Source: Betaproteobacteria bacterium (lineage in GTDB: Bacteria > Pseudomonadota > Gammaproteobacteria > Burkholderiales > Usitatibacteraceae). From it: a stretch of 39,099 bases of DNA. Where the stretch lies: the NCBI GenBank assembly GCA_016790625.1, contig JAEUNB010000038.1:1-39099 (forward strand), read 5' to 3'. Both the position numbers and the translations under genes were made by a program. Position 1 is the stretch's first letter, and every line of letters starts with the position of its first letter. Of this stretch, positions 1 to 39,099 are shown piece by piece. The notes under the pieces are model-generated. The model was not told the DNA's origin and ran no database searches. It saw only the letters and a list, made by a program, of their open reading frames with translations.

Positions 1-534
1 CTCGAATTTCTCCTGCCGCCTAATGAATACATTCAGATCGTAGCGTCGAACAATTACAAGAAGCTTATACGCAAAACGGTGGAGTATTTTCACGCCTATC
101 GCCTCAACTACGCCGTGATCGGCACACCCAACCGGATGGAATACGACCAGGGCTTCTTCGTCAAAAATGGCGATGGCGCGGCTGATGTGAAACCGATCGC
201 GCACCTGTACAAGACGCAGGTCTATGCAATGGCGCGCTTCCTCGGTTTGCCGGCCGAGATCTGCAATGCGGCGCCGACCACCGATACGTACAGTCTTGCG
301 CAAAGCCAGGAAGAGTTTTACTTCGCGCTCAGTTACGAAAAGATGGATGTGGCGCTGTGGGCTCACAATCACAGCGTTGAAGCTGCTGAGCTTGGCGCCT
401 ATCTGGGACTGACGACGGATCAGGCAACCTTCATTTACAACGACATCGCCGCCAAGCGGCAGACAACGCGCTATCTCCATGCCAGTCCGCGCCTGGTGGA
501 GCCCGTCAGCGAAATAGCGGACGTTACAAACTGA
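1..534 (+). CDS. nadE: NAD(+) synthase, C-terminal part (5' end outside window)
   Basis: Makes NAD by ATP-dependent amidation of nicotinic acid adenine dinucleotide in the cytoplasm. The frame is open from base 1, so the start lies outside the window; 177 codons remain before TGA. The visible part holds the conserved stretch GTPNRMEYDQGFF, then KNGDGAADVKPIAHLYKTQV, which matches the KxGDG...PI..L.KT.V signature of the NAD synthase C-terminal half. The N-terminal PP-loop ATPase motif and any glutaminase domain are outside the window, so an ammonia-dependent form cannot be told from a glutamine-dependent one. A weak dyad, TGTCGC/GCGACA at 544-562, lies just after the stop and could help end the transcript. 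Family assignment is firm. Confidence 0.88.
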   Translation, partial: LEFLLPPNEYIQIVASNNYKKLIRKTVEYFHAYRLNYAVIGTPNRMEYDQGFFVKNGDGAADVKPIAHLYKTQVYAMARFLGLPAEICNAAPTTDTYSLAQSQEEFYFALSYEKMDVALWAHNHSVEAAELGAYLGLTTDQATFIYNDIAAKRQTTRYLHASPRLVEPVSEIADVTN

Positions 535-561
535 CAAATCGAGTGTCGCCATTCGTGCGAC

Positions 562-579
562 AATGTTGCATTAACGATT
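562..579. promoter_or_regulatory. possible Zur-like imperfect dyad upstream of the metal-receptor locus
   Basis: AATGTT (562-567) faces AACGATT (573-579) across five bases, about 30 bp before the GTG at 611. The arrangement recalls the AATGTTATA...TAACATT layout of gammaproteobacterial Zur sites but is imperfect. It is offered only because the genes downstream look like a zinc or other metal uptake unit. No promoter hexamers were assigned with confidence. Confidence 0.2.
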
Positions 580-610
580 AAATCAGTTCGGCAACATCGA
601 CGACCGCATC

Positions 611-1006
611 GTGTCTCATTTGGCAAAAAGCTTCGCGATAACTGGTGCCGCCCGGCGTACGCTGGCGGTGCTGTTGTTGCTTGCGCAACTGCTCAGTCTG
701 TTCGTTGCGCCGATGCACCGCATCGCGCACGCGGCAATCAAGCCAGTGGAGCAAGCTGCGCAGGGAGCGCTTTCAGCGAAAGCGATTCATTCGCATTCGT
801 TGTCCCTCGATTGGTTTGGTCACGAAGCCGGCAGCGGTTGCGATGACTGGAACGCCGCGTTTGCCCACGACGCCAATCCGGCCGATGCCAGTCCGAATAT
901 TCCGTCCACTTCGATCGCTTTACCGGTTGATACCGGTCGGGCGGTCACGTTTACCGATTCCCATCCCGCTGGTCTTTCTCGCGCGCGCGCGCCGCCGCGC
1001 CGCTAA
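611..1006 (+). CDS. small exported DUF2946-like protein, probably metal-related
   Basis: A 131-residue protein starting at GTG 611. It has an Arg-rich start and a hydrophobic stretch at about residues 17-34, so a signal peptide or single anchor. His, Cys and Asp residues follow (MHRIAHA at about 35-41, HSHS at about 59-62, then a GCDDW segment). It ends in ARAPPRR, resembling the short R-(A/G)-P-P tail I associate with DUF2946-type proteins found beside TonB receptors. The gene sits 74 bp before a ZnuD-like receptor on the same strand, so both may serve metal uptake or sensing. Function is not established for this family. An overlapping frame at 645-1022 is Arg-rich without a plausible fold and was not chosen. 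Confidence 0.55.
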   Translation: MSHLAKSFAITGAARRTLAVLLLLAQLLSLFVAPMHRIAHAAIKPVEQAAQGALSAKAIHSHSLSLDWFGHEAGSGCDDWNAAFAHDANPADASPNIPSTSIALPVDTGRAVTFTDSHPAGLSRARAPPRR

Positions 1007-1080
1007 GCACGTCTGTTGTTGAAGGTTGGCGTGGCGTTGCCGCCCAACGTCTTTGCGTGCTGTATTGATGGGGAACCACC

Positions 1081-3165
1081 ATGACTTACCGTTTTCGATT
1101 GACCGCCGTGGCGAATGCGCTGCTGGCGGCGACCTGTGCATCGGCGCAACAAGCGCCGGATAAGTTTCTGGCTGCAACGCCGGAGCCAAAGAAACTTGAA
1201 GAGATTGTTGTGACCGGCAATCCGCTGAAATCCGGCGATGCCGCGGCGCCGGTTTCGGTGCTGGCCGGCACGGAGTTGCTGCTGAAGCGCAGCTCAACAT
1301 TGGGCGAAACCCTGAACGGCATGCCGGGTGTGGCCAATTCGTTCTTCGGCCCCAATGCCGGCCGGCCGATCATTCGCGGGCTCGACGGCGACCGCATCCG
1401 CATCCTTAACAATCAAGGCGCGTCATTCGACGCCTCAAGCCTGAGCTTCGATCACAATCCCACCATCGATCCGCTGGCGATCGAGCGCATCGAAGTGCTG
1501 CGTGGTCCGGCGTCGCTGTTGTACGGTGGTGCGGCGATTGGCGGCGTGGTCAATGTGATCGACAATCGTATTCCGAAGTATTCGGTGTCCGGCATCGGCG
1601 GCACAGTCGAAGCGCGCGCCGGTGGCGCCGAACGTGAGAACGGTTACTCCGGATTGCTGGAAGCCGGTACCGGGCAATTTGCCATTCATGCCGATGGTTT
1701 CTGGCGCGACACCGATAACTATGCTGTTCCGGAATCGGCTGGTGTCGGCAAGCGTGTCGTCAACTCCGCCAGCCGCAGCAAGGGCGGCGCGATTGGTGCC
1801 TCGTTTACCTACGACCGTGGCTATTTCGGCGTGTCGCAATCGGATTATCGCTCGCGCTACGGTACGGTTGCCGAAGCGGACGTCACCATCGACATGAAGC
1901 AGTCGCGGACGACATTTGAAGGCGAGTTCCGCGATCTGGGCACATTCGTCGACAGCATTAATTTGCGTGGTGGCCGCACCGATTATCAGCACACCGAACT
2001 CGAAGGTGCCGAGGTCGGCACCGTATTCACCAACAAGGGCAGCGATTTCCGGCTGGAAGCCAAGCACGCGGCGCTGGGACCGTTATCAGGCGTGATTGGC
2101 GTGCAGGGTGAGACATTCCGCTTCGCTGCGTTGGGTGAGGAAGCTTTCGTGCCCAACACGCGCACGCGCAACGAGGCGCTATTTGCCTATGAAGAGCTGG
2201 TCAATGGCCCATGGAAATTTTCCTTCGGCGTGCGCGCCGAGCGCAGCCGGCTGCGCTCGAGTGGCGAAGGCGACAGTGGCATCGCACGATTCGGCGCGGC
2301 GAACGAAAAGTCGTTCAACGTCACCAGCGCTTCGTTTGGTGCGCTGTTCAAGCTGGACGCGGCCACCAATCTCACCGCGAATGTGGCCAGCAGCCAACGC
2401 GCGCCGGCGTTCTACGAATTGTTCGCCGATGGCGCGCACGTTGCTACGGCTGCATATGAAGTGGGGGATATCAGCCTCAAGCGTGAAAAATCCACCGCAT
2501 TGGATATCGGGCTGCAATGGAAATTTGGCGCCGCGGGAAAATCGAGCGTTCGACTCGGTGCGTTCACTAATCGTTTTGATAATTTCATCGCGTTGCGACG
2601 AACGGGTATTGATCGCGATGTGGAAGGCAACGCTGGCGTGGCCGATTGTGGCGACGGCACCTCGGTCGAGTCAGGTTGTGCAGCGGAAATACTGCCGGAG
2701 TTTCGCTATCAGGGTGTGAAGGCGCGCCTGTCGGGATTCGAGGCTGAAGGCAAATTCCGTCTGGTCGAGAGTCCCTACACGCTGGATATCGAAACCAAGG
2801 TCGATTTCACGCGTGCGCAGGACATCACCCACAATGAGCCGTTGCCGCGGATTGCCCCGCTGCGGATGACATTGGCAAGTGTCTATACCAACGGCCCATG
2901 GGCCGTGAAGGCGGAGATTGAACACGCAACGCGTCAATCGCGTGTGCCGGCCAATGATCTCGTTGGTACGACCGCCGCCTACACCTTGGCGAACCTCGCG
3001 GCGTCTTACTCGATGAAGCTGACGAGCGGTACAGCGCTGTTTTTCCTCAAGGCGAACAATCTGGGTGACCGCAAGGCATTCAATGCGTCGTCGATCGACA
3101 CCATACGTGCATTGGCGCCGTTGCAGGGGCGCGGGATGAAGGCGGGGGTGCAGATCAGCTTTTGA
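1081..3165 (+). CDS. TonB-dependent outer-membrane receptor, ZnuD-like
   Basis: A 694-residue outer-membrane receptor that would import a metal or metal complex using TonB-ExbBD energy. A signal peptide covers about residues 1-22, a TonB-box-like EEIVVTG lies at 40-46, the plug domain covers about 50-160 (RPIIRGLDGDRIRIL and IERIEVLRGPASLLYGGAAI are typical plug motifs), and the barrel runs to the terminal aromatic residue (QISF). The plug, notably the run GASFDASSLSFDHNPTIDPL, resembles ZnuD-type zinc receptors more than siderophore receptors as I recall them. Two cysteines in ADCGDG...ESGCAAE may form an extracellular-loop disulfide. ATG 1081 follows GGGGAACC. The upstream small exported protein probably belongs to the same unit. 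Receptor class is firm; zinc as substrate is inference. Confidence 0.85.
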   Translation: MTYRFRLTAVANALLAATCASAQQAPDKFLAATPEPKKLEEIVVTGNPLKSGDAAAPVSVLAGTELLLKRSSTLGETLNGMPGVANSFFGPNAGRPIIRGLDGDRIRILNNQGASFDASSLSFDHNPTIDPLAIERIEVLRGPASLLYGGAAIGGVVNVIDNRIPKYSVSGIGGTVEARAGGAERENGYSGLLEAGTGQFAIHADGFWRDTDNYAVPESAGVGKRVVNSASRSKGGAIGASFTYDRGYFGVSQSDYRSRYGTVAEADVTIDMKQSRTTFEGEFRDLGTFVDSINLRGGRTDYQHTELEGAEVGTVFTNKGSDFRLEAKHAALGPLSGVIGVQGETFRFAALGEEAFVPNTRTRNEALFAYEELVNGPWKFSFGVRAERSRLRSSGEGDSGIARFGAANEKSFNVTSASFGALFKLDAATNLTANVASSQRAPAFYELFADGAHVATAAYEVGDISLKREKSTALDIGLQWKFGAAGKSSVRLGAFTNRFDNFIALRRTGIDRDVEGNAGVADCGDGTSVESGCAAEILPEFRYQGVKARLSGFEAEGKFRLVESPYTLDIETKVDFTRAQDITHNEPLPRIAPLRMTLASVYTNGPWAVKAEIEHATRQSRVPANDLVGTTAAYTLANLAASYSMKLTSGTALFFLKANNLGDRKAFNASSIDTIRALAPLQGRGMKAGVQISF

Positions 3166-3186
3166 GCGGTACGTCGTAACAGGGTG

Positions 3187-3251
3187 GAACCCTAGCATTG
3201 GAGCGGCTCAGAAGTGGAAAATGGCCTGAAAGCCGCGCCAATGCTGGACTT
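3187..3251. repeat. 66-bp palindromic intergenic element, copy 1
   Basis: Imperfect palindrome just after the TonB-receptor gene. The left arm contains CCCTAGCATTGGAGCGGCT, the right arm AGCCGCGCCAATGCTGG, and the centre GGAAAATGGCCTGAA. The centre and arms match three other copies at 5150, 11088 and 33841. It is followed by TATATTTTTTTAT, so this copy could also end transcription. No coding potential. Confidence 0.75.
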
Positions 3252-3294
3252 ATATTTTTTTATCGCATCATTTGGTCTAAATAAATGCTGTCAG

Positions 3295-3345
3295 AATTAG
3301 TTATTTGCAATATGAGTATCAATTGGTGCAACTAATTGCATATTG
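3295..3345. promoter_or_regulatory. AT-rich region with two interleaved inverted repeats
   Basis: AATTAGTT (3295-3302) is the reverse complement of AACTAATT (3330-3337). CAATATG (3308-3314) is the reverse complement of CATATTG (3339-3345). The order is 1-2-1'-2', so the two pairings cross, as in a pseudoknot; alternatively they are two overlapping protein-binding dyads. The stretch lies about 95 bp before the A1 start and is clearly more AT-rich than the genes around it, so the A1-B1 promoter is probably here. No clean -35/-10 pair was identified. Confidence 0.35.
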
Positions 3346-3438
3346 GCGATTCCGCATTGTCGTAGCTTAGGGCGTCCCCTAATATCGTGCTGGCTGGCGT
3401 TCCGATTGAGAAATAGGAATGCAAACGAGGAGAGGCCC

Positions 3439-4266
3439 ATGCATCGACATTTTTCTTACTTTTTGCAAGGGCTGTCCGCTGCGCTGGCCATGACGGGCGT
3501 TCTGCTGGGCACCAGCGTTGCCGCATCAAATGATCCTCAGACTCCGCACGAAGCCACCAAACCGGGTTTCACCAGCTACAGCGGCGCACCTTGGGTGATC
3601 AACGTGGTGCCACGATCCGCTCCCGCTGGTACGCCTCGCACTATTGTTGTGGCGGGCAGTTGTCCGAATCGATTCGTGCTTGATGAATCGGTCGCGGGTA
3701 CGCTTGCTGTGCGCCTGCAACCGGATGGCACTTGTCCACCGGGTCCCATACCTACCGGTAGCGTGAGCTACACGACTAATGCGGTCGGGACCTTGCGCGT
3801 TGTATTGCAATTCCCATCCGATCCCGCGGTTGTCGCCGAAACCACCATGGTGACGACTGCAGGATCGCGCTCTCGATCAAATTTCAACATGAGTGGCATG
3901 TGGTACGACCCCGCCACCGACGGCTCAGGCATTTCGTTTCATCACAACTCGACCACCGACTCCGTATTCGGCACCTGGTTTATGTACGGCCTGACGACAG
4001 CGCCGAGGCCGGGGTCGCGCTGGTTTTCGCTGCAAGGGATGCAATGGGTGGATAACGGCTCCGCGCTGGAGGGATTGGCGCTGGAGGCGACCGCGAGGTC
4101 GGCGCAGTGCGAACTGGCGCGATCCTGTCCTCGTGGCGCCGATAGCATTGGTTATCGCGGGCGCGTCCGTGTGTCGCTGACCGACGCGAACAACGCGCGC
4201 ATCGAGGCATTCGATGTGTTTGGCACCAGCGTTTTTGTGTCCAATCTCAAGCGGCTGGTGTTCTGA
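3439..4266 (+). CDS. exported protein A1 with GMWYDPAT module
   Basis: Unnamed 275-residue exported protein. ATG 3439 was chosen over an upstream ATG at 3343 because GAGGAGAGG stands just before it and a typical signal peptide follows (residues 1 to about 29, ending SVAA). The N-terminal half looks beta-rich and has cysteines at 75 and 99. The module GMWYDPATDGSGISFHHN begins near residue 153, then FGTWFMYG, RWFSLQGMQW and LEG. A second Cys pair is at 224 and 230. The C-terminus has EAFDVFG...VFVSNLKRL. It is closely related to A2 (5279-6070) and more distantly to B1 and B2. The module resembles the W/Y-rich SGxWY-P-SGxG repeat of proteobacterial secreted proteins. Function unknown; probably periplasmic or extracellular. 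Confidence 0.85.
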   Translation: MHRHFSYFLQGLSAALAMTGVLLGTSVAASNDPQTPHEATKPGFTSYSGAPWVINVVPRSAPAGTPRTIVVAGSCPNRFVLDESVAGTLAVRLQPDGTCPPGPIPTGSVSYTTNAVGTLRVVLQFPSDPAVVAETTMVTTAGSRSRSNFNMSGMWYDPATDGSGISFHHNSTTDSVFGTWFMYGLTTAPRPGSRWFSLQGMQWVDNGSALEGLALEATARSAQCELARSCPRGADSIGYRGRVRVSLTDANNARIEAFDVFGTSVFVSNLKRLVF

Positions 4267-4267
4267 C

Positions 4268-5128
4268 ATGAAGGCCACTATTGCTTGCAGTGTGGGGATC
4301 GGGCGCGTCATTGCGCTGATCGCGTTGTCGTCAAGTGGTCTCGCGACCGCACAAACGCAGATTCAGCCCACCACCTCCAGCCAATACGCCGCCTCATCCT
4401 TGGTGGCGTGGCCAACAACCAGCGGCCCGCAGATTCGCGTGGTACCCGCGTCAGCACCGGTAAACACACCGAGACAGGTTAGTGTGCGTACCGCGGCTAT
4501 GCCGTCTTGTTTTGGTTCGGGTTACTTTCCACGCGAGCTCGATTTGTCGACACTCAGCACCGGAACGGTTCGGATTCGCAGCGAATTCCTGACCTACAGC
4601 CTGATCTGTGGTGTGGCTCCGCCCCCAAGTCCGCGATACGCAGAGTACAGTTTCACCGTATCGGAGCCGGGTGTCGTGAAGATTGTGTTTGCCGATGGCC
4701 CCTCGACAACCGCCGAGACCACCATGACTACAACGGCGCCAGGAACCTCCCAGGCATTCTTCGAAGTCAATGGTATGTGGTACGACACGGCCACCAATGG
4801 ATCGGGCATCTCCATCCATCAGCGCACCAGCTTCGGCGGCCCCGCGTTTGGTACCTGGTTTATGTTCGACAGAGATGGAATCTCCCGCTGGTATTCACTG
4901 CAGGTAACCAGTTGGTCGCAGGCCGGGAAAACACTGGAGGGTTTGTTCATAGAGTCGGTCGCGAATCGCTGCGAGACGCTGGCGTCCTGCCCGATGAAGA
5001 GCGTATTTTCCCTCCCGACGTACAACTTCAGGATTCGTTTCCAGTCATCCGCGCTGGCGGTAGCGGAAGTGTTCGGGTTGCAGGGAGAGGTGCTGTTTCG
5101 CTCCAATCTGCGGCGGCTGGAGCAATAG
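4268..5128 (+). CDS. exported protein B1 with GMWYDTAT module
   Basis: Unnamed 286-residue exported protein. ATG 4268 lies one base after the A1 stop, which implies translational coupling; an ATG at 4214 would overlap A1 and lacks a signal peptide. The signal peptide is residues 1 to about 28 (ending ATAQ). It shares with A1 a segment RVVPASAPVNTPRQ near 57-70 (A1: NVVPRSAPAGTPRT), cysteines at 81/114 and 235/241, the module NGMWYDTATNGSGISIH from 168, FGTWFMFD, RWYSLQ, LEGLFIES, and a C-terminal EVFG...LFRSNLRRL. It is most similar to B2 (6067-6975). A and B look like diverged halves of one ancestral gene that became a pair. Function unknown. Confidence 0.85.
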   Translation: MKATIACSVGIGRVIALIALSSSGLATAQTQIQPTTSSQYAASSLVAWPTTSGPQIRVVPASAPVNTPRQVSVRTAAMPSCFGSGYFPRELDLSTLSTGTVRIRSEFLTYSLICGVAPPPSPRYAEYSFTVSEPGVVKIVFADGPSTTAETTMTTTAPGTSQAFFEVNGMWYDTATNGSGISIHQRTSFGGPAFGTWFMFDRDGISRWYSLQVTSWSQAGKTLEGLFIESVANRCETLASCPMKSVFSLPTYNFRIRFQSSALAVAEVFGLQGEVLFRSNLRRLEQ

Positions 5129-5149
5129 TTTTGGCAGCAGGGAAACGAC

Positions 5150-5215
5150 AAACTCAAGCACTGGAGCGGTTCACAGGGCAAAAACGGCTGGAAATGACCG
5201 TCAATGCTAGGGTTT
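5150..5215. repeat. 66-bp palindromic intergenic element, copy 2
   Basis: Lies between B1 and A2, separating the two gene pairs. The left arm begins AAACTCAAGCACTGGAGCGG; the right arm is GACCGTCAATGCTAGGGTTT; the centre is GCAAAAACGGCTGGAA. The palindrome is weaker than in copy 4, but length and layout are the same. Confidence 0.7.
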
Positions 5216-5278
5216 GGCAGGTCGAATTGAAGAAAATGAAACGCTTAATGTTGATCAATCAAAACCGGCAATAGTCTT

Positions 5279-6070
5279 ATGAAAAAAATCTTGATCGTGC
5301 TGGGTATGTGGATGGTCGCCCCCGCGGTGCTTGCATCGGGTTTGCATGAGTCTCCCACTGAGAAAAGTAAAGCGGCATTCACCAACGATGCGCAACTTCC
5401 CTGGCATGTGACGGTGGTACCGAAGTCCGCCCCGATCGGTACGCCGCGCACCATTATCGTTGCGGGCGGATGTCCGGCTGTGCTGAAGCAGGATGAGTCG
5501 ACAGCTGGCGTTCTCAAGTTGCGTGTCACCGATTTCACTTGTCCGCTCGGGCTGGTGGCGACGGCGTTTTTGCCGTACACCCCTCAGGTCGAGGGCGCTT
5601 TGGCGGTGAAGCTGTATTTTTACGACGGCAACGATGTGATTCAAGAGACCAGCATGACGACGACTGCAGGTGCGCGACCGCATTCAAGCACCGATATTTC
5701 CGGCATGTGGTACGACCCGGCTACCAGCGGTTCCGGCATTTCTTTTCATCACAATCCGGCCAGTGATGCCGTATTTGGCACCTGGTTCATGTTTGGTTCT
5801 GCCGGCACCAGCTCGTTTCGTTCACGCTGGTTTTCGCTGCAAGCCATGCAATGGGTCTCCAACAATGTCCTGGAAGGCATTGCTTTGGAGTCGGCATCGA
5901 AATCGACAACGTGCCTGGCCAGTAACTCCTGCCCGTTGACCGCAGGCAGACCCGGCGCGCGCGGAATTGTTCGCGTCACGCTGACCGGCGGCAATGAAGC
6001 CAAAATCGAGGCTTTCGATTTGTTTGGCGCTGCGCTGTTCACGTCCAATCTGACGAGGATTCGGCTATGA
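5279..6070 (+). CDS. exported protein A2 with GMWYDPAT module
   Basis: Unnamed 263-residue paralogue of A1. A short signal peptide (residues 1 to about 19, VLAS) is followed by WHVTVVPKSAPIGTPRTI near 42-59, which lines up with A1. Cysteines are at 65 and 88. The module SGMWYDPATSGSGISFHHN begins at 141, then FGTWFMFG, RWFSLQAMQW, LEGIALES, a Cys pair in TTCLASNSCP, and EAFDLFGAALFTSNLTRI at the end. No strong Shine-Dalgarno stands before ATG 5279, unlike A1. The stop overlaps the B2 start (ATGA), so A2-B2 repeats the tight A1-B1 arrangement. Function unknown. Confidence 0.85.
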   Translation: MKKILIVLGMWMVAPAVLASGLHESPTEKSKAAFTNDAQLPWHVTVVPKSAPIGTPRTIIVAGGCPAVLKQDESTAGVLKLRVTDFTCPLGLVATAFLPYTPQVEGALAVKLYFYDGNDVIQETSMTTTAGARPHSSTDISGMWYDPATSGSGISFHHNPASDAVFGTWFMFGSAGTSSFRSRWFSLQAMQWVSNNVLEGIALESASKSTTCLASNSCPLTAGRPGARGIVRVTLTGGNEAKIEAFDLFGAALFTSNLTRIRL

Positions 6071-6975
6071 CAGGCCCGATATCGTCACTTGCATCACGGC
6101 ATCGTGCATGGCGCCGCCGGTTGAGCAAGTCGGCAGTGCTTGCTGCATGCGTGACTTCGCTATGTGCGTCAGCTCAATCAGGTAACGCTGCTTATGACGA
6201 ATTAACACTGCGGGTCCTGGGCAAGTTTGCGGGGTCGCTGTTACAGCCACGCACACAAGCCAGCATACGCATTTTGCCCGAGCGCGCACCGATGGGAGTT
6301 TTACGCAGCATCGCCATGTCCGTGACGCACCCACCCGGTTGCAGCGGCGACTTTGTCGGTGCCGCGCTCACGCTTGACATCTCGACGATGAGTAACGGGT
6401 TTATCAATATCGGCACTCGTGCACCCAGCCGATATTCTCTTTGCCCAGGGACTCCACCGTTGATTGGCTCGTCCGTTTCTCCCATCATCAACACCTACTA
6501 CGAAATCACGCCCACGACAGCCGGAACCGTCAAAATCCGCTACGCGGACCCGCTAGGAGGCCCAATCGAAGCAACGATGATCACCACGGCGGTCGGTACA
6601 GCGACACCGCGTTATGACATCAACGGCATGTGGTACGACCCCGCCAGCGACGGATCGGGCATTTCGATGCACCAGACGCCGGCCGCAGGCGTCGGGACAT
6701 TGGGCACGTGGTTCATGTTCGACAAAAATGGCGTCACGCGTTGGTATTCGCTGCAAGCGTCGAGCTGGATTGCGGCAGATACGCTCGAAGGCTTATTTAT
6801 TGAAGCGATAGCTTCGTGCGGGAAAGGCGCGGCTTGCCCGGCACCGGCGATCGTGCTGACACCCACGTTCAACTTCCGCATGGTTTTTCAATCCGCCACC
6901 TCAGCCACGGCTGAGGTGTTTGGCGAGGGTGGTGCACTGCTATTCAAGTCGGAACTGCGCCGCCTTCAGCTTTGA
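6067..6975 (+). CDS. exported protein B2 with GMWYDPAS module
   Basis: Unnamed 302-residue paralogue of B1. The start ATG 6067 overlaps the A2 stop by four bases. The N-terminus has RHRAWRRRLSKS and then a hydrophobic stretch ending CASAQ near residue 37, a long but plausible signal peptide. It shares the SIRILPERAPMGVLRS segment near 66-81, cysteines near 92 and 126, the module NGMWYDPASDGSGISMHQ from 186, LGTWFMFD, RWYSLQ, LEGLFIEA, a Cys pair (SCGKGAACP), and a C-terminal EVFGEGGALLFKSELRRL. The protein may act with A2. Function unknown; the family link to B1 is clear by eye. Confidence 0.85.
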   Translation: MTGPISSLASRHRAWRRRLSKSAVLAACVTSLCASAQSGNAAYDELTLRVLGKFAGSLLQPRTQASIRILPERAPMGVLRSIAMSVTHPPGCSGDFVGAALTLDISTMSNGFINIGTRAPSRYSLCPGTPPLIGSSVSPIINTYYEITPTTAGTVKIRYADPLGGPIEATMITTAVGTATPRYDINGMWYDPASDGSGISMHQTPAAGVGTLGTWFMFDKNGVTRWYSLQASSWIAADTLEGLFIEAIASCGKGAACPAPAIVLTPTFNFRMVFQSATSATAEVFGEGGALLFKSELRRLQL

Positions 6976-7003
6976 GGTTGCGCCGACGATCGTGCATGTC
7001 AGT

Positions 7004-7026
7004 CTGCTGACAATTCCTGTCAGCAG
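7004..7026. promoter_or_regulatory. perfect 9-bp dyad in front of uvrB
   Basis: CTGCTGACA (7004-7012) and TGTCAGCAG (7018-7026) are exact reverse complements around ATTCC. There is no T-run after it, so a terminator for B2 is unlikely. It ends 19 bp before the uvrB ATG, and TAGAAT (7034-7039) follows as a possible -10. It is not a standard LexA box (CTGT-N8-ACAG). An operator or mRNA hairpin role is inference. Confidence 0.4.
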
Positions 7027-7045
7027 CCGCTGATAGAATTCATGC

Positions 7046-9085
7046 ATGCCCATACTGACATTCCCGGATAGCCCGTACCGGCTCAATCAGCCATTCCCCC
7101 CAGCCGGCGACCAGCCGAAAGCGATCGAAAAACTGATCGAAGGTATCACCGACGGTCTCGCGTTCCAGACCCTGCTCGGCGTGACCGGCTCCGGCAAGAC
7201 GTACACCATGGCCAATGTGATCGCGCAGCTTGGCCGCCCCGCACTGGTGATGGCACCGAACAAGACGCTGGCTGCGCAGCTGTATGCTGAGATGAAGGAA
7301 TTCTTCCCCGAGAACGCGGTGGAGTACTTCGTCTCGTACTACGATTACTACCAGCCGGAGGCATACGTTCCCTCGCGCGATCTGTTCATCGAGAAAGATT
7401 CCTCGATCAACGAGCACATCGAGCAGATGCGGCTTTCTGCCACCAAGTCGCTGCTGGAGCGGCAGGACGCGATCATCGTTGCCACGGTATCGTGCATTTA
7501 CGGTATTGGTGATCCCAGCGATTACTACTCAATGCGCATGCTGGTGCGGCCCGGCGACAAGGTGGCGCAGCAGGACATGATCCGCCAGCTGTCGTCGATG
7601 CAGTACGCGCGTGCCGAACTGGACTTCAAACGCGGTACGTTCCGCGTGCGCGGTGATTCGCTCGATGTATTCCCGGCGGAAAGCGCCGATGCGGCGCTGC
7701 GTATTTCCATGTTCGACGATGAAGTCGATTCACTGACGTTGTTCGATCCATTGACCGGCCACACGATCCAGAAAGTGCCGCGGTTCACGGTGTATGCGAA
7801 GAGTCATTACGTCACACCGCGGCAGACGGTACTGAACGCGCTGGAAGGAATCAAGACTGAGTTGCGCGACCGCATCGATTTCTTTACCGCCAACAACAAA
7901 CTGATCGAAGCGCAGCGCATCCAGCAGCGCACTACGTTCGATCTGGAAATGCTCAACGAAATCGGTTTCTGCAAGGGCATCGAGAACTATTCGCGCCATC
8001 TCTCCGGACGCAAACCAGGCGAGCCGCCGCCGACGCTGGTGGATTACCTGCCGAAGAATGCGCTGATGATCATCGACGAAAGCCACGTCACGGTGCCGCA
8101 AGTCGGCGGCATGTACAAGGGCGATCGCGCGCGCAAGGAGAATCTGGTCGATTACGGGTTTCGCCTGCCTTCAGCAATGGATAACCGACCACTGCGGTTC
8201 GACGAGTTCGAACGCATGATGCGGCAGACGGTTTTTGTTTCCGCTACGCCTGCGGATTACGAAGAGCAGCATACCGGTCAGGTGGTCGAGCAGGTGGTGC
8301 GTCCGACCGGGCTGGTCGATCCAGTTTTGCATGTGCGTCCGGCCTCAACGCAGGTGGACGATTTGCTGTCGGAAGTGAACAAGCGCATCGCCGCGCAGGA
8401 ACGGGTGCTGGTGACCACACTGACCAAGCGAATGGCAGAGGATCTGACCGACTATCTGGCTGAACACGGTATCAAGGTGCGTTACCTGCACTCGGACATT
8501 GATACGGTTGAGCGTGTTGAGATCATTCGCGATTTGCGTGCTGGGTTGTTCGATGTGCTGGTCGGTATCAATTTGTTGCGCGAAGGGCTGGATATCCCCG
8601 AAGTCTCTCTGGTGGCGATTCTCGATGCAGACAAGGAGGGCTTTCTGCGGGGAACGCGTTCACTGATCCAGACCATCGGCCGCGCCGCTCGTCACTTGAA
8701 TGGCACGGCGATTCTCTACGCGGACAAGGAGACCGATTCGATGCGCGCCGCCATCGGCGAAACCAATCGCCGCCGCGCCAAGCAGATTGCGTTCAACGAG
8801 GCGAATGGTATTCAGCCGCGCTCCGTGTCGAAGAGCATCAAGGACATGATCGACGGTGTCTATGATCTCGAAGAGAAGCGCGACGAGCGCAAGGCCGCGC
8901 AGGAGAAGAAAAAATACGATGTGCTGTCCGAGAAACAGATGGAGACGGCACTGAAGCGGCTGGAGCGCGAGATGATGGAAGCGGCGCGCAACCTGGAATT
9001 CGAAAAGGCCGCCAAACTGCGCGATGAACTGAAAGCACTGCGCAATAAATTGCTGGTGCTCGGCGGGACGGCGGTCAACGAGTAA
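7046..9085 (+). CDS. uvrB: UvrABC excinuclease subunit B
   Basis: Helicase-like subunit of nucleotide excision repair; takes damaged DNA from UvrA2 and recruits UvrC for incision. It is 679 residues, the usual length. Walker A GVTGSGKT is at 45-52, the damage-probing hairpin region [15 protein letters not shown] at about 96-110, the Walker B type motif IIDESH near 347, helicase motif [16 protein letters not shown] in the second RecA domain, and the C-terminal UVR motif that contacts UvrC ([16 protein letters not shown], about 651-666). Another ATG at 7042 is out of frame. No Shine-Dalgarno is visible before 7046. The gene stands alone, closed by a REPIN-like palindrome. Confidence 0.98.
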
Positions 9086-9096
9086 ACGTTCTTTTT

Positions 9097-9182
9097 CGTG
9101 TCGTCCCCGCGAAGGCGGGGACCTCTAACTATGTTTCTACACACGCATGGCTAGAGGTCTCCGCGTTCCGGGGGGCGACACG
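9097..9182. repeat. REPIN-like inverted pair of REP sequences
   Basis: CGTGTCGTCCCCGCGAAGG begins the 30-bp left unit (9097-9126). The right unit (9153-9182) is its inverted copy with five mismatches, separated by 26 bp. Each unit contains its own small hairpin (CCCCGC/GCGGGG on the left). The core resembles the widespread GTC(A/G)TCCCCGCGAAGGCGGGG repeat of proteobacteria. It lies between convergent uvrB and the lipoprotein gene and probably folds into a long hairpin in either transcript. Confidence 0.7.
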
Positions 9183-9190
9183 AGGCTATA

Positions 9191-9406
9191 TCAGCGGCCG
9201 CCGGCGGTCGTTCCGGTTACGGAGTTGTTCTGGATATTGGCGATCGAATCCTTGTTGACAGTAGTCACATCGCCGCGATCTTTCTTGGGCACATTGCTGC
9301 CTGTGGTGTAGATTTTTTCTTCGCGCGGGGCCTGTGTGGCGGGTTCCATCGATGCGCAGGCGGAGAGCAGGCAGGCAACTGAAATTGCAAAAACTTTTGT
9401 CTTCAT
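9191..9406 (-). CDS. small lipoprotein
   Basis: A 71-residue lipoprotein. Reading from 9406 it starts MKTKVFAISVACLLSAC, a lipoprotein signal peptide with a LSAC lipobox and lipidated Cys17. The +2 residue is Ala, which favours outer-membrane sorting under the usual Lol rule. The mature part is short, polar and lacks a fold I recognise; it contains IYTTGSNVPKKDR, reminiscent of the TGSxIP(x)RD motif seen in small betaproteobacterial lipoproteins. A longer reading from 9463 would put 19 residues before the signal peptide and was rejected. Function unknown. Confidence 0.75.
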   Translation of the reverse strand: MKTKVFAISVACLLSACASMEPATQAPREEKIYTTGSNVPKKDRGDVTTVNKDSIANIQNNSVTGTTAGGR

Positions 9407-9479
9407 GGTTTCTTTGAGGAGTGTAGGTTGTGGAACAGAATAGAATAATAGCTGTTCATCCACCTACTTCTTCGTAAAA

Positions 9480-9992
9480 ATGCCTGTTCAGGAAAAAATT
9501 CGTGTACTCATGGTTTGCATGGGCAATATCTGCCGCTCGCCCACTGCCGAGGGCGTGCTGCGCGCGATGGTGGAACAAAGCCCGCTGGCAGGAAAAGTCG
9601 AAATCGATTCAGCCGGCACCACCGACTATCACACCGGTTCGCGGCCCGATCCGCGCGCGATACGCATAGCTGCTGCACGAGGCTACGATCTTGGCAAGAT
9701 TCGCGCACGACAAGTGAAGTCGCAGGATTTCGAGCGGTTTGACTACATCCTCGCGATGGACGACACCAATGTGCGCCATCTGCGCGAAACCTGGCCGGAA
9801 TCGTCATCAGCCCGGGTGGAGCGTCTGCTGGATTACGGCGTGAAACCGGCGAGCATGGAAGTACCCGATCCCTATTACGGCAGCGATCGTGATTTCGAGC
9901 ATGCGCTGGACCTGATCGAGAGCGGTTGCCGCGGCTTGCTCGATACGCTGGCTACGCATTTCCCCGAATCGCAAACCGGCGGCCGCCGGTAG
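9480..9992 (+). CDS. low-molecular-weight protein-tyrosine phosphatase
   Basis: Cytoplasmic phosphatase of 170 residues that removes phosphate from protein tyrosines (or acts on small phosphoesters). The P-loop CMGNICRS has the catalytic Cys13 and Arg19. The general acid is Asp130 in VPDPYYG, as in the LMW-PTP family. Family members often counter bacterial tyrosine kinases in polysaccharide export, but no kinase or polysaccharide gene is nearby, so the substrate is open. The gene is divergent from the lipoprotein gene across a 73-bp gap and is followed six bases later by the MarC-family gene. Confidence 0.93.
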   Translation: MPVQEKIRVLMVCMGNICRSPTAEGVLRAMVEQSPLAGKVEIDSAGTTDYHTGSRPDPRAIRIAAARGYDLGKIRARQVKSQDFERFDYILAMDDTNVRHLRETWPESSSARVERLLDYGVKPASMEVPDPYYGSDRDFEHALDLIESGCRGLLDTLATHFPESQTGGRR

Positions 9993-9997
9993 CCATC

Positions 9998-10666
9998 ATG
10001 GAAGGCATGCTGTCGATCGCGGCGTACATCAAAATTTTCGTCGCGATGATCGTGATCGTGAATCCGCTCGGCATTATTCCTGTGTTCGTGGCGATGACCG
10101 CGTCCAACAGCGAGCTGCAGCGCAAAGCGATTGCTTACGGTGCGGCAATGACGGTGGCAGCGACTTTGTTGATATCCGCTTTGCTGGGCGAGCGCGTGCT
10201 GGAAGTGTTCGGCATCTCGCTGGCGAGCTTCAAGGTCGGCGGCGCGATCCTCATCATGCTGAATGCAATTGCGATGATGCAAGCCATGCCTTCGCGCGAA
10301 AAGCAGACCCCCGAGGAAGCGCTAGAAGCCGAGGACAAGGCCAGTATCGCCGTGGTGCCGCTTGGCATTCCCCTGCTGGCTGGACCGGGTGCCATGTCCA
10401 CCATCATCATCTACGCCAGTGAGAAGAAGGCGGTATGGCACTTGCTGACGGTGTGCCTGGTGAGCGTCGGCGTTGCACTGGTCACGTGGCTTGCGTTGCG
10501 TGTCGCGACGCGCATCGGGGCGCGAATGGGGACCACGACCGTCAACGTCGCCACTCGTATCATGGGCTTGCTGTTGGCGGCGCTTGCGGTGGAGATTTTT
10601 GCTGGCGGGATAGTCGAGTTGATTCCGGCATTGGGTAAGCCGGATGTGTTTCGGTATGGGCAGTGA
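9998..10666 (+). CDS. MarC/YhgN-family inner-membrane protein
   Basis: A 222-residue polytopic inner-membrane protein with about six hydrophobic segments. NPLGIIPVFVAMT near residues 23-35 and PLGIPLLAGPGAMSTIII near 122-139 are family hallmarks, each in one of two related halves. ATG 9998 was chosen because the longer reading from 9926 overlaps the phosphatase gene and adds a non-conserved polar head; a second ATG at 10007 is also possible. The biochemical role is unresolved: the original link to multiple antibiotic resistance was later withdrawn, and a transporter role is often assumed. Probably co-transcribed with the phosphatase. Confidence 0.9.
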   Translation: MEGMLSIAAYIKIFVAMIVIVNPLGIIPVFVAMTASNSELQRKAIAYGAAMTVAATLLISALLGERVLEVFGISLASFKVGGAILIMLNAIAMMQAMPSREKQTPEEALEAEDKASIAVVPLGIPLLAGPGAMSTIIIYASEKKAVWHLLTVCLVSVGVALVTWLALRVATRIGARMGTTTVNVATRIMGLLLAALAVEIFAGGIVELIPALGKPDVFRYGQ

Positions 10667-10696
10667 GCGCGGGAGACGAGAAATGGACTCTGTGAA

Positions 10697-11065
10697 TTGC
10701 TATGGAGACAGTACAACCAAGCAGTTGAGCTCTATAAGTACTATCTCGACATTGTCGTTAAGTTAAATGTTTTCTTCTACGCGGTTACCGGAGCAATACT
10801 ATCTTTCGTAATCGCGAACCTTGGTAACCCAATTTACAAACTGGCTGTGATCTTGCCGCTGGCAATGAGTCTTGGGTTTGCTGTGCTCTTTCTCTACGGA
10901 GCGAGTCTTGTTCCCGACCTGCGCCGCGAGGTATTTGCTTGTCGTGATGCGCTGAAATTAAAGACTGCTCCTGAGTTAAATGTTCTTATTGTTATGTTGG
11001 TGATTTTTGCATTTGTATTTGTTGCTGTCGCATGCGGGTGCTTCTACATCCTGTACAAGTACTGA
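10697..11065 (+). CDS. orphan three-helix membrane protein, start uncertain
   Basis: Unrecognised 122-residue membrane protein. Hydrophobic segments lie at about 23-43, 47-68 and 93-118, with a charged loop VPDLRREVFACRDALKLK between the second and third. Only a TTG at 10697 opens this frame; the better-looking ATG at 10683, preceded by GGGAGACGAG, is in another frame and closes after 27 codons. That pattern fits either a rare start or a one-base indel near the 5' end. Codon use is richer in A and T than in the neighbours (for example GCAATACTATCTTTCG), which hints at transfer. A 66-bp palindrome follows it. Confidence 0.55.
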   Translation: MLWRQYNQAVELYKYYLDIVVKLNVFFYAVTGAILSFVIANLGNPIYKLAVILPLAMSLGFAVLFLYGASLVPDLRREVFACRDALKLKTAPELNVLIVMLVIFAFVFVAVACGCFYILYKY

Positions 11066-11087
11066 ATGACAGCAAAGAAAGAAAAAG

Positions 11088-11153
11088 AAACCTAATATTG
11101 GGGCGGCTTCCCAGCCAAAAATGCCCGGAACGCCGCGCCGATACTAGAGTTTT
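11088..11153. repeat. 66-bp palindromic intergenic element, copy 3
   Basis: Between the convergent orphan membrane gene and the isomerase gene. The left arm is AAACCTAATATTGGGGCGGC, the right arm CGCCGCGCCGATACTAGAGT, and the centre CCAAAAATGCCCGGAA, nearly identical to copy 4. It could serve as a two-way transcription stop: A-rich sequence precedes it and TTTTAATCTTT follows it. Confidence 0.75.
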
Positions 11154-11158
11154 AATCT

Positions 11159-11767
11159 TTAAAACCCGCCCGTCGCCAACCAGGCATCCACCTGATCCAG
11201 CCGGTCATTTCCCCAGAACGGCTCGCCGTCGACGATGATGTAAGGCGATCCGAAAACGCCTTTCGCCAGCGCGGCATCGACTTCATTTTTTAGTCGCTCT
11301 TTGACGGCGGGATCGGCCATCGCGGCGAGCGTTGCTTCGCGATCTTCGCCCAGCGATGCGGCGATCTCGGCGACTTTCTCTGCTGACGAAATATCGATGC
11401 CTTGACCGAAGTAGGTGAAGTAACACGCTGCCGCAAAGCGATGCGCTTTCACCGGGTCGCGATCATTGATCCAGTAGAATGCGCGTGCCGCATTTTGCGT
11501 GCCGATGGGAAACGGATCGGGCTGTTTGTACGGAATGTTGAGGAAGCGAGCGGTGCGTGAGAAGTCGCGCACCGAGTAAGGCCCCTTTAACGGCACGCCG
11601 ACCAGTGGCGCGGTGCCGGCGGCCTTGAACATCGGCCCCAGCAATACCGGGCGCCAGTTGACGCGGCGCTGGTGATGCGCCGCCAGCGCGTTGATGCGCG
11701 TGGAAGCGAGATAGCCATAAGGCGACGAGAAATCGAAATAGAACTCGATGGGGGCTTTGTCCGTCAT
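11159..11767 (-). CDS. 2-hydroxychromene-2-carboxylate isomerase family protein (DsbA-like fold)
   Basis: A 202-residue thioredoxin-fold protein of the glutathione-dependent HCCA isomerase (kappa-GST-like) group. The N-terminus has FYFDFSSPYGYLAS, where the Ser at 14/15 matches the glutathione-activating serine and SPY is the family signature. The C-terminal GVFGSPYIIVDGEPFWGNDRL holds the cis-Pro loop and ends as family members do. The classic enzyme isomerises 2-hydroxychromene-2-carboxylate in naphthalene breakdown, but no aromatic-degradation genes are here, so the real substrate is unknown. No CxxC is present, so a disulfide oxidoreductase role is unlikely. The gene appears monocistronic, 104 bp past the end of rne on the same strand. 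Confidence 0.9.
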   Translation of the reverse strand: MTDKAPIEFYFDFSSPYGYLASTRINALAAHHQRRVNWRPVLLGPMFKAAGTAPLVGVPLKGPYSVRDFSRTARFLNIPYKQPDPFPIGTQNAARAFYWINDRDPVKAHRFAAACYFTYFGQGIDISSAEKVAEIAASLGEDREATLAAMADPAVKERLKNEVDAALAKGVFGSPYIIVDGEPFWGNDRLDQVDAWLATGGF

Positions 11768-11812
11768 GGGATCTCCTTCTTATGTCCTTTCCAACATCAT
11801 ATTCCAGCACAG

Positions 11813-11844
11813 AAAGAAAAAGCCCCGTTCAAATGAACGGGGCT
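11813..11844 (-). terminator. intrinsic terminator of rne
   Basis: On the minus strand, AGCCCCGTTC (11844-11835) pairs exactly with GAACGGGGCT (11830-11821) around a four-base loop and is followed by TTTTCTTTC. It lies 27 bases beyond the rne stop. It is the clearest rho-independent terminator in the window. Confidence 0.9.
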
Positions 11845-11871
11845 TCTTGTATTGCGATAACCGAGAGACTG

Positions 11872-14670
11872 TTAGGGCGTCGGCTGTCCGGGTTGATCAC
11901 CCGGTTTGGTCTCGACAAACACCAGTTGCTCGGTCGCGGTGTCGCGCTGGCGGCGAGGACGTGGCGTGCGCTGGCGCGGCGCTTCTTCCTCGACCGGTTG
12001 CGCAAAGGTCTGCACCTTGTCTGCAGCGGTTTCGATAAACACCAGTGGTTCGCTCGCAGCTTCGGTCGAACGAGTGCGACGGCGTGGTTCGCGTGGCGCG
12101 GCAGGTTCGGCGTCTCCGATCTGGTCAACTGGCGTGAAGACCGCCGGTGCGACATAGACGGGCGCCGGTGCTGCGACGGGTGCGGGAGCTTCCGCAACGG
12201 GAGCGGGAGCCGGCGTCACGTAAGGCGGCGTGGGCTCGACAACCGGGGCGGGTGTCGGTGTTGCCACTGGCGCTTCTGCTGCAATCGGAGTTGGTGCGGT
12301 TTGTACCGGTGTGGTGTCTGCATGCGCTTCGCGCTCAACAACATGAACGGCAACAGCGGCCGTCGCAACCGCTGCCGATGCGACGGCAACCTCTTGCATA
12401 GGCGGCGCTGAAGCCTCTGTAGGCGCGTTGCTTACCGGTGCGGCATTGATGTCCAACTGCGCTTGATTGCCGCCTTCTGTACGCTCACCACGACCTTCGC
12501 GATCACGTCCACGGCCACCGCGGCGACGGCGACGGCCGCGGCCTTCGCCTTCTTCACCGGCTTGCTCGACCGGGCGGCCTTCCAGCGCTGATTTGGGGGG
12601 CTGCTGGTTGCGTGGTTTCTGTTGTGCGGACTCGGGTGCGCGTGCCGCTTGATCGTTGCGCTGTTCATTGCGTCCTTCACCCTGCTGGCGCTGCTCGTTC
12701 TGACGGCGATTGTCGTTACGTTGTTCGCCTTGGCGGTCGCCGCGATCCTTGCCCTGCTGCTGACCTTGCTGGTTGCGATCTTTGCGATCGTTACGCTGGT
12801 CGCCACGCTCGTTGCGGTCACCGCGCTTATTGCGGTCACCACCACGTCCGCCGCGATCATTGCGGTCGTTGCGCTCATTGCGGCCTTCCTTGCGTGCAGG
12901 ACGCGCTTCGGCAATTGGTTGCGGTGCAGGAGTAGGTTCGGAGCTGAACAGGCTGGTAAAGCGCTTCCACAGCGACGGCGCTGGCGTTGCGGCGCTGGTA
13001 GCGGGCTGCGGTACGGCAGTGCGCTCGCGTTGTGGTACCGGATCGGCGGCGATTGGGGCAGGCTGTGCGGGCGTGATGCCCTTGACCAGTGGCTCCGGAC
13101 GAGCCGGCTTGGCTTCCGCCTCAGCAGCCTTGGCGGCCACTTCTTCCACCGGGCGGTTGACCATTTCGTAGCTGGGTTTGACCAGATCGATCTTCTCGGA
13201 ATCGGTGCGTAGGCGCTCGATCTCGTAGTTAGGTGTTTCGAGGTGGATATTCGGGATCAGCAACACGTTCACTTTGAAACGCGTTTCGATCTTGTGGATG
13301 TCCTGTCGTTTTTCGTTCAGCAGGAAGGTCGCCACATCGACCGGCACCTGTGCATGCACGGCACCGGTGCTTTCCTTCATCGCCTCTTCCTGGATGATGC
13401 GCAGGATGTGCAATGCGGAGGAAGCGGTATCGCGAATGTGGCCGAGGCCATGACAACGCGGGCAGGGTATATACGAAGATTCGGACAATGCCGGCTGCAG
13501 GCGCTGGCGTGAAAGCTCAAGCAGGCCGAAGCGCGAGATCTTGCCGGTCTGCACGCGGGCGCGGTCATGATGCAGCGCGTCGCGCAAGCGGTTTTCCACT
13601 TCGCGCTGGTTCTTGCCCGATTCCATGTCGATGAAGTCGATGACGACCAGACCACCCAAGTCGCGCAGGCGCAGCTGGCGGGCGATTTCATCAGCCGCTT
13701 CGCAGTTGGTGCGAAACGCGGTTTCCTCGATGTCGTGGCCCTTGGTGGCGCGTGCGGAGTTGACGTCGATCGATACCAGCGCTTCGGTGTGGTCGATGAT
13801 GATGGCGCCGCCGGAAGGCAGAGTCACATCGCGGCGATACGCGGTTTCAATCTGATGCTCGATCTGGAAGCGCGAGAACAGCGGCACGTCGTCGTGATAC
13901 AGCTTGACCTTGTTGACGTTGGCCGGCATCACGGTCGACATGAACGATTGCGCCTGTTCAAAAATTTCCTGCGTGTCGATCAGGATTTCGCCGATGTCGG
14001 GCTGGAACAGGTCGCGAATGGCGCGAACCACCAGGCTCGATTCGAGATAGATCAGTTCGGGGCCTTTGACTTCCTTGGCAGCACCGGCAATCGCTTCCCA
14101 CAGCTGGATCAGGTAATTCATGTCCCACTTCAGCTCTTCCGCGGTGCGGCCGATGCCGGCAGTGCGCGCAATCACGCTCATGCCTTCGGGGATTTCCAGT
14201 TGGTCCAGCGTTTCGCGCAGTTCGGCGCGATCCTCGCCTTCGATGCGGCGTGAGACGCCACCACCGCGCGGGTTGTTCGGCATCAGCACCAGATAACGGC
14301 CGGCGAGCGAAATGTAGGTGGTCAGAGCCGCGCCCTTGTTGCCGCGTTCGTCCTTTTCGACCTGGACCAGGATTTCCTGGCCGACTTTGAGGTTCTGCGC
14401 GATCTTGGCGCGGGTGCCTTCACCGGATTCGCCTTGTACATATTCGCGCGTCAGCTCCTTGAACGGCAGGAAACCGTGGCGCTCGGCGCCGTAATCGACG
14501 AACACCGCTTCAAGTGAAGGCTCGACACGGGTGACCACGGCCTTGTAGATATTGCTCTTCTTCTGTTCTTGGCCGGCGTGTTCGATATCGAGATCGATCA
14601 GCTTTTGTCCATCGACAATGGCGACACGGAGTTCTTCAGCCTGCGTCGCATTGAATAGCATGCGTTTCAT
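11872..14670 (-). CDS. rne: ribonuclease E
   Basis: Endonuclease that starts mRNA decay and matures rRNA and tRNA; scaffold of the degradosome. It has 932 residues. The catalytic half has the S1 domain (about 38-120), the 5'-sensor/RNase H region, and the DNase I-like site with Asp302 in SIDVNS and Asp345 in VIDFIDM. The Zn-link CPRC at 403-406 joins subunits. The tail from about 520 is low-complexity: Pro/Ala stretches, an Arg/Asp/Asn/Gly/Gln-rich block, [10 protein letters not shown], then two copies of LVF(I/V)ET at 876-881 and 916-921. Tails of this kind bind RNA and degradosome partners. The gene is divergent from rluC across 617 bp. Several long plus-strand frames opposite the tail are artefacts of its codon bias. 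Confidence 0.97.
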
Positions 14671-15287
14671 AATTCATCCTTCCCGCGCTTATTTCAGCGG
14701 CGAGCAGGGTGAAGAGAACGCGGCGCAGCGCACCAGAGGCGCGCGCAGTCAGGCAGTTACGTCCGGGTCATGGCACAAACGGCTTCACCGGGCAGGATCG
14801 TGGGATCGTGCCTCGTGGTCAGATGACAATGATGAAGTCCGGTTTGCATGAGCGGTGCGTGATGCGTTGACTGTTTTTCCGACCGGTTTGTTTCCGGTCT
14901 TGTTGCCGTTGGCGGTTTGGCGCGATCAAGGCGCGAAACCGTTTGTTGTTCATCTTCACGCCACCCGATGCTGCTATCCGCTTCGCGGACGGTGCGCGTA
15001 AATCGTTTAGTATCGCTACTTGTTTGGCGCAGCCTGACTGGTGCCGGCGGTGAGCAAAAACGACCGCCCGTTTTCCGTTTGACGGCGGCGATCAACAAAC
15101 ACTGGCAGTAGGTTTCGTAAACTGCGCGGGAAAGTGACAGTCCGGCGTCAACGGTGATTTGTAGCGGAGCTGGCAGGTTGCGGCGATCAGGCGGTGCGGC
15201 GTCTCATGAGACGTCAATCACTTGCACGAAACGCGGCTCTGGACCGGGACTCGCTTCAAAATCAACGAGATATGATTGTAACTTAAC
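14671..15287. other. 617-bp divergent intergenic region between rne and rluC
   Basis: No gene or RNA family was recognised. By analogy with E. coli, the part next to rne probably contains a long 5' leader through which RNase E controls its own mRNA; this is inference. CGTCTCATGAGACG (15200-15213) is a perfect 14-bp palindrome. TATGAT (15271-15276) is a possible -10 element only 12 bp before the rluC ATG, without a good -35. Small frames on both strands here lack recognisable content. Confidence 0.5.
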
Positions 15288-16331
15288 ATGCCACCCCACG
15301 GCAAAAAATCTCAGCCCGCACCACAAAATCCCGTTGAATCAATGGCCAAGGCGGTCACGTTCCAGACCGTCGACGAGAATTCCGCTGGCCAGCGTCTGGA
15401 CAATTTCCTGCTGAATCACCTCAAAGGCGTGCCCAAAAGTCACGTTTACCGCATTGTTCGCGCTGGCGAGGTGCGGGTAAACAAGGGCCGCGCCGATGTC
15501 GCCTATCGGCTGGAACTGGACGATGTGGTGCGCATTCCGCCGGTACGAATCGCGGAAGCAAAGCCAAACCCTAGCGCTGGTGCGGTTTCCAAGGCGTTTT
15601 CGGCCGGAAAACCAATACCAGCAAGGGGTTCGTCTCTGGATATCCTGTTTGAGGATGACGCGCTGCTGGCGATCAATAAACCAGCCGGCATGGCGGTGCA
15701 CGGCGGTAGTGGTATCAGCTTTGGCGTGATTGAAGGATTACGCGCGCTGCGGCCAGACGCGAAGTTCCTCGAACTGGTGCATCGCATCGACCGGGAGACC
15801 TCGGGCATTTTGCTGATAGCCAAGAAGCGCAGCGCGCTGACGGCGATGCATGCCATGCTGCGCGGCGATACGGGCGATGCCATCGACAAGCATTACTACG
15901 CGATGGTGAAAGGCAACTGGCCAGACGCGCGTCGCCACGTTCGCACCAAGCTGACCAAATACGTAACCGCATCCGGCGAGCGACGCGTATCAGCCGATGA
16001 GGATGATGGGCAGGAATCACACACTATCGTTACGCGAGTCGAACAATTGCCCGGCGCGACGCTGCTTGATTGCGAGATCAAGACCGGCCGCACGCATCAA
16101 ATTCGGGTGCATCTGTCGTCACTGGGCTTTCCGATCATCGGTGATGACAAGTACGGCGACTTCGCGCTAAACAAACATGCCGCTGCTGCGAAGAACGGCG
16201 GGCTGAAACGCATGTTCCTGCATGCGCGGCTGATGTCGTTTGCGCATCCGTTGAATGGAAACAAAATGACCATCGAGGCGCCGCTGCCGAAAGATCTCAA
16301 CCGCTACATCGACTACTTGCGAAATATCTGA
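15288..16331 (+). CDS. rluC: 23S rRNA pseudouridine synthase, RluC type
   Basis: Converts uridines of 23S rRNA to pseudouridine (positions 955, 2504 and 2580 in the E. coli enzyme). It has 347 residues. An S4 RNA-binding domain covers about 34-85 (GQRLDNFLLNHLKGVPKSHV). The RluA-family catalytic domain carries HRIDRETSG with catalytic Asp168, and later KTGRTHQIRVHLSSLGFPIIGD. ATG 15288 gives an 18-residue polar extension; ATG 15342 (Met19) is an alternative, and neither has a clear Shine-Dalgarno. Placement divergent from rne is the order seen in E. coli and many betaproteobacteria, which favours RluC over RluD or RluA. Its stop overlaps the start of the HAD gene. Confidence 0.92.
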   Translation: MPPHGKKSQPAPQNPVESMAKAVTFQTVDENSAGQRLDNFLLNHLKGVPKSHVYRIVRAGEVRVNKGRADVAYRLELDDVVRIPPVRIAEAKPNPSAGAVSKAFSAGKPIPARGSSLDILFEDDALLAINKPAGMAVHGGSGISFGVIEGLRALRPDAKFLELVHRIDRETSGILLIAKKRSALTAMHAMLRGDTGDAIDKHYYAMVKGNWPDARRHVRTKLTKYVTASGERRVSADEDDGQESHTIVTRVEQLPGATLLDCEIKTGRTHQIRVHLSSLGFPIIGDDKYGDFALNKHAAAAKNGGLKRMFLHARLMSFAHPLNGNKMTIEAPLPKDLNRYIDYLRNI

Positions 16332-16987
16332 TGGCACACCGTTTTGATCTGATTGTATTTGACTGGGACGGTACGGTCATGGATTCGACCGGCTTGATCG
16401 CGGATTGCATCCAGATCGCCGCACGCGAGATGGCGCTGCCGGTCCCGTCGCTGGATACCGCCAAGTCCATCATTGGGCTGGGCATCAACGATTCAGTGAA
16501 ACGCCTGTTTCCGCAACTTTCTTCCGCCGAGCAGACGCAATATGCGCTGACCTATCGAAAGCACTTCGTGGCGCGCGATCACGAGGCGCCGCTATATGAA
16601 GGCATTCGCGAATTGTTGGCCGATCTGGCCTTGCCTGAGCGCTTCCTCGCTGTGGCCACCGGCAAGCCGCGCGCGGGCCTGGAGCGCGCATTCGGTCACA
16701 CCGGCATCAAGCCGCATTTCCATTATTCGAGATGCGCCGATGAAGGCTTTCCCAAGCCGCATCCAGACATGCTGATGAAACTGATGGAGTTCACCTCGGT
16801 CGCGCCGGAGCGGACATTGATGATTGGCGACACCACACACGATCTGGAGTTGGCGCACAACGCCGGCGTCAGCGCAGTCGGTGTTACCTATGGCGCGCAT
16901 CGGCGCGAACACCTTGAGCCCCATCGTCCTGAAGCGGTGGTCGATAGCGTGGCTGAGCTGACCGCGTGGCTGAAGAACCACGCATAG
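16331..16987 (+). CDS. HAD-superfamily phosphatase, phosphoglycolate-phosphatase-like
   Basis: A 218-residue subclass I HAD hydrolase. Motif I is DWDGT with nucleophile Asp11 and acid/base Asp13; motif II Thr110 in VATGKPR; motif III Lys142 in FPKPHPD; motif IV Asp167 and Asp171 in MIGDTTHDLELA. The cap lies between about 18 and 95. The substrate cannot be read from the sequence; pyrophosphatase or phosphoglycolate phosphatase activity is typical for this type. The start overlaps the rluC stop (TGATG) and the 3' end overlaps the Rieske gene, so the three genes are probably one operon, a grouping common in betaproteobacteria. Confidence 0.9.
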   Translation: MAHRFDLIVFDWDGTVMDSTGLIADCIQIAAREMALPVPSLDTAKSIIGLGINDSVKRLFPQLSSAEQTQYALTYRKHFVARDHEAPLYEGIRELLADLALPERFLAVATGKPRAGLERAFGHTGIKPHFHYSRCADEGFPKPHPDMLMKLMEFTSVAPERTLMIGDTTHDLELAHNAGVSAVGVTYGAHRREHLEPHRPEAVVDSVAELTAWLKNHA

Positions 16988-17352
16988 TGCTGATCCGGCG
17001 CGTCTGCCGCCGCGACCAGCTGGCCGATGGTGGACGTGCAGTGACGTTCAGTGTCAGCCGCCCAGGGCGTGCGCTGCCTGCCTTCGTCGTTGCCTACGAC
17101 GAATCGGTTCACGCCTATGTCAACGTGTGCCCTCATCGCGGTACCCCGCTGGACTGGCAGCCGGGAGAGGTGTTTGATGAATCTGGCTTATACTTAATTT
17201 GTGCAACACATGGTGCATTGTTTGAGCCTGATTCCGGCCGCTGTATTGCCGGTCCCTGCCAAGGTGCCCATTTGCAGCGGATTCCCGTCGATGTCGTTGG
17301 TGAACATGTCGTCCTGCAGCACGATGTGCTGAGCGACTATGCGGACCAATAG
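16966..17352 (+). CDS. small Rieske [2Fe-2S] protein
   Basis: A 128-residue soluble Rieske protein. Cluster ligands are Cys55 and His57 in CPHRGTPLDW and Cys79 and His82 in CATHGALFEPDSG, the full C-x-H...C-x2-H set. It lacks the second Cys pair and membrane anchor of bc1-complex Rieske proteins, so it is a ferredoxin-like type that would pass electrons to an unidentified oxygenase or reductase. The start is uncertain: GTG 16966 overlaps the HAD gene by 22 bases, and GTG 16987 would give 121 residues beginning at LIRRVC. Neither choice affects the cluster. The partner enzyme is not encoded nearby. Confidence 0.9.
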   Translation: MAEEPRIVLIRRVCRRDQLADGGRAVTFSVSRPGRALPAFVVAYDESVHAYVNVCPHRGTPLDWQPGEVFDESGLYLICATHGALFEPDSGRCIAGPCQGAHLQRIPVDVVGEHVVLQHDVLSDYADQ

Positions 17353-17401
17353 CGCAAACCTGTGCCCGGCATAGTCGCGGAACACCGTACCAATAAACGG
17401 G

Positions 17402-20400
17402 ATGGGTTCAGGGATAGTGCGGAATCAGGAGACCGACAACAAGGCGCAGCATCAGGCCGGGCTGGATAGTCCAGGGAATGTGGCCGAACCATCTTCAGCC
17501 GATGGCCCGGTAAAGACCTCGCAGTTTTCCAGTATCAAGCTACGCATCATTGGCGGCTTCGCGGTGATGACGCTGGCGGTCGCCCTGATGATTGCTGCGA
17601 TTGCGACTCGACTCTCCGGCGACGCAGGTTTGCCGGAGGATATTGCCGGGCGCATTCGCGATCAACTGCTATGGTGGGGCTTTGGCGCCGTGGTGCTTGC
17701 TGCATTGATCGGCGCATTGGTCGCGCGACATGTGGGGGAGCCGATCCGGCAACTGACCGAAGACCTGAACAAGCAGGATTTCCGCGATTTTTCCGAAGCG
17801 GGTGGTCGCGGCGACTACGCCGAACTAGGGCAGTTGCGTACCACCATGAGCCGGCTCGCCGAGTCGGTGCGCATGCGCGAAAAACAGTTGTCCGACAGTG
17901 AGCGCAAGTTTCGCGAGGCATTCGACTTGGTCGGCGTGGGGCTGACCCAAGTCGATTCCGAGGGAAGGTTTACGCTTGTCAACCGGCGCTTTTGCGAGAT
18001 GCTGGGCTACACGCGGGAGGAATTGATCGGCCGGCGATTTGTCGATGTCACTCATCCGGATGACCGGGACGACGATGAGGCGCTGATCCGCAACACTGTA
18101 GACAAGCAGCTCTCGGTGCCTATCGCGAAGGAAAAACGTTATATGCGCAAGGATGGCTCGGCCATCTGGGCGCAGCGCTCCGGGGTGGTCATTCGCGACG
18201 AAAAAGGCAAACCGCTGTATGCATTGGGATCGATCGAGGACATCTCCCAGTATCGCGCTTCGCAGGAAACGCTGCAGGCTTTGAATGAATCGTTGCGGGC
18301 AATTGTCGAGACCTCGCCCTTGGCGATTTACTCGGTGACCCCGCAGGGAATCGTCACCCTTTGGAATCCGGCTGCGGAGCGGCTGTTCGGCTTGCTGCAG
18401 ACGGACGTTCTCGGTCGCCCGTCGCCGCTACTGGCAACGCATGAGGAATTCATGCTCACGCAGCGCGTAAAGGTCTTGTCCGGCGAAGTGCTGTACGACC
18501 GCGAACTGAGTTGGACCCGCCCGGACGGGCAATTGCGCGAGCTCAGTCTCTCGCTTGCCCCGCTGCGCGGGCGTGAAGGCGAGGTCGTGGGCATACTCGT
18601 CACCGCAAGCGACATTACCAATCTCAAGCACACCTCGCGTGCGCTGGACCAGCAGTTGCATTTCACGCAGGAGCTGCTTGAAGTCATGCCATCGCCAATC
18701 TTTTATCGGCGAGCCGAGGGAGCCTATCTGGGCTTCAATCGTGCCTGGGAGGTGTTTTTCGAGCGCAAGCGGGAAGACTGGATAGGCAAGCGGCCTGAGG
18801 ATTTGTTGCGTCCCGAGTTGGTGCCGCAAGCGTACAGAGAAGACCGGGAGGTGATGGAGACAGGCAAAACCGCCGTGGCGGAAGCGGTCGTCATCGATGG
18901 CCGCGGCATCAGCCGCCACGTGGTCCGACATATCAGTCGCTTTACCGATTCGGATGGGCAGCCAGCCGGCATCATCGGCGTCCTCACAGACATCACCGAT
19001 TTCAAGCAGGTATCGCAGGCGCTGGAAGCGTCGGAGGGCCGCTTCAAGGCGCTGACTGAGAGCGCGATGGATATCGTCACCGTGCTCGATGCGGAAGGCA
19101 TTATTCGTTACCAGAGTCCGTCGGTCAGGCATCTACTCGGACACGACCCGGCGATGATGCTGGGCAAGAGCCAGTTTGATTTGGTGCACCGTGATGATGC
19201 CGAGCCGATGCGGGAAGCGTTTCATGAGCTGCTCACGCGCGGCGAGATGGAGCGTGCCATTGAATTTCGCGTGCTCAATAGTGTCGGAGAGTGGCGCACG
19301 CTGGAGGCGATTGGCAAGAACTGTCTGTCAATTCCGGCGGTGCGCGGCATCATCGTCAACACGCGTGATGTTTCCGAGCGCAAAAACATCCAGCAGCGTA
19401 TCCAGCACCTCGCATATCACGATGCGCTGACTGGATTGCCAAATCGCTCGCTGATGCAGGATCGTGTATCGCAAGCGATCGTGCGTGCCGAGCGCTCGAC
19501 CAAGCGATTCGCGGTGATGTTCATCGATATCGACAATTTCAAGAACATCAACGACACGCTGGGCCACGATGTGGGAGACGAATTGCTGCGGCAGGTCGCG
19601 ACCCGTCTTAGCGATTCGGTTCGCGCCCACGATACGATCGCGCGGCAGGGTGGAGACGAATTTATTGTGCTGCTCGACCAACTCGAAGGTCATCAGGGCG
19701 CGACCCGCGTGGCGCAGAAAATACTCGATGCATTACGTTTGCCATTTCAGGTGGGCGGCTCCGACCAACACGTCTCCGGTTCCATTGGCATTGCGCTTTA
19801 TCCGGATGACGGCCGCGATGCACCAACATTATTGAAGAATGCCGATACCGCCATGTTCCACGGTAAGGGGCTGGGCAAAAATACTTATCAGTTCTTCACG
19901 CCGCAAATGAATATCGCGGTGAAGCGGCGGGCTGCGATGGAGTCCAGCCTGCGTGCGGCAGTCAAGAACGGCGATTTCACGCTGGTCTACCAGCCGCAGG
20001 TTGATCTCAACACCGGCGAAATCGTTGCGCTCGAAGCGCTGGTGCGATGGGTGTCGGAAGAAAGCGGCACCATGATGCCGGGTGAATTCATTCCGCTTGC
20101 CGAAGAAACCGGATTGATCAGTGATATCGGCAAATGGGTGCTGGAAGAGGCTTGCCGGCAGGCGGTTGCGTGGCAGGCGGCGGGTTATCCGCGCCGTCGC
20201 ATGGCGATCAACTTGTCGGCCCGTCAACTGGCGGACAAGGGTTTTGTCGAGCTGCTGAACTCAATCCTGGCCAAGACCGGGCTTGATGCGGGATCGCTCG
20301 AATTGGAAATCACCGAAAGCCAGGTGATGCGGCAAGGTGAGGGCAGCGTGATGCTGCTGAACGAAATCGCGAGCATGGGTGTGCACCTTGCCGTGGATGA

Positions 20401-20728
20401 CTTTGGAACGGGCTATTCAAGCCTTTCCTACTTGAAGCGCCTGCCGATCGGCAAATTGAAAATCGATCAGAGCTTTGTCCGCGATATTACCGTCGACCCC
20501 AACGATACGGCGATCGTGGTGGCCATCATCAACATGGCGAAGAGTCTTGATCTGGATATCATCGCCGAAGGCATCGAAACTGCCGGCCAACTCACCTTGC
20601 TGCGGGCAAAGGGCTGCAGTGTGGGGCAGGGTTTTTACTTCAGCGTGCCGATGTCCGCTGACGATTTGATGCCCATCCTTGCTCGCAAATCGATATTCGA
20701 ACAGCCCGCCGCTATTAACTCCGCTTAA
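17402..20728 (+). CDS. membrane PAS/GGDEF/EAL cyclic-di-GMP signalling protein
   Basis: A 1108-residue inner-membrane sensor that may both make and break cyclic-di-GMP. Predicted helices lie at about 48-69 and 89-110 with only a short periplasmic segment; a HAMP-like linker (about 110-162) follows, then four PAS units between about 165 and 670 (LGYTREELIGRRFVDVTHPD is a typical PAS stretch). The GGDEF domain has an intact GGDEF at 750-754 and an upstream inhibitory RxxD site (RAHD). The EAL domain has EAL at 878-880, the DDFGTGYSSL loop and EGIET, all signs of an active phosphodiesterase. Short periplasm plus many PAS units suggests sensing of internal redox, oxygen or ligands. The gene lies where I would expect sppA in this gene order. 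Confidence 0.95.
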   Translation: MGSGIVRNQETDNKAQHQAGLDSPGNVAEPSSADGPVKTSQFSSIKLRIIGGFAVMTLAVALMIAAIATRLSGDAGLPEDIAGRIRDQLLWWGFGAVVLAALIGALVARHVGEPIRQLTEDLNKQDFRDFSEAGGRGDYAELGQLRTTMSRLAESVRMREKQLSDSERKFREAFDLVGVGLTQVDSEGRFTLVNRRFCEMLGYTREELIGRRFVDVTHPDDRDDDEALIRNTVDKQLSVPIAKEKRYMRKDGSAIWAQRSGVVIRDEKGKPLYALGSIEDISQYRASQETLQALNESLRAIVETSPLAIYSVTPQGIVTLWNPAAERLFGLLQTDVLGRPSPLLATHEEFMLTQRVKVLSGEVLYDRELSWTRPDGQLRELSLSLAPLRGREGEVVGILVTASDITNLKHTSRALDQQLHFTQELLEVMPSPIFYRRAEGAYLGFNRAWEVFFERKREDWIGKRPEDLLRPELVPQAYREDREVMETGKTAVAEAVVIDGRGISRHVVRHISRFTDSDGQPAGIIGVLTDITDFKQVSQALEASEGRFKALTESAMDIVTVLDAEGIIRYQSPSVRHLLGHDPAMMLGKSQFDLVHRDDAEPMREAFHELLTRGEMERAIEFRVLNSVGEWRTLEAIGKNCLSIPAVRGIIVNTRDVSERKNIQQRIQHLAYHDALTGLPNRSLMQDRVSQAIVRAERSTKRFAVMFIDIDNFKNINDTLGHDVGDELLRQVATRLSDSVRAHDTIARQGGDEFIVLLDQLEGHQGATRVAQKILDALRLPFQVGGSDQHVSGSIGIALYPDDGRDAPTLLKNADTAMFHGKGLGKNTYQFFTPQMNIAVKRRAAMESSLRAAVKNGDFTLVYQPQVDLNTGEIVALEALVRWVSEESGTMMPGEFIPLAEETGLISDIGKWVLEEACRQAVAWQAAGYPRRRMAINLSARQLADKGFVELLNSILAKTGLDAGSLELEITESQVMRQGEGSVMLLNEIASMGVHLAVDDFGTGYSSLSYLKRLPIGKLKIDQSFVRDITVDPNDTAIVVAIINMAKSLDLDIIAEGIETAGQLTLLRAKGCSVGQGFYFSVPMSADDLMPILARKSIFEQPAAINSA

Positions 20729-20740
20729 GCCGCCGGCGAC

Positions 20741-21451
20741 TCAAGCCAAAAACAGGAACAGCGCTGGCGTTTTTTGCAGCCCGGAAGCGTGTTTGCGCCA
20801 GTCTGCCACCCTCCGCATTTGAATGTCCTGGGATGCGCCCGTCAGGTTGCTGGCGACACACAAGCGCGTGTTGCTCGAGAGCGTTGCAACCAGATCGTCC
20901 AGCAGCGGCTGATTGCGATACGGCGTTTCAATGAACAGTTGTGTCATGCGTCGCTGGCGCGACTCACGCTCCATTTCCTGAATCGATTTGACCCGCTGGG
21001 CCTTGTCTTGCGGCAAATATCCGTGGAACGCAAAGCGCTGGCCGTTCAGTCCCGATGCCATCAGGCCAAGCAGGATCGACGAAGGACCGACCAGCGGCAT
21101 GACCGGAATGTCGTGGCGGTGTGCGAGCGCCACCAGCTCGGCGCCCGGATCCGCCACGCCCGGTGCTCCGGCTTCGGATACCAGGCCGAGATCATGTCCG
21201 GCAAGCAGTGGTTTGATCAATTCCTGCAGGGCGCTTGCCGGGGTGTGCTCATTGAGCTCGGCAATATTAACTTCCTGCAGTGGACGTGCAATACCAAGGG
21301 CCTTAAGGAACGCTCGCGCGGTTTTGGCATTCTCAGCGACAAAATGATTCAAACCCAGTGCCACCTTGATCACGTCGGCAGGCAATATCTGGCTGGGCGC
21401 GAACGGATCGGAAAGATTGGTTGGAATGAGCTGCAAGGTGCCGGTCTTCAT
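20741..21451 (-). CDS. SAM-dependent methyltransferase, tetrapyrrole-methylase/RsmI-like
   Basis: A 236-residue protein of the tetrapyrrole (corrin/porphyrin) methylase superfamily, the group that includes RsmI, the 16S rRNA C1402 2'-O-methyltransferase. VSEAGAPGVADPGAELV at 91-107 corresponds to the RsmI SDAGTP..SDPG loop, and PLVGPSS at 119-125 to the second SAM-binding segment. It lacks the expected GTLYxVxTPIGNLxD head of true RsmI; it begins GTLQLIPTNLSD instead, so it is a paralogue whose target is not known to me. The gene overlaps maf by four bases (ATGA), so the two are translated together. It converges with the GGDEF/EAL gene with a 12-bp gap. Confidence 0.85.
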   Translation of the reverse strand: MKTGTLQLIPTNLSDPFAPSQILPADVIKVALGLNHFVAENAKTARAFLKALGIARPLQEVNIAELNEHTPASALQELIKPLLAGHDLGLVSEAGAPGVADPGAELVALAHRHDIPVMPLVGPSSILLGLMASGLNGQRFAFHGYLPQDKAQRVKSIQEMERESRQRRMTQLFIETPYRNQPLLDDLVATLSSNTRLCVASNLTGASQDIQMRRVADWRKHASGLQKTPALFLFLA

Positions 21452-22038
21452 GAAAGGACTGAAAGGCCTTCTGCACGCAACATTTCTCCCAAGGCGATTA
21501 ACGGCAAGCCGATCAAAGCTGTCGGGTCATCGCTCGCCACCGACGCGATCAGCGCAATGCCCAGACCTTCCACCTTGGCACCGCCGGCGCAATCCAGTGC
21601 ATTTTCACGATCGAGATAATGCTCGATTTCGGCATCGGTGAAATTACGGAAACGCACGGTGGTTGGGACGACGCGTGCCTGGATCCGCGCAGAGTCGGCG
21701 TCGAGTACGGCGAGGCCACTGTGGAAAACCAGCGATTGGCCTCGCATGCGTTGCAGTTGCTTGCGCGCGAGATTGTGTTCCATCGGTTTGCCGATGGGCT
21801 CACCGCCCAGATCGGCTACCTGGTCCGAGCCAATGATAAGTGTGCCGGGGTGCTCGTGTTGCAGGCTTTTGGCTTTTGTGATCGAAAGGCGGAGCGCTAT
21901 TTCGTCGGGTTTTTCGCCGGGCAGAGGGGTTTCATCGGTGCGCGGCGCTGCCGTCTCGTAGGGCATATGAAGCCGTGAGAGTAATTCCGCGCGATAGCGG
22001 GATGTTGAGGCCAGCAGGATTTTCTTCTTCAAAATCAA
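21448..22038 (-). CDS. Maf-family nucleotide pyrophosphatase, YceF type
   Basis: A 196-residue house-cleaning enzyme that hydrolyses non-canonical nucleoside triphosphates to monophosphates; YceF-type members prefer 7-methyl-GTP. LLASTSRYRAELL at 8-20 is the conserved nucleotide-binding head, and IIGSDQVADL at 68-77 bears the catalytic acidic residue and the SDQV variant typical of the YceF group (the dTTP/UTP group has ADTxV). Position next to yceD-rpmF-plsX also fits YceF. ATG 22038 overlaps no other gene; the 63-bp gap to yceD holds a divergent promoter region. Confidence 0.9.
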   Translation of the reverse strand: MILKKKILLASTSRYRAELLSRLHMPYETAAPRTDETPLPGEKPDEIALRLSITKAKSLQHEHPGTLIIGSDQVADLGGEPIGKPMEHNLARKQLQRMRGQSLVFHSGLAVLDADSARIQARVVPTTVRFRNFTDAEIEHYLDRENALDCAGGAKVEGLGIALIASVASDDPTALIGLPLIALGEMLRAEGLSVLS

Positions 22039-22043
22039 TCACT

Positions 22044-22074
22044 TTTTGACTTTTTCTAGTCAAAATCATATCAT
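22044..22074 (+). promoter_or_regulatory. sigma-70-type promoter with overlapping palindrome before yceD
   Basis: TTGACT (22046-22051) and TATCAT (22069-22074) are separated by 17 bp, a good -35/-10 pair; initiation would fall near 22081, about 20 bases before the yceD ATG. TTTTGACT (22044-22051) is the exact reverse complement of AGTCAAAA (22058-22065), so the -35 lies inside one arm of an 8-bp dyad. A repressor bound there would block the promoter. It probably drives yceD-rpmF-plsX-fab. The minus-strand TTGACT has no good -10. Confidence 0.6.
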
Positions 22075-22101
22075 GGATGACGTTTCCAATATTGTTCGAA
22101 C

Positions 22102-22620
22102 ATGTCTGACACCATTGCCATTGACCGGTTTACACGCCTCAAGCAGTCAGTCTCCGGCAAATTCTTGCCGGCCGAACTGCCGCGGCTCGCCGAGTTTCTG
22201 GCAGGGCAGGAGGGCGAGATCAGCTATGTGCTCACCGGGCAACTTACGTCAGATGTCACCGGTAGCCAAAAAAGGCGGGTTAAGTGTATAATTTCTGGTT
22301 GGTTTTTGTTGGTTGACCCGATCGACCTACAGTCGGTCAGACACGAGTTGGCGATCGAAAGCAAACTGGTGCTGGTAAGCGACGAATCGGAATTGCCGCC
22401 GCTGGAACTTGAGTCGGAAGGCGAAGACTATGTCGTGTGCGGCGCCGAGTTGGAAATTAAGGCGATGATCGAGGAGGAGGTATTGCTCGATTTGCCTATC
22501 ACCAGTGTGAGCGGAGCGGCGACCGCAGATGCAATACCGGCAAAGCCAAAGGCGCCCGCGATGACGCCAGGCAAAAAGATTTCCCCCTTCGCCAAATTGG
22601 CGGAGTTGAAAAAGAAGTAA
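22102..22620 (+). CDS. yceD: YceD/DUF177 family protein
   Basis: A 172-residue protein of the DUF177 family, linked in bacteria and plants to accumulation of 23S rRNA and large-subunit assembly. The core is recognisable from GEISYVLTGQLTSD (about 38-51), through RRVKCIISGWFLLVDP, to ELEIKAMIEEEVLLDLPI near 114-131, the most conserved segment. The C-terminal tail ends SPFAKLAELKKK, a typical family ending. It stands 37 bp before rpmF with no terminator, the conserved arrangement, so ribosome production and fatty-acid synthesis are co-transcribed. Two of the usual family cysteines appear, in KCIISG and VVCGAE. Confidence 0.93.
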   Translation: MSDTIAIDRFTRLKQSVSGKFLPAELPRLAEFLAGQEGEISYVLTGQLTSDVTGSQKRRVKCIISGWFLLVDPIDLQSVRHELAIESKLVLVSDESELPPLELESEGEDYVVCGAELEIKAMIEEEVLLDLPITSVSGAATADAIPAKPKAPAMTPGKKISPFAKLAELKKK

Positions 22621-22657
22621 CCGGATTCGAAGCATTTTTTGATTAAGGAGAAACATC

Positions 22658-22840
22658 ATGGCAGTTCAACAGAACAAGAAATCCCCGTCGAAGCGCGGCA
22701 TGCATCGCGCCCATGACTTTTTGACCAACCCGCCGCTGGCCGTTGAACCGACCACGGGTGAGACGCATCTGCGACATCACATCAGCCCGACCGGCTACTA
22801 TCGCGGCAAAAAAGTCGTCAAGACCAAGTCTGACGAATAA
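22658..22840 (+). CDS. rpmF: 50S ribosomal protein L32
   Basis: Ribosomal protein of 60 residues. [20 protein letters not shown] is the universal L32 start, and [14 protein letters not shown] the C-terminal part. It lacks the four zinc-ligand cysteines found in C+ paralogues, so it is the zinc-free form. A good AAGGAG stands nine bases before ATG 22658. The gene is in the usual place between yceD and plsX. A strong hairpin (22882-22908) lies in the gap to plsX. Confidence 0.98.
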
Positions 22841-22881
22841 ATCGCTGCAATAATCCAGCGAAAATAAGAAGGTAAACTGCA

Positions 22882-22908
22882 AGAAAAGTCCTAGGAGGGG
22901 ACTTTTCT
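22882..22908 (+). promoter_or_regulatory. hairpin presenting the plsX Shine-Dalgarno in its loop
   Basis: AGAAAAGTCC (22882-22891) and GGACTTTTCT (22899-22908) are exact reverse complements. The seven-base loop TAGGAGG holds the ribosome-binding site AGGAGG, and the ATG of plsX follows at 22914. In the mRNA the site would be exposed on a 10-bp stem. The stem is followed by AATAT rather than a U-run, so termination is less likely than translational control or RNase processing between rpmF and plsX. Confidence 0.7.
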
Positions 22909-22913
22909 AATAT

Positions 22914-23987
22914 ATGCAGATAACCATTGCGATTGATGCGATGGGCGGTGATCACGGCCCATCTGCGACTATTCCGGCAGCACTGCAATTCCTTGGTCGG
23001 TCGAGTGACTGCCGGGTGTTGCTCGTCGGCAAACCGGATGTGATCGAAGCAGAGTTGAGCCGCGCGCCTGGCAGTACCATCGTGCGTGATAGTGCTCGTC
23101 TAAAAGTTGTCGAAGCGGCCGAAGTTGTCGGCATGGACGAGGACATTCGGTCCGCCATTCGCAACAAAAAGAATTCTTCAATGCGCGTGGCAATCGATCT
23201 CGTCAAATCGGGCGAGGCTGATGCTTGCGTCTCTGCAGGAAATACCGGTGCCTTGATGGGCACTGCAAAATTTGTCCTGAAAACCCTCCCCGGCATTGAT
23301 CGTCCGGCGATTTGTGCCGCGCTGCCAACGCGTGATGGCGTCGTCTATACCCTAGACTTGGGAGCCAACGCCGAATGCACGCCTGAACATTTGTTGCAAT
23401 TTGCCATCATGGGCGCGATGCTCTGCACCGCAGTGGAGGGTAAGCAGAGCCCGACTGTGGGTTTGTTGAATATTGGTTCGGAAGACATCAAAGGCAACGA
23501 GAGCGTGAAAGCCGCCGGCGAGTTGCTTAAGGCAAGTCATCTTAATTTCTTCGGTAACGTGGAAGGCACCGATATTTACAAGGGCACTACCGATGTCGTG
23601 GTGTGCGATGGCTTCGTCGGCAATGTGATGTTGAAGACATCTGAGGGAATGGCCAAGATGATGGCTGACTTCCTAAAAGCCGAGTACCAGAATGGCTGGT
23701 ACAGCAAATTCGCGGCAGCTATATCGTTGCCCGTCATCCGCCGCTTCCGTCATAAGATGGATCATCGCCGCTTCAACGGCGCTGCCTTACTGGGACTTAA
23801 GGGGGTTGTGGTCAAAAGCCACGGCTCAGCCGATGCATTTTCCTTTTCGCATGCGCTGCAACGTGCCGCGACGGAAGTTGAACACGGATTGCTGGGTTTG
23901 ATTACCGTGGAGATTGAGCGGCTGTACGCCGAAGGCATGTTGACACCAAAGGCCGCAGGGTCAGCGCAAGAGGCGGATGCCGCATGA
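22914..23987 (+). CDS. plsX: phosphate acyltransferase PlsX
   Basis: Converts acyl-ACP and phosphate to acyl-phosphate, the acyl donor for glycerol-3-phosphate acylation by PlsY; peripheral to the inner membrane. It has 357 residues, the usual length. [12 protein letters not shown] at the start is the family signature, and [27 protein letters not shown] (near 84-110) holds the second conserved block. [18 protein letters not shown] near 223-240 is also typical. Its stop overlaps the fabH start (ATGA). Translation may depend on the hairpin that bears its Shine-Dalgarno. Confidence 0.98.
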
Positions 23988-24943
23988 TTTATTCCCGTGT
24001 CGTCGGAACCGGGAGCTATCTCCCAGACCGTGTTGTCACCAATCGCGCTCTGGAAGAGATTGTTGATACCAATGATGAATGGATTGTCACGCGTACAGGC
24101 ATACGCGAGCGCCACTTTGCTGCCGACAACCAGAACGCTAGCGATCTGGCAGTTGAGGCGTGCAAGCGGGCGATGCAGGCCGTGCACGTGCACCCGGGCG
24201 AGATCGACCTGATTATCGTGGCGACATCGACGCCCGATATGGTGTTTCCGTCGACGGCCTGCATTCTCCAGGACAAGCTGGGTATCAAACATAGCGTTGC
24301 GTTCGATATCCAGGCGGTTTGCGCGGGTTTTGTCTATGCGCTGGCCACGGCCGACAAGTTCATTCGCAGCGGATCGGCAAAATGTGCACTGATTGTTGGC
24401 GCGGAAGTTTTTTCCCGTATTCTCAACTGGCAGGATCGCGGAACTTGTGTATTGTTTGGGGATGGCGCCGGCGCGGTTGTCCTGAAGGCTTCCAATGTGC
24501 CCGGGGTGCTGACCACGCATTTGCACACGGATGGCAGCTATCGGGATGTGCTTTGCACACCGGGTACGGTGGAGAACGGTACCATCCGCGGCAGCCCGCT
24601 CCTGACCATGGATGGTGGCGCGGTTTACAAGTTTGCGGTGAAAGCTTTCGAGGATGTCGCCTGGGAGGCACTAAATGCCAACGGCATGCAACCAGCGGAA
24701 ATCGACTGGTTTATCTGTCACCAGGCCAACAGGCGAATCATCATGCATGCCGCAAAAAAACTGGACCTGCCCGATGAAAAAGTCGTGCTGACGGTTGATC
24801 GTCACGGCAATACTTCTGCGGCGTCTATTCCACTTGCGCTCGATACCACCGTGCGCGAAGGGAAGATCAAAGCGGGCGATAACGTTCTGCTGGCGGCCTT
24901 GGGTGGTGGTTTCGCCTGGGGTGCCGCGCTTTTGAAATGGTAG
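23984..24943 (+). CDS. fabH: beta-ketoacyl-ACP synthase III
   Basis: Starts type II fatty-acid synthesis by condensing acetyl-CoA with malonyl-ACP. It has 319 residues. The catalytic triad is complete: Cys113 in DIQAVCAGF, His246 in ICHQANRR, and Asn276 in [23 protein letters not shown] near 31-44 is the usual substrate-entry region. The start ATG overlaps the plsX stop and a clear GAGGCGGATG precedes it. The order plsX-fabH-fabD-fabG-acpP-fabF matches E. coli. Cytoplasmic dimer. Confidence 0.98.
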
Positions 24944-24951
24944 TCGAGAAT

Positions 24952-25884
24952 ATGTCCAAATTTGCCATTGTTTTTGCGGGTCAGGGATCTCAGTCGGTTG
25001 GCATGATGTCGGGTTTCGGCGACATGCCGGTTGTCCAGCGCACATTTGAAGAGGCGGCGGACATCCTCAAGCTGGATCTATGGAAGATGATCGTCGAAGG
25101 GCCTGCGGAAATTCAAAACCAGACCGTCAATACGCAACCCTTGATGCTGGTTGCCGGTGTGGCGACCTATCGTGCCTGGCAGGAAAAGAGCGGCAATTCG
25201 CCCGCATGTTTTGCCGGACATAGTCTTGGTGAATACACGGCGCTGGTAGCCGCAGGGGCATTGAGTTTTGCGGATGCTCTCCCCTTGGTTCGCTATCGGG
25301 CGCAGTCGATGCAGGATGCCGTTCCGGAGGGCACGGGTGGGATCGCGGCGGTATTGGGTCTCGACGTCGAACAGATTCGCACTGTCTGCGCGGATGCGGC
25401 ACAAGGCGAAGTGCTGGAAGCCGTCAACCTCAATTCACCAGGGCAAATCGTTATCGCTGGCCACAAGACGGCCGTAGAACGCGGGATGGCGTTGGCAAAG
25501 GAACGTGGCGCGAAGCGCGCGCTGCTGTTGCCCATGAGCGTACCCTCGCATTGCGCGCTGATGAAGCCCGCGGCTGAGCGTTTGGCTTCCTACCTGAAGA
25601 ATGTGACTTGCAATGTGCCGGCAATACCGGTGGTTCAGAATGCCGACGTTACAGCATTCGATAGCAGCGTCGCCATCAAGAATGCCTTGTTTGAGCAATT
25701 GTTCCGGCCGGTGCGCTGGATCGAAACCATACAAAAAATGGCAGGCGATGGCGTCGGGGCGGTCGTCGAATGCGTGCCCGGCAAAGTGCTGACCGGCCTG
25801 AACAAACGTATTGACGGCAATTTGAATTGCCTCGCGGTAGCCGACACGGCCTCGTTGGTTGCGGCCGTCGAGGCGACCAGGTAA
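24952..25884 (+). CDS. fabD: malonyl-CoA:ACP transacylase
   Basis: Transfers malonyl from CoA to ACP, supplying FabH and FabF. With start ATG 24952 it has 310 residues, close to the family norm, and begins MSKFAIVFAGQGSQ; ATG 24937 would add five residues and overlap fabH. The catalytic Ser91 is in GHSLGEY and His200 in VPSHCALM. GQGSQ at 10-14 forms the oxyanion side. It is preceded by fabH with an eight-base gap and followed by fabG after 21 bases. Confidence 0.97.
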   Translation: MSKFAIVFAGQGSQSVGMMSGFGDMPVVQRTFEEAADILKLDLWKMIVEGPAEIQNQTVNTQPLMLVAGVATYRAWQEKSGNSPACFAGHSLGEYTALVAAGALSFADALPLVRYRAQSMQDAVPEGTGGIAAVLGLDVEQIRTVCADAAQGEVLEAVNLNSPGQIVIAGHKTAVERGMALAKERGAKRALLLPMSVPSHCALMKPAAERLASYLKNVTCNVPAIPVVQNADVTAFDSSVAIKNALFEQLFRPVRWIETIQKMAGDGVGAVVECVPGKVLTGLNKRIDGNLNCLAVADTASLVAAVEATR

Positions 25885-25905
25885 ATCCTCTCGCGGAGCC
25901 AAAAC

Positions 25906-26652
25906 ATGAAAACTTTGGACGGACAAATTGCGTTGGTCACTGGTGCGTCGCGTGGCATTGGTGCGGCAATTCTTCAAGCGCTTGCAAATGCCGGTGCAAA
26001 AGTTATTGGCACGGCGACCACCGATACAGGCGCTGCGGCAATTCAGAAGCAGATAGAGGAGTCATCCTGGTCTGGCGCCGGCATGCAGTTGAATGTCACG
26101 GATGGCGCTCGCTGCGAAGCACTTATTAAGGAAATTGAAGGCAAGTTCGGCACGGTCTCCATTCTGGTCAACAATGCCGGGATTACGCGCGATACGCTGA
26201 TGATGCGGATGAAGGACGAAGACTGGCAGGATGTCATCGACACCGACCTGACATCGGTATTTCGCCTGTCGCGCGCGGTGATCAAGGGAATGATGAAAGC
26301 GCGCGCCGGCCGCATTATCAATATTGGCTCGGTGGTGGGCTTCATGGGCAATCCGGGACAGGTCAACTATGTCGCCGCCAAAGCGGGCATGGTGGGCTTT
26401 ACCAAGGCGCTGGCACGGGAAGTCGGCAGCCGCAATATCACCGTCAACTGCGTTGCCCCAGGGTTCATTGATACCGACATGACAAAGACCTTAGCTGAAG
26501 CGCAAGTTGCCAAATTGGTTGAAAGCATTCCACTGGGTCGCCTGGGACAGCCAAGTGACATTGCCGAAGCGGTGCTTTATCTGGCATCGCCCTGTGCTTC
26601 ATACATTACTGGTAACACCATTCACGTCAATGGCGGCATGTTGATGGAATAG
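25906..26652 (+). CDS. fabG: 3-oxoacyl-ACP reductase
   Basis: NADPH-dependent reductase for the first reduction of each elongation round. It has 248 residues of the classical short-chain dehydrogenase type. The cofactor motif GASRGIG is at 13-19, NNAG at 89-92, and the catalytic Ser142, Tyr155 and Lys159 in SVVGFMGNPGQVNYVAAK. The C-terminus YITGNTIHVNGGMLM is typical of FabG. It is located between fabD and acpP, so the assignment is firm among the many SDR paralogues. Confidence 0.97.
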   Translation: MKTLDGQIALVTGASRGIGAAILQALANAGAKVIGTATTDTGAAAIQKQIEESSWSGAGMQLNVTDGARCEALIKEIEGKFGTVSILVNNAGITRDTLMMRMKDEDWQDVIDTDLTSVFRLSRAVIKGMMKARAGRIINIGSVVGFMGNPGQVNYVAAKAGMVGFTKALAREVGSRNITVNCVAPGFIDTDMTKTLAEAQVAKLVESIPLGRLGQPSDIAEAVLYLASPCASYITGNTIHVNGGMLME

Positions 26653-26738
26653 CAGCAAATGGGCCGGCAGAAATGTTTGTGCCCAATTTGGTAAAATAAG
26701 GCTGTTTAACTTTTCATCCCCGTTGGAGGAAGTAGCAA

Positions 26739-26978
26739 ATGGATAACATCGAAGCGCGCGTCAAGAAGATCGTGGCGGAACAACTCGGCGTGGCCGAGGC
26801 CGACATCAAGAACGACTCCTCGTTCGTCGAAGACTTGGGCGCGGACTCGCTCGACAACGTCGAGCTGGTCATGGCTCTCGAAGAAGAATTCGAAACCGAA
26901 ATTCCCGACGAAGCTGCCGAAAAAATCACCAATGTGCAGCAAGCCGTTGACTACATCAACGCAAATCTCAAGAAGTAA
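26739..26978 (+). CDS. acpP: acyl carrier protein
   Basis: Carrier of growing acyl chains, 79 residues, very acidic. Ser37 in GADSLDNVE is the phosphopantetheine attachment site. A GGAGG Shine-Dalgarno lies at 26725-26729. The 86-bp gap after fabG contains TAAAAT at 26692-26697, a possible -10 for an extra promoter, but no convincing -35 partner was seen. A GC-rich hairpin with a pyrimidine tract follows the stop. Higher expression than its neighbours is expected of acpP. Confidence 0.98.
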
Positions 26979-26992
26979 TTCGCTTCAAGCAT

Positions 26993-27037
26993 GGCCGTCG
27001 GTATTGACCGGCGGCCGTTTCGCTTCCTTCTTTTCTT
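26993..27037 (+). terminator. attenuator-like hairpin between acpP and fabF
   Basis: GGCCGTCGGT (26993-27002) pairs with ACCGGCGGCC (27007-27016) over ten positions, one of them a G-U pair, around the tetraloop ATTG. GTTTCGCTTCCTTCTTTTCTT follows in part as a T- and C-rich run. This is a weak or partial terminator that would yield abundant acpP transcript with read-through into fabF. Confidence 0.5.
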
Positions 27038-27048
27038 TCCCTTAAATC

Positions 27049-28284
27049 ATGTCAAAAAGACGCGTCGTCATTACGGGTCTAGGTATTGTGTCGCCCGTTG
27101 GAAATGGAATCGCCCAGGCTTGGGACAACATCATCAATGGTCGCGGCGGGATCGGTCCGATCACGCGATTCGATGCTTCCGTATTGCCAACAAGGTTTGC
27201 CGGCGAGGTCAAGGATTTCAAGCCTGAAGACTGGATGTCCGCCAAGGAAGTGCGGCGCATGGACACCTTCATTCACTACGGCCTTGCCGCGACCAAGATG
27301 GCGATTGACGACGCCGGACTAGTGGTGACGGAGGAAAACGCCGAGCGCATTGGTGTCAACGTCGGCTCCGGAATCGGCGGATTGCCGATGATTGAAGACA
27401 ATATCCGCGAGATGATCGCAAAAGGCCCGCGGCGTATTTCGCCTTTCTTTGTGCCAGGGTCCATCGTTAATATGGTCGCCGGCATGATCTCGATCCATTT
27501 TGGTCTCAAGGGGCCTAATGTTTCCATGGTGTCGGCGTGTACTACTTCGACACACTGCATCGGTGATGCGGCCCGTTTCATCGAATACGGCGACGCTGAC
27601 GTGATGATTGCCGGTGGCTCCGAGGCAACTGTTTGCTTGTCCGGCATCGGCGGGTTCTGTTCTGTAAAGGCACTATCGGAGCGTAACGATTCGCCAGAAA
27701 CCGCCAGTCGTCCTTTTGACAAGGATCGCGACGGCTTTGTATTGGGCGAGGGCGGTGGCATTCTGGTACTGGAATCACTGGAGCACGCCAAGGCACGCGG
27801 CGCACGCATTTATGGCGAGCTTGCCGGTATCGGCATGAGCGCCGATGCCAACCACATTACCGCGCCGAGCATGGACGGTCCACGTCGCGGCATGCTGGCC
27901 GCGCTGAAGAATGGCCATGTCAATGCAGATGAAGTTCAGTACATCAATGCCCACGGCACTTCCACTCCATTGGGTGACAAGAACGAGACCGATGCCATGA
28001 AAGCGGCATTCGGTGACCATGCGTACAAGATGGTGGTCAATTCGACCAAATCGATGACTGGCCACTTGCTGGGCGCGGCCGGCGGTATCGAAGCGGTGTT
28101 TACCACGCTGGCCGTGCATCACCAGATCTCGCCGCCCACTATCAATATCTTCAATCAGGATCCGGAGTGCGATCTCGATTACTGCGCCAATACCGCACGC
28201 GAGATGAAAATTGACGTGGCGCTGTCCAATTCCTTCGGCTTTGGCGGTACCAACGGCACGCTGGTCATCAAGCGCTTTGCATAA
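27049..28284 (+). CDS. fabF: beta-ketoacyl-ACP synthase II
   Basis: Elongating condensing enzyme of type II fatty-acid synthesis. It has 411 residues. The Cys-His-His triad is complete: Cys164 in VSACTTSTH, His302 in NAHGTSTPLGD and His339 in KSMTGHLLGAAGG. The FabF gatekeeper region GFGGTNGTLV is at the C-terminus. The position after acpP, and the absence of a FabB-type gene, agree with FabF. The next gene is mltG; pabC, which lies between them in E. coli, is missing. Confidence 0.98.
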   Translation: MSKRRVVITGLGIVSPVGNGIAQAWDNIINGRGGIGPITRFDASVLPTRFAGEVKDFKPEDWMSAKEVRRMDTFIHYGLAATKMAIDDAGLVVTEENAERIGVNVGSGIGGLPMIEDNIREMIAKGPRRISPFFVPGSIVNMVAGMISIHFGLKGPNVSMVSACTTSTHCIGDAARFIEYGDADVMIAGGSEATVCLSGIGGFCSVKALSERNDSPETASRPFDKDRDGFVLGEGGGILVLESLEHAKARGARIYGELAGIGMSADANHITAPSMDGPRRGMLAALKNGHVNADEVQYINAHGTSTPLGDKNETDAMKAAFGDHAYKMVVNSTKSMTGHLLGAAGGIEAVFTTLAVHHQISPPTINIFNQDPECDLDYCANTAREMKIDVALSNSFGFGGTNGTLVIKRFA

Positions 28285-28301
28285 CCGCTGACGGGCCGGC
28301 T

Positions 28302-29294
28302 GTGAAGCGCCTGTTGCTATGGTTGATCGTGCTTTCGTTGCTGGCGATATCTGCAGTGGCAGCGTGGCTGTATTCGTTTGCAAATAGCGCATTGCCGCTA
28401 CCGCAAACACCATTTGAGTTTTCGGTTCGCCCGGGCTCCTCACTCAAGGGCGTGTCCCGCCAGCTTGCCGAAACCGGATTGCTGCCGGATTCGCAGACCT
28501 TGTGGCTTGTCGGTCGTTTGACGGATTCAACCGCCATTCAAGCGGGCACCTATCGGTTAGACAAGCCGGCGTCCCCGCTGGAGCTTCTGCAGAAACTCAG
28601 GGACGGCGATGTCGTGCCGATCATGCTGACTTTTGTTGAGGGCATCACCTTCGCCGAGATGCGCCGCCAGTTGGAGAACACCAAAGATATTAAGGTCGTG
28701 TTGAGGGGGCTCAGCGATGCCGAAGTTCTGAGCCGGGTTGGTGCAACCGAGAAACACCCGGAAGGCCTGTTCTTTCCCGATACTTATCGTTTCGCTGCGG
28801 GTATTTCCGATCTGGAATTGCTGAAGAAGAGCTATCAGGCGATGCAGAAGAAACTGGCGGATGCGTGGGCGCAGCGCGATGCCGGCCTGCCGTACACCAG
28901 TCCGTATCAGGCTCTGATTATGGCCTCGATTATCGAGAAGGAGACGGGCCGCGCGGATGAGCGGCCATTGATCGGATCGGTGTTCACCAATCGGCTCAAA
29001 ATTCCGATGCGTTTGCAGACCGATCCCACCGTGATTTACGGCATGGGCAAAGGGTACGACGGCAATATCCGCAAGCGCGATCTTACGACCGACACGCCGT
29101 ACAACACCTACACCCGCGACGGCCTGCCGCCGACGCCCATCGCCATGCCGGGCTGGGGTTCATTGCAGGCTGCAGTAAAGCCGGCACAATCCGACAAGCT
29201 ATACTTTGTCGCACGCGGAGATGGCAGTCACTATTTTTCGCGTTCACTCGACGAGCACAATCGCGCCGTCGCCAAATATCAACTCGGCAGATAG
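28302..29294 (+). CDS. mltG: endolytic murein transglycosylase MltG
   Basis: Inner-membrane enzyme that cuts nascent glycan strands and is thought to end their elongation. It has 330 residues from GTG 28302. A single membrane helix covers about 4-26. A LysM-like region (about 37-100) is followed by the YceG catalytic domain with EGLFFPDTY at 154-162 and the catalytic Glu212 in SIIEKETG. TPYNTY and GLPPTPIAMPG near 265-283 are also family hallmarks. It is 17 bp downstream of fabF and 15 bp upstream of tmk, as in the E. coli yceG-tmk-holB order. Confidence 0.96.
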   Translation: MKRLLLWLIVLSLLAISAVAAWLYSFANSALPLPQTPFEFSVRPGSSLKGVSRQLAETGLLPDSQTLWLVGRLTDSTAIQAGTYRLDKPASPLELLQKLRDGDVVPIMLTFVEGITFAEMRRQLENTKDIKVVLRGLSDAEVLSRVGATEKHPEGLFFPDTYRFAAGISDLELLKKSYQAMQKKLADAWAQRDAGLPYTSPYQALIMASIIEKETGRADERPLIGSVFTNRLKIPMRLQTDPTVIYGMGKGYDGNIRKRDLTTDTPYNTYTRDGLPPTPIAMPGWGSLQAAVKPAQSDKLYFVARGDGSHYFSRSLDEHNRAVAKYQLGR

Positions 29295-29309
29295 CCGGCA
29301 AGACTCCGG

Positions 29310-29918
29310 ATGCGCGGCAAATTCATCACGCTGGAAGGGATAGACGGTGCAGGCAAGTCTTCGCACCTGACGTTTATCGCAGAGCGAATCAAGCAGCGCG
29401 GATACGAGGTCTTCACCACCCGCGAACCCGGCGGTGCGCCTTTGTCGGAAAAGCTCCGCACCATGCTGTTGCACGAAAAAATGCAACCAGACACCGAGGT
29501 GCTGCTGATGTTCGCCGCAAGACGCGAGCAGTTGCTGGAAACCATTCAGCCGGCATTGGAGCGCGGCACCTGGGTAATCTGCGATCGCTACACCGATTCC
29601 ACTTACGCATATCAATGCGGTGGCCGCGGGTTGCCCGAGGGGCGGGTTCAGGTGCTGGAGCAGTGGGTGCACGGACATTTGCAACCCGATCTGACTTTCC
29701 TGTTCGATGCACCCCTGACAGTTGCGCGTGAGCGGCTGGAAAAGGGCACGGCGAATCCGGATAAGTTTGAGCGCGAGCAAAGCGAATTTTTTGCCAAAGT
29801 GCGCGACGCCTACCTGCGGCGCGCCGGGCAATATCCGCAACGCATCAAAGTGGTCGACTCCTCGCGAACATTGCAGGCCATTCAAGCGGACCTCGCTTCG
29901 TACCTAGACGCATTGTGA
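29310..29918 (+). CDS. tmk: thymidylate kinase
   Basis: Phosphorylates dTMP to dTDP for DNA synthesis. It has 202 residues. The P-loop GIDGAGKSS is at 10-18, the DRY motif Asp92-Arg93-Tyr94 in CDRYTDSTYAYQ, and the TREPGG dTMP-binding motif at 37-42. The LID region near 140-160 (ERLEKGTANPDKFERE) has few arginines in the usual place, and the P-loop has GAGKS rather than an Arg, as in the E. coli-type arrangement. The 3' end overlaps the holB start by four bases (GTGA). Confidence 0.97.
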   Translation: MRGKFITLEGIDGAGKSSHLTFIAERIKQRGYEVFTTREPGGAPLSEKLRTMLLHEKMQPDTEVLLMFAARREQLLETIQPALERGTWVICDRYTDSTYAYQCGGRGLPEGRVQVLEQWVHGHLQPDLTFLFDAPLTVARERLEKGTANPDKFEREQSEFFAKVRDAYLRRAGQYPQRIKVVDSSRTLQAIQADLASYLDAL

Positions 29919-30928
29919 GCATCGATATTCTTCCCTGGCATACAGAAACGCTGCGCGAACTGCTGTCGCGCCGGGAACGTTTGCCGCACGCCTTGCTGAT
30001 ATACGGCCGCCAAGGAATTGGCAAAGTTGAATTCGCGCGTGCGCTCGCGCAATCGCTGCTTTGCGAGGCGCCGGACCAGGGGGTGGCCTGCGGCCAATGC
30101 CCGGCCTGTCACTGGTTTAGCGAACACAACCATCCTGACTTTCGCGAGCTCGTTCCTGAGGCGCTGGCTGAGGAAGACACTGATGGAGAGGAAATTGCCG
30201 ATCCCGATGCCAAGGAAAAAAAGAAAAGCCGCGAAATCAAGATCGAGCAGGTACGCAATATTGCGGACTTCATGACCTTGTCCACGCATCGCGATGGCTT
30301 TCGCGTGCTGCTGGTGCATCCGGCAGAGACCATGAATTTGGCTGCGGCGAACGCGCTGCTGAAAACCCTGGAAGAGCCACCACCAAGAACAGCCATCCTG
30401 CTGGTGACCGACAGTATTGGAAGACTGCTGGCGACGATCAAAAGCCGCTGTCAGCGCATCCTGGTTCCTGCACCAGATGAATCGACGGCGCTGGCTTGGC
30501 TGACGGCGCAGGGAGCGGCCGACGTCGAGGTGGCGCTTGCCGCGGCTGGCGGTGCACCTCTGGATGCCATTGCCTTTGCCGATGCCGAGTATCAGTCCCA
30601 GCGTCGTCAGTTCGTGCAGACATTGGCAGATACCAATGCCGACTATCTGGCCACCGCACAAGCATTTGAAAAAGCGGATTTGGTCAACGTTGTTACCTGG
30701 CTGCAAACATGGGTGAGCGACCTCGCGCTGTCTCGCCTGACTGGTCAAGTACGTCACCATCGCGACCAGAAAGCGGCCTTATCCCGTCTGGCAACGCGGC
30801 TCAGCTTGCCTGCCCTGTTCCGTTACGAATCGCAACTACGTCAGGCACGCCGCAGCATTCATCACCCGCTGAACGCAAGACTTTTGCTGGAACAGTTGCT
30901 AATATCGTATGCGCAGGCCATACGTTAG
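29915..30928 (+). CDS. holB: DNA polymerase III delta' subunit
   Basis: Clamp-loader subunit of the replicative polymerase. It has 337 residues from GTG 29915, coupled to tmk. The N-terminal AAA+ domain has a modified P-loop GRQGIGKVEFA at 31-41. A zinc module with four cysteines (50, 59, 62, 65, in ACGQCPAC) is typical. LLKTLEEPP near 149-157 carries the clamp-loader SRC-region context and SRC-like KSRCQRI follows near 175. The acidic/lysine insert around 85-110 is longer than usual. The C-terminal domain matches clamp-loader collar length. Confidence 0.95.
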   Translation: MSIDILPWHTETLRELLSRRERLPHALLIYGRQGIGKVEFARALAQSLLCEAPDQGVACGQCPACHWFSEHNHPDFRELVPEALAEEDTDGEEIADPDAKEKKKSREIKIEQVRNIADFMTLSTHRDGFRVLLVHPAETMNLAAANALLKTLEEPPPRTAILLVTDSIGRLLATIKSRCQRILVPAPDESTALAWLTAQGAADVEVALAAAGGAPLDAIAFADAEYQSQRRQFVQTLADTNADYLATAQAFEKADLVNVVTWLQTWVSDLALSRLTGQVRHHRDQKAALSRLATRLSLPALFRYESQLRQARRSIHHPLNARLLLEQLLISYAQAIR

Positions 30929-30948
30929 GTCACGCGCAAAATTACGTC

Positions 30949-31329
30949 ATGAGCACTAATACCGTCGCCCCCGCTACCGTTACTCCGATCCGCCGCCCGG
31001 ACGTCATCTCCCTCAATCTGAAGGGGAAGAGCTCTTTGTATGCGGCGTGGATGCCGTTTCTGAAGGGGGGCGGGCTGTTTATGGAGTCACGACGACCGCA
31101 TAAATTAGGCGATGAAATCCTGCTGGTACTCACCTTTCTGGATGAGTCGACCAAGATTCCATTGGCAGGCACGGTGGCTTGGCTGAATCCGCCGCATGCG
31201 CAGGGCAATCGCCCGCAAGGCGTCGGCATTCGCCTGCCGGATACAGAAGCCGGTAAAGAGCTGAAGAAAAAAATCGAAGGCATTCTGGCGCCGGTCGCCA
31301 AATCCGACCGGCCCACGCACACGCTGTAG
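30949..31329 (+). CDS. pilZ: type IV pilus PilZ-domain protein
   Basis: A 126-residue PilZ-domain protein. ATG 30949 was chosen because the longer frame from 30709 overlaps holB and its head is out-of-frame holB sequence. The domain is recognisable from ISLNLKGKSSLYAAWMPF through GGGLFMES, KLGDEILLVLTFLDE and GTVAWLNPP to GVGIRLP. It lacks the RxxxR and D/NxSxxG cyclic-di-GMP motifs, as in the pilus-assembly PilZ that works with PilB and FimX. Its place after holB is conserved in betaproteobacteria and pseudomonads. No other pilus gene is in the window. Confidence 0.9.
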   Translation: MSTNTVAPATVTPIRRPDVISLNLKGKSSLYAAWMPFLKGGGLFMESRRPHKLGDEILLVLTFLDESTKIPLAGTVAWLNPPHAQGNRPQGVGIRLPDTEAGKELKKKIEGILAPVAKSDRPTHTL

Positions 31330-31341
31330 CGGGTTACAGCC

Positions 31342-31944
31342 CTAGCCGCGATTTTCCTTCGCGACGCGATCCAGCCATTTGGCATTGTCCGGTGTTTCGG
31401 ACACGCGCAATTTTTCAATCAGCCGATCCAGGTCGCTATCGACGTTCAATGCGTTGCGATGCATCTCGCGCAGGAATCGCTCATCACGGGCGTGATCGAG
31501 GAAGCCGATCAGGTGGTCGAAGAAGCCCGCGACATTCAGTAGTCCCACCGGTTTGAGGTGGTAACTCAGTTGTAGCCAGGTCAGTGCTTCAAACAGCTCA
31601 TCCAGGGTGCCGTAACCCCCTGGCAGTGCGATGAAACCATCGGCCAGTTCGGTCATCAACGCCTTGCGCTGATGCATGTCGGCGACCACGTGCATTTCGG
31701 TAAGGCCCTTGTGCCCCACTTCCTTTTCCATCAGCAGGGTCGGGATCACGCCGATCACCTGGCCGCCGGCCGCAAGGCAGGCATCGGCAGCAATGCCCAT
31801 CAGGCCGACGCTTCCGCCACCGAATACCAGCTTGATTTTCTGGCGTGCCAGCGTTTCGCCGAAGTGACGGGCAGCCTGCTGATAGGCCGGATTGGTACCG
31901 GGACTGGAGCCGCAGTACAGACACAACGCATCGATTTTTCGCAT
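31342..31944 (-). CDS. LOG-family nucleotide phosphoribohydrolase
   Basis: A 200-residue protein of the lysine-decarboxylase-like/LOG family. Members cleave nucleoside 5'-monophosphates (in plants, cytokinin ribotides) to base and ribose 5-phosphate. GGGSVGLMG at 42-50 and PGGYGTLDELFE at 108-119 are the family motifs; the Arg and Lys before them (MHQRKALM, about 90-97) complete the usual active site. Despite old labels it is not a lysine decarboxylase. It lies convergent to pilZ with only 12 bp between and 37 bp downstream of the GST gene, perhaps the same transcript. Confidence 0.93.
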   Translation of the reverse strand: MRKIDALCLYCGSSPGTNPAYQQAARHFGETLARQKIKLVFGGGSVGLMGIAADACLAAGGQVIGVIPTLLMEKEVGHKGLTEMHVVADMHQRKALMTELADGFIALPGGYGTLDELFEALTWLQLSYHLKPVGLLNVAGFFDHLIGFLDHARDERFLREMHRNALNVDSDLDRLIEKLRVSETPDNAKWLDRVAKENRG

Positions 31945-31981
31945 GCCCGCATTATAACTTCGTGGGATTGCCGGCTTGATC

Positions 31982-32608
31982 TCAAGGCAATTCCAGCACG
32001 CCTCCGCGTGCGGTGGCGGCCATAAATGCGGGGCGCTGCTTCATGGCGTCAAGCCATGCCCATAGCCTGGGGCGGCTTGCGTTGAGTCCGCCGCGAGCCG
32101 CCGATGCCAGCACCGGAAAACTCATTTGCACATCGGCAGCGGAAAATCTCTCGCCCGCAAAATAAGTCGATCTGGCCATCGCGTCTTCCATGTAGTCGAG
32201 TTGCGTGGAGATTTGCGCATTGACGCGATCCAGCACCGGTTGTGGTGCCTGCACGGCGCGTGTCAGGTAGAGCTTCAGTACCAGCAGCGGCATGGCGCTG
32301 CCTTCGGCGAAATGCATCCAGTGCAGGTAGCGGATATGTTCGGCGGTTCCTGCAGCCGGTGTAAAGCGACCACCCCCATATTTGCCGGCCAGATACTCCA
32401 GGATCGCTCCAGACTCGGCCAGCACCAGATCGCCATCCTCGATTACCGGCGATTTGCCCAAAGGGTGAATTGCCTTCAATGACGGCGGTGCCAGCATGGT
32501 CGCCGTGTCCCGCTGGTAGGCGACGATTTCGTAAGGCTGGCCCAGTTCCTCCAGCATCCACAAGATGCGATGGGAGCGGGAATTGTTGAGGTGATGGACT
32601 TGGATCAT
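31982..32608 (-). CDS. glutathione S-transferase family protein
   Basis: A 208-residue soluble GST. Start ATG 32608 was chosen, preceded on its strand by CGGGAGCTCTC; an in-frame start at 32662 would add 18 residues with no similarity. The N-terminal thioredoxin-like domain has NSRSHRILWMLEELG with the family Ser near 10-12, the cis-Pro loop KSPVIEDGDLVL, and the glutathione-binding ESGAILEYL. The all-helical second domain follows (FSAADVQMSFPV). The substrate is unknown. Divergent from tatD across 128 bp. Confidence 0.93.
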   Translation of the reverse strand: MIQVHHLNNSRSHRILWMLEELGQPYEIVAYQRDTATMLAPPSLKAIHPLGKSPVIEDGDLVLAESGAILEYLAGKYGGGRFTPAAGTAEHIRYLHWMHFAEGSAMPLLVLKLYLTRAVQAPQPVLDRVNAQISTQLDYMEDAMARSTYFAGERFSAADVQMSFPVLASAARGGLNASRPRLWAWLDAMKQRPAFMAATARGGVLELP

Positions 32609-32736
32609 GAGAGCTCCCGAGGTGATTGTTGTTGACCGAGTGGGCGGCGAGCATGCGTTCATAAGTGTACGTAGCCAATCACGGGCCTGGATTTTGTAGG
32701 CGCAGGACGACGCGGTAAGCCTGCGATAATGTCGCC

Positions 32737-33513
32737 ATGTTTATCGACTCCCACTGCCACCTCGATTTTCCCGAACTCGCCGCCGATCGCGAAGGCGTTC
32801 TTTCGCTGATGCGCGAAAACCGCGTGACGCATGCGCTGACCATTTCCACCACGCTGAAAACTTTTCCTGCGGTGCGAGCGGTGGCCGAAGCCAATGACAA
32901 CATGTGGTGCTCCGCTGGCGTGCATCCCGACGAGCAGGTCGACGACCACGAAGTCAGCTTGGATGAATTGCTGGCGATGGCCGATCACCCGAAAGTGGTG
33001 GCGATCGGCGAAACCGGGCTCGACTACTATCGCCTGCCGGAGCCGCTTGACTGGCAGCGAGAGCGATTTCGTATTCATATCCTTGCCGCGAAGCAGACCG
33101 GCAAGCCACTCGTGATCCACACCCGCAATGCGTCGGCCGATACGCTGCGATTGATGCGGGAAGAAGGCGCTGCGGACGTCGGCGGGGTTATGCACTGCTT
33201 CACCGAATCGCAGGAAGTCGCCGATGCGGCGCTGGCGATGAATTTTTACATCTCGCTGTCCGGCATCGTCACCTTCAAAAGCGCGAAGGATTTGAAAGAA
33301 GTGGCGAAGCAGGTGCCACTGGATCGGCTGCTGATCGAAACCGACTCCCCGTACCTCGCACCGACGCCGTTCCGTGGCAAGATGAACCAACCCGGTTACG
33401 TGCGTTACGTTGCTGAGCATATCGCGGAGCTTCGCGGCATCCCGGTCGAAGAGGTGGCGAGCGCAACCACCGCCAATTTTTTCAAACTGTTCAAACACGC
33501 CAAGCCAACATGA
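32737..33513 (+). CDS. tatD: TatD-family metal-dependent hydrolase
   Basis: A 258-residue TIM-barrel nuclease or D-aminoacyl-tRNA-deacylase type hydrolase. Metal ligands of the family are present: His7 and His9 in SHCHLD, Glu92 in IGETGLDYY, His128, His153 in HCFTES, and Asp203 in IETDSPYLAP. The position after holB and pilZ corresponds to E. coli ycfH, the TatD paralogue near holB, so ycfH-type is the better precise name. In this window two minus-strand genes separate it from pilZ. The stop overlaps the ABM gene (ATGA). Confidence 0.93.
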   Translation: MFIDSHCHLDFPELAADREGVLSLMRENRVTHALTISTTLKTFPAVRAVAEANDNMWCSAGVHPDEQVDDHEVSLDELLAMADHPKVVAIGETGLDYYRLPEPLDWQRERFRIHILAAKQTGKPLVIHTRNASADTLRLMREEGAADVGGVMHCFTESQEVADAALAMNFYISLSGIVTFKSAKDLKEVAKQVPLDRLLIETDSPYLAPTPFRGKMNQPGYVRYVAEHIAELRGIPVEEVASATTANFFKLFKHAKPT

Positions 33514-33824
33514 AGGCCATGCCCGGTTTTGCGGTGATTTATCGCTGGCGGCTGAAGCCCGGCAAAGAGGAACAGTTCATCGACGCATGGGTGCGCATTA
33601 CCCAGCTTTACGTTGAGCATCGCGGCGGATTGGGTTCGCGCTTGCACAAGGGGCCGGATGGCATTTGGTATGCCTACGCGCAGTGGGCCAGCGCCGATGC
33701 GCGCACGGCGGCGTTTGCCGGACCTTCCCTGGATGCCGATGCCGGATCTCGCATGCGCGATGCGATTGCCGAGTCGTTTGACGAAATCGTATTGCGGCCG
33801 GTGGCAGACTTGCTGCAGCACTGA
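33510..33824 (+). CDS. ABM-domain (antibiotic biosynthesis monooxygenase-like) protein
   Basis: A 104-residue single-domain protein of the dimeric alpha/beta-barrel superfamily. FAVIYRWRLKPGKEEQFIDAW is the characteristic first strand and helix region (only in part quoted here), and GIWYAYAQWAS the later strand. Such proteins include quinol monooxygenases and heme-degrading enzymes, but many have no known substrate, and the catalytic residues cannot be named from this sequence. The start overlaps the tatD stop by four bases. A 66-bp palindrome lies 16 bases after its stop. Confidence 0.8.
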   Translation: MKAMPGFAVIYRWRLKPGKEEQFIDAWVRITQLYVEHRGGLGSRLHKGPDGIWYAYAQWASADARTAAFAGPSLDADAGSRMRDAIAESFDEIVLRPVADLLQH

Positions 33825-33840
33825 GTGCTATCGCTATATC

Positions 33841-33906
33841 AAACTCAAGCACTGGTGCGGCTTCTGGAGCGAAAATGCCCGGAATAGCGCGCCAGTGCTT
33901 GAGTTT
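33841..33906. repeat. 66-bp palindromic intergenic element, copy 4 (best preserved)
   Basis: AAACTCAAGCACTGG (33841-33855) and CCAGTGCTTGAGTTT (33892-33906) are perfect 15-bp inverted repeats. The inner part contains TGCGGCTT and AGCGCG arms, and the centre GAAAATGCCCGGAA. It lies between the ABM gene and the nucleoside transporter gene and could end the tatD transcript. Confidence 0.85.
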
Positions 33907-33973
33907 TCCCATCGAATGCTCTGATACGCGGCTGCTGTAATATTCCGCATCGTTCGAGGAGGAGCAAACAACA

Positions 33974-35251
33974 ATGACGGATCTGGTCCGCAGCTTTATC
34001 GGCATCGGCCTCTTGGTGCTGATCGCGTTCATCTTTTCCTATAACCGCAAGGCCATCAGCTGGCGCACCGTGTTGGCCGCGCTCGCTGTACAAATGGCCA
34101 TCGGCGCGTTCGTGCTGTTCGTGCCGGCCGGAATCAAGATTCTGGGCGGTATCGCCAATGGCGTGACGCACGTGCTGGAGTACGGCGCCAAGGGCACGGA
34201 ATTCCTGTTCGGCGGTTTGGTGTCGCAGAAGATGTTCGAGGTATTCGGTGGCGGCGGCTTTGTTTTTGCACTGCGGGTTTTGCCGACCATCATCTTCGTC
34301 ACCTCGCTGATTGCCGTGCTGTACTACCTGGGCATCATGCGCTGGATCATCACCATCCTCGGCACCATTTTCCAGAAGTTGCTGGGCGTGTCGAAGATCG
34401 AGTCGTTCTGCGCTGTGACCACGATCTTTCTGGGTCAAAACGAAATGGGTGCGGCGGCAAAGCCATTCGTGTCGCAGCTGAAAAAGCAGGAACTGTTCTG
34501 CATCATGACCAGCGGCATGGCGAGCGTGGCCGGTGCCGCGCTGGCCGGGTATGCCGGATTGGGCGTGAAGATCGAGTATCTGGTGGCAGCCTCGTTCATG
34601 GCCATTCCCGGCGGGCTGTTGTTCGCCAAGCTACTTTATCCGAGCACCGAAAAATCCGACATCCGCTTTGATCGTTTCGAATTCGAAGAAAAACGCCCGG
34701 CCAATGTGATTGAGGCCGCGGCCAGCGGCGCAGCGCTGGGCCTGAAGATTGCCGCAAGTGTGGGTGCGATGGTGTTGGCCTTTATCGGCCTGATTGCGCT
34801 GCTGAACGGCATGGTCGGCGGCATTGCCGGCTGGATCGGATACAGCGGCATCAATCTCGAAACGATTCTCGGCAAAGTGTTTGCGCCGCTGGCATACATG
34901 CTGGGTGTTGCTTCCGAGCACACTACGTTTGCCGGCAATCTGATTGGCCAGAAATTGATCCTGAATGAGTTTGTTGCGTACATCGGCCTGGCACCCTATC
35001 TGCAGCCGGATGCACAGGTGGTGGCTGCAGGGTTGACACCGATTGATCAGCGCACACAGGCAATAATGTCATTCGCGCTGTGTGGCTTTGCCAATATTTC
35101 CTCGATCGCGATCCTGGCCGGTGCATTCGGCAGCATTGCGCCACAGCTGCGTGGCGATGTGGCGCGCTTCGGCCTGCGCGTAGTATTGGCGGCTTCCTTG
35201 TCGAACCTGATGAGCGCCACCATCGCCGGCATCTTCCTGAGCCTGAAGTAG
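33974..35251 (+). CDS. concentrative nucleoside transporter, NupC/CNT family
   Basis: Inner-membrane, cation-coupled importer of nucleosides, 425 residues with many hydrophobic segments. GQNEMGAAAKPF near 155-166 fits the CNT GQxE substrate-site motif, and GVASEHTTFAGNLIGQKLILNEFVAY is the second core region (quoted in part: GVASEHTTFAGNL). FALCGFANISSIAI near 370-383 is also typical. A strong GAGGAGGAG Shine-Dalgarno precedes ATG 33974. TAATAT at 33938-33943 could be a -10. deoA follows three bases later, so uptake and breakdown of thymidine are coupled. Confidence 0.93.
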   Translation: MTDLVRSFIGIGLLVLIAFIFSYNRKAISWRTVLAALAVQMAIGAFVLFVPAGIKILGGIANGVTHVLEYGAKGTEFLFGGLVSQKMFEVFGGGGFVFALRVLPTIIFVTSLIAVLYYLGIMRWIITILGTIFQKLLGVSKIESFCAVTTIFLGQNEMGAAAKPFVSQLKKQELFCIMTSGMASVAGAALAGYAGLGVKIEYLVAASFMAIPGGLLFAKLLYPSTEKSDIRFDRFEFEEKRPANVIEAAASGAALGLKIAASVGAMVLAFIGLIALLNGMVGGIAGWIGYSGINLETILGKVFAPLAYMLGVASEHTTFAGNLIGQKLILNEFVAYIGLAPYLQPDAQVVAAGLTPIDQRTQAIMSFALCGFANISSIAILAGAFGSIAPQLRGDVARFGLRVVLAASLSNLMSATIAGIFLSLK

Positions 35252-35254
35252 ACG

Positions 35255-36580
35255 ATGCTGCCGCAGGAATTTATCCGCAAGAAGCGCGACGGCCATACGC
35301 TTTCGGCGCAGGAGATCGGCGACTTTATTCGCGGCATCACCGATGAGTCGGTGACCGAGGGCCAGATTGCCGCGTTTACCATGGCGACCTACTTTCAGGG
35401 CATGACGCGTGACGAGGCAGTGGCGCTGACCACCGCGATGCGCGATTCCGGCCGCGTGCTGAAATGGAAGGAACTCAACCTGCCTGGTCCGGTGGTGGAC
35501 AAGCATTCCACCGGCGGCGTGGGCGATGTCGTGTCGCTGATGATGGGGCCGATGGTGGCGGCATGTGGCGGTTTCGTGCCGATGATTTCGGGCCGCGGGT
35601 TGGGTCATACCGGTGGCACGCTGGACAAGTTCGACGCCATTCCCGGCTACCAGACAACGATCTCCATCGAGAAATTCCAGCAGGTGGTCAAAGAGGTTGG
35701 TGTGGCCATCATCGGCCAGACCGCCGACCTGGCACCCGCCGACAAACGCCTTTACGCTACGCGCGATGTGACTGCCACGGTGGAGTCGATTCCACTTATC
35801 ACCGCATCCATTCTGTCGAAAAAATTATCAGCTGGTCTCGATGCGTTGGTGATGGATGTGAAAGTCGGCTCTGGTGCTTTCATGCCGACCGCAGCTAAGT
35901 CGCACGAGTTGGCTGAGAGCATCGTGGCAGTGGGTAATGGCGCCGGCGTAAGCACCTCGGCACTGCTGACCGACATGAACGAGCCGCTGGCCCCTTGCGC
36001 GGGCAACGCGATCGAAGTGCATTGCGCGCTCGACTATCTCACTGGTAAGTCGCGTCCTGCACGCCTGCACGAAGTCACGATGGCGCTGTCAGCCGAGTTG
36101 TTGGTGCAATCCGGTTTGTTTGCCGATAATGCCGCCGCGCGTGTGGCATTGGAGCGCTGCCTCGCCGATGGACAAGCGACGGAAGTGTTTCAGCGCATGG
36201 TCTCGGCATTGGGTGGTCCCAGTGATCTTGTCGCCAGCCGTGGAAAATATCTCGAAGTTGCCCCCGTCATTGTGCCGGTGCCGGCGTTGCGAGAGGGATT
36301 CATCAGCGCCATGGATACACGTGCACTCGGCATGGCCGTGGTGGCACTGGGCGGCGGACGCCGCCGCGCAGCTGACAAGATCGACTTTGCCGTGGGCCTG
36401 AGCGAATTTGTCGCGCTCGGTGCGCGCGTCGAGGCTGGCATGACACTGGCGCAGGTACATGCGCGCAATGCTGACGCTGCGGCGACGGCGATACGCGAAG
36501 TGCAACAGGCGATCACGGTTGCCGACAGCGCGCATCCTCCTTCACCCACGGTTTACGAGGCGGTGCGCATCAATCGTTAA
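35255..36580 (+). CDS. deoA: thymidine phosphorylase
   Basis: Splits thymidine (and deoxyuridine) with phosphate to base and 2-deoxyribose 1-phosphate. It has 441 residues, the typical DeoA length. KHSTGGVGD at 83-91 is the phosphate-binding signature, and [14 protein letters not shown] near 110-123 and KVGSGAFMP follow as in the family. The reading begins [20 protein letters not shown], a standard start. It is only three bases after the transporter gene. No deoC or deoB is present in this window, so downstream use of deoxyribose 1-phosphate must be encoded elsewhere. Confidence 0.96.
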
Positions 36581-36620
36581 GTGTTGCCGTGAATCAGACA
36601 GGTTTAGCGTAGGAGGATGT

Positions 36621-37766
36621 ATGCAAAAGGCAAAGCAACCCAATCGCACCACGGTACTGGTCGGCACCCGCAAAGGCCTGTTTATACTTCACGGTGACGG
36701 CAAACGAGCGAAATGGCGCGTGGATGGCGAGATGCCGCATTTCCATGGTCAGATCGTCAATCACGCGGTGATGAATCCGCGTACCGGCACGATATTGGTA
36801 GCCGCCCGCGCCGGGCACCTCGGGCCGACGGTATTTCGTTCAACCGACAGCGGCAAGAGCTGGAAAGAGGCCTCATCGCCCCCGGCATTTCCCAAGCGCG
36901 AAAACGGCGGCTACGGTTGGACCGTCAATCACGTTTTCTGGCTCACGCCGGGACACGCGTCCGAGCCCAGGGTTTGGTACGCCGGCACCTCGCCACACGG
37001 CTTGTTCCGCTCAGATGACGATGGTGTTACCTGGAGCAGCGTCGATGGATTCAACCTTCATCCTGACCGGCTGCAGTGGCTGGGCGAAGAAGACCATGCG
37101 GTACCCGACGGCGCATTGCTGCACTCGGTCAACGTCGATCCGTTCGATGCCAAACACCTGATGATCGGCATGTCATCCGGCGGCGTGTTCGAGAGCTTTG
37201 ACCGGGGTGCCACATGGAAGGCGCTCAATCGTGGCTGCGTGGCCGATTTTCTGCCTGACCCCGATGCGGAATGGGGCCACGATCCGCACTGCATGGTCAT
37301 GCATCCAGCGGTGCCGGATGTGGTTTACCAGCAGAATCACTGCGGCATCTACAAACTGAAGCGCGCCGAAAATCGCTGGACGCGAATCGGTGAAAACATG
37401 CCGAAGGAAATCGGCGATATCGGTTTCCCGGTGACGCTGCATCCGCGTGACCCGAATACCTTGTGGGTGTTCCCGATGGACGGCACCAGTGTGTGGCCGC
37501 GCATGTCGGTGGCCGGCAAGCCGGCGGTCTACTGTTCGCGCGACGGCGGTGCCAGCTGGAAGCGTCAGGCAAAGGGACTTCCTGCAGGGCAGGCATGGTT
37601 TACGGTCAAGCGCCAGGCCATGAGCGCGGACCAGGCGGAGAAGGTCGGGCTCTACTTCGGCACCACCAGCGGCGAAGTTTGGTGCAGCTTTGATGAAGGC
37701 GGACAGTGGCATTGCCTGATGCTGCATCTGCCACATATCTATTCGGTCGAGGCTTATTCGTTGTGA
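36621..37766 (+). CDS. Asp-box (BNR) beta-propeller protein
   Basis: A 381-residue protein probably folding as a beta-propeller. ATG 36621 was chosen because AGGAGG lies at 36611-36616; an upstream frame overlaps deoA. Five Asp-box repeats are visible: STDSGKSW (74-81), SDDDGVTW (131-138), SFDRGATW (192-199), SRDGGASW (306-313) and SFDEGGQW (356-363). There is no signal peptide, unlike secreted sialidases, and no sialidase catalytic Arg-triad was identified. A His/Cys-rich stretch (GHDPHC near 219-224, H228, NHCG near 239-242) could bind metal. The MoaD/ThiS-like gene follows after seven bases. Function unknown; annotation as sialidase would be misleading. Confidence 0.85.
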   Translation: MQKAKQPNRTTVLVGTRKGLFILHGDGKRAKWRVDGEMPHFHGQIVNHAVMNPRTGTILVAARAGHLGPTVFRSTDSGKSWKEASSPPAFPKRENGGYGWTVNHVFWLTPGHASEPRVWYAGTSPHGLFRSDDDGVTWSSVDGFNLHPDRLQWLGEEDHAVPDGALLHSVNVDPFDAKHLMIGMSSGGVFESFDRGATWKALNRGCVADFLPDPDAEWGHDPHCMVMHPAVPDVVYQQNHCGIYKLKRAENRWTRIGENMPKEIGDIGFPVTLHPRDPNTLWVFPMDGTSVWPRMSVAGKPAVYCSRDGGASWKRQAKGLPAGQAWFTVKRQAMSADQAEKVGLYFGTTSGEVWCSFDEGGQWHCLMLHLPHIYSVEAYSL

Positions 37767-37773
37767 GCGACCT

Positions 37774-38034
37774 GTGAAGGTCATGTTGCCCACGCCGCTG
37801 GTTGACTACACCGGCGGCCAGCGTGAGGTCAGTGCACAGGGCGGCACGGTGGACGAATTGCTGCGCGATCTCGACCGGCAATATCCCGGCATCCGTTTTC
37901 GCATGATCAATGAGCAGGATCGTTTCCGGCCGCATATCCGGCTGTTCGTCAATGCCGAGCTCGAGCGGACTATTGGCGCCAGCTTGAAGGCGGACGACGA
38001 CATCCTGATTGTTGCCGCCCTGTCTGGGGGATGA
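37774..38034 (+). CDS. MoaD/ThiS-like ubiquitin-fold protein
   Basis: An 86-residue beta-grasp protein from GTG 37774, with a second in-frame ATG at 37783. It carries the MoaD/ThiS pattern: a TVDELLRDLDRQYP helix region, LFVNAE strand, DDDILIVAALSGG end. The C-terminal Gly-Gly is exposed, the feature needed for adenylation and thiocarboxylate formation by an E1-like enzyme. No moaA-E, thiF or thiG gene is nearby, so it is not clearly the molybdopterin or thiamin protein. Strong pairing with the propeller gene suggests a joint role, for example sulfur transfer or protein tagging; this is inference. Confidence 0.85.
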   Translation: MKVMLPTPLVDYTGGQREVSAQGGTVDELLRDLDRQYPGIRFRMINEQDRFRPHIRLFVNAELERTIGASLKADDDILIVAALSGG

Positions 38035-38047
38035 GCTGGCGCCTAGC

Positions 38048-38066
38048 CGGCAGGCGTGGCCTGCCG
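38048..38066 (+). terminator. possible terminator hairpin after the MoaD-like gene
   Basis: CGGCAGGC (38048-38055) and GCCTGCCG (38059-38066) form an exact 8-bp stem around GTG, 13 bases past the stop. TAATTTG follows; the T-run is short, so termination may be weak or Rho-assisted. It separates the propeller/MoaD pair from ugpB. Confidence 0.4.
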
Positions 38067-38218
38067 TAATTTGCGATGCTGCACCGCCGCATTGGTTCCG
38101 GTAGTCAATATTTCGGTAAAGTTACAGTCACAAATCAAGAATAGAGTTTCGCACTGGACGCTGGGTGCATCGGTAGCTGCGCACCCAAGCCACTTCCACC
38201 CAAACTGAGGAGAGACCG

Positions 38219-39099
38219 ATGAAGAACGCCGCATTCCTGCGCATGAGCATTGCCATTGGATTGGCGCTGGCCGCCAACGCTGCACAGGCACAAACCGAAA
38301 TCCAGCTTTGGCACTCGATGACCGGCGCGCTCGGCGACAAGGTGAACGAGATCACCAACAAGTTCAACGCCAGCCAGAAAGATTACAAGGTCCTGCCGGT
38401 GTACAAGGGCAGCTATCCGGAGTCGATGACTGCCGCCATTGCCGCCTATCGTGCCGGCAACGCGCCGCACATTCTGCAGGTATTCGAAGTCGGCACCGCC
38501 ACCATGATGGCGGCCAAGGGCGCGATCAAGCCGGTGTATCAGCTCATGAAGGACTCGGACGAGAAGTTCGATCCCAAGGCCTACATGCCTGCTGTGGCGG
38601 GTTACTACACCGATAGCAAGGGCAATATGCTGTCGATGCCGTTCAACAGTTCCACCCCGGTGTTCTATATCAACAAGGACGCCTACAAGAAGGCCGGCCT
38701 CGATCCGAACAAGGCGCCGAAGACTTGGAAAGAATTCACTGCGGCCGCGGAGAAGTTGAAAGCAGCGGGACAAGCCTGCGTGTACACCACGGGCTGGCCA
38801 TCGTGGGTGCATGTGGAAAATCTGGCCGCGTGGCACAACATTCCGATCGGCACCAAGGAAAACGGCATCGCAGGCATGGATACCGAATTCAAGGTGAATT
38901 CGCCGCTGCATGTACGTCAGGTCGCGTTGCTGGCGGACTATGCCAAGAAGGGACTGTTCACCTACGCCGGTCGCCGCAACGAAGGTGAGGCCAAGTTCTT
39001 CTCTGGTGAATGCGCGATGGTGACCTCCAGCTCGGCGGCGCAGGCCAATATCAAGCGCAATGCCAAGTTCGATTTCTCGGTCAATATGCTGCCGTATCA
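38219..39099 (+). CDS. ugpB: sn-glycerol-3-phosphate ABC transporter binding protein (3' end outside window)
   Basis: Periplasmic binding protein that delivers glycerol 3-phosphate and its diesters to the UgpAEC transporter. The frame is open to the window end: 293 codons seen of about 440 expected. GAGGAGAGA precedes ATG 38219. The signal peptide covers residues 1 to about 24 (ending AQA). EIQLWHSMTGALGDKVNEI, YKGSYPESMTAAIAAYRAGN, FEVGTATMMAAKGAIKPVY and PFNSSTPVFYINKDAYKKAG match UgpB closely, including Trp-His-Ser and the NSSTP ligand residues. ugpA, ugpE and ugpC would be expected just outside. No Pho box was convincing in the 184-bp upstream gap. Confidence 0.95.
   Translation, partial: MKNAAFLRMSIAIGLALAANAAQAQTEIQLWHSMTGALGDKVNEITNKFNASQKDYKVLPVYKGSYPESMTAAIAAYRAGNAPHILQVFEVGTATMMAAKGAIKPVYQLMKDSDEKFDPKAYMPAVAGYYTDSKGNMLSMPFNSSTPVFYINKDAYKKAGLDPNKAPKTWKEFTAAAEKLKAAGQACVYTTGWPSWVHVENLAAWHNIPIGTKENGIAGMDTEFKVNSPLHVRQVALLADYAKKGLFTYAGRRNEGEAKFFSGECAMVTSSSAAQANIKRNAKFDFSVNMLPY

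Follow-up and report, generated by a model that had tools for sequence, protein, structure and literature searches.

The window analysed here is a stretch of 39,099 nucleotides from the genome of a betaproteobacterium. It contains four consecutive genes (A1, B1, A2 and B2) encoding related proteins that are predicted to be exported. The question raised by this locus is whether these genes represent two copies of a functional two-gene unit, and what the products of such a unit may do.

Duplication of a two-gene unit

A sequence-only reading of the window had described the cluster as two pairs of paralogues with coupled starts. The four consecutive open reading frames (ORFs) were found where that reading had placed them, with a 1-base gap between the stop of A1 and the start of B1 and a 4-base overlap (ATGA) between A2 and B2, and all four are real genes. 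Signal peptides were judged by eye; the AlphaFold2 model of A1 has a helix at residues 5–24. The cluster and its hairpins are as follows.

3190..3256, + strand: strong hairpin with a T-run, likely a terminator, between the znuD-like gene and A1 (−32.2 kcal/mol predicted for 3181–3265)
3439..4266, + strand: A1, 275 aa, predicted exported, with a predicted Ig-like domain at about residues 53–140 and a predicted barrel at about 145–275 (from the ORF, paralogy, model and fold matches)
4268..5128, + strand: B1, 286 aa, predicted exported Ig-like plus calycin-barrel protein (from the ORF, model and fold matches to both domains)
5150..5218, + strand: copy of a dispersed hairpin repeat of about 67 bp, between B1 and A2 (copies aligned and folded)
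5279..6070, + strand: A2, 263 aa, second A paralogue (from the ORF, identity to A1 and tree)
6067..6975, + strand: B2, 302 aa, second B paralogue (from the ORF, identity to B1 and tree)

Similarity among the four proteins is far beyond chance as measured by all-against-all blastp. A1 and A2 are 51.6% identical (E = 1e-87) and B1 and B2 are 44.4% identical (E = 3e-61), compared to 31–37% for A-B comparisons, every one of which had an E-value of 2e-25 or better. This confirms the resemblance of A1 to A2 and of B1 to B2 that had been noted by eye. An alignment of the four proteins has over 50 columns without any variation, including GMWYD-A--GSGIS-H, GTWFM, RW-SLQ, LEG, C..CP and a C-terminal F-S-L-R. 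Several of the shared motifs proposed earlier do not hold for B2, which has ILPERAPMGVLR in place of VVPxSAPxxTPR and LGTWFM in place of FGTWFM. The spacing of x(3-4) proposed for the final motif was incorrect, the motif being FG-x2-(V/L)F in the A proteins and FG-x5-LF in the B proteins. A second conserved Cys pair lies within the N-terminal domain (C75/C99 of A1).

The A-B lineage forms a clade in the phylogenetic tree (support 98.1/98), within which B1 and B2 are sisters (98.4/100). Nearest to these are the B gene from contig C13 of genome G010 and a B gene of genome G001 that is cut by the edge of its contig (C156). A1 and A2 cluster with the A gene of the same G010 locus, the order among the three being weakly supported (64/91). 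A grouping of A1 with B1 would have counted against duplication of a two-gene unit after the A/B split; A1 groups with A2 instead, and the alternative topology (A1,B1),(A2,B2) was rejected (AU p = 1.7e-7). The G010 locus contains one A-B pair only. From the tree and this lone pair, a single A-B pair is therefore older than the duplication in the window, consistent with the earlier proposal. These comparisons indicate that a bicistronic A-B unit is present twice, in tandem, in the cluster. The three A-B loci lie at a different genomic location in each genome.

Predicted fold of the A and B proteins

Neither the four proteins nor the C-terminal module had an informative match in Pfam, NCBIfam, PHROGs or the PDB sequences. 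Weak PDB sequence matches to RET kinase and a VHH were attributed to chance, and a full-text literature search for the module motifs found no paper. No characterised family having been matched, the earlier designation as proteins of unknown function stands for sequence searches.

AlphaFold2 models of A1 and B1, built on 16 sequences, had mean pLDDT values of 80.9 and 74.9, respectively. The C-terminal part of the A1 model consists of eight consecutive strands. This barrel matched designed barrels (Z 11.9; 2.7 Å over 102 aa) and avidin (Z 10.4; 3.0 Å over 102 aa), as well as Cap15 (Z 11.5), Tp0751 (Z 10.2), streptavidin (Z 9.9) and nitrophorin (Z 9.5). The B1 model agrees, its best structural matches again being eight-stranded barrels. 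Foldseek gave no E-value below 0.001 for the models. Middling Z-scores are common among small barrels.

A hallmark of the calycin superfamily is a first-strand Trp that stacks on an Arg or Lys in the last strand (PMC2954199). Among 32 sequences, the GxW Trp of the first barrel strand (W155) is conserved in 31 and the last-strand Arg/Lys (R/K272) in 29, and their conservation and strand positions in the model are predicted to fit this signature. The case that the C-terminal module, which we refer to as the W-module, is a calycin-type eight-stranded barrel is good but not final. The A and B proteins resemble calycins such as avidins, lipocalins and nitrophorins in the predicted eight-stranded barrel, the first-strand GxW, the last-strand Arg/Lys and predicted export. 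They differ in the Ig-like domain ahead of the barrel and in occurring as presumably co-transcribed pairs, and the Ig-barrel subfamily has in addition a short Cys-x(n)-Cys-Pro loop behind the fifth barrel strand. No Pfam family was matched by sequence, and this included avidin (PF01382) and lipocalin (PF00061), neither of which matched at E ≤ 1 in any of the four proteins, of 20 relatives or of 18 modules taken in isolation.

The N-terminal part is predicted to be an Ig-like beta-sandwich. Residues 50–158 of B1 matched SoxYZ chains (Foldseek probability 0.97, E = 0.04; Z 5.6), and the N-terminal domain of B1 matched the CARDB domain of 3idu/2kl6 (Z 6.3; 3.4 Å over 93 aa). The likeness to SoxY and CARDB-type domains is a weak similarity of common fold confined to the N-terminal domain of B1; A and B differ from these in sequence and have their own conserved Cys pair, and no SoxY profile of Pfam or NCBIfam matched any of the four proteins.

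Neither Pfam nor NCBIfam has an entry for the W-module, which was rare in a phylum-wide sample (4 of 398 genomes, counting the source genome). Elsewhere it lacks the Cys-rich loop, and it also occurs alone with other N-terminal domains. In fusion proteins it serves as a C-terminal or repeated unit, joined to trypsin-like peptidases, RCC1 repeats, a cytochrome-c-like domain, a Big_1-like domain or a PF09826 beta-propeller. Such reuse would fit an accessory role, in which the barrel has no ligand pocket, the W-module is a domain for assembly or stability, and the proteins have a structural part to play at the surface, in the matrix or in adhesion; the four near-invariant Trp residues may merely fill the barrel. 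We consider this structural role unlikely, though worth keeping in view, because binding proteins predominate in the calycin superfamily (PMC2954199) and because several polar positions (H169, Q199) are strongly conserved. Our best guess is that A and B are extracytoplasmic proteins, co-translated as pairs, that bind a ligand or a surface.

Adjacent pairs and their association with DUF6502

A search of the genome contigs with a four-row profile found no relative, and a 20-row profile found seven. With the four-protein profile, a barrel-module match was obtained in 25 of the 28 genomes of the small betaproteobacterial family to which the window belongs; strong Ig-barrel matches were present in 11 of the 28, and weaker single copies in two genomes from another family of the order. 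The only match to the four-protein profile in the phylum-wide sample of 398 genomes was the source genome itself. Relatives include betaproteobacterial MAGs and a complete genome (CP019169, strain GR16-43).

Adjacent pairs were found in G012, G006, G004 (two loci), G019 and G014, and a pair of more distant type is present on contig C377 of the source genome. The intergenic gap is mostly between −4 and about 30 bases, with one of 104. The source genome probably has a further pair (C and D) split between the end of contig C264 and the start of contig C72, because the order DUF5666, DUF6502 / C, D, nrdA across the two equals the intact order in G012 (contig C178). The recurrence of adjacent pairs makes co-expression plausible and supports the earlier expectation of conserved pairing. 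That expectation did not hold for the A and B types themselves, which are confined to the A-B lineage, nor for all relatives. Several relatives are single genes, as at the loci in G026 and G017, so a partner is not obligatory across the family. In the tree, genes of the other pairs tend to cluster with their neighbours at the same locus, which indicates that the A/B split is peculiar to the A-B lineage rather than family-wide and that pairing recurred or pairs were homogenised; these pairs appear to derive from separate duplications or homogenisation.

These observations bear on whether the cluster arose by ordinary tandem duplication and was maintained for dosage or variation, with A and B acting alone and their coupling reflecting only recent adjacency. 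Arrays without strict pairing (five genes in G017), the single genes and the seemingly independent duplications behind other pairs are all in keeping with that possibility. However, the divergence of A and B is old, as judged from their 31–37% identity, and yet the two genes are still adjacent and tightly spaced in G010; moreover, it is the whole unit and not one gene that was duplicated in the window. We thus regard simple tandem duplication as doubtful, and favor a unit whose two products act together.

The pairs related to the A-B units (sister pairs) have neighbours that score above the curated cut-offs for DUF6502 (PF20112) and DUF5666 (PF18914); members of these families lie beside sister pairs and not beside the cluster in the window. 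DUF6502 followed by DUF5666 is arranged head-to-head with A/B relatives at nine loci (C264 of the source genome, G012, G006, G019, G026, G017, G001, G005 and G010). DUF6502 is present in every one of the 11 genomes that have strong Ig-barrel genes versus 1 of the other 17 (Fisher p = 6e-7, kinship ignored), and its presence varies together with that of the Ig-barrel genes within three genera. DUF6502 is mentioned nowhere in the literature searched, and the functions of both families are undescribed.

The shared intergenic regions contain, usually twice, the palindrome TGYGGGAAnnnTTCCCRCA (for example, TGTGGGAAGTGTTCCCACA). Promoter positions were read from the sequences of these regions: in the window's own genus, a plausible −10 box located 17 bases past TTGACA/TTGCAT-like hexamers is overlapped by the palindrome, which in other genera lies approximately one helical turn further down. 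Allowing up to one mismatch, we found 24 sites in the 28 genomes versus 3 for a reversed-pattern control. Eighteen are clearly upstream of DUF6502 or W-module genes, one is about 445 bases upstream of a W-module gene, and one is just 5' of the gene for another exported protein in G017. The other four are within ORFs and look like chance matches; pattern hits within ORFs that were treated in this way are in G009, in G023, at 3621780 in G019 and at 3319777 in G017. Palindromes before DUF6502 or barrel-module genes are confined to the strong Ig-barrel group of 11 genomes. G014 carries the pair and DUF6502 on separate contigs; each has kept the palindrome, and a third copy is upstream of a gene whose product combines two W-modules with a beta-propeller. 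The five tandem W-module genes of G017 have one copy in front of them, and the last of the five is also of the W-module/propeller type.

The position of the palindrome over the promoter suggests repression. DUF6502 is probably a regulator that acts on the palindrome, its DNA binding being inferred from position and co-occurrence; a PDB sequence search for an HTH fold in DUF6502 gave no HTH match and nothing beyond designed helical repeats and comparable hits attributed to chance. The sister pairs thus look to be under an apparently undescribed bacterial regulator and DNA switch. What is new here is the head-to-head arrangement of sister pairs with DUF6502-DUF5666 and the palindrome in the shared promoter.

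Probable relocation of the A-B units and their proposed role

The sequence-only reading had not recognised that the module is predicted to fold as a calycin barrel, that sister pairs are associated with DUF6502/DUF5666, or that there is a palindromic operator, which the copies in the window lack. No operator is present near A1 or A2; the sole match in the window, with three mismatches at 29970, is at chance level, and the operator copy of the source genome is at C264 and not at A-B. The hairpin and T-run before A1 indicate that A1-B1 is probably transcribed on its own. This hairpin was not listed by a consensus terminator scan because the scan allows only short loops. By eye it resembles the hairpin between B1 and A2, a repeat with at least 35 further matches in the source genome. 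Rfam gave no match in the window. Based on the separating hairpins and the lack of an operator, A1-B1 and A2-B2 are probably transcribed separately from each other and do not belong to the DUF6502 regulon. Lacking both the operator and the DUF6502/DUF5666 neighbours, the A-B units of the window look like relocated daughter copies.

The cluster lies downstream of a gene for a ZnuD-like TonB receptor on the same strand, and some calycins (the nitrophorins) carry haem, so that the A and B proteins might work with the receptor, as in the capture of zinc or haem. The strong hairpin with its T-run between the receptor gene and A1 argues against this, and neither the receptor gene nor uvrB lies beside the family at any relative locus examined. 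We rejected a link to either neighbour, and consider cooperation with the receptor highly improbable.

The explanation that we favor, at slightly better than even chances, is that of a duplicated bicistronic Ig-calycin unit, ancestrally under DUF6502, the daughters of which were relocated and encode paired binders. The ancestral form would be a pair divergent from the DUF6502-DUF5666 operon, with DUF6502 acting on a palindrome that overlaps or abuts the pair promoter. The A-B units would then have moved away, lost the operator and, in the lineage of the window, been duplicated. Both proteins of a unit would be co-translated and then exported, the barrel would bind a ligand or surface polymer, and the Ig-like domain would act as a spacer or as the interface with the partner. 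In this account the gene structure, paralogy, duplication of the unit, recurrent pairing, and the placement and co-occurrence of the palindrome are computed results; the fold and the role of the regulator are predictions, and the ligand, cellular location and heteromer are inferences. A and B would likely form a heteromer under this explanation; as a claim in its own right, their physical pairing is possible.

A broader proposal, to which we give somewhat less than even chances, is that DUF6502 represents a new class of DNA-binding repressor for the palindrome, controlling the Ig-calycin pairs, the DUF5666 lipoprotein and the W-module fusions, and that the pair in the window has escaped this control, duplicated and is evolving as a heteromeric binder. 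DUF6502 thereby gains a concrete hypothesis, namely that it is a regulator whose operator can be named, that it controls its own gene and that its exported targets are few. Likewise, the W-module, which is repeated often in these genomes though unmodelled by Pfam and NCBIfam, is now assigned a predicted fold that can be tested.

Surroundings of the window's gene units

The window carries, upstream of A1, a receptor gene that matches NF038289 at E 4e-84, yet falls under the curated cut-off; it also carries a dispersed repeat:

611-3165: small exported ORF, then ZnuD-like TonB-dependent receptor
3190-3256: likely second copy of the repeat below, judged by eye
5150-5218: dispersed hairpin-forming repeat of ~67 bases

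The repeat has at least 35 matches in the window's own genome, at roughly 73-92% identity, and no match in Rfam. A T-run closes the copy that lies 3' of that receptor gene.

Operator-linked genes and a second DUF6502 type

The operator was found at 1 mismatch at two loci of G017, a CP019169-type genome, and a second type of the proposed regulator DUF6502 occurs at L161 and L160:

L165 3747-7999: five W-module (barrel) genes in tandem
L163 about 2580-4076, minus strand: gene for an exported protein without the W-module
L161 1043-1912; L160 1504-2454: second DUF6502 type

The five-gene array is preceded by the operator together with a TTGACA promoter. At L163 the operator lies shortly upstream of the gene start, and this gene is possibly a further member of the putative regulon. 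The second DUF6502 type is closer to the canonical one (E about 1e-64 to 1e-72) and is also adjoined by DUF5666 genes; the palindrome is absent at these sites.

Atypical genes in related genomes

Atypical genes are present in G011, a genome without DUF6502, and at the DUF6502 locus of three other genomes:

L071 15424-15723: C-terminal piece of a B-type gene, at the edge of a contig (G011)
L063 8915-9832; L068 1843-2760; L070 763-1680: gene in place of the pair at the DUF6502 locus

The B-type fragment looks like a remnant. In G001, G005 and G010, one gene substitutes for the Ig-barrel pair, and its product apparently has neither a signal peptide nor the Cys pair of the barrel loop. In G001 at least, a short, coupled ORF 5' of this gene encodes a degenerate module. 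The substitution possibly represents a shift to a cytosolic role, or decay.
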